Notes under the pieces: generated by a model
Told to the model about the DNA's origin: nothing
The model's database searches: none
What the model saw: the letters and a program-made list of their open reading frames with translations, nothing else
Source of the DNA: an uncultured Chloroflexota bacterium
Lineage (GTDB): Bacteria; Chloroflexota; Anaerolineae; Aggregatilineales; Phototrophicaceae
Length of the DNA: 32,899 nt
Reading direction: 5' to 3'
NCBI GenBank assembly: GCA_903877335.1
Contig: CAIRDJ010000381.1
Span: 1-32,899, forward strand
Part shown: in pieces, positions 1-32,899 of the stretch
Layout of the letters: each line of letters opens with the position of its first letter
How positions within the stretch are numbered: position 1 is the stretch's first letter
Program-made: the position numbers and the translations under genes

Positions 1-969
1 GATGCCCCTCATATCGTGTATTGGGCGGGCGTGATGACCCTAGTCTATCCCACACAACTGATCTTCGCGCTGGTGGGCATCACCTTAACCAGTCGTCGCT
101 TGATGCGTTGGTGGGCGTTCTATCAATACTTTGACCAATTCACGCTGGCGATCTTGATGATCGTCGCCGTATGGGTGCATCCTAGCGCGTCTGCTTTGGT
201 GCTGGCACGCCTCGCACACGGCACAGTGACGGTTGTGGTGGGGTTGATGCTCTACCAACGGTTACGCCATGCCACCGCGTTCTCCTTCCCTGCGTTGAGG
301 GAGATCACACAGGGGAGCATGAGCGTTAGCGTAGTTGGGTATCGGCGGTTTGGCGTGTTGAACGCGCTGGACAAAAACATCGCCCAATTGTTCACCACGT
401 TACCCGTGCAATTGGTGGGCACGCTTGGCGGAACAGAAGCGGCGGGCATGCTGACCTTCGCCCTGAATCTGATTCGTCAAACCACCTTCTTCACCTCTGC
501 GCTATTTGAAAACCTACAGGCGGTGATTCCGCTTGCCATTGGGCGTGGCGAATACTTGAAATTGTGGCGCAACCTGTTGCGGGTGATGCTCACCTTGCTG
601 ATCGGTAGCGCAGGCTTTTACGTGGCGTTCGCGCTGGCGGTGCCCTACTTGATGCGTTGGTTGGGGTCGGAATGGGTGGGCGCAGAACGGGTGATCTTGT
701 GGTTGAGCGTGTTTGGCATTGTCTCCACAGTGGGCGGGGTTTTGGGTCCGTTGTATCGCGCCTTTGATGTGATGGAGGCAATCACCCTGAGCAAGGTTGT
801 CACCATCGTGATCGGTGGGCTAGTGGGGTGGGTGCTCATCCCACGCTATGGGGCATTGGGAGGGGCATGGATGGTGAACGGGATGTTCATCTTCTCCGTT
901 TCCAGCACCGCGTTGCTGACGTTCCCCCCCCTCTATCAGCGTGCCTATTCACCGCCCCCGTCCAATTAG
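1..969 (+). CDS. Wzx-type oligosaccharide flippase, C-terminal part (5' truncated by window)
   Basis: The frame is open from base 1, so the true start lies upstream. About 320 residues remain. They are very hydrophobic, with repeated membrane segments separated by short basic loops. The conserved-looking middle part includes LNALDKNIAQLFTTLPVQLVG and GGTEAAGMLTFALN, the way MOP-superfamily polysaccharide flippases (MatE/Wzx) read in their second half. Such proteins move lipid-linked sugar units across the cytoplasmic membrane. The glycosyltransferase downstream on the same strand fits a surface-polysaccharide setting. The last residues (PPPSN) are polar, as expected for a cytoplasmic tail. 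Family assignment is from sequence character; the substrate cannot be read. Confidence 0.75.
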   Translation, partial: DAPHIVYWAGVMTLVYPTQLIFALVGITLTSRRLMRWWAFYQYFDQFTLAILMIVAVWVHPSASALVLARLAHGTVTVVVGLMLYQRLRHATAFSFPALREITQGSMSVSVVGYRRFGVLNALDKNIAQLFTTLPVQLVGTLGGTEAAGMLTFALNLIRQTTFFTSALFENLQAVIPLAIGRGEYLKLWRNLLRVMLTLLIGSAGFYVAFALAVPYLMRWLGSEWVGAERVILWLSVFGIVSTVGGVLGPLYRAFDVMEAITLSKVVTIVIGGLVGWVLIPRYGALGGAWMVNGMFIFSVSSTALLTFPPLYQRAYSPPPSN

Positions 970-977
970 TGGGGCGG

Positions 978-1106
978 TTAGGGCGTTGTCACCACAGCGA
1001 TAAAGCGAGCTGTTGCGGCATCGTCCGCCACCTCTCCGACCACCAGCGACTCAAAACCAATGCCACTGTTATAAATCAACAACTGCTGATTGAGCCATGT
1101 CGCCGA
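978..1106 (-). pseudogene. Possible relic of a protein C-terminus (42 codons, no start)
   Basis: On the minus strand, between an in-frame TAA (1107-1109) and another TAA (978-980), there are 42 sense codons and no plausible start codon. The translation reads like ordinary protein, with WLNQQLLIYNSG near its start and ARFIAVVTTP at its end. It lies tail to tail with the flippase, whose stop is 8 bases away. I do not recognise the family. It may be the surviving 3' end of a decayed gene; chance is a real alternative over so short a stretch. Confidence 0.25.
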
Positions 1107-1121
1107 TTACGCATTTGTTGA

Positions 1122-1151
1122 TTGTAATGATCGTTGATGAACTGGTATAAT
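1122..1151 (+). promoter_or_regulatory. Candidate sigma70-type promoter for the 1191-2968 genes
   Basis: TTGTAA at 1122-1127 and a perfect TATAAT at 1146-1151 are 18 bases apart. Transcription would begin near 1158, upstream of the GTG at 1191. The intergenic stretch from 970 to 1190 shows nothing else except the minus-strand relic. Confidence 0.45.
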
Positions 1152-1190
1152 CGTTGTCAAACTTTCCATCGGACTAAGTCTGAAGCACCC

Positions 1191-1349
1191 GTGTCTACCC
1201 ACCCAACAATAATACTGACCGCGAAAGAAGCAAAGCAACGGCTATGCAGGGCAATAGTGGCACGACTGCTTTTCGCCAGCATGATGATGCTGGGATGGTT
1301 TGCCACAGGGGCGATCTTGTTTGCGCGTGCGCGAGGTTACTTGCCATGA
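1191..1349 (+). CDS. Small single-pass membrane protein, translationally coupled to the GT39 gene
   Basis: This ORF is open from an ATG at 1134 (71 residues). I prefer the GTG at 1191 (52 residues) because the TATAAT box lies between the two starts. The protein has a basic N-terminal half (AKEAKQRLCR) and one membrane segment (LLFASMMMLGWFATGAILFA), then RARGYLP. The stop overlaps the start of the following glycosyltransferase as ATGA, a classic coupling arrangement. I do not recognise a family. It could be a real small membrane partner of the transferase or a coupling ORF whose product matters little. Confidence 0.4.
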   Translation: MSTHPTIILTAKEAKQRLCRAIVARLLFASMMMLGWFATGAILFARARGYLP

Positions 1350-2968
1350 AGCCCTCGCCCATACGAGCGATCTATGCCTGGTTGGGGTTGGTTGGCTTGA
1401 TTGTGATCTTGGCAAGCCCCATCCTCACCTACCCACTTGGGCGCGATCAAGGCGAATTTGCCACCATTGCGCAAGGGATTTTATGGGGGCGCGTGCCCTA
1501 TCTTGACTTGTGGAATCCTAAACCCCCTGCCATCTTCTACACCTATGCGCTGATGATTCGCACGTTTGGGGCGAACGCCCTCGCCATCCGCGCCTTAGAT
1601 CTACTCACGTTTCCGTTGGTGGCGTGGGGACTCTATGGCATTGCCCGACGCTTGGAGGATCACCTGAGCGGTTTGTGGGCGGTTGCCTTGTACGCCGCTT
1701 TCTACTTCAGCGAGGACTTTTGGACGCTTAGCCAAAATGATGGCATTGCCAGCATCGTGATGGTGTTGGCGGTTTGGTGTTTGTTCCACCTGCTCGATGA
1801 CGAGCAACACGCCCCTTATGCGTGGGGGTGGGCGTTGGGGGCAGGGCTATGGTGTGGGATCGTGTTATGGTTCAAGTACCCGTTCATCTTGTTTGTGGGG
1901 GCAGTTGCGCTGGGGACGGTGTGGCTTCAACCGCGCTGGAGTTGGCGCAATGCAGGCGCGTTCGTGGGCGCGGTGACGTTGGTGGGCGTGCTGGGCATGG
2001 GCGCGTTGTGGCGGATGGGGGCGTTTGAAGAGTGGATCATCAGCGTTCAAACCACCGGAGGCTATACCGCACAGGGCTATGACTGGCAAATCTTCTGGCG
2101 GGATATGGCGCACTATGGACGCAACCGCTGGGCGCACTGGTGGGTGCTGGGTGTTTTGGTCGGGATGGGGGCATTTTTACAACTGGGTGAGGGTTGGCGT
2201 TCAGGGCAAAAATCATCGCTATTGTTGCAGAGCCACCTCGTGACAATTCGACACAAATGGAGTATGATCGACTTTTGGCTTGTGGGATGTACGTTGGCAA
2301 TGCTAGTTCAAGCCAAAGGCTATGACTATCACTGGCTACCGATGCTACCCCCGTTGGTGTTACACGGCACCAATGCCTTAAAGAGCGTCATCGCCCATTG
2401 TCTAAAACTCTGTGCGAGGGGACCTCTGCCGCGATGGTTGGCAAGTTATACCATGATGCTACCTATTTCGGCGGCGTTAGCACATTTAACCTTCTCAACA
2501 TGGGGCACGACTTACCCGTACCTGAGGGGCGCAATCACGAAAGAAACCTACCTGCAGGGTTTTGTAGGTGGGGAATATGTCGCCAGTGAATCAGTGGCGA
2601 TGGCACAATGGCTACGGGAGCGTGTGCCCCCGACGGATACGCTGTACATTTGGGGGTTTCGCCCAGAAATCTACTACCTCAGTCAACTCCGTCCCGCAAC
2701 GCGCTTTATTTTTCAGTTCCCCTTAGTGGGGGCGTGGTATCCTCCTGAATGGAAACAAGAGAACGTCGATGTTTTGTGGGCAAGTTTGCCCCCTTATGTC
2801 TTGGTGTTACAAGCGGATTACATGCCCTGGGTGACCGGGCGTGATGCTGATTCAGCTACCCTGCTCAACGAATATCAAGCCTTGCAAGACTGGTTAATTT
2901 TTAACTATGAGCGCACAACGCAGATTGGGAATTTCATCGTATGGCAACGCAAGAACAACAAATCATAA
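1346..2968 (+). CDS. GT-C glycosyltransferase, family 39 / ArnT-like membrane protein
   Basis: A 540-residue polytopic protein. The frame is open from 1244, but the ATG at 1346 is chosen because it opens directly into a signal-anchor-like segment (MKPSPIRAIYAWLGLVGLIV) and overlaps the previous stop as ATGA. Just after the first membrane helix comes PLGRDQGEFATIAQGIL, the periplasmic acidic loop where GT-C enzymes keep a catalytic aspartate, then DLWNPKPPAIFY, typical of Pfam PMT_2/GT39 proteins. Many further membrane helices follow, then a soluble C-terminal part. The family uses polyprenyl-phosphate sugars to glycosylate lipids or proteins outside the membrane; donor and acceptor are unknown here. 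Its 3' end overlaps the GNAT gene by 28 bases. Confidence 0.8.
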   Translation: MKPSPIRAIYAWLGLVGLIVILASPILTYPLGRDQGEFATIAQGILWGRVPYLDLWNPKPPAIFYTYALMIRTFGANALAIRALDLLTFPLVAWGLYGIARRLEDHLSGLWAVALYAAFYFSEDFWTLSQNDGIASIVMVLAVWCLFHLLDDEQHAPYAWGWALGAGLWCGIVLWFKYPFILFVGAVALGTVWLQPRWSWRNAGAFVGAVTLVGVLGMGALWRMGAFEEWIISVQTTGGYTAQGYDWQIFWRDMAHYGRNRWAHWWVLGVLVGMGAFLQLGEGWRSGQKSSLLLQSHLVTIRHKWSMIDFWLVGCTLAMLVQAKGYDYHWLPMLPPLVLHGTNALKSVIAHCLKLCARGPLPRWLASYTMMLPISAALAHLTFSTWGTTYPYLRGAITKETYLQGFVGGEYVASESVAMAQWLRERVPPTDTLYIWGFRPEIYYLSQLRPATRFIFQFPLVGAWYPPEWKQENVDVLWASLPPYVLVLQADYMPWVTGRDADSATLLNEYQALQDWLIFNYERTTQIGNFIVWQRKNNKS

Positions 2969-3393
2969 CCGTTATTCGCCGTGCTACGGATGCTGATCTT
3001 CAAAGTATTTCCACCCTCATCCACTCTTTTGTGAAGAATGGTGAGGTGTTGCCACGCACGTTACAAGAACTTACAACGCTGATTGAGACGTTTTTTGTGG
3101 CAGAACAAAACGGCGAAATCGTGGGTTGTGTCTCTTTAGAGATTTTTAATTGGAAGCTGGCAGAAGTGCGTAGCTTGTGCGTGGCAGAAGCGGCACGCAA
3201 TCAAGGGATTGGCAAGAAACTGGTGGATGCGTGCGTTCAATATGCCCAGTCCCAAAATATCCTAGAGGTGATGGCAATCACCCATAACGAAAATTTCTTT
3301 GTGTCGTGCGGGTTTGACTACACATTGCCCAACTTGAAGAAGGCGTTGTTCATCCAAACTGGGGTGTTGAACATGCAGGACAATGACCAGTAA
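2941..3393 (+). CDS. GNAT N-acetyltransferase, ArgA-like
   Basis: A 150-residue single GNAT domain. Acetyl-CoA binding motif A is visible as VRSLCVAEAARNQGIGKKLV, with the R/Q-x-x-G-x-G loop at about residues 86-91. The spacing of LPRTLQELTTLIETFFVAE, the GCVSLEIF strand and FFVSCGFD resembles the acetyltransferase domain of N-acetylglutamate synthases (ArgA/short NAGS). That would place it at the first step of arginine synthesis, but no other arg gene is nearby and generic GNATs can look alike. The ATG overlaps the preceding gene by 28 bases. A later start would remove the conserved VIRRATDAD strand, so this start is kept. Confidence 0.75.
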   Translation: MATQEQQIITVIRRATDADLQSISTLIHSFVKNGEVLPRTLQELTTLIETFFVAEQNGEIVGCVSLEIFNWKLAEVRSLCVAEAARNQGIGKKLVDACVQYAQSQNILEVMAITHNENFFVSCGFDYTLPNLKKALFIQTGVLNMQDNDQ

Positions 3394-3421
3394 TCCCTAG
3401 CTCCCTTCCCCACAGACTGAC

Positions 3422-3462
3422 TCGGTTTGGTGATTGCCCTCCCTTAGACATTGCCAAACCGA
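3422..3462 (+). terminator. Inverted repeat after the GNAT gene, possible terminator
   Basis: TCGGTTTGG (3422-3430) and CCAAACCGA (3454-3462) form a perfect 9-bp stem with a 23-base loop, 29 bases after the GNAT stop. No strong T-run follows, so termination is only a possibility. The rest of 3394-3574 holds a second weak pair, CCCTAG with CTAGGG near 3510-3530. No T-box signature was seen before serS. Confidence 0.35.
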
Positions 3463-3574
3463 ATTGCCCCAACTGCGCCATTTTATGCTACCATAACTTC
3501 AACACCCTAGTGGGGTTGCCTGCCCTCTAGGGCTAAACCCATCCAAACCAACTCGTCATAAGGAATGACCAACG

Positions 3575-4993
3575 ATGATTGATATTGCCCTAATCCGTAG
3601 CAACCCGTCATGGGTCAAAGAGCAAATGCTATTGCTTCAGGATACCGAAGCGGAACAACGCATTGACCGTGTGGTTGAGCTAGATAGTCGCCGACGCGAG
3701 TTATTGACGCTCGCGGAAACGTTGCAATCTTCCCGCAATAAACTCAACAAGAGCATGGGGGGCTTACGGGGCAACAAGACCTTATCCGATGCCCACAAGA
3801 GCGCGTTGATGCACGCCGCCACCCAAGCCATTCAGCACGGGAATTATGAACAGGCGGATGCGTACCTAGCAGGCAATGGGGCAGACACCCTCACACCCAG
3901 CGCAGAAGACGTACAATCTGCCATGAACGCCCTTGTTGCCAACCTCAAAGAAATGGGCGACCGCTACGAAGCCTATCAAGATGACATCCGCGCGGTTGAA
4001 ACGGAACTCAACCACCACATGGATTGGATTCCCAACGTGCCGCACGAAAGCACCCCACGCGGTGCAAGCGATGAGCAAAATATCCCCTGGCAACCCGAAG
4101 GGGAGATGCGCCAATTTGAGTTCACCCCCAAGCCCCATTGGGACTTGGCAACCGAGCTGGGCATCATTGACTTTGAGCGCGGGGTGCGCATGCACGGCTC
4201 ACGGGGGTATGTCTTGCGTGGGGTTGGCTCACGTTTACAACGCGCTTTGATTAGCTTCTTCTTGGACAAGGCACGCGAAAAGGGCTTTGTTGAATTCTAT
4301 GTGCCCTACATGGTGTTGCCAGAGATGCTGTATGGATCATCTCAATTGCCCAAGTTTGCCGATACCGTCTATCAAGATGAGGATGCCGGCTTGGTGATGA
4401 TCCCCACCTCTGAAGTGACGCTCACCAATTTGCACCGCGACGAAATTTTAGACGAGGCACAATTGCCCCTGTATTACGCCGCACACACCCCCTGCTTCCG
4501 CCGTGAGCAAGCAAGCGCAGGGCGCGATACGCGCGGCATCAAGCGCGTGCATCAGTTTGAAAAGGTGGAGATGTATAAGTTCACCACCCCCGAAACCAGC
4601 TATGCCGAGTTGGAAGCGTTGACCGAAGCGGCGGCAGACATCATCCGCGCGTTGAAGTTGCCCTTCCGTCGTCTCGAAATTTGTACAGGGGACTTGGGCT
4701 TTTCTGCCACCAAGAAATATGATCTTGAGATTTGGGCACCCGGTTGTCAAGAATGGCTAGAGGTTAGCTCTTGTAGCAATACCGAAGCCTTCCAAGCGCG
4801 TCGTGCCAACATCCGCTTTAAGCGCGAGGGGGGCAAAAAGAATGAATATGTCCACACCCTCAACGGGAGTGGCTTGGCAACCCCGCGCGTGATGATCGCC
4901 ATTTTAGAGACGTATCAACAGGCGGACGGAAGCGTGATTGTGCCGGATGTGTTGCGCCCCTATTTGGGGATGGATGTCATTACCGCATCCTAA
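3575..4993 (+). CDS. serS: Seryl-tRNA synthetase
   Basis: Charges tRNA-Ser (and tRNA-Sec) with serine in the cytoplasm; a class II synthetase. The N-terminus MIDIALIRSNPSWVKEQML begins the helical tRNA-binding arm, a long coiled coil to about residue 140. The catalytic domain follows with the TxE serine site (IPTSEVTLTN), motif 2 (CFRREQASAGRDTRGIKRVH) and motif 3 (LNGSGLATPRVMIAILE). At 472 residues it is some 40 longer than the E. coli enzyme; the extra length lies in the arm, around GGLRGNKTLSDAHKSALMHA and the following acidic stretch. It stands alone, with a 181-base gap upstream. Confidence 0.97.
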   Translation: MIDIALIRSNPSWVKEQMLLLQDTEAEQRIDRVVELDSRRRELLTLAETLQSSRNKLNKSMGGLRGNKTLSDAHKSALMHAATQAIQHGNYEQADAYLAGNGADTLTPSAEDVQSAMNALVANLKEMGDRYEAYQDDIRAVETELNHHMDWIPNVPHESTPRGASDEQNIPWQPEGEMRQFEFTPKPHWDLATELGIIDFERGVRMHGSRGYVLRGVGSRLQRALISFFLDKAREKGFVEFYVPYMVLPEMLYGSSQLPKFADTVYQDEDAGLVMIPTSEVTLTNLHRDEILDEAQLPLYYAAHTPCFRREQASAGRDTRGIKRVHQFEKVEMYKFTTPETSYAELEALTEAAADIIRALKLPFRRLEICTGDLGFSATKKYDLEIWAPGCQEWLEVSSCSNTEAFQARRANIRFKREGGKKNEYVHTLNGSGLATPRVMIAILETYQQADGSVIVPDVLRPYLGMDVITAS

Positions 4994-5015
4994 AATGGGT
5001 GGTGCTGGCGTATGC

Positions 5016-5054
5016 TTTCCCCTTTTGCAGCGGTTGACGTTGGAGAAGGGGAAA
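5016..5054 (+). terminator. Inverted repeat downstream of serS
   Basis: TTTCCCCTT (5016-5024) pairs perfectly with AAGGGGAAA (5046-5054) across a 21-base loop, starting 22 bases after the serS stop. No T-run follows, so it may instead protect the mRNA end. The loop contains TTGACG (5034-5039), which could serve as a -35 with TATGCT at 5056-5061. Confidence 0.4.
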
Positions 5055-5091
5055 CTATGCTTGTAAATATTCGGAATGGGTCTTTTGAGAC

Positions 5092-5119
5092 TTGTAAACC
5101 GAGCCTAAAGCGTTACACT
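5092..5119 (+). promoter_or_regulatory. Candidate promoter for the 34-residue membrane peptide
   Basis: TTGTAA (5092-5097) and TACACT (5114-5119) are 16 bases apart, about 85 bases before the ATG at 5203. Both hexamers are near the sigma70 consensus but neither is perfect. Confidence 0.35.
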
Positions 5120-5202
5120 ACGCTAAATTATGACAACGGAATAGGTGCGCTGGATCATCAACATGGTCTTGGGCGCATTCAGTAGATGGTTTGGTGGTTC
5201 AC

Positions 5203-5307
5203 ATGGACGACAAAAAGGTCGCGTATCAAGCAGCTTTCGTCATTTCTAGTGCCGTATTGATGTTGTTATTCTTATCGGTTCCCTCAATTTTGATGCTTAT
5301 TTTCTAG
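5203..5307 (+). CDS. 34-residue single-pass membrane peptide
   Basis: A short ORF between serS and the convergent HEAT gene. It begins MDDKKVAYQAAF, a charged cytoplasmic start, and then runs almost entirely in hydrophobic residues (ISSAVLMLLFLSVPSILMLI) to the stop. A GGTGG at 5193-5197 sits 5 bases before the ATG and a promoter-like pair lies upstream. The charge pattern suggests N-in topology with one helix and a proline kink. I recognise no family. Nothing else coding was seen in 4994-5383. Confidence 0.45.
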   Translation: MDDKKVAYQAAFVISSAVLMLLFLSVPSILMLIF

Positions 5308-5383
5308 CGCAGTGAAACACAATACGCGACCGTGCCGCGGTCTCTAGCCAAAAAAGCAAGCAACGCGACATTGCGAAAACCCC

Positions 5384-5779
5384 TTAAGTTACTTGATAGG
5401 GGGAGGCGCGCAAGGCCGAATGAGCTGCCCGTCGAATGTCTTCGCGCTCGTGGCGAGCACACTGACTGAGGAAGTCGTGGGTGGCTTGCGTATGGTAGCG
5501 CAAAAGTGCCAACGCAATCACATAGCGCACCTGCTCGTCTTCGTCGCGCATGAATTGCTCATGGAGGGGCAGGAGTGCCTCCCGAATGCGATGCGTGCCC
5601 ATCACGATGGCGGTATTCATGCGCACCCCCATTTCAGCGTGGTGGATGAGTTCACAGTGTGTTGCCAACTCGGCTTGACACCCTGCCTGCGACAACTCTA
5701 ACAGGCGTTGTTGCAAGTCGAGGGGATCGGTCAATTCGGAGAGGGATTTCTCCAAGTCTTCACAATGAGGCATCGTCAT
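5384..5779 (-). CDS. HEAT-repeat protein
   Basis: A 131-residue helical protein. The second half shows two HEAT-like helical hairpins: MNTAIVMGTHRIREALLPLHEQ and VRYVIALALLRYHTQATHDFLSQ, followed by DIRRAAHSALRAS. HEAT repeats form curved scaffolds for protein-protein contact; no enzyme motif is visible. Two starts are possible, at 5779 and 5773 (MTMPHCEDL); a GGGG lies 4 bases before the first and 10 before the second. It follows the S9 peptidase on the same strand after 141 bases that hold a stable hairpin, so co-transcription is uncertain. Partner unknown. Confidence 0.65.
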   Translation of the reverse strand: MTMPHCEDLEKSLSELTDPLDLQQRLLELSQAGCQAELATHCELIHHAEMGVRMNTAIVMGTHRIREALLPLHEQFMRDEDEQVRYVIALALLRYHTQATHDFLSQCARHEREDIRRAAHSALRASPYQVT

Positions 5780-5841
5780 GATTCCCCAACTTCTTGCGTG
5801 AGCGTTCTCCCATCCTGTCCGCCTGCCATTGTTCAGTTGCG

Positions 5842-5858
5842 CTCGCCCGAAGGGCGAG
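5842..5858 (-). terminator. Compact GC-rich hairpin after the S9 peptidase
   Basis: On the minus strand CTCGCCC-TTC-GGGCGAG forms a perfect 7-bp stem with a 3-base loop, about 60 bases past the peptidase stop. No T-run follows, so it may be a processing or stabilising element rather than a full terminator. Confidence 0.4.
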
Positions 5859-5920
5859 GATGGTTTGGGTGGAAGGGTTAGGGTGATCGGTCGGGAAGGT
5901 TTTCCAAGTCAAGGTAAGTG

Positions 5921-7792
5921 TCATCCCTGTATCCCATGAATCAAGTGAAATTGTAGAAACTGGTGCATTGAATTGAAGTAGTCTTGCAGGTGTTCCGCCT
6001 TGCGGAAGCTATGCCCTGCCCCGTCCATGACCTTGTACAAAATGGGGATGCCCCGTCGCTTGAGCGATTGGGCAACTGCCTCTGCCTGCTCGAAGTGAAC
6101 AACCGTGTCCTGATTCCCGTGAAAGATTGCCAGCGGATTTTGCAGGCGTTCCGCGTGACGCAAGGGGGAACGTGCGAACCACGTTTCGGCGTGGTCGGGC
6201 AATGCCCCCAACAGAAAATCGTTGTAACGTGCCTCAAAGCGGTGGGTGTGTTCCTGGGTCATGAAATGGTCACACACCGCCGCCCTCACCACCCCCACCT
6301 TGAACAGGCTTGGGAACTGCATCAGGCATTGCAGGGCGGTGTATCCCCCCGCGCTGCTTCCCATCACGGCGACACGGTGCGGATGCACCAGCTCGTGCTC
6401 AATGAGATGCTGTGCCCCGCTCATGCAATCCAGCGCGTCCACCCGTCCCCATTCCCCAGCTAAAGCCATGCGGAACGCCCGCCCATATCCCATGCTCCCA
6501 CGATAATTGACTTGCAAAACAGCATAGCCACGCGCCACCAGAAACTGCACCTCACCATCAAAGCGGTGGAACTTTTGCGTGGTGGGTCCAGAATGTGCCT
6601 GAACCAGTAGAGGGGGGAGCGTGCTATGTTTGGGCATGTATAGCAACCCATGTAAGGGCGTGCCGTCGGGCGCGTTCCAGAACACATCTTGTGGGGTGAC
6701 AAACACCTCCGTCGGATGGTGCTCCAGTGCGCTGTGGCGGTTGACCAACGGGGTGGCGTGTGTGGGTTGCCACGTGATGACTTGGTCGGGTTGGGTGCTG
6801 TGCCCACCGATGAGCGCGAGGGTATCATCCAACGGACAAACCGCCAGTTGTTCCAGATAGCTATAGGGTTGAAGCTCCTCAAGCGGGCGGATGTCATGCC
6901 CTGTGAGGGAGAGTTCCACCAACGTCACCCGCGCTTGCTGGTGGCGCAAGGCGTATAGGGCGGTGCTGTCGGTGCGCCATGCCAATGTGCGCATGGATTG
7001 TAACCACCCTGCCACCCCATATTCCGCCTCATCGTGCGCAGTTAAGCAAGTGGTGGCGTGGGTGTTGAGGTCATACACATACACGCGCCACCAACCATCT
7101 TGGTCGCTGACGTAGGCGAGCGATTGCCCATCGGGAGCGTAGCACGGTTGGAAGGTTGCGCTGGAGTGGGGCATGGGGAAAGTGTGCGTGCCGATGACCT
7201 GTGGTTCCCCCGTGCCCAACAAGAGCCGGTGCAACCGCGCTTCTTGCCAGGGCATGTGTTGGGCATCCCACGTGATGCAGGCGATCTCCTCCCCGTTGGG
7301 ATGCCAAGTGGGTTGCATGATGAAGTCGTAGCCTTTGAGCAGTTGACGTGCCCACGCTTTGCCATCCAACGGGGTGATGGCTAACGACTGTTGCCCGCTG
7401 TCCTCGTGGATGGTTAACACCCAGCGATGATCGGGGGAGATGACGGGGGAAGCAACATGCCCAACTGATGGGGTGATGGGGCGGGGTTTGCCACCGCGCA
7501 AAGGCATGACGTATAACTGTGTGCCATCCTGCACGAAGACCACCTGCCCCCCACCAACCGCGAAGCCTCCCCCTCCATAGCCAATGCCTCCCCCAATGCG
7601 CAAGTCGCGCACCAGGTCACGCGGGTTTTCGCCACGGGTTTGTGCCACCAGCGCAACACCCGATTTGCGATTTTCTTGCCATACCAAAGTGGGGCTGGTG
7701 GTGTCCCATGCCACATCGGAAAAGGAGAGGCTACTGATGAGATCATCAGGTGTGATGGAAGAAGCGTGTATATTTGCAGAATCAAGCCACAT
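5921..7792 (-). CDS. S9 family peptidase (prolyl oligopeptidase / acylaminoacyl-peptidase type)
   Basis: A 623-residue serine peptidase of clan SC. Residues 1 to about 360 form a beta-propeller (repeats such as SPVISPDHRWVLTIHED and PCYAPDGQSLAYVSDQDG) that gates access. The alpha/beta-hydrolase domain follows. The triad is readable: Ser480 in GSSAGG, Asp562 in HGNQDTVV and His594 in DGAGHSF; the oxyanion segment is NYRGSMGYGRAF. No signal peptide is present, so it probably acts on short peptides in the cytoplasm. A glycine-rich stretch (GGGIGYGGGGFAVGGG, residues 67-82) forms an early propeller blade and is normal for this subfamily. Its upstream region is long and structured, suggesting regulation. 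Confidence 0.9.
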   Translation of the reverse strand: MWLDSANIHASSITPDDLISSLSFSDVAWDTTSPTLVWQENRKSGVALVAQTRGENPRDLVRDLRIGGGIGYGGGGFAVGGGQVVFVQDGTQLYVMPLRGGKPRPITPSVGHVASPVISPDHRWVLTIHEDSGQQSLAITPLDGKAWARQLLKGYDFIMQPTWHPNGEEIACITWDAQHMPWQEARLHRLLLGTGEPQVIGTHTFPMPHSSATFQPCYAPDGQSLAYVSDQDGWWRVYVYDLNTHATTCLTAHDEAEYGVAGWLQSMRTLAWRTDSTALYALRHQQARVTLVELSLTGHDIRPLEELQPYSYLEQLAVCPLDDTLALIGGHSTQPDQVITWQPTHATPLVNRHSALEHHPTEVFVTPQDVFWNAPDGTPLHGLLYMPKHSTLPPLLVQAHSGPTTQKFHRFDGEVQFLVARGYAVLQVNYRGSMGYGRAFRMALAGEWGRVDALDCMSGAQHLIEHELVHPHRVAVMGSSAGGYTALQCLMQFPSLFKVGVVRAAVCDHFMTQEHTHRFEARYNDFLLGALPDHAETWFARSPLRHAERLQNPLAIFHGNQDTVVHFEQAEAVAQSLKRRGIPILYKVMDGAGHSFRKAEHLQDYFNSMHQFLQFHLIHGIQG

Positions 7793-7858
7793 GATTTCTT
7801 AAAACAACATCACGAACAAAACTAAGTAGCGGGTATCATAACTGGGTTGTGAGGGCAA

Positions 7859-7880
7859 AACACCCCATTGCTGGGGTGTT
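7859..7880 (-). terminator. Terminator-like hairpin inside the S9 peptidase leader
   Basis: On the minus strand AACACCCC-AGCAAT-GGGGTGTT is a perfect 8-bp stem, and its 3' arm runs into further Ts (TTTTG). It lies about 65 bases before the peptidase ATG and downstream of the promoter at 7978-8006, so it would act on the leader transcript, as attenuators do. Confidence 0.5.
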
Positions 7881-7891
7881 GGTAAGTCTGT

Positions 7892-7961
7892 GTTGCGCAG
7901 CGAGGAAATAAAAGTTTTTTTTAAGAATCGCAGTAAATTTGGTTTGCTACGCAACTTTTAT
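7892..7961 (-). promoter_or_regulatory. Competing stems in the S9 peptidase 5' leader
   Basis: Read on the minus strand, ATAAAAGTT (7961-7953) can pair perfectly with AACTTTTAT (7916-7908). The overlapping GTTGCGTAGC (7955-7946) can pair with GCTGCGCAAC (7901-7892), with one mismatch. The two stems share three bases (GTT, 7955-7953) and their arms interleave, so they exclude each other or form a pseudoknot. This is what a switching leader RNA looks like, though no known riboswitch class was recognised. Confidence 0.35.
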
Positions 7962-7977
7962 CCTTCAAGATGCCTAA

Positions 7978-8006
7978 ACAATAACGATTTATTATCCCAT
8001 TGTCAA
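7978..8006 (-). promoter_or_regulatory. Near-consensus promoter for the S9 peptidase
   Basis: On the minus strand a perfect TTGACA (8006-8001) is followed after exactly 17 bases by TATTGT (7983-7978). Transcription would start near 7971, giving a leader of about 180 bases before the ATG at 7792. This is the best-matching promoter in the window. Confidence 0.6.
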
Positions 8007-8086
8007 GCAAATGCTAACGATTTCCAGTAGGGTTCGACAGCACGGTTTGTGCAATTTTTAATGGGTCTTAAGAGTTCACAACGGTC

Positions 8087-8121
8087 TATTATACCTGCAT
8101 TTTAGCGCATATGTGCTAAAA
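8087..8121. promoter_or_regulatory. 22-bp palindrome beside a TATAAT/TATTAT box, candidate operator
   Basis: Bases 8100-8121 are a palindrome with arms TTTTAGC and GCTAAAA around GCATATGT; only the 8107/8114 pair fails. It lies 7 bases from TATTAT (plus strand, 8087-8092), which is TATAAT on the minus strand. For minus-strand transcription the palindrome would cover the -35 region. A dimeric DNA-binding protein is the natural reading. The remaining sequence of 8122-8267 is AT-rich and holds no gene I can support. Confidence 0.35.
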
Positions 8122-8267
8122 AATCGTTTTCATGACCGTCGTAACCTAGAACAAAAGTTTATCAAAACCTTAAAAATTTGTAAGCATTGCACAAGTTGTA
8201 ACCCTGCGCTGCTCATCAGCACGGTTGGCGCGGGCGCTGAAAGAGGGAAATGGCAGGCAAAACCCCA

Positions 8268-8295
8268 CCCCCTCTGCACACAGGGTGCGAGGGGG
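8268..8295 (-). terminator. Intrinsic terminator of the PlsC-like gene
   Basis: Forty bases past the stop at 8336, the minus strand shows CCCCCTC and GAGGGGG as a 7-bp outer stem, then GCAC/GTGC as an inner stem with a 5-base loop and a single bulged base. The 3' arm is followed by TGGGGTTTTG. The strong stem and short T-run support rho-independent termination. Confidence 0.6.
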
Positions 8296-8335
8296 ACATG
8301 ACAGCAAGTTGTAACGGGCGTTCGGGAGCGAAGTG

Positions 8336-9490
8336 CTAGAGGTCTGCCACGCGGTCGGGCACGTCTTGGATGATAAGTTGTTCTTGACCGACATAGCGAT
8401 AACGTCGGATCGGTTTAATGCGTAGTCGGTAGCCTTGTCGCTGTGCCCAGCGCGCCATATTTTGCAGGCTCTCTAGCGCGGTGCGCATGGCGTGCCCCTC
8501 TTCATTGCCGAAGCGATAGGTCAAGAAATAGGGATTGTCCACTTTTACATAGCGCACCACATGCTCGAGCGCGTCGGCTATGGAGCGGGCATCTCCCACG
8601 CTGTGCAGGTTCACCAGCGCGCCAACAGGCAAGGCAAGGTTGCGGTGCATGGCATCTAACAATTGTGGGCGGTGGAAGAACTTGCTCGCCTTTTCCGCAT
8701 GCTCAAGCGCGGGGGTGGCTTCGTGAACGGGGCGACCATCTGCAGTATGTAGCTCAACCTGTAGCTCAAAGTTTTCTTCGGCGAGGCTATGCCATTGATC
8801 TTTTTCAGATTGTGGGATGATCTCATACACTGCGTCCATGATGCGCTTGGTGTGGGCGATGAGGGTCTCTTTGCGGCTTAAGTCGTGCAACTCCTCGGGG
8901 GCTATCTCAATGGGTTTGCCCACGTTCATGGTGACGGTTGGGCGTTGGAACTTCAACGCTTTGGTTAAGCCACTGCGTGCCCCGCCGAAGCCAATTGGCA
9001 CGACAACCGCTTTGCCTTTCTGGCTCAACCATGTCACCCCTGTGTGGACATCGCTGACCTTCGTATCCCAAATGCCCCCTTGTGGGAACAAACTCACCAC
9101 GCCCCCTTGTGAAAGCACGCTGACCGCTAACGACATCGCTTTGCGGTCAATGCTCCCACGCTTGACGGGGATGAAGCCATAGAAATTTGCCATCCACGCC
9201 ACGCGCGGTTCAAGCGGCACATCGCCTGTTGTCAGAAATTCCATTTGATAGGGGGCAAATGCTTGCATCATTGCCACTTCTAAAATGCCAGTGTGGTTTG
9301 CCACCAAGATAACGGGACCGTCCGCCAGCTTGGGGAAATTCTTGCGCCCACTGACTTTTGAGTCCACAAAGAAGGTGAAGAAGAGGCGCATTAAAAAACG
9401 CCAAAAGCGACGGTAAAGCGTGCGACGGGGATACCGCATTTGTGCATCAAGCGGATTGGTAAGGTCTTGTTTTTTGCTAATGATGGACAT
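8336..9490 (-). CDS. 1-acyl-glycerol-3-phosphate acyltransferase-like protein (PlsC domain)
   Basis: A 384-residue protein with a PlsC/LPLAT domain at about residues 40-230. Motif I is ANHTGILE, motif II FIPVKRGSIDRKA, motif III LFPQGGIW and motif IV VVPIGFGGA. Two signature positions differ from the usual family: HX4D is HX4E (His66, Glu71), and FPEG is FPQG. A basic stretch (RYPRRTLYRRFWRFL) before the domain could sit on the membrane surface. The roughly 150-residue C-terminal extension has no motif I recognise. The enzyme would transfer acyl chains to a lyso-lipid at the inner membrane face. It follows the winged-helix gene by 23 bases, so the two are probably one operon. Confidence 0.75.
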   Translation of the reverse strand: MSIISKKQDLTNPLDAQMRYPRRTLYRRFWRFLMRLFFTFFVDSKVSGRKNFPKLADGPVILVANHTGILEVAMMQAFAPYQMEFLTTGDVPLEPRVAWMANFYGFIPVKRGSIDRKAMSLAVSVLSQGGVVSLFPQGGIWDTKVSDVHTGVTWLSQKGKAVVVPIGFGGARSGLTKALKFQRPTVTMNVGKPIEIAPEELHDLSRKETLIAHTKRIMDAVYEIIPQSEKDQWHSLAEENFELQVELHTADGRPVHEATPALEHAEKASKFFHRPQLLDAMHRNLALPVGALVNLHSVGDARSIADALEHVVRYVKVDNPYFLTYRFGNEEGHAMRTALESLQNMARWAQRQGYRLRIKPIRRYRYVGQEQLIIQDVPDRVADL

Positions 9491-9513
9491 GGTAATGGGC
9501 TACATCCTTCAAG

Positions 9514-10218
9514 TTATACCGCGATCTGTGTGCCGTAAGTTACAAACTCACCCTGAACGTCCGCACTGGAGGGAGCAAGGTCGGTGTCAAAATACATCCC
9601 CCCCGCTAAAAACCAATCGCCAGAGAGATCATCCAAGTAGTATGCCTCTAGGCGCAAGCGCGCTTGTTTGAAACGTTCTGGAGTGATGTAAAAGATCGCC
9701 TGTGTAGCGGACGTATTGGGATCCAGTATGTGCTCTGTGGGAGAATGAACGGTGGCATGAATGGCAGAAAGCCGCAAAACCAGCAAAGCGCGCTCCTCAG
9801 CACGGAGAGACGTTACACCGGCATAAACTGCCACCCGTTCGCCAACGATCAACGGCTCTGCCAGAACCATCTGCAAGCGGTAGTGTTGCGTGCTGACGCG
9901 CTCTGGTTGCTCTGTTTCTTCCGCATCACGAGCAAACCACGCGGTTTGACCACGCTCGCGGTCTACTTCCGCCAAGTCACCCATCACGCTCAATCCCTTT
10001 TCAGTTAGCTGATATGTCCAATCAGAAACATCCATTGTGACATATTTCTGCGTGATGAGCTGCTTCATGGCGGTGCTTAAACTGCGCTCGGTTAGGCTTG
10101 CACCCACCATGAGATCCCCCTCATCCGCCCTGTGGTTGCCGCTTTGAGCAAAGTAACGCAACACAGCTAAAGCGGATGACGGTAATTGTTGCAGTTCAAA
10201 GACCAAAGACTGACTCAT
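9514..10218 (-). CDS. Winged-helix protein with a beta-rich C-terminal domain
   Basis: A 234-residue protein. Residues 10 to about 85 look like a winged helix-turn-helix: LPSSALAVLRYFAQSG, then SLTERSLSTAMKQLITQKYV as the recognition helix region, then YQLTEKGLSVMGDL as the wing and dimer helix, much like MarR or archaeal-type wHTH proteins. The remaining part (from about 100) alternates short hydrophobic strands (YRLQMVLAEPLIVGERVAVYAG) and has acidic loops; I do not recognise it. It could be a regulator of the acyltransferase gene behind it or a sensor of a bound partner. It starts 61 bases after the nucleotide-sugar dehydrogenase stop on the same strand. Confidence 0.6.
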   Translation of the reverse strand: MSQSLVFELQQLPSSALAVLRYFAQSGNHRADEGDLMVGASLTERSLSTAMKQLITQKYVTMDVSDWTYQLTEKGLSVMGDLAEVDRERGQTAWFARDAEETEQPERVSTQHYRLQMVLAEPLIVGERVAVYAGVTSLRAEERALLVLRLSAIHATVHSPTEHILDPNTSATQAIFYITPERFKQARLRLEAYYLDDLSGDWFLAGGMYFDTDLAPSSADVQGEFVTYGTQIAV

Positions 10219-10278
10219 CCCATGATCCTCGTCGCAATGAATGCGTCAAAAGGCTACAGACAAACGATGTCTTACACC

Positions 10279-11571
10279 TTACAACAACACCAACCGAGCA
10301 GAACCGTTACGCGGTGGAATGGCGTGGCGCGTGTCTACAATTATTTTGCTTTGATCCATTAGGTGTTGCCAATCAAAAACGGAATGGTCGGTCAAGATCA
10401 CCACACAATCCGCCTCGTGAATGAGGGCATCGCTGTAGGCTTCAGACTCTAAACGGCGGTCTCCTTCCAGGCGAATGCTGGGGATGTGGGGATCATGGTA
10501 AACCACGTCCGCGCCCTTCTCGTGCAACAAACCGATGACATCCAACGCCGGGCTTTCGCGCACGTCATTGACGTCGCGCTTGTAGGCCACGCCCATCACC
10601 ACCACCCGCGTCCCGTTTACGCTTTTGCGCTCATCGTTGAGTGCGTCGGTGATTTTCTCGACGACATAGTATGGCATTGACGTGTTAATCTCGCTTGCCA
10701 ACTCAATGAAGCGTGCGTTGTAATTGAGGGTCTTCAGTTTCCAACTGAGGTAGTGAGGATCAACAGGGATGCAGTGCCCGCCCAAGCCCGGTCCTGGGTA
10801 GAAGGGCATGAAGCCAAACGGTTTGGTAGCGGCAGCTTGGATCACTTCCCAAACATCAATGCCCAACTTGTCGCACATTAATGCCATCTCATTGACTAGC
10901 CCAATGTTGACCGCGCGGAAGGTGTTTTCGAGCAGTTTGACCATCTCCGCTGCGGTGGGGGTGGAAACCTGCACCACGCGCTGCACTGCCGCGCCATACA
11001 ATTCTTGCGTCACTTCGGTACACGAGGGCGTTACCCCGCCGATCACTTTGGGCGTGTTGTGAACATTCCACACCTTGTTGCCGGGGTCAATCCGTTCTGG
11101 CGAGAAGGCGACAAAGACATCCTCCCCAATCGTATAGCCCAAATCACGAATGGCGGGCACGAAGATTTCTTCGGTGGTGCCGGGGTAGGTGGTGCTCTCT
11201 AGCACAACCACCATCCCCTTATGAATGACCTTGAGGATGGTGTCACGGGCTTGCATGACGTAGGACATATCGGGGTCTTTGGTTTTGCGCAAGGGGGTGG
11301 GCACGCAAATGCTCACAGCATCTGCGACGCTTAAGTCCGCTTCGTGGGTGGTTGCGCGGATTTTGCCGTTTTCTACCAGCGGTTTTAACCGTTCAGTCGG
11401 AATATCCTCAATGTAACTCACCCCACTATTCAAGAGGTCTACTTTGGGTTGGCTAACATCGAAGCCCAGCACGGTATACCCTTGCTCTGCAAATTCTACT
11501 GCGAGGGGCAAACCAACGTACCCCAAGCCAAGAATGCCAACCGTTGCAGTTTTGTTGTGCAACGAATTCAT
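10279..11571 (-). CDS. Nucleotide-sugar dehydrogenase (UDP-GlcNAc/UDP-ManNAc 6-dehydrogenase type)
   Basis: Oxidises C6 of a UDP-sugar to the uronic acid with two NAD+, supplying capsule or O-antigen precursors. The Rossmann motif GILGLGYVGLPLA starts at residue 12. The central domain has the FSPERIDPGN signature of the WbpA/WecC group and ENTFRAVNIGLVNE. The catalytic cysteine is Cys267 in GGHCIPVDP. The C-terminal UDP-binding domain includes GVAYKRDVNDVRESPA. The open frame extends to 11676, but the ATG at 11571 (430 residues) puts NAD binding at the expected distance; an ATG at 11589 is possible. The SPERIDPG signature points to N-acetylhexosamine substrates rather than UDP-glucose. Confidence 0.88.
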   Translation of the reverse strand: MNSLHNKTATVGILGLGYVGLPLAVEFAEQGYTVLGFDVSQPKVDLLNSGVSYIEDIPTERLKPLVENGKIRATTHEADLSVADAVSICVPTPLRKTKDPDMSYVMQARDTILKVIHKGMVVVLESTTYPGTTEEIFVPAIRDLGYTIGEDVFVAFSPERIDPGNKVWNVHNTPKVIGGVTPSCTEVTQELYGAAVQRVVQVSTPTAAEMVKLLENTFRAVNIGLVNEMALMCDKLGIDVWEVIQAAATKPFGFMPFYPGPGLGGHCIPVDPHYLSWKLKTLNYNARFIELASEINTSMPYYVVEKITDALNDERKSVNGTRVVVMGVAYKRDVNDVRESPALDVIGLLHEKGADVVYHDPHIPSIRLEGDRRLESEAYSDALIHEADCVVILTDHSVFDWQHLMDQSKIIVDTRHAIPPRNGSARLVLL

Positions 11572-11621
11572 CAGTTGTGCTTTATACATCAGATTGAAGT
11601 TCCATTCGGTAAATGACAAGT

Positions 11622-11637
11622 GGGGTATTATAACCCC
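11622..11637. promoter_or_regulatory. Symmetric -10 region between divergent genes
   Basis: GGGGT and ACCCC (11622-11626, 11633-11637) flank a core that reads TATTAT on the plus strand and TATAAT on the minus strand. It lies between the dehydrogenase (minus) and DUF951 (plus) starts. A shared, possibly repressor-covered promoter region is likely; clear -35 elements were not found. Confidence 0.35.
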
Positions 11638-11668
11638 TGTCCACATGAATGTGAGAGTGAGAAATAGC

Positions 11669-11740
11669 ATGAACAATGATGCGGGTCTGGCAATTCGCCG
11701 TAACGGTTATGACAATGCGGTGGGAGGACATCTACCATGA
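11669..11740 (+). CDS. Possible 23-residue coupling/leader ORF before DUF951
   Basis: An ATG at 11669, preceded by GAGAGTGAG, opens 23 codons (MNNDAGLAIRRNGY at the start) whose stop overlaps the DUF951 start as ATGA. The same overlap style is seen at 1346. The peptide matches nothing I know; translational coupling is the simplest role. Confidence 0.25.
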   Translation: MNNDAGLAIRRNGYDNAVGGHLP

Positions 11741-11937
11741 AAGCACCCATACAGGTTCAATTGGGCGACAGGGTACACATGCGCAAGCCCCACCCGTGCG
11801 GGAGTGACCTGTGGACGGTGACGCGCTTAGGCTCGGATGTTGCGCTGGTGTGTGACAAGTGTGGTCGTAAAGTTGAACTACCCCGTTCTAAGTTCAATCA
11901 AACGCTCAAGCGTGTTTTGCCGCGTCCACCGCAGTAA
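11737..11937 (+). CDS. DUF951 family small protein
   Basis: A 66-residue protein matching DUF951 from end to end: the strand QLGDRVHMRKPHPCGSDLW, then WTVTRLGSDVALVCDKCGRK and VELPRSKFNQTLKRVL. Cys and His at HPCG plus CDKC could form a small zinc-binding or zinc-ribbon-like site. The family is common in Firmicutes and Chloroflexota and its function is not established; the basic surface suggests nucleic-acid contact. The ATG at 11737 follows GGGAGG (11722-11727) by 9 bases. The MGDG-synthase-like gene follows after 65 bases on the same strand. Confidence 0.88.
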   Translation: MKAPIQVQLGDRVHMRKPHPCGSDLWTVTRLGSDVALVCDKCGRKVELPRSKFNQTLKRVLPRPPQ

Positions 11938-12002
11938 CCTGCGCTTCGGAGTGGGGTTTCAATTAGGGTAAGGAGTCACCTATTTTAAGAAAGCAGGGCA
12001 CG

Positions 12003-13196
12003 ATGAAGAAGATTTTGATTTTGATGTCCGATACCGGTGGGGGACATCGTGCAGTTGCTCATGCTATTCGGGATGCCATTGCCATTCGCTTTCCCGATCA
12101 AGCACAAGTCGAGATTGTCGATGGGCTACGGGAGTACACGCCCGCTCCGTTCAAATATGCGCCAGAGATGTACCCCATCTGGATCGCACACGGCAAAGCC
12201 ACCTGGCGCCTTAGCTTCTACATGACCAACAGTAAACTCTCTGCACAGTCGGTTAACCGCACCGCCTATCTCACGTTGGAGCGTTACTTCAAGCAAATGC
12301 TCCGTGACCATGAGGCGGATGTCATTGTGAGCGTCCATTTGCTCTTGATCTCCCCTGTGATGGACGCGCTGCTGTCGTTCAAAGATCGCCCTCCGTTTGT
12401 GACGGTGGTGACGGATTTGGCTTCGACGCATTTGTTTTGGTATGACCCACGGGTCGATCGCTTGCTTGTTCCCACCCCCCCCACCTTTGAGCGCGGGTTA
12501 GAAGTGGGGATTTCACCTGAATTGATGCGTGTTACGGGGCTACCGGTCAGTCCGAGTTTTGCTGATCTGCTGGTGCCCCAAGCCGAAGCGCGCCAGAAGC
12601 TAGGTTGGTTGACGGACAAGCTCACGGTCTTGATGCTGGGGGGGGGCGAAGGCATGGGACCCTTATACCGTATGGCACGCGCCATCAATGACCAGCAACT
12701 GGATATCCAACTGGTGGTGGTAGCTGGAAAGAACAAATCCCTCAAGCATAAACTGGAATCGGTGGCGTGGGATCAACCCACCTGGATTTATCCGTTCACA
12801 CGGGAGATGCCCTTGTTGATGTCTGCCGCGGATATGATTGTGACCAAAGCGGGCGCCGCAAGCATTAGCGAAGCCATCACAGCTGGCTTGCCACTCATCA
12901 TCAGCGATGTCATCCCCGGGCAAGAAACCGGCAACATGCAATATATTGTGCAAAATGGCGCGGGTGCGTACCCTGGTAGTCCCGAAGAAGTGGGGCGCAC
13001 TGTGGCAAAGTGGGTGGCAGAAGGGCGCGACAAACTGCGTGAACGTGCCGAAGCTGCTCGTCGCATCGCCGTGCCTGATGCCGCCTATGTCGTTGCCGAT
13101 GAGATCATGCAACAGGCGCAACGAGAGCGCATTCCCACCCAACGACGCAATCTGCTACAAACCTTGGGCAACCTGCGACACCACCTGATTCCCTAG
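12003..13196 (+). CDS. MGDG-synthase-like / processive diacylglycerol glycosyltransferase
   Basis: A 397-residue GT28-type enzyme of the MurG/UgtP/MGD1 group. The N-terminal MGDG_synth domain opens with KKILILMSDTGGGHRAVAHA, including the GGGH loop that contacts lipid acceptor and nucleotide. It continues with PFVTVVTDLASTHLFWYDP and VTGLPVSPSF. The C-terminal nucleotide-sugar domain has LMLGGGEGMG and the donor-binding TKAGAASISEAITAGLPLI followed by PGQETGN. It would add galactose or glucose to diacylglycerol at the cytoplasmic membrane face, making glycolipid. The last 25 residues are basic and may help membrane docking. It converges with the L,D-transpeptidase gene across a clear hairpin. 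Confidence 0.87.
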   Translation: MKKILILMSDTGGGHRAVAHAIRDAIAIRFPDQAQVEIVDGLREYTPAPFKYAPEMYPIWIAHGKATWRLSFYMTNSKLSAQSVNRTAYLTLERYFKQMLRDHEADVIVSVHLLLISPVMDALLSFKDRPPFVTVVTDLASTHLFWYDPRVDRLLVPTPPTFERGLEVGISPELMRVTGLPVSPSFADLLVPQAEARQKLGWLTDKLTVLMLGGGEGMGPLYRMARAINDQQLDIQLVVVAGKNKSLKHKLESVAWDQPTWIYPFTREMPLLMSAADMIVTKAGAASISEAITAGLPLIISDVIPGQETGNMQYIVQNGAGAYPGSPEEVGRTVAKWVAEGRDKLRERAEAARRIAVPDAAYVVADEIMQQAQRERIPTQRRNLLQTLGNLRHHLIP

Positions 13197-13206
13197 TTCA
13201 ACGCGC

Positions 13207-13237
13207 GGGGAGCGAGAGCCACTCGTGCACGCTCCCC
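13207..13237. terminator. Bidirectional terminator hairpin between convergent genes
   Basis: GGGGAGCG (13207-13214) and CGCTCCCC (13230-13237) form a perfect 8-bp stem; the 15-base loop can form a further GAG/CTC pair. It sits exactly in the 49-base gap between two convergent stops. Confidence 0.6.
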
Positions 13238-13245
13238 ATGCGAAA

Positions 13246-14952
13246 TCAAGTGCCTTGCGCTTTGTATTGAATCGCGGTTTGGCTAACAGGCGCAAACTCG
13301 CTGGAGATGATTTCGACCACCGTCCCTTGCTCTGCCCAGCGGTAAAGTTGTTCGGCTTGGCTATTCTCTGACATCACACAACCGAAGGTGTAGGGGGTGC
13401 CAACTCTATTTCCGTTGAGGTAGGTGCCATCGGGCAAAATCACCGCCCCATGAAAGCCATTGACCAAGCCCGGTATCACTTCGTAAATCCCCATGAACCA
13501 GGACATCTCCCATTGCCCACATCCCAAGTCATCACACAGGTTATAGCTACTCCCGAAGGCTTTTTCAGCATGTCCCAGAACCTGGTAGATGCCCGGGGAG
13601 GTGGGCGCATTTTCGATGCCGGTGGAAATTGACCAGCTAAATACAGGTTGCCCGCTCTCGTAAGCCACTAACCATTGCTCATCCAAATCAACGACAATGC
13701 GTTTGTTGGGGTTGGGGGCGTAGGGCATCGTGACATCCTTGCTGGGCAGTTCAAGGATGTCACCAATGGACAGCAGATCGAGGTTGCGCCCACTGTTTTT
13801 TTGCATAAGCAAGTAGAAGGGAATGCCCGTCTTCCGTGCTACGCGCGAAGCGGTGTCCCCCGCTTGTACCGTATAGTCCTGTGGCTCATAGCGGATGCGC
13901 AACCCAATTTCATGCTGTTGGTTGGCAAGTGCCTGGCGTAGCAACTCAATTGCCTCTTCGGTTTGAATGTAGCGTGGCTCTGGATGTTGCGCACGAAGGG
14001 AGTTGGTTTGTGCCTCCACAAACGGAGCAAAGGTTTCTTCGCGCACGCTTAGCCCCTCGTTGTCAATCTCTAGCCAGGTGGTGAGCGTCTCGCGGTCGGT
14101 AGTCCATGTGACGGTCTGGTCAAGGTAGGGGTCATACCCTTTGAAGACCAGCGGTGTGCTGGTGAAGTTGCGCACCGTCTCGAGGTATGGGGTGCTGTCC
14201 ACCACTTGTGGATAAACCGAAGTGGTTAAGACCTCCACGCGGCGGAGCGCGACAATGTTGGCGGGGCTTTGACTGAGGTTTTCCAACGTGCGCGGAATGT
14301 CCAACAGTTGCCCTATTGTGCCTTCTATCATGTCCAAACGCTCCCCTTCCCAGCGGAAGCCAGCATTGGTGGGGGCACGGTTGATCGCAGGGGTGAGATT
14401 GAGCAGGTAGTCCTGGGCGGCGAGCAGACCACTTTCTGGCAAACTGATGATCGGTAACACCTGTGTGCCGAACAGGCTTTCGCCCATGCTCACACGCTTT
14501 GCCTGCTCCGCCGTTTGCAACGCATCAAATTGTAGCCCCAGTTGAACGGGCGAAAGGGTGCTATATCGCTCGCCATTGATGTACACCTGCAATTGAATGG
14601 ACTGCCATTCCTTTTGAAGCAGGTCGGTCGCCCGTTCAGGGGAAAGCCCACCGATGTTGATGCCGAGTGTTGATACATTTGGGAAAATTCGCCCCAAGAG
14701 CGGATGGCTTAGGTAGTACAAAGTGAATAATGCCACCGCCGCCAACACGCCATAGCGTAAAATTGCCCCTTGAAAGCGCAGATACCACCCCAAGTTGTGC
14801 AAGAACGCTATATTTTCTCGCTTGGTCGAGGCTCCCTCGCGCTTTTGGGTGTCGTTTAACTGTTGGCGTGCTGTTGGCGTGCGCTGTTGACGTGCCATCT
14901 GCCGTTGACGTGCCCTGTTTCGTTTGGATTGGTTGGAAGGTGGTATGCCCAT
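13246..14952 (-). CDS. L,D-transpeptidase (YkuD) with PG_binding_4-like and LysM domains
   Basis: A 568-residue membrane-anchored wall enzyme. Residues 1-60 are basic and cytoplasmic; a single helix follows at about 66-86 (GVLAAVALFTLYYLSHPLLG). Outside, GINIGGLSPERATDLLQ begins a PG_binding_4/VanW-type region, a LysM lies at 360-404 (YTVQAGDTASRVARKTGIPF) and YkuD at about 418-552. YkuD enzymes form 3-3 peptidoglycan cross-links through a cysteine. Here Cys525 lies in PYTFGCVM with His501 in FHGAV. The family consensus around the cysteine is S/T-H-G-C-h-R/N; in this protein that His is Phe523 and the Arg/Asn position is Met or Ser. It is therefore either a divergent active form or a binding protein. 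Confidence 0.82.
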   Translation of the reverse strand: MGIPPSNQSKRNRARQRQMARQQRTPTARQQLNDTQKREGASTKRENIAFLHNLGWYLRFQGAILRYGVLAAVALFTLYYLSHPLLGRIFPNVSTLGINIGGLSPERATDLLQKEWQSIQLQVYINGERYSTLSPVQLGLQFDALQTAEQAKRVSMGESLFGTQVLPIISLPESGLLAAQDYLLNLTPAINRAPTNAGFRWEGERLDMIEGTIGQLLDIPRTLENLSQSPANIVALRRVEVLTTSVYPQVVDSTPYLETVRNFTSTPLVFKGYDPYLDQTVTWTTDRETLTTWLEIDNEGLSVREETFAPFVEAQTNSLRAQHPEPRYIQTEEAIELLRQALANQQHEIGLRIRYEPQDYTVQAGDTASRVARKTGIPFYLLMQKNSGRNLDLLSIGDILELPSKDVTMPYAPNPNKRIVVDLDEQWLVAYESGQPVFSWSISTGIENAPTSPGIYQVLGHAEKAFGSSYNLCDDLGCGQWEMSWFMGIYEVIPGLVNGFHGAVILPDGTYLNGNRVGTPYTFGCVMSENSQAEQLYRWAEQGTVVEIISSEFAPVSQTAIQYKAQGT

Positions 14953-15095
14953 CGTTTAACCTCAAAGTAACTTAACCAAAAGATGATCTTGTAACGTGTT
15001 TACCGAACGTATCTTGATACTTTGTATGAGATGTATTAAAACCCAAACCAACGCTTATTTTATCGAATTGGTGTGGCATCATTTTTATTATAAAC

Positions 15096-16646
15096 ATGCT
15101 TGACCAGTTGCGTAGTTTCTGGTTTCGGCACACAATTGGGAATCCTGTAATGCTTCCCCTCTCTAAAAAACCAACCCTTCATGAAATCAATACCATTGTG
15201 TGGCTCAATGAGCTATCCCGACGGTTTAACCGTTCCATCAACCTTAGCACCGTCCCCGATGAAGTGCTGGATGAAATCGCCAATTTGGGGGTCTCTGCGC
15301 TGTGGTTGATGGGTATTTGGCAACGCAGCGAAGCCACGCGACAAAGCGCGTTGAACTACATCCATGAGTACCGCCCCGCCTTGCCCAACCTTGAGCGAGA
15401 AGATGTGAGCGGTTCTCCGTATGCCATCTATGATTACACGGTTGATCGTGAGATGGGGGGAGAAATCGGCTTGAAGCACTTGCGGGCACGCTTGCAAAAA
15501 CGGCAGATCTCCCTCATCTTGGACTTCATCCCCAACCATATGGCGACGGATTCCAATTGGCTCAAGCAAGCCCCACGTCTTTTCATACAAGGCACCCCCG
15601 AACTCCACGCCAAAGATGACCTCAGTTTTTTGAAGACGACCGATGCGTGGGAACGCGAAGTGATTGTCGCACGCGGGCGCGACCCCTATTTCCCAGCATG
15701 GATTGACACCGCCCAACTCAATGCTTTTCATCCCGACTTGCGCCAACAGGTGATTGATACCCTGTTACGGATTGCCACAATTTGTGATGGGGTGCGTTGT
15801 GATATGGCTATGCTCATGACCAACGTCGTCTTCCATCAGACGTGGGGATGGCTCTTGAAAGCGTTCCCAACACCGCCAACAGAATATTGGTGTGAGGTTA
15901 TTTCTGCTGTGAAGGCACAATTCCCGTCGTTCATCTTCATTGCCGAAGTCTATTGGAACATGGAATCCCAATTGCTTCAGCAGGGCTTTCACTACACTTA
16001 TGACAAGCGACTGTACGATCGCTTGCTCGAGGGGAACGCGGGGGCAATCCGCGCCCATTTGATTGCTGACATCAGTTTTCAAAACCGCTTGGTGCGCTTC
16101 ATTGAGAACCATGATGAACCTCGTGCTGGCTCCACGTTTGGCTATGAGCGTCAGCCGGGGGTGGCAGTTTTGGCTTTCACGCTCCCTGGTGCTGTCCTCA
16201 CTTTTCATGGGCAGTTTGAAGGGGCGAAAGTCAAACTACCCGTACAATTGAGCCGTGCCCCTCAAGAGGTGGTGAACCCCACGCTCAAGCTCTTCTATCG
16301 AAATCTGTTCAAAGAGCTACACAGTTCCATTTACACCAAGGGCATCTGGCGATTATTTGATTTCGTCCCCTCCGCTGGGTTTCCGTATAACGTGATTGCT
16401 CACGGGTGGGTTGACGCTGCGTCTGTGGCATACCGTTTGATTGTGGTGAACGTCAGTGGCGCGTTCGCGAAGGGGATCATCCCGCTCAAAGATTGGCAAA
16501 CCCTCGCCGATCAGCAATGGGCATTGGTGGATGTCATGCACCAAACGGAGTATCTTTGGGATGGCTCGCGCATGGTGCGCGAGGGGTTGTATGTTGAGCT
16601 ACAGGGCTTTGGCTATCATTTGTTTCACTTTGAGAAACGCCCCTAA
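15096..16646 (+). CDS. GH13 alpha-amylase family protein
   Basis: A 516-residue (beta/alpha)8 protein of glycoside hydrolase family 13. Conserved region I is LILDFIPNH (Asp143, His148), region II is DGVRCDMAM with nucleophile Asp236, region III is FIAEVYW with acid/base Glu284, and region IV is IENHDEPR with Asp340. All three carboxylates are present. The region II histidine that usually follows the nucleophile by four residues is absent (DMAML). No signal peptide is seen, so it probably acts in the cytoplasm on glucans, trehalose or sucrose-like substrates; the exact specificity cannot be read. There is no ribosome binding site before the ATG, and TATTATAAAC directly precedes it, so the start may be leaderless. 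Its stop is 7 bases from the convergent TPR stop. Confidence 0.82.
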   Translation: MLDQLRSFWFRHTIGNPVMLPLSKKPTLHEINTIVWLNELSRRFNRSINLSTVPDEVLDEIANLGVSALWLMGIWQRSEATRQSALNYIHEYRPALPNLEREDVSGSPYAIYDYTVDREMGGEIGLKHLRARLQKRQISLILDFIPNHMATDSNWLKQAPRLFIQGTPELHAKDDLSFLKTTDAWEREVIVARGRDPYFPAWIDTAQLNAFHPDLRQQVIDTLLRIATICDGVRCDMAMLMTNVVFHQTWGWLLKAFPTPPTEYWCEVISAVKAQFPSFIFIAEVYWNMESQLLQQGFHYTYDKRLYDRLLEGNAGAIRAHLIADISFQNRLVRFIENHDEPRAGSTFGYERQPGVAVLAFTLPGAVLTFHGQFEGAKVKLPVQLSRAPQEVVNPTLKLFYRNLFKELHSSIYTKGIWRLFDFVPSAGFPYNVIAHGWVDAASVAYRLIVVNVSGAFAKGIIPLKDWQTLADQQWALVDVMHQTEYLWDGSRMVREGLYVELQGFGYHLFHFEKRP

Positions 16647-16653
16647 CCGCCCC

Positions 16654-17361
16654 TCATTCAGCAGAAGGGGTGCCATCCTCGTCGTCGGAAGGCAAGCCCA
16701 CTGAATCGGTGGGCGTGCTGGCACCCAGCAAGGCAGGGCGTTCGTTCGGGATGAACACCACCTGTTCTGGTGGGGTGTCAGTGGGTGCGCCTCCGTGCTC
16801 ATCGGCGAACAAACTCGGTTGGCTAGGTAACTCATCTGGGCGGCTTTGCGCCTGTTGAATCAGCTTCTCAAACTCACGTAGCCAACGACGCGCATCGGTC
16901 ACGCGCTTGTCATGGTGCGCGTCCATCAACTGGGTGGCATGTTGCATGTACAGCAACGCCGTTTGATTATCTTGTTCGCGGTGATGAATGAGGGCAAGGT
17001 AGTACGGAATTTCAGCGTGGTTTGGATAGACCACACGAGCCGTGATGAAGAATTGGCGTGCATTTTCCCACTGTTTATCGTTGAAGGCGAGCACACCTAG
17101 CCCGTAATGGGCAAGCATTTCGCTCCCGTGAAGGCGGAGCGCGGTTTCAAACGACAACTTAGCGAGGGACGTTTCCCCTTTTTCAAGTTGAAACAACCCT
17201 TTGCACGCATGGTATTCCGAATTTTTGGGGATTAATGCGAGTGCTTGCTCAATTGCTTGCAGGGCAGGCTCAAGGTTGCCCTTGTGATAATGGTCTAGGG
17301 CGGCGCGATAATGCTCATCGGCTTCATAGCGCGACGCGCCTATTCTGCGCGAGTTGCCCAT
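16654..17361 (-). CDS. TPR-repeat protein with acidic disordered tail
   Basis: A 235-residue protein. At least three tetratricopeptide repeats are visible between residues 14 and 125: ADEHYRAALDHYHKGNLEPA, YHACKGLFQLEKGETSLAKL, and LAHYGLGVLAFNDKQWENAR followed by IPYYLALIHHREQDNQTALL. The last 70 residues are rich in Pro, Asp, Glu and Ser and probably unstructured. TPRs bind short peptides or partner proteins. It starts 5 bases after the stop of the PHP-AlbA_2 gene, so the two are almost certainly made together, and the TPR protein is a candidate partner of that enzyme. Confidence 0.8.
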   Translation of the reverse strand: MGNSRRIGASRYEADEHYRAALDHYHKGNLEPALQAIEQALALIPKNSEYHACKGLFQLEKGETSLAKLSFETALRLHGSEMLAHYGLGVLAFNDKQWENARQFFITARVVYPNHAEIPYYLALIHHREQDNQTALLYMQHATQLMDAHHDKRVTDARRWLREFEKLIQQAQSRPDELPSQPSLFADEHGGAPTDTPPEQVVFIPNERPALLGASTPTDSVGLPSDDEDGTPSAE

Positions 17362-17366
17362 CTTGT

Positions 17367-19136
17367 CTAGGCTTCTTCCGACTCAATGAATTGTAACCAT
17401 GCCCCATCCATACCCGCCTCACTCACCCCATAGAACACGCGCAACCCGCCGTCCACGCGCATGACCAAATCGTAGCGCGTGTCTTGCCCACGTTTATACA
17501 CCCGCCACAATCCGATCGCACTGGGGTGGGATGCCCATTGAATTTTACTTTCATCAATGGGGTTGCTTTCACGTTGCTTGATGGCATATTGCCACAACTT
17601 GCGAGCGGACTCTTGCTTGACGTGGTGCACGATGTTGCCGGTGCGCAAATCACACATGATGTAGTAATTTTGACCGTTTCGTTTTTCGGTCCCCACCACT
17701 TCAACTCCGGTCTGGGGGATGCTAATGCGTAGCGAAAAAGCCTCTGGTAGGGAAGGATGGGGAAGCCCATCGGTCACAAGCGCAGAGGGCGAGGCTTCGA
17801 GGTCTTGAGTTGAGGTGGTATGGGCAAATTGTAAACCCTGTTCCACTAAGCGCACCAGCTCATCGCGCACGGCTAAAGAGGATTCCACCTCATCACGCAC
17901 ATAGATTTTATACTCATCGACCGCATAGGGGCGCGCTTTGCCAAGTGGCACACGGATGCGAATCACGTTTTGCCCTTGTGTCTCAAGAATGTCTAACTCC
18001 ACTTTTAACTGGGGGGATAAGCTGCGGTCAATGGCTTGCGAAAGTTCATTCACCACTTTTTGGGCATTTTGAACGCCAACGATCGGTTTGGTGGAGTCTG
18101 CCTCCAGTCCAATGTAGATGGTGCCACCATTGGTATTGGCAAACGCGCACACATCCACCAAGATATTATACAGATGCCCCCCTTGTCGTTGGGCAGAAAC
18201 ATGGAAGGACTGGATGATCGACACCCCTTCTTCGCGTGCAGTCTGAACATAATCTTGTTTCTGTCCGCTTTGCACATAGGGGCGCGAGCGACTGAAGTCA
18301 CTGCTTTGGAAGAGTTCCGCCAAGTTCGCAAAAGTCGGCTCTGTGAGCAAATACTCTGTGGTGCGTTCGCCCACTCCCAGCGTGAGTTGCTTCCCGCGTT
18401 TATCCGTTTGGGTGTCCAGCGCGTGCGCGTCTGACCCTTGAATACAACGCATTTTGCGCGGGTATTCGGTTTTGGTGCCATTGAAAAACCGCGCCGTGCT
18501 GTTGCGGTTGGGGCTAGTGAGGTCGGTTAACTCCAGCGCGTGCAAAAATTCTGACTGAGTATAGGCGATGCGCGTTTGTCCTCCAAAGTCCATGCCTCGC
18601 ATCGCCACACCATTGGCACTGTTGGCATGGGCGGCAATGACCAATCCGCCCCCTTGATGGATGGCTTCATACGCACGCAACACATCGGCAGATGCGCCCA
18701 CTTCTGAATGCCCCTTCTCAATCGCTTCGAGGGGGACGTTCAAACTCAACAGGATGTACTCAATTTCGCGGATGGATTTGGTGGGCGGGAAGATCGCCAG
18801 GATGTGAAAGCCAAAGGTTGCGGTGAACTCAAAACCGGGCAAAACGAGAATTTTTTGAAGCAGACGCTCATAGTCTTTCAGGCGTTTCAACTCGTTTGGC
18901 TCCGCACGCCCCAAGTCACGCAGATAGCGCAATTGCTCAATCTCGCGTTGCATGGTGGCATAGCCGTTGACCGTGTTATGATCGGTGAAGGCGATCATCT
19001 CTACGTTGCGGGTTTCCGCGCGCTGTAGAATGTCAAGATACGTTGCTGACGGATCACGATAATCAGCAGAGGCGGGGGTATGGATGTGCAAATCGGCATT
19101 GATCCACCGATTCTTGAGTGTTGTTTTTTTAGCCAC
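17367..19136 (-). CDS. PHP-domain phosphoesterase fused to an AlbA_2 (Schlafen-type) domain
   Basis: A 589-residue protein. Residues 12 to about 260 form a PHP metallo-phosphoesterase domain: DLHIHTPAS (His17, His19), FTDHNT (Asp52, His53), [23 protein letters not shown] (His170) and GSDAHAL, all metal-ligand motifs. Residues 300-435 look like an AlbA_2 domain, with [19 protein letters not shown], then the strand [14 protein letters not shown] and [16 protein letters not shown]. The final 120 residues (GIVEV-type strands, then [16 protein letters not shown]) form a beta-rich module I do not recognise. PHP domains cleave phosphate esters, often in DNA-linked enzymes; AlbA_2 occurs in helicase-like regulators and Schlafens. 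The substrate is unknown. The ATG at 19136 has no strong promoter match before it. Confidence 0.8.
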
Positions 19137-19441
19137 GTTCGTGTTTCAGTTTTTATTTCACTTGAGTAATCAAGACCTTGAGTTACAGAGCGATTGCACT
19201 TGGTTCAAACCGGTTGACCCAAAAACGATTTGCCCCTGCTGATAAACTTTCGCCCGCAACCATGAACCCGACGTAATCACAACGGGACACGGTTGGCGTA
19301 GCACGATGATGCTGTCCATCGTGTTTAGGTGATAACCCGCCGTTAAAACTTTGACGCGGCACGCTTCACCTATCCGTTTATCCGATCAACAGTATAACGC
19401 ATTTGCGAGGTTCATACTACTATCGGAACGTCAAATGAGGT
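19137..19441. other. Non-coding gap between lon and the PHP-AlbA_2 gene
   Basis: About 300 bases with no supportable gene. It contains a 7-bp hairpin (CACGATG 19302-19308 with CATCGTG 19317-19323, 8-base loop) and, near 19160-19183, CTTGA/TCAAG repeats that may belong to the PHP gene promoter. Confidence 0.4.
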
Positions 19442-19472
19442 GGTAGCGCGGTGGCATTTGCTCTGCGCTACC
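19442..19472 (-). terminator. Hairpin downstream of lon
   Basis: GGTAGCGC (19442-19449) and GCGCTACC (19465-19472) pair perfectly across a 15-base loop, 28 bases after the lon stop. No long T-run follows, so termination is likely but not certain. Confidence 0.5.
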
Positions 19473-19499
19473 CTTCACGGCTTGACTATACCGAGTACA

Positions 19500-22079
19500 C
19501 TAAAATCCTAAGCGTCCCTTGTGACCGCGTTTTGCGTCTGGAACGGGGTCTAGTAAGGCGTGCTCGAAAACCTCATCCAATGACTTCACTAGCAAGAACT
19601 CAATCTCGTCACGAACTTCTTGCGGGAGGTCATCCAGGTCGGGTTCATTCTTTTTGGGGAGCATGACGCGCGTTAAGCCTTGACGATGAGCTGCCAATAC
19701 TTTGTCTTTGACCCCACCGATCGGCAATACCTGCCCACTGAGGGTGATTTCCCCCGTCATCGCCAAGTCATTCCGCACCGGGCGTTGGGTTGCCAACGAA
19801 GCCAGGGCGGTGGTCATGGTGATGCCGGCGCTCGGTCCGTCTTTGGGGACAGCACCAGCGGGCACATGCAGGTGAATATCATGCCCATCAAAGTAATGGG
19901 GTTCAATGCCAAGCATGTCCTGATATTTGCGCACGAGACTGAGCGCAAGTTGGGCACTCTCTTTCATCACATCCCCCAGTTGCCCGGTATAGCGGAAGCC
20001 TTGTTTGCCCTCATACGCGGTTGCCTCAATGAACAAGACTTCTCCGCCCACAGCGGTATAGGCTAGGCCGGTTGCCACGCCCGGCTCGGTGGTGCGCTCG
20101 GCAACGGTTTGGTCGTAATTGCTCTTGGACTTGCCTAACAGTTCTAGCGTGACAGCGGGGGTCACGGTCAGGTGGGTGACTTCCCCCGCGGCAATCTTGG
20201 TGGCAACCTTCCGCGCCAGCTTGCCGATCTGGCGTTCGAGCTGACGCACCCCTGCCTCGCGCGTGTAGTCCCGAATGATGGTCTGGATTGCCTCTGGCGC
20301 AAAGGTGATCTCTTCATCGTGCAGACCGTTCTCCCGAATTTGGCGGGGGATGAGGTAGTCGCGCCCGATGATCGCCTTTTCCTGCTCGGTATAGCCACTC
20401 AATTGGATGATTTCCATGCGGTCAAGCAAGGGGAGCGGAATCCCCTCAAATTCATTGGCGGTGGCAATGAACAAGACATCGCTCAAGTCAAACGGAACAT
20501 CCATATAGTTGTCGCGGAACTCGCGGTTCTGCTCTGGGTCAAGCACTTCTAGCAACGCAGAGGACGGGTCGCCACGCAGGTCACGACTGACCTTGTCGAT
20601 CTCATCCAGCATGATGATGGGGTTGCGCGTTTCGGCACGGCGGATGGTTTGGATGATGCGCCCTGGCATGGCACCAATGTAGGTGCGCTTAAAGCCACGA
20701 ATTTCCGCCTCATCTCGAATTCCGCCCAAACTCATGCGGATGAACTTGCGCCCCATCGCGCGGGCGATGCTTGCGCCGAGCGAGGTTTTGCCCACGCCGG
20801 GCGGTCCGATGAAGAGGATGATCGCCCCGCCACGCTCGCGGCGGATGCTGTCGCGCGTGCCACGCTCTTCGTCAACCTTGCTGAACTGTTCGGCGCGTTC
20901 GGCGCGCAGTTTGCGCACTGCCAAAAATTCCAAGATGCGGTCTTTGATGTCCTTCAAGCCGTGATGATCTTGGTGTAATATCTCGCGGGCATGGTTGATG
21001 TCCAGATTATCGACGGTGGTCTTGCTCCAGGGCAGGCTCACCATCCAATCAATGTAACTGCGGATGACCCCATATTCCGCCGCTTGTACGGGGAGTTTTG
21101 CCAGACGGTCTAGCTCGCGCGTGGCTTCTTTGTGCGCCTCTTCTGGCATGCCTGCTTCGGCAATCTTCTTACGGAAACTTTCGATCTCGGCGGTGGACTC
21201 ATCATCCTCGCCCAGCTCGCGCTGGATCGCCTTCAGTTGCTCGCGTAGGAAGTAGTCCCGCTGCATCTTCTCCATTTCAGACTTGGCTTCGCTTTGAATC
21301 TTGCGCCCCAGTTCCAGCACCTCCACCTCTTTGGTCAAGATGCCAATCAAGCGCATGATCTTGTCTTGGAGCGAATCAATCTCGAGCAGGTTTTGAGCAT
21401 CTTGTAAATCAATGCGAATGTAAGTCGCAATCGAATAGATCAGATGCAACGGTTCTTCGGTGTTGAGCATCGAGGAGATGAGCTCGCCGGGGATGCTGGG
21501 CACCAAGTCCGCCAAGCGCGTAAATTGCTCGGTGACATTGCGGATGGCAGCTTCTAGCTCAAGCGGGTCTGCAAAACTTTTCTTGGTGTCTTCGGGAATG
21601 GCCACCACTTCCGCCATGAGATAGGGTTCTAGCGCGGTGTATTGTTCAATCTGAATGCGGGTTAGCCCTTGCACCAACAGGCGAATGGTCCCGTCTGGCG
21701 CACGAAACAACCGATGGACGGTAGCCAACGTGCCCACATTGTAGATTTCGTCGGGGCTAGGGTTGTCGTTTTCGGGGTCTTTGCTGGCGAACAACCCAAT
21801 TAAACGATCTCCGGACATAATATCATCCACCAAGCGGATGCTACGGGGTTGCCCAACCGTGAGCGGGATGGCGGTTTGGGGGTAAAGCACCATGCCTCGT
21901 ACAGGCAAAATGGGGAGGTTCTTGGGGATGTCCACTTCAAATTCTTCTTCGTCCCCGTGGCTCACTTCCGTGCCGATCTCGATCCCCAATGTCATCGGCA
22001 GGGGAAACGCGGTGTCTTGCTGCTCGTCCCCACTTTTTTCGACAATCAGGTTATGTTCTAGTTCACTATGCTCACTCAT
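19500..22079 (-). CDS. lon: ATP-dependent protease Lon (LonA type)
   Basis: An 859-residue AAA+ serine protease that degrades misfolded and regulatory proteins in the cytoplasm as a hexamer. The N-terminal LON domain covers about residues 50-250, followed by a coiled coil ([20 protein letters not shown]). Walker A is GPPGVGKT at 425-432, Walker B is IIMLDEID at 488-495. The protease domain holds catalytic Ser750 in KDGPSAG and Lys793 in [11 protein letters not shown], with the 43-residue spacing typical of LonA. An acidic N-terminal stretch of about 50 residues precedes the LON domain. The start overlaps the Hsp20 stop by 8 bases, so both are translated from one transcript. Confidence 0.97.
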
Positions 22080-22512
22080 TACGGATCGTTCCTTCGTCCT
22101 GATCGTTGTGCAAATCTACAATATGAATGCGCTGGGCTTGTTTACGAGTTAGTTCAATTTTCAAGAAACCGCTTTGGTAGGTGGCAAGCACTTGTTGTTC
22201 TTGAATCGCCCAGGGAATGGGGATTTCAACAGAGAACGCCCCGAACCGTACTTCCGCCTGATGATACATGGCACTTTGGAAGTCTGTACGGGGGCGGTTG
22301 CCACTGATTACGAGCAGGCGATGATACAGGGTGATCTTGAGTTCATCCGTCTGAATGCCGGCTATTTCTAACAAGATGAGGATCGTATCATCCAATTCAA
22401 TCACATCAACAGGTGGGACGAACTGGGGAGGTTGGGCTACAAAACGTTGCGTCCCCCATGATCCAGAGGCACGCTTCTTGCCACCTTCTGTTAAAGAAGT
22501 TTCATCAACCAT
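22072..22512 (-). CDS. Hsp20 / alpha-crystallin family small heat-shock protein
   Basis: A 146-residue holding chaperone. The frame is open to 22746, but the ATG at 22512 is preferred: a GGAG lies 6-7 bases before it and the upstream part runs into the PIG-L gene. The alpha-crystallin domain begins at FVPPVDVIELDDTILILLEI, continues with LKITLYHRLLVISGNR, and the family's final strand is near VLATYQSGFLKIELTRK. The usual G-x-L near the end is present as GFLKI; the C-terminal I-x-I is seen as IHIVDL. It prevents aggregation of unfolded proteins and hands them to refolding or degrading machines, which suits its coupling to lon. No CIRCE element was found upstream. Confidence 0.85.
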   Translation of the reverse strand: MVDETSLTEGGKKRASGSWGTQRFVAQPPQFVPPVDVIELDDTILILLEIAGIQTDELKITLYHRLLVISGNRPRTDFQSAMYHQAEVRFGAFSVEIPIPWAIQEQQVLATYQSGFLKIELTRKQAQRIHIVDLHNDQDEGTIRNE

Positions 22513-22651
22513 AAGGTTCTCCAATGACTCTCGAGAACAATGTGCTATTACTCTACCATACTCCAGCGGAGCAACCATCAACGCTATGCAAGAAGTATGT
22601 TGGAAATTTGCAGGTAAGCGGATGAGGTTCGATGGGTCATCCGCACCCTTT

Positions 22652-23428
22652 TCACATGCACTGATAATAGGGTTCAGTGAATGTGTGTGCGTTCGTGCTT
22701 TGACGTTGCAGGTAAGCCCGCATGGTCTGCGCAAGATCCTCTTCATCTTGCCAAAACGAACTCACCTGGCTACGGTACGCCTGCATTGCCCCGATTTTTG
22801 CCCGTATATTCTCATCATTGAGGAGGCTCGCTTGCAGTTGCAAGGTGGGGCAAGTGGACTTAACAGTTTGCAAGCGCGTTTCGACTGCTGTTTGCCGCTC
22901 TGCATAGGGATAATCTGCGTAAAACAATACGCGCGAGGCCTCCCACTGATGTTCCCTAATGTACCACATCGCCCATTCATGCACGATGACATGATCGACA
23001 TGGTGCCCAATGCCTAGCGGTATCACCAACTTCTCTGCTGTTTTCGGGAGCGACCACGAGCGCAAATAAGGCACGGCAGGATCATCAGGGTCAGGAGTTG
23101 ACCACAAGGATGCTTCGCCAGCGTACAGGGCATTCCCACGCGCGTCTGTTCGATAGATGCAATCGGGAATTGGAAGATGAAGAACCTGCGCCCCCAGCGA
23201 CGCAACCGCGTCATGATCCTCTTGGATGCGCAAGGCGACTGGCTCCGCATGTCCGCCCCAACGCGCGTGCAAGCTGCGCACGATGGGGGTATCGGGTATG
23301 GGGGGGGTGGGCATCCCCGCCATGAGGGTGATAACTTGCACCGTCTGCCCGTGCTGACTGAGTTGGTGGATCATCCCGCCACAACTATAAACAGCATCAT
23401 CAAAGTGAGGAGATAGAAAAACGATCAT
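22652..23428 (-). CDS. PIG-L family N-deacetylase
   Basis: A 258-residue zinc-dependent deacetylase of the LmbE/PIG-L fold. The metal motif is SPHFDDAVYSCGG (His8, Asp10, Asp11); the PHxDDAxxSCGG form is a common bacterial subgroup. The second metal motif is GHHVDHVIVHEW near residue 130. Relatives remove acetyl groups from GlcNAc-linked substrates in mycothiol, bacillithiol, lincomycin and glycolipid pathways; the substrate here is unknown. The ATG overlaps the stop of the open stretch behind nth as ATGA, which points to operon translation. It is followed by about 140 bases before the Hsp20 start. Confidence 0.82.
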   Translation of the reverse strand: MIVFLSPHFDDAVYSCGGMIHQLSQHGQTVQVITLMAGMPTPPIPDTPIVRSLHARWGGHAEPVALRIQEDHDAVASLGAQVLHLPIPDCIYRTDARGNALYAGEASLWSTPDPDDPAVPYLRSWSLPKTAEKLVIPLGIGHHVDHVIVHEWAMWYIREHQWEASRVLFYADYPYAERQTAVETRLQTVKSTCPTLQLQASLLNDENIRAKIGAMQAYRSQVSSFWQDEEDLAQTMRAYLQRQSTNAHTFTEPYYQCM

Positions 23429-23580
23429 GCTTTCACCAATGGGATTGTAAACGTGAAGGTGTCACCCATCCCAAGTTGCGACAGGAGGGTAGGTTGCGCT
23501 TTGCCTGACGTTGCAAGCAGGGCACGGTCTCTGGCAAGGCGGTGAGTTTCATGGTGGAAAAGGTGGGCATTCCATTCAGA
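23425..23580 (-). pseudogene. Open 51-codon tail in the nth frame, ending on the PIG-L start
   Basis: After the nth TGA (23583-23581) the same frame stays open for 51 codons and stops in the ATGA overlap with the PIG-L start. It reads SEWNAHLFHHETHRLARDR at the beginning and LGMGDTFTFTIPLVKA at the end. The only in-frame ATG lies near the end. It could be a decayed C-terminal domain once joined to nth, the 3' end of a lost gene, or chance. A second frame here (ATG at 23588, about 50 codons) looks less protein-like. Confidence 0.25.
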
Positions 23581-24300
23581 TCAGGCATCGGGGTTTTGGG
23601 CGTCTCCGTTTTGGTAGTAATCACACCACGCGGTGAGCGGGCACTGGGCGCATTGGGGCTTACGCGCGTGGCAAATCTTCCGCCCGTGTGCGATGATCTG
23701 CATGTGAAATGAGAAGTAATCGTGAGCGGGGATCATCGCTTCTAGGATGGTATGCGCCTTCTCTGGTTGCGTACCCGCTGGCGTAAAACCAATCCGCTGG
23801 CAAACGCGGTTGATGTGTGTATCAACTGGGAACGCCGCCCCGTTGAAGCCAAAACTAATCACGATGGAGGCGGTCTTTAGCCCAATGCCGTCAATGCTCG
23901 TCAACCATGCTCGCGCCTCTTCGGCAGGCAACTCCCCCAAGAACTCCAAGTCAAACTCCCCACGCTCGTCAAACACCCGTTGAAGCACCCGTTGAAGGCG
24001 CGGTGCTTTTTGGTTCGCCAAGCCTGCCACGCGCACCGTCTCCACCAGGTCAGCGAGGGGGGCGTTCAGGATTGCCTCATAGCTGGGGTAGCGTTGTTGT
24101 AGGTTGCGGAACGCTTGCCCCGAATTTTGGTCGGTGGTGCTGGCACTCAAGATAGTGAGCAGCAAAATATCCAAAGCGGAGTTTTCTTTGCGCCAGATCA
24201 ACGGGGGATACAGGGGCGACAAGCCCGCCAAGACTGGCGCGTACTTGGCACGGCGTGCTTCAAAGCGGTCAACTTGTTGTAAGATTTTGTGCTTGTCCAT
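23581..24300 (-). CDS. nth: Endonuclease III-like DNA glycosylase
   Basis: A 239-residue base-excision-repair enzyme of the HhH-GPD superfamily that removes oxidised pyrimidines and nicks the abasic site. The helix-hairpin-helix is SIDGIGLKTASIV with catalytic Lys142; the catalytic aspartate is Asp160 in PVDTHINRV. The [4Fe-4S] cluster cysteines follow the C-x6-C-x2-C-x5-C pattern at 210, 217, 220 and 226 (CHARKPQCAQCPLTAWC). It starts 3 bases after the stop of the secreted protein gene. Length and motifs are standard; the gene symbol is by family, since Nth-like glycosylases vary in substrate. Confidence 0.9.
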   Translation of the reverse strand: MDKHKILQQVDRFEARRAKYAPVLAGLSPLYPPLIWRKENSALDILLLTILSASTTDQNSGQAFRNLQQRYPSYEAILNAPLADLVETVRVAGLANQKAPRLQRVLQRVFDERGEFDLEFLGELPAEEARAWLTSIDGIGLKTASIVISFGFNGAAFPVDTHINRVCQRIGFTPAGTQPEKAHTILEAMIPAHDYFSFHMQIIAHGRKICHARKPQCAQCPLTAWCDYYQNGDAQNPDA

Positions 24301-24303
24301 TGC

Positions 24304-25401
24304 TCACCCTAATTTGCTTGCCTCACGGGTGATTATACCGATAAACCGCGCGTTAGCAATTTTTTCAAAGCGTGGCAAGTCTAAGCGCAATTCCCATGTG
24401 CCGTTTTGTTCGGGATCATAGAATAACACGCTGGCGTTATTTTGCGTCCACTGTAGCGGGCGAAAGCGTACTGCGCTGGGTGGCATCAAGATGGTCTGTG
24501 TTTGGGCAAGCATGTCCACCAGCACATAGGCAGTCCGCACCGTTTGCTCGGCGCTCCCGAACTTCTCCACTTGTGCCAAAGCATACAGGGCGACGCGCTC
24601 ATCAGGGGAGATCATCATGTCCCCTGCATGGGTGAAACCGCTCAACCGTATCGGTGGAAGGATGGTGCTGGTTTGGTTCAACAGATCATGCAGGTGAACT
24701 TCAAACCCGCTCAAATCATCCGAGAGCGACAAGCGCACGAATACCCTCCCTTGCAGGTCGCCCGCGCAGTAACATCCCGGTTCATTGGGGAGTAGCTTGG
24801 CTTGGTTGGGCGCGTCAAACGCCACTTCAAACATCCCAGCGAACTCATCATAAGGGGTGAGCGCGCCAATTTGATCGGGTTGATAGTCCATCAACAAGGC
24901 GGAATGGTTACGGATGAAGGCTAACGGTAACGCCCGAACGCCTTGACGGGGGACATCCTCCAAGAGAACGCGCGGATTGGTGCCGTCAACATGTGCCAAC
25001 GTGGTGAGCGTGCTAAGTTCCCCTGTTGGGGCGCGCCGGGCGAGCGTCCACGCGATTTGACGGGTGGACTCATCCACCACCCACTCCATATAGGCGGTGT
25101 GAGTGTCGGGTTGGATGAACGGATGGGGCGTGAGTGCACCGTTCGGATGGGCAAGCATCACCTGTCCGTTCAAGCGGTCGAAGAATAAGATGTGCTCCCC
25201 GTAAGGGGTGTATCGTTCCCCATCGACTTCGAGCGTGGTGGTGTTGCCATCCTGCATAGCCACGAATGATAATGTGTCCAGCGCGGTGGCACGATCATGG
25301 GTTACGAAAACCTGCCACACCCCCGCAACCTGCGCGGTCGCCATTTCAAGCCCCAAGCCCAAGCTGACCACCGCGCAAACCAGCGCGTTTCTAAAGGGCA
25401 T
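24304..25401 (-). CDS. Exported protein with beta-propeller-like repeats
   Basis: A 365-residue protein beginning with a short basic start and hydrophobic stretch (MPFRNALVCAVVSLGLGLEM), then TAQVAG, which suits a signal peptide cut near residue 23. The mature part is beta-rich and holds loose repeats resembling TolB/WD40-like blades: YGEHILFFDRLNGQVMLAHP, TRQIAWTLARRAPTGELSTL and MMISPDERVALYALAQ. No catalytic motif was seen. Such proteins often bind ligands or partners outside the membrane. It overlaps the mini-sirtuin ORF by 11 bases, so its translation is probably coupled to it. I give no specific function. Confidence 0.6.
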   Translation of the reverse strand: MPFRNALVCAVVSLGLGLEMATAQVAGVWQVFVTHDRATALDTLSFVAMQDGNTTTLEVDGERYTPYGEHILFFDRLNGQVMLAHPNGALTPHPFIQPDTHTAYMEWVVDESTRQIAWTLARRAPTGELSTLTTLAHVDGTNPRVLLEDVPRQGVRALPLAFIRNHSALLMDYQPDQIGALTPYDEFAGMFEVAFDAPNQAKLLPNEPGCYCAGDLQGRVFVRLSLSDDLSGFEVHLHDLLNQTSTILPPIRLSGFTHAGDMMISPDERVALYALAQVEKFGSAEQTVRTAYVLVDMLAQTQTILMPPSAVRFRPLQWTQNNASVLFYDPEQNGTWELRLDLPRFEKIANARFIGIITREASKLG

Positions 25402-25522
25402 GTCTCACCGCGTCCACGATTTGCGGAAGCATTTCGCCACTTTTGCCCGTGCCCGCGCCACTGAATACGCAAAGCTGTTTGGCGTTGCTGATTAATTGAA
25501 TGGCTTGTTCCAGTTGATTCAT
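25391..25522 (-). pseudogene. Miniature sirtuin: Sir2 N-terminus joined to Sir2 C-terminus
   Basis: A 43-residue ORF. The first part, AIQLISNAKQLCVFSGAG, is the opening helix and NAD-loop of a Sir2 deacetylase, where GAG normally leads into (I/M)S-x-x-SGIPxFR. Instead it goes directly into GKSGEMLPQIVDAV, which resembles the last helix of bacterial sirtuins (G-K-x-G-E-x-L-P). About 200 residues appear to be missing in frame. The ATG at 25522 has a perfect AGGAGG 8 bases upstream and a TATAAT promoter. No NAD site or zinc cysteines remain, so no activity is expected. It now heads the operon of the exported protein, nth and PIG-L genes and may survive as a translated leader. The frame also extends upstream to 25627 without better evidence. 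Confidence 0.55.
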
Positions 25523-25546
25523 TGGATTTGCCTCCTGCTTCATTGA

Positions 25547-25574
25547 ATTATAGCCCCACACCGCTAAAATTAAA
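25547..25574 (-). promoter_or_regulatory. Promoter of the mini-sirtuin/nth/PIG-L operon
   Basis: On the minus strand TTTAAT (25574-25569) is followed after 16 bases by TATAAT (25552-25547), 25 bases before the ATG at 25522. AGGAGG lies between promoter and start, so the mini-ORF should be well translated. Confidence 0.55.
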
Positions 25575-25594
25575 CGCAATGAACGCAAGATAAA

Positions 25595-26068
25595 GTGAGC
25601 ACCCAAACCATGCATGCGGACGAGCAATCAGACCCTTCAGCGATACAACCCGACGCGACGGAGGTTAGCCCATGGTGGGCTTTGGTGGCGGTGGGGGTGG
25701 CAATCGCTGTGTTGGGGGGGTGGGCAAGCTATGAGGCGCTCGATCTTTCTACGGTGGTTTTAGAGGATTGGATCGCCTGTGTGACAGGGCAAGGGGGCGC
25801 GCTGGCAGGTTGCCCACTGGTTGCCAAAGATTTGCCACGCTGGCGATTTGAGCTACCGGTGGCGTGGGTGATGCTGGCAGGGTTGGGCGCGATGGTGCTG
25901 GGTCCTATTCCCTTGATCGTGATGCTCAACCGCTATCAACATTGGTTCGCCAGCGTGCTGTTCTACGTGTTTGTGCTCGTGCCCTACGGTTTGGTGTGGC
26001 TATCGTTGTTTTTAGTGGGCATGGTTGTGGCGTTGGTCATGACAGGTCAATTGTCACAAGGAACTTAG
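25595..26068 (+). CDS. Uncharacterised integral membrane protein, three to four helices
   Basis: A 157-residue protein starting at GTG. The first 26 residues are acidic and soluble. Helices follow at about 27-45 (WWALVAVGVAIAVLGGWAS), 89-112 (VAWVMLAGLGAMVLGPIPLIV) and 118-152 (a long hydrophobic run including FYVFVLVPYGLVWLSLFLVG). The loop between the first two contains two cysteines (IACVTGQGG, AGCPLVAK), possibly a disulfide outside. It is divergent from the mini-sirtuin operon. I recognise no family. Its end carries one arm of an inverted repeat (26052-26094). Confidence 0.6.
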   Translation: MSTQTMHADEQSDPSAIQPDATEVSPWWALVAVGVAIAVLGGWASYEALDLSTVVLEDWIACVTGQGGALAGCPLVAKDLPRWRFELPVAWVMLAGLGAMVLGPIPLIVMLNRYQHWFASVLFYVFVLVPYGLVWLSLFLVGMVVALVMTGQLSQGT

Positions 26069-26094
26069 GATGGGGATTGTATAGCATTGTGACA
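26052..26094 (+). terminator. Inverted repeat at the end of the membrane protein gene
   Basis: TGTCACAA (26052-26059) and TTGTGACA (26087-26094) are perfect complements across a 27-base loop, with the first arm inside the coding end. It may end the upstream transcript or serve as a binding site ahead of the BMP promoter. Confidence 0.3.
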
Positions 26095-26121
26095 GAAACT
26101 TTGCTACAATTCTAAGTGTTA

Positions 26122-26139
26122 AGGTCGTATTATCGACCT
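26122..26139 (+). promoter_or_regulatory. Operator-like palindrome around the -10 box of the BMP gene
   Basis: AGGTCG (26122-26127) and CGACCT (26134-26139) are perfect arms around TATTAT (26128-26133). A second -10 candidate, TACAAT, lies at 26105-26110. A ribosome binding site GGAGG (26162-26166) precedes the ATG at 26178 by 11 bases. Protein binding at the palindrome would block this promoter. Confidence 0.45.
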
Positions 26140-26177
26140 AACTTTGGTAAAGATTTACTCTGGAGGAATCTCTAACA

Positions 26178-27218
26178 ATGCGTTTAATCAAGATTTTAGT
26201 GGTTGTTCTCGCTGTATTGGCTTTTGCCGTTGTTCCAACAATGGCACAAGATGGCATCGAATCTGTTTGTTTGATTACCGACGTAGGTCGCGTCAATGAC
26301 GGTACATTTAATCAGTTCGCTTATGAAGGCATGCTCCGTGCAGAAGAAGAATTTGAACTCGAAGTGACCTTCATCGAAACCCAAGCCTCCACCGATTATG
26401 AAGCCAACATCAACACCTGTGTTGACGAAGGCTACGAAGCAATTGTCACCGTAGGCTTCCTCATGGCGGACATCAACAAGGCACTTGCCGAAGCAAACCC
26501 CGATGTTTACTTCATTGGTGTTGACCAGTTCTTTGCAGAAGGTCCAGCAAACTTGACCGGTGTTCAATTCCGTGAAGACCAAGCTGGCTTCCTCGTGGGC
26601 GTAATGGCTGCTCTCATGACCGAATCTGGCACGGTTGCCGGTGTATACGGCATTGCCATTCCTCCCGTGGTCAAGTTCCGCAACGGGTATGAACAAGGTG
26701 TCGCATACGCTGTTGAAGAATACGAATTGGATGAAGTCACCGCGCTTGGCGTGTACATTGATGATTTCGTGGCTCCCGATCGTGGTGCTGCCGCTGCTGA
26801 ACAATTCATGGGTGAAGGTGCCGATGTCATCTTCGGTGCAGGCGGACCCACCGGCTCTGGCGCGATCTCCGCTGCTGCCGCTGCGGGTGCAATGGTCATC
26901 GGTGTGGATCAAGATGAATACTTCACCACCTTTGGCGAAGGCGAAACCCCTGGCGCAGACATGCTCATCTCCTCCGCTATGAAGCGCGTAGACAACGGTG
27001 TTTATGACTTGCTTGCCCTGTTGGCACAAGGTGAAGAACTCCCCGGAATCATCTATGTTCTTGAAGCTGCTAATGATGGCGTAGGCTTTGCTGAAGCACA
27101 CGATGCAGATGTTCCAGAAGAAGTGACCGAAGCAGTTGCTGGCGTCTTTGAAATGCTCAAGTCTGGCGAATTGGAAACCGGCGTTGATCCTGTCAGCGGC
27201 GAATTGTTGGCTGAATAA
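26178..27218 (+). CDS. BMP family ABC-transporter substrate-binding protein
   Basis: A 346-residue binding protein of the Bmp/PnrA group, whose characterised members bind purine nucleosides (others bind vitamin-like or autoinducer ligands). The signal peptide MRLIKILVVVLAVLAFAVVP is followed by TMAQ, giving a likely signal peptidase I cut after Ala24. The family opening CLITDVGRVNDGTFNQFAYE is intact, as are VTVGFLMADINKALAE, GVQFREDQAGFLVG and GGPTGSGAISAAAAAG. Most BMP proteins are lipoproteins; no lipobox cysteine is present here, so the protein may be free or held otherwise. Neither ATPase nor permease genes are near. Glu is almost always GAA and codon choice is narrower than in neighbours, which suggests high expression. 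A strong hairpin follows. Confidence 0.9.
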   Translation: MRLIKILVVVLAVLAFAVVPTMAQDGIESVCLITDVGRVNDGTFNQFAYEGMLRAEEEFELEVTFIETQASTDYEANINTCVDEGYEAIVTVGFLMADINKALAEANPDVYFIGVDQFFAEGPANLTGVQFREDQAGFLVGVMAALMTESGTVAGVYGIAIPPVVKFRNGYEQGVAYAVEEYELDEVTALGVYIDDFVAPDRGAAAAEQFMGEGADVIFGAGGPTGSGAISAAAAAGAMVIGVDQDEYFTTFGEGETPGADMLISSAMKRVDNGVYDLLALLAQGEELPGIIYVLEAANDGVGFAEAHDADVPEEVTEAVAGVFEMLKSGELETGVDPVSGELLAE

Positions 27219-27235
27219 GCTCCAAACTTAACGGG

Positions 27236-27262
27236 GTGGGCGAGTGTTTTCACTCGCCCCAC
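27236..27262 (+). terminator. Strong hairpin after the BMP gene
   Basis: GGGCGAGTG-TTTT-CACTCGCCC is a perfect 9-bp stem, extended by two more pairs past a bulged C. It begins 17 bases after the stop. No T-run follows, so it may mainly protect an abundant mRNA while weakening read-through into the DUF1232 gene. Confidence 0.6.
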
Positions 27263-27281
27263 TTCCCCCATGTAGAAGCAC

Positions 27282-27980
27282 ATGAACAATTGGCGCGGTC
27301 ATTTTTCCGCAGCACGCCAGCTCGTTCCTTTGGTAAATCAGGTGGTGGCTATGGGTCGCTCTAAGATTGATATACCCGAAACAGAAAAACAGGACTTTTG
27401 GGAATTATTTGTTCATCCGCATGTTCCGCTGGGCTATAAGATCGGTTTGGTGCTGTTCTTATTGTTGTATCTGGTCTCTCCGATTGACATCATTCCAGAC
27501 TTTCTTATTCCGCTCTTTGGCTATGCCGATGATGTGGGCGTGGTGATGCTGAGCGCCAACCTCTTCACCAGCAACGCCAACCGTCGTCTTGCTCATCTAC
27601 GTGAATTAACCCCCACGAACCTACTCATCTACCAACGGAGCAACCTTGCTTCGATTGGTGCGTTCATCATGACGGTCGGCATCGTATTCATCACCCCTGC
27701 CCCCAAGTGGTCGGCAATCCCCATCGCCATCGGCGCATCTTTCTTGGCACGCTTGGCGGTGCGCCTGATCTTTGACCGCGCCATTTTGAGGGATGAAGTT
27801 TTGGCACAGGCGCAATCGCTCCCCTCAGAAGCGTCCCACGCCCCCGCCTCAGAAAGTTTACAGCAGGGGTTACGTCAGGGACGTTCGCTCAAAGATGACC
27901 AGTTTGAGCAGTTGCTCCAACGCGAGAAGCCCAAGTGGGACGCAGCTGACCATCGGCACAATCCGCTTGACCGTGAGTGA
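27282..27980 (+). CDS. DUF1232 (YkvA-like) membrane protein
   Basis: A 232-residue protein. The DUF1232 hallmark is clear at about residues 52-90: LGYKIGLVLFLLLYLVSPID followed by IIPDFLIPLFGYADDVGVVM. Two further hydrophobic segments follow (SIGAFIMTVGIVFITP and AIPIAIGASFLARLAVRLIF), then a polar, charged tail of about 60 residues. The function of the family is not established; it is widespread and often small. The phosphatase gene starts 10 bases after its stop, so the pair probably shares a transcript. Confidence 0.8.
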   Translation: MNNWRGHFSAARQLVPLVNQVVAMGRSKIDIPETEKQDFWELFVHPHVPLGYKIGLVLFLLLYLVSPIDIIPDFLIPLFGYADDVGVVMLSANLFTSNANRRLAHLRELTPTNLLIYQRSNLASIGAFIMTVGIVFITPAPKWSAIPIAIGASFLARLAVRLIFDRAILRDEVLAQAQSLPSEASHAPASESLQQGLRQGRSLKDDQFEQLLQREKPKWDAADHRHNPLDRE

Positions 27981-27990
27981 TGGGGGCGGG

Positions 27991-28758
27991 ATGAGTCCAC
28001 AGCAGATCTTGGTCATCGGGGATATTCACGGGTGCTATGATGAGTTACAGGCGTTGTTAGACCGTGTGCCCTTGTCAGCGGGGGATTGGATTGTGCATGT
28101 GGGGGACTTGGTAGACCGCGGTCCCAAACCGCGCGAGGTGGTGCAGTTCTTCAAGTCCACCCCCAACGCCTTTGGTGTCATGGGCAACCGTGACCACAAG
28201 CACATCTTGGGGCATCACGGGATGTTGGAGGCGAACCCTTCCCGTGCCTTCACCAAGCAACAAATGGGAAGCGCAGAAAACTACACCCAAATGATCAATT
28301 ACTTCCAATCGTTGCCACTCTATATCGAATTCCCCGCCGCGTTGGTGGTGCATGCCTATTTTGAGCGCGGTAAACGGGTGGATGAACAACTTGGCTCGGT
28401 GCTGCTGGGGCATCCAGACGGGGAGGAACACCTGCTCAAAAATGGCATCAACCCCGAAACATGGTATCAGACCTACGATGGGGATCGCCCGATTATCGTG
28501 GGGCATCGTGAGTATCCGTTTTTGAATTACAATGACCGTGTATTTGCCCTTGATACCCGCTGTGTATACGGGGGGAAGCTCACAGGGTTGTTGTTGCCCA
28601 ACTTTGAGCCATATTCGGTGGATGCCTTAGAAGACTATGCCACCACAACGAAACGCCTATACAGTCGAATGACGCCCAATCTGTTCAATTCATCTCCACA
28701 AGCAGGACAAGAGCGGAATAGTCGGGATGAGCAAGAACTCCCGTTGCTCCAATCCTAG
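27991..28758 (+). CDS. PPP-like metallophosphoesterase
   Basis: A 255-residue calcineurin-like phosphoesterase near the ApaH/PrpE and Ser/Thr phosphatase group. The open frame starts at 27793, but the ATG at 27991 is right: it follows GGGGGCGGG and leads straight into QILVIGDIHGCYDEL. Metal motifs are GDIHG (Asp11, His13), HVGDLVDRG (Asp39) and GNRDHK (Asn66). In the usual GNHE/D motif the third residue is the catalytic His; here it is Arg67. The later HAG motif reads VHAYFERG and the last is IIVGHREYP. So the metal site is mostly kept while the catalytic surroundings differ. Candidate substrates are diadenosine polyphosphates or phosphoproteins; none can be chosen. Confidence 0.8.
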   Translation: MSPQQILVIGDIHGCYDELQALLDRVPLSAGDWIVHVGDLVDRGPKPREVVQFFKSTPNAFGVMGNRDHKHILGHHGMLEANPSRAFTKQQMGSAENYTQMINYFQSLPLYIEFPAALVVHAYFERGKRVDEQLGSVLLGHPDGEEHLLKNGINPETWYQTYDGDRPIIVGHREYPFLNYNDRVFALDTRCVYGGKLTGLLLPNFEPYSVDALEDYATTTKRLYSRMTPNLFNSSPQAGQERNSRDEQELPLLQS

Positions 28759-28976
28759 CAACCTCCATGATTCACGCCTCCGCGTGCAAACAACCGAGCA
28801 TGGCGCGTGACCGCACCCTTGACCCAGACGACAGATGCATCCAAAGCAGTCCTGCTTCCATCACGTAAAAATGACGGGTGCACAGGCTTCTTTTTAGTGA
28901 TAGATTTTCCATAAATCCTCTCACCCTATTCCTCGCTGTCGCGGTATACTCCTCCGTTAAAAACGGTAGCGCACTC
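28759..28976 (+). other. Intergenic stretch before the aminotransferase-like gene
   Basis: No gene is supported. CACGC-CTCC-GCGTG at 28773-28786 is a short hairpin 14 bases after the phosphatase stop and may end that transcript. TATACT near 28954 could be a -10 for the next gene; no good -35 was seen. Confidence 0.35.
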
Positions 28977-29882
28977 ATGAAGCAAACTTATAACCCACTC
29001 AATCAGAACCTGCTCATCAACATTAACGGCACACTCCATCACCGCGACCATGCCGGCATCAGCCCCTTCGACTCTGCTGTGCAGGGGGGCGACGCGGTTT
29101 GGGAAGGCTTACGCCTGTACAACGGGCGCATCTTCAAACTCAATGAACACCTTGACCGCTTGCGCCATTCCGCCCTCGCGCTTGCCTTCACCGATATTCC
29201 CAACCACGCCACGCTCACCGAAGAGATCAGCAAGACGCTGGAGGCAAACCACATGACCGACGGCGTACACATCCGCCTGACGCTCACACGCGGGGTGAAA
29301 TACACCAGCGGGATGGATCCACGCTTGAACACCGCCGGACCGACCTTGATTGTGTTGGCGGAACACAAGCCCCCTGTGTATGACCGTGACGGCATCCGCC
29401 TCATCACGTCTGCTATTCGGCGCATTCCCCCGGATTGTGTCGATCAAAACATTCACTCATGCAACCTGCTCAATTCCATTTTGGCGAAGATTCAGGCGAA
29501 CGCCGCGGGGGTAGATGACGCGCTCATGCTTGACCTCAACGGGTTTGTGGCAGAAACCAACGCCACCCACGTTTTCATCGTATTCAACGGGGTCATTTAT
29601 ACGTCGCACACCGATTCTTGCCCAGAAGGGATCACACGCCAAACGGTGCTAGAACTGTGTGCCACACACGGCATCCCCCACCAAGTCAAGAACCTCTCGC
29701 TCAGTGAAGTGTATCGCGCGGATGAAATGTTCTGTACGGGGACGATGGGCGAGTTAGTGCCCGTAGTGGAATTGGACGGGCGCAAAATTGGTGGCGTTGA
29801 CCGCCCCATGTTGGAGCGCGTCGCGGGGCACTTCCGCACGCTCACCCAAACCGAAGGCGTGCCTGTGGTTTCGCTAGATTGA
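28977..29882 (+). CDS. Class IV aminotransferase-fold protein (IlvE/DAAT-like) lacking the PLP lysine
   Basis: A 301-residue protein of fold-type IV. The open frame extends to 28878, but the ATG at 28977 begins the conserved part. Family features are present: GGDAVWEGLRLYNGRIFKL, then EHLDRLRHSA with the phosphate-contact arginine, ALMLDLNGFVAETNATHVF with the conserved Glu193, CPEGITRQTV and TGTMGELVPV with Thr256. In D-amino-acid and branched-chain aminotransferases the Schiff-base lysine lies just before the helix that here reads SCNLLNSILAK (DAAT: I-K-S-x-N-L-L). At that position the codon is CAC, His160 (NIHSCNLL). The nearest downstream lysine belongs to the separate, conserved LAK. It would be branched-chain aminotransferase-like by fold, but transamination is doubtful. 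It stands alone, with a bidirectional hairpin behind it. Confidence 0.8.
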   Translation: MKQTYNPLNQNLLININGTLHHRDHAGISPFDSAVQGGDAVWEGLRLYNGRIFKLNEHLDRLRHSALALAFTDIPNHATLTEEISKTLEANHMTDGVHIRLTLTRGVKYTSGMDPRLNTAGPTLIVLAEHKPPVYDRDGIRLITSAIRRIPPDCVDQNIHSCNLLNSILAKIQANAAGVDDALMLDLNGFVAETNATHVFIVFNGVIYTSHTDSCPEGITRQTVLELCATHGIPHQVKNLSLSEVYRADEMFCTGTMGELVPVVELDGRKIGGVDRPMLERVAGHFRTLTQTEGVPVVSLD

Positions 29883-29894
29883 CGGAAGCCTGAG

Positions 29895-29923
29895 ACACGG
29901 GGGCTTATCGCAAACCCCCGTGT
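29895..29923. terminator. Bidirectional terminator between convergent genes
   Basis: ACACGGGGG (29895-29903) and CCCCCGTGT (29915-29923) form a perfect 9-bp stem with an 11-base loop, placed in the 49-base gap between the aminotransferase-like stop and the Rieske stop. Confidence 0.65.
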
Positions 29924-29931
29924 GGATAATT

Positions 29932-30291
29932 CTACCCGATTTGTACCTTGACCTGATCGTCATGTACCACAACCGAGAAGGTCTTTGCTTTCATTTTGGG
30001 GTCAACATAGGCTTGACCGTTACGAATATCAAACTCCCAACCATGCCACCCACAGCGCAAAACATAGCCTGCGTCTTTGTAGATGAATGTTTCCCCAGTG
30101 GTGAATTCGGTCGTGCCAGTGAGCGGGCCCATACATAAGCTGGCGGCATCGTGCGGGCAACGATTGTGCAGGGCATAGTAACTGCCATTCACAAAAAACA
30201 CGCCAACGCTGCGCCCGTCGCAGTCAATGATCCTGCGTTCGCCCGATTGCATCTCACCGACTTTGCACACCACGTATTCACGCTTTGACAT
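29932..30291 (-). CDS. Rieske [2Fe-2S] ferredoxin
   Basis: A 119-residue single Rieske domain. The cluster ligands are Cys45 and His47 (NRCPHDAASLC) and Cys80 and His83 (LRCGWHGWEFD), the standard C-x-H / C-x2-H pair. The length and lack of a catalytic domain match the small soluble ferredoxins that pass electrons to oxygenases. It is the last gene of a three-gene operon, 2 bases after the amidohydrolase stop. The neighbour at the head of the operon looks like a diiron oxygenase, which is a natural acceptor. No reductase gene lies in the window, so the electron source would be elsewhere. Confidence 0.92.
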   Translation of the reverse strand: MSKREYVVCKVGEMQSGERRIIDCDGRSVGVFFVNGSYYALHNRCPHDAASLCMGPLTGTTEFTTGETFIYKDAGYVLRCGWHGWEFDIRNGQAYVDPKMKAKTFSVVVHDDQVKVQIG

Positions 30292-30293
30292 GC

Positions 30294-31376
30294 CTACACC
30301 GCCAGCAATTCATTGATGCGTGGGTAGGTCTTGGTCGCGTTTTCCCACAGGACTTGATGCTTGATGTCCTCTGGCAACGGGAGCTGATCCACGTTGTCAT
30401 AATCCCAGTGCGGGTAATCGCTCGCAAACATGAGCGTTTCTTTGGCGTGCATGGCATCTAGGATGGAATGCAGGTGTTCCTTGTTTGCCGGGCGTTCCAG
30501 AGGTTGCGTGGTGAAGCGGATGTGCTCACGGAAATATTCGCTGGGCAGGCGACGCAACCAAGGGGTTTCCTTGCGCAATGCTTTATAGTCCGCGTCCAAC
30601 CGCCACAAGATGGGGGGCACCCATGCCACGCCACACTCGGTGACGATGAACTTCATGTTGGGGAATTTCTCAAAAATCCCGTGCGCAATGGTGCTGGCGA
30701 CGTGCGTGATGGCAGGTTGTGCCAACATGGCATGTGCTTCCCAGAAGTAGGTTGGAGGTCCGCCACCGACTGGGGTATGGTTCAAGCCACCTTGACCGCC
30801 TAAGTGAATCGCCACGGGCAGACCCATCTCATGCGCTGCTTCCCAAATGGGCCAATAGTGGGGGTTGCCATAGGGCAACGTAGATCCGTGCGACATCAAC
30901 ACTTGCACAATGCGCGGATGATCGCCAATACGGCGGATTTCTTTTGCTGCCCCTTGCGGGTCTTGGGGAGCAACCACGAGGGATGCCACAAAGCGATCAT
31001 CACGGGGCAACCACGTTTCAATCATCCAACTGTTGTAAGCATTGGTCAACGCGGTGGCGTAATGGGGGTTGGCTAAGGTGGAGGCTTCGATCGCCTCTTC
31101 GCCATTCAGCAAGCCCATGGTGATGTTGTATTTATCGAGGTGATGCTCTTTCATGTAGGTGTAGTGTTCATCATCCGTTTGTGGTCGAATGTCACTACGG
31201 CGAAAATCTTCCGGATGCAACCATGGACGATGCCCCGCAGGAAACCCCTTATTGTGACCGGGACGTTCACCACGTTCTAGGTAGTCACGCCATACGGGTT
31301 CCAAATAGGGCTTCAACACATTGGCATCTGACCAATCATTGTGCAAATCACAATCAAAAATGAGGCGTTCGGTCAT
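30294..31376 (-). CDS. Amidohydrolase family metal-dependent hydrolase (ACMSD-like)
   Basis: A 360-residue TIM-barrel hydrolase or decarboxylase of the amidohydrolase_2 group. The first metal motif is FDCDLHND (Asp10, His12, giving D-x-H), the strand-5 histidine lies in VAIHLGG, a second histidine region is ITHVASTIAHGIFEKFPNMK and the final aspartate lies in MFASDYPHWDYD. Relatives include 2-amino-3-carboxymuconate semialdehyde decarboxylase and other ring-cleavage-path enzymes. It sits between the putative oxygenase (9-base gap) and the Rieske gene (2-base gap). It probably acts on the product or substrate of the oxygenase; the compound cannot be deduced. Confidence 0.85.
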   Translation of the reverse strand: MTERLIFDCDLHNDWSDANVLKPYLEPVWRDYLERGERPGHNKGFPAGHRPWLHPEDFRRSDIRPQTDDEHYTYMKEHHLDKYNITMGLLNGEEAIEASTLANPHYATALTNAYNSWMIETWLPRDDRFVASLVVAPQDPQGAAKEIRRIGDHPRIVQVLMSHGSTLPYGNPHYWPIWEAAHEMGLPVAIHLGGQGGLNHTPVGGGPPTYFWEAHAMLAQPAITHVASTIAHGIFEKFPNMKFIVTECGVAWVPPILWRLDADYKALRKETPWLRRLPSEYFREHIRFTTQPLERPANKEHLHSILDAMHAKETLMFASDYPHWDYDNVDQLPLPEDIKHQVLWENATKTYPRINELLAV

Positions 31377-31385
31377 CTTTAGCTC

Positions 31386-31937
31386 CTACAGATAGCGCGA
31401 TTCAGCGAACACTCGGCGCACCATCGGTTCAAAGAACTCCAGTGGGAGCGATTCAAACTGAGGATCAAAGCAATTCTGGTCATACTTCGCACAGAACTCG
31501 GCGCAGTCGTCATACCATGGATGATCTTTCCACTCATCACGTGCGTTGCGGTCTGCCCCAACATGATGCCCATAGTAGTACAACTGGAACACCCCGTGAT
31601 ACTTGACGATCCAACACAGGCGTTCTGGGAAGTACGGTTTCATGATTGCCCCCACCATCTCACCATGCGCCAGCGGTGCCAACACATCCCCAATATCATG
31701 GATGAGCGCGGCAACCACATATTCTTCATCTTTGCCATCTTGATAGGCGCGGGTTGCGGATTGGAGCGAATGCTCAAAGCGAGTGACTTGGTAGCCACTC
31801 AAAGATTTTTTGAGATCGCTAACGGCTTGCAAGATACGATCAGGAAGGTGGGAGACGTACACGTGTTCTAAGCGTCCTAGAATATCATAATCCGCTTTCG
31901 TGCCGTCTTCCATGCGCGTAAAACTAACAGTTTCCAT
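31386..31937 (-). CDS. HD-domain protein, putative mixed-valent diiron oxygenase (PhnZ/MIOX-like)
   Basis: A 183-residue protein annotated by most tools as an HD hydrolase. The first histidine (His56) lies in RFEHSLQSATRAYQDG, and the HD pair is His80-Asp81 in ALIHDIGD. The 24-residue gap between them matches PhnZ (His34, His58). Further ligands are likely His91 (LAHGEMV), His114 (VKYHGVFQ) and Asp153 in CAKYDQ, the same K-Y-D placement as in myo-inositol oxygenase. PhnZ and MIOX use two irons to cleave C-P or C-C bonds with O2. The ATG at 31937 follows GGAAG by 6 bases and is preferred over the open frame to 31964. It heads the operon with the amidohydrolase and the Rieske ferredoxin. Confidence 0.72.
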   Translation of the reverse strand: METVSFTRMEDGTKADYDILGRLEHVYVSHLPDRILQAVSDLKKSLSGYQVTRFEHSLQSATRAYQDGKDEEYVVAALIHDIGDVLAPLAHGEMVGAIMKPYFPERLCWIVKYHGVFQLYYYGHHVGADRNARDEWKDHPWYDDCAEFCAKYDQNCFDPQFESLPLEFFEPMVRRVFAESRYL

Positions 31938-31949
31938 AAAAGTCTTCCA

Positions 31950-31978
31950 ATTATAAAATACCAACCGCTAGAGTGTAA
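31950..31978 (-). promoter_or_regulatory. Promoter of the HD/amidohydrolase/Rieske operon
   Basis: On the minus strand TTACAC (31978-31973) and a perfect TATAAT (31955-31950) are 17 bases apart. Transcription would start very close to the ATG at 31937, giving an almost leaderless message. Confidence 0.5.
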
Positions 31979-32021
31979 CGCCTTCTCCCCACAAGCGTCA
32001 ATCAGTTTAGTGGGTGAGCAT

Positions 32022-32155
32022 GTACAAAATTCCCCCTGTATTTTTGTATAGCCTTGTCGCTAACCCTCCCCGCCACACGTATAACAGCGGTTAAACGTGC
32101 ACCCGACGCAATCATCATGAGATCGGAGCTTGTGCAAGGTTGGTAGCTACAAGCT
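32022..32155. promoter_or_regulatory. Three inverted repeats in the divergent control region
   Basis: Between the HD operon and the alcohol dehydrogenase lie TACAAAA/TTTTGTA (32022-32028, 32042-32048), CACGTATAAC/GTTAAACGTG (32076-32085, 32090-32099; one mismatch, 4-base centre) and AGCTTGT/ACAAGCT (32127-32133, 32149-32155). The middle one is the best operator candidate by symmetry and length. No gene is supported in 31979-32233. Confidence 0.35.
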
Positions 32156-32233
32156 GCGGTTGACCCCAAGTGAGGCATCCACTAAGGGACAGAGCGACGA
32201 CGGCGCATGCAAAACGCACGAAAGAAACAACTG

Positions 32234-32261
32234 TTTGAAGTGCGCACGTGACTGCTATGAT
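32234..32261 (+). promoter_or_regulatory. Promoter of the alcohol dehydrogenase gene
   Basis: TTTGAA (32234-32239), a 16-base spacer and TATGAT (32256-32261) preceded by TGC make an extended -10 promoter, 48 bases before the ATG at 32310. Confidence 0.5.
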
Positions 32262-32309
32262 GTTCCCCAATTATGGAAATAGCATCCCGTTCATTAGGAT
32301 ACCATTCTC

Positions 32310-32899
32310 ATGAAAACCATCCGACTGGAACAACCCAATCACTTCTCCCTCATCGACACCCAAGCCCCCACCGAGTGGGATGCCCATCATACGCTGGTGC
32401 GTGTGCGTCGCGTGGGGATTTGTGGTACAGACTATCACGCCTTCAAAGGCGTACAACCGTTCTTCAGCTATCCGCGCATATTGGGGCATGAGCTGGCGGT
32501 GGAGGTGGTGCAACCCGACCCCCACAGCACGCTCACGGTGGGGGACATTTGCGCGGTGCGCCCTTACTTGCACTGTGGGGATTGCGTGGCGTGTCGGCGT
32601 GGGATCACCAACGCTTGCACCAAGATGCAGGTGATGGGTGTGCATCAGGATGGGGGCATGCGGGAGTATCTGGTTGTGCCCACCGCGCACCTTCACCCCA
32701 CACACGAGTTGGCATGGGATGAAGTCGCTCTGATTGAGATGCTTGCCATCGGGGCGCATGCGGTACGCCGCGCCAGTTTGACTCCTGCCGAGAATGTGCT
32801 GGTGATTGGCGCGGGTCCCATCGGCATGGCAACCGCCCAATTTGCACGGGCGGCAGGGGCAACCGTCGCCATCCTCGACATCAACCCAACGCGCCTTGC
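32310..32899 (+). CDS. Zinc-dependent alcohol/polyol dehydrogenase, N-terminal part (3' truncated by window)
   Basis: The first 196 residues of a medium-chain dehydrogenase. Catalytic zinc ligands are Cys and His in VGICGTDYHAFKG and ILGHELAVEV. The structural zinc cysteines follow the C-x2-C-x2-C-x7-C pattern in HCGDCVACRRGITNAC. The Rossmann loop VLVIGAGPIGMATAQFARAA binds NAD(P). The form resembles sorbitol, threonine and galactitol-type dehydrogenases. No stop occurs before the window ends. AGGAT lies 9-10 bases before the ATG. It is divergent from the oxygenase operon across a region full of inverted repeats, so shared control and a shared pathway are possible. Confidence 0.88.
   Translation, partial: MKTIRLEQPNHFSLIDTQAPTEWDAHHTLVRVRRVGICGTDYHAFKGVQPFFSYPRILGHELAVEVVQPDPHSTLTVGDICAVRPYLHCGDCVACRRGITNACTKMQVMGVHQDGGMREYLVVPTAHLHPTHELAWDEVALIEMLAIGAHAVRRASLTPAENVLVIGAGPIGMATAQFARAAGATVAILDINPTRL

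Follow-up and report, generated by a model that had tools for sequence, protein, structure and literature searches.

A three-gene operon pairing an amidohydrolase-related oxygenase with a candidate HD-domain diiron oxygenase: a likely catabolic module in an uncultured Chloroflexota bacterium

Results

By analysing a 32,899-nucleotide stretch of DNA from an uncultured Chloroflexota bacterium (the window), we identified an operon of three genes encoding a candidate HD-domain mixed-valent diiron oxygenase, an amidohydrolase-related dinuclear oxygenase (ARO) and a small Rieske [2Fe-2S] ferredoxin, the presumed electron donor of the ARO. The two oxygenases probably act in sequence. The whole account, in which hydroxylation by the ARO and its Rieske protein is followed by HD-catalysed cleavage of a small, perhaps betaine-like substrate, is the one we favour on balance. 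The enzyme types are known, whereas the pairing of an ARO with an HD oxygenase is apparently undescribed. The preliminary description of this DNA had proposed a new catabolic module, and the trio looks like one that the literature searched does not describe; literature searches returned nothing relevant on a link between AROs and choline, on SAR11 HD oxygenases or on Sinorhizobium carnitine/Rieske systems.

Operon organization

The three genes lie on the minus strand in the order HD (31386-31937, 183 aa, ATG start), ARO (30294-31376, 360 aa) and Rieske (29932-30291, 119 aa), with intergenic gaps of 9 bp and 2 bp, and the open reading frames were found exactly where they had been proposed. The promoter-like motif TTACAC-17-TATAAT (31950-31978, minus strand), which had also been proposed, is present but weakly indicated, because such sites are barely above chance in the window (5 observed versus 2.5 +/- 1.7 expected). 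Its -10 element lies 12 bp upstream of the HD ATG, so the mRNA would be almost leaderless. An alternative promoter-like sequence, TTGACG-18-TACACT, is located at 32001-31972 on the same strand. A TTG start at 31964 for the HD gene is unsupported, since METV, encoded from the ATG at 31937, is where the HD homologues begin.

Downstream, a strong 13-bp hairpin without a T run (29895-29923, minus strand; -21.3 kcal/mol, z -4.4) lies where the Rieske and aminotransferase genes converge and likely marks the 3' boundary of the operon. The open reading frame of the class IV aminotransferase spans 28878-29882; its 76% orthologues align from residue 32 onward only, and the start is therefore probably an internal ATG (MKQTYNPLNQ).

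The middle gene encodes a putative dinuclear oxygenase

As judged from its sequence, the product of the middle gene is almost certainly a dinuclear (Fe/Fe or Mn/Fe) monooxygenase of the ARO type. It matches Pfam Amidohydro_2 (PF04909) at 1.6e-45, and its best sequence matches in the PDB are 8SM7, 8SM6 (SfbO), 8SM9 and 8SM8 (E 1.6e-80 to 4e-59), followed by AibH1H2 (AibH2) and PtmU3; decarboxylases rank far lower, except for one between AibH1H2 and PtmU3. The ligands D25, H27, H211, E265, D337 and H340 of AibH2 correspond to D10, H12, H191, E247, D320 and H323 of the ARO, and the second-shell D342 of AibH2 corresponds to D325. In 40 relatives, none of these seven residues varies. The ranking by sequence recurred in a fold search, run with a model of low confidence (pLDDT 54, three sequences only).

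ACMSD-like enzymes carry a mononuclear Zn/Mn His-x-His site, without the Glu and the DxxH motif of AROs. The middle gene had been taken for such a hydrolase, an assignment that has to be abandoned for hydrolase and decarboxylase alike: the expected His-x-His site is absent, the protein has D-x-H, Glu247 and D320-Y-P-H323 instead, and the nearest solved structures are oxygenases of the ARO group (amidohydrolase-related dinuclear oxygenases; PMC10811679, PMC10401708, PMC7782822). Like the AibH1H2-AibG-AibF system and SfbO, the latter likewise from a Chloroflexota species, the ARO of the window has the PF04909 TIM-barrel fold, the same six ligands and an adjacent Rieske ferredoxin. On the other hand, it is a single subunit whereas AibH1H2 is a heteromer, and compared to AibH1H2-AibG-AibF the operon lacks a reductase gene and includes a second oxygenase, the HD protein. 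By its family, the ARO would possess a dinuclear centre and carry out O2-dependent C-H hydroxylation.

AROs are common among Chloroflexota, 65 of the 400 genomes searched having a match (E <= 1e-30), but the nearest one there is only 46% identical to that of the window; orthologues at 59-62% identity are found in Alphaproteobacteria and on a Pseudomonas plasmid. To our knowledge, no biochemistry has been reported for this subgroup of about 60% identity.

The Rieske ferredoxin and its electron route

The small protein matches Pfam Rieske at 7.3e-16 and, with C45-P-H ... C-G-W-H83 (residues 45-83) in a single domain, has the C-x-H-xn-C-x2-H pattern of the stand-alone (AibG-like) Rieske ferredoxin that had been recognized earlier. 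It very likely serves the ARO as electron donor. An adjacent small Rieske gene accompanies about 90% of AROs (PMC10401708), and in the ARO literature AibG and AibF are the electron carriers to AibH1H2. ARO-Rieske pairs without an HD gene were found in Sinorhizobium, Mesorhizobium, Paracoccus, Pseudohalocynthiibacter, Pseudomonas and haloarchaea, as well as in two more genomes. The Rieske protein was assigned to the ARO because of these pairs and because no external reductant is required for HD oxygenases to regain their mixed-valent active state (PMC8177086). The suggestion that the ferredoxin serves the HD diiron centre is rejected on the same grounds, together with the HD loci that have no Rieske gene.

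Several of the ARO-Rieske pairs adjoin a reductase, for which the best NCBIfam model is GbcB, with a score below the cut-off. Such conserved clusters occur in six loci (L022-L027: Sinorhizobium pSymA, and Mesorhizobium, Paracoccus, Pseudohalocynthiibacter and Pseudomonas plasmids), mostly with a LysR gene and some with betaine-aldehyde dehydrogenase (BADH), a choline-binding protein (SBP) or a BCCT transporter; they are candidate quaternary-ammonium monooxygenase systems. The AROs of the Sinorhizobium, Paracoccus and Pseudohalocynthiibacter clusters with a GbcB-like reductase and BADH are 60-62% identical to that of the window. Unlike the window's operon, these clusters have no HD gene nearby and include an extra reductase, LysR, and often BADH or a choline transporter. 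On two haloarchaeal plasmids (L028, L029), ARO-Rieske pairs (ARO 35-40% identical) adjoin genes for a glycine-betaine SBP or a BCCT transporter.

The 94%-complete source assembly yielded neither a PF00175 (FNR-type) nor a PF14759 reductase, although the PF00175 search gave matches in 10 of the 14 control genomes. One may therefore speculate that the role falls to a thioredoxin-reductase-like ferredoxin reductase.

The HD protein has the predicted fold of a mixed-valent diiron oxygenase

The motifs on which the first assignment of the HD protein was based are all present, namely RFEHSLQSA, HDIGD (H56 and H80 being 24 residues apart), the later histidines and K-Y-D. The predicted ligands H56, H80-D81, H91, H114 and D153 are invariant in 38 relatives, and the H...HD...H...H...D six-ligand motif defines the MIOX/PhnZ/TmpB HD oxygenases (PMC8177086). 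In Pfam, the HD family is matched above the cut-off, and MIOX weakly, below it. The predicted structure (pLDDT 96.6) was compared with the PDB, where the first twelve matches were PhnZ, TmpB and then MIOX; the TM scores to PhnZ and TmpB are 0.63-0.70, and MIOX is distant (fold search E 0.046). The structure prediction, the fold search and the six ligands thus bear out the PhnZ/MIOX-type oxygenase fold that had been suggested, and an HD phosphohydrolase was rejected, the top fold matches being oxygenases. It is likely that the HD protein is an O2-dependent oxygenase; by analogy with these enzymes, it would use an Fe(II)/Fe(III) cofactor for a four-electron oxidation without an external reductant.

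The HD gene follows different hydroxylase genes in other genomes

In a scan of 84,980 genomes, at least 551 relatives of the HD protein were found, and the neighbourhoods of the best 80 of these, together with plasmid loci, were examined (32 SAR11 loci and 58 others). Among the 58 non-SAR11 loci, the gene that precedes HD on the same strand, at a distance of up to 120 bp, encodes a TauD/TmpA-like enzyme at 10 loci, a PhyH protein at 7 and the alpha subunit of a Rieske oxygenase at 1; other loci include the ARO/Rieske operon of a Rhizobium plasmid, and some have no adjacent hydroxylase. The partner classes were checked with Pfam on representatives. For the TauD partners, the best model is TmpA, below its cut-off, followed by gamma-butyrobetaine dioxygenase, and for the Rieske oxygenase partner it is GbcA, far below the cut-off. 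We read these loci as a hydroxylation step supplied by four unrelated oxygenase classes: TauD/TmpA-like, PhyH, Rieske oxygenase and ARO. At two roseobacter loci (L013, 6646-7647; L094, 8624-9610), a gene of the PF04116 fatty-acid-hydroxylase family, with the Pfam assignment made for L013 only, comes after the HD gene and is possibly a fifth partner class.

For many HD relatives, no hydroxylase gene is adjacent; this applies to the 32 SAR11 loci, where the HD gene lies behind purF and is mostly followed by a gshA-like gene. At L039, L055, L091 and about 30 other Pelagibacteraceae loci, the HD gene is directly behind purF, with gshA-like and gshB-like genes usually next. At a related Pelagibacteraceae locus (L084), the HD gene is located 36 bp behind a TauD enzyme gene.

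In the HD tree, the window's protein groups with those of two Actinomycetota whose ARO/Rieske pair, 1.5-2.1 kb away, differs from the window's, while the Rhizobium trio falls inside a clade of HD proteins with PhyH partners; this topology requires the ARO pairing to have originated at least twice. It bears on the possibility that the ARO/Rieske pair and the HD protein are functionally separate and share an operon by chance or through a common regulator. Such a reading is consistent with the wide occurrence of each without the other and with the rarity of the exact trio, but it is unlikely, given that the trio arose at least twice, that the two Actinomycetota, the closest HD relatives, have kept ARO/Rieske genes nearby despite rearrangement, and that in other relatives a different hydroxylase occupies the same place. 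In these Actinomycetota (L030, 8001-12100; L031), the ARO/Rieske genes are accompanied by genes for a molybdopterin oxidoreductase and a cytochrome b-like protein, and the HD gene is inverted and still clustered.

Rarity and origin of the trio

The HD gene is absent from the 60 nearest relatives searched. Among 400 Chloroflexota genomes, only three others have a close HD homologue, without an ARO nearby, and further Chloroflexota homologues (58-60%; genome scan) likewise lack one; an ARO is present in 2 of 32 HD-bearing genomes or records. The three genes were seen in a single operon only in the window and on Rhizobium plasmids, and more loosely in two Actinomycetota. A lack of conservation in related genomes had been named as a finding that would refute the module; within Chloroflexota the trio is indeed not conserved, although it recurs in Rhizobium. 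The exact trio is thus uncommon, and horizontal transfer probably brought it together. A contaminant contig is not indicated, because 76% orthologues of the neighbouring aminotransferase are present in two members of the same family and the GC content of the trio (0.526) is similar to that of the window (0.538). In a search for an empty site in these two relatives, no synteny beyond the aminotransferase was found and the insertion point was not located.

Discussion

Proposed reaction sequence

We infer the electron route, the order of the steps, the bond cleaved and the substrate class as follows. Electrons from NAD(P)H would pass through a reductase that the operon does not encode to the Rieske ferredoxin, which would reduce the ARO at its dinuclear centre (Fe/Fe or Mn/Fe). 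This enzyme, assigned to its family by sequence, would then introduce a hydroxyl group at an unactivated C-H bond in a small substrate. The hydroxylated product would bind to the HD protein at its Fe(II)/Fe(III) centre, where no external electrons would be required. Finally, the HD protein may oxidatively break the bond next to the new hydroxyl, as PhnZ, TmpB and MIOX do, and this step would yield a shortened carboxylate.

The layout resembles the PhnY/PhnZ and TmpA/TmpB systems, in which a hydroxylase gene is likewise paired with a gene for an HD mixed-valent diiron oxygenase for two O2-dependent steps, and PhnZ and TmpB share the fold and the ligand motif with the HD protein of the window. 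However, PhnY and TmpA are Fe/2-oxoglutarate enzymes, whereas in the window this part falls to an ARO and its Rieske donor.

The substrate

The nearest solved HD relatives being PhnZ and TmpB, an organophosphonate tandem must be considered, in which the ARO takes the place of PhnY/TmpA, the HD protein cleaves a C-P bond and phosphate is released. Some HD relatives have TmpA-like dioxygenase partners, and 2-aminoethylphosphonate perturbs the EPR of the ARO SfbO (PMC10811679). Nevertheless, this reading is quite unlikely. The HD protein scores 39 bits against the PhnZ model TIGR03276 and 36 bits against TmpB (cut-offs 214.6 and 300), and in neither the window nor the annotated neighbourhoods examined was a phosphonate transport or phn gene recognized. 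It has L46-S-G-Y49 at the position of the YxxE substrate-binding lid (loop) of PhnZ and TmpB, and an invariant Gln118 four residues after the fourth His, where PhnZ has Lys108. The latter residue is a feature of the phosphonate subfamily. The substrate is thus probably not a phosphonate, and since these phosphonate-binding features are missing, the bond broken is more likely C-C than C-P. MIOX shares the diiron fold and the six-ligand motif with the HD protein and also lacks the YxxE lid, but it is distant, longer and acts alone on inositol. The HD relatives tested, including those of SAR11, behave alike, so by sequence the protein is assigned to an unnamed subfamily that is neither PhnZ nor TmpB; we know of no biochemistry for it.

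The window's own neighbour genes gave no direct hint, and the best guess comes from the neighbours of the same ARO or HD genes in other species, which point to a trimethylammonium compound or a similar amine. They encode the choline-binding SBP ChoX and BADH (each over its cut-off), a BetA-like/choline-dehydrogenase-like enzyme, BKACE, BCCT or glycine-betaine transporters, and the TmpA/GBBH-like and GbcA-like partners. There is about an even chance that the substrate is a quaternary-ammonium compound.

The original scheme, in which the Rieske protein keeps the HD diiron oxygenase active or feeds it electrons and an ACMSD-like hydrolase processes the product, was right about the single operon and the HD fold but is highly improbable, as the ligands of the middle protein (D-x-H, Glu, D-Y-P-H) are those of AROs and its closest solved relatives are oxygenases, the Rieske protein accompanies the ARO rather than the HD protein, and HD oxygenases do not need an external reductant (PMC8177086).

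Implications

AROs, a newly recognized class of oxygenases, number in the hundreds, yet hardly any of their native substrates are known, and the pairing with an HD oxygenase, together with the neighbours of orthologous AROs, points to a short, testable list of substrates for them. The HD subfamily is common in marine bacteria, including SAR11, and lies far below the PhnZ cut-off; metagenome surveys with loose criteria could mistake it for phnZ. In published surveys, Pelagibacterales account for 45% of marine phnZ sequences, and estimates of phnZ abundance disagree widely (PMC9381506, PMC10574752). The SAR11 HD proteins score about 40 bits against the cut-off of 214.6, and the family that aligns closely with them is without the substrate features of PhnZ, so some phnZ of the surveys may belong to this subfamily. 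A bolder reading, somewhat less likely than not, is that the widespread HD subfamily, with its many SAR11 members, acts generally as the C-C-cleaving second enzyme for hydroxylated betaine-like compounds; the first-step hydroxylase would be interchangeable among the four unrelated oxygenase classes, and in this operon the Mn/Fe or Fe/Fe ARO would take that role. If the hydroxylase class was indeed exchanged repeatedly ahead of a single cleaving enzyme, the pathway would offer a clear example of non-orthologous replacement in catabolism.
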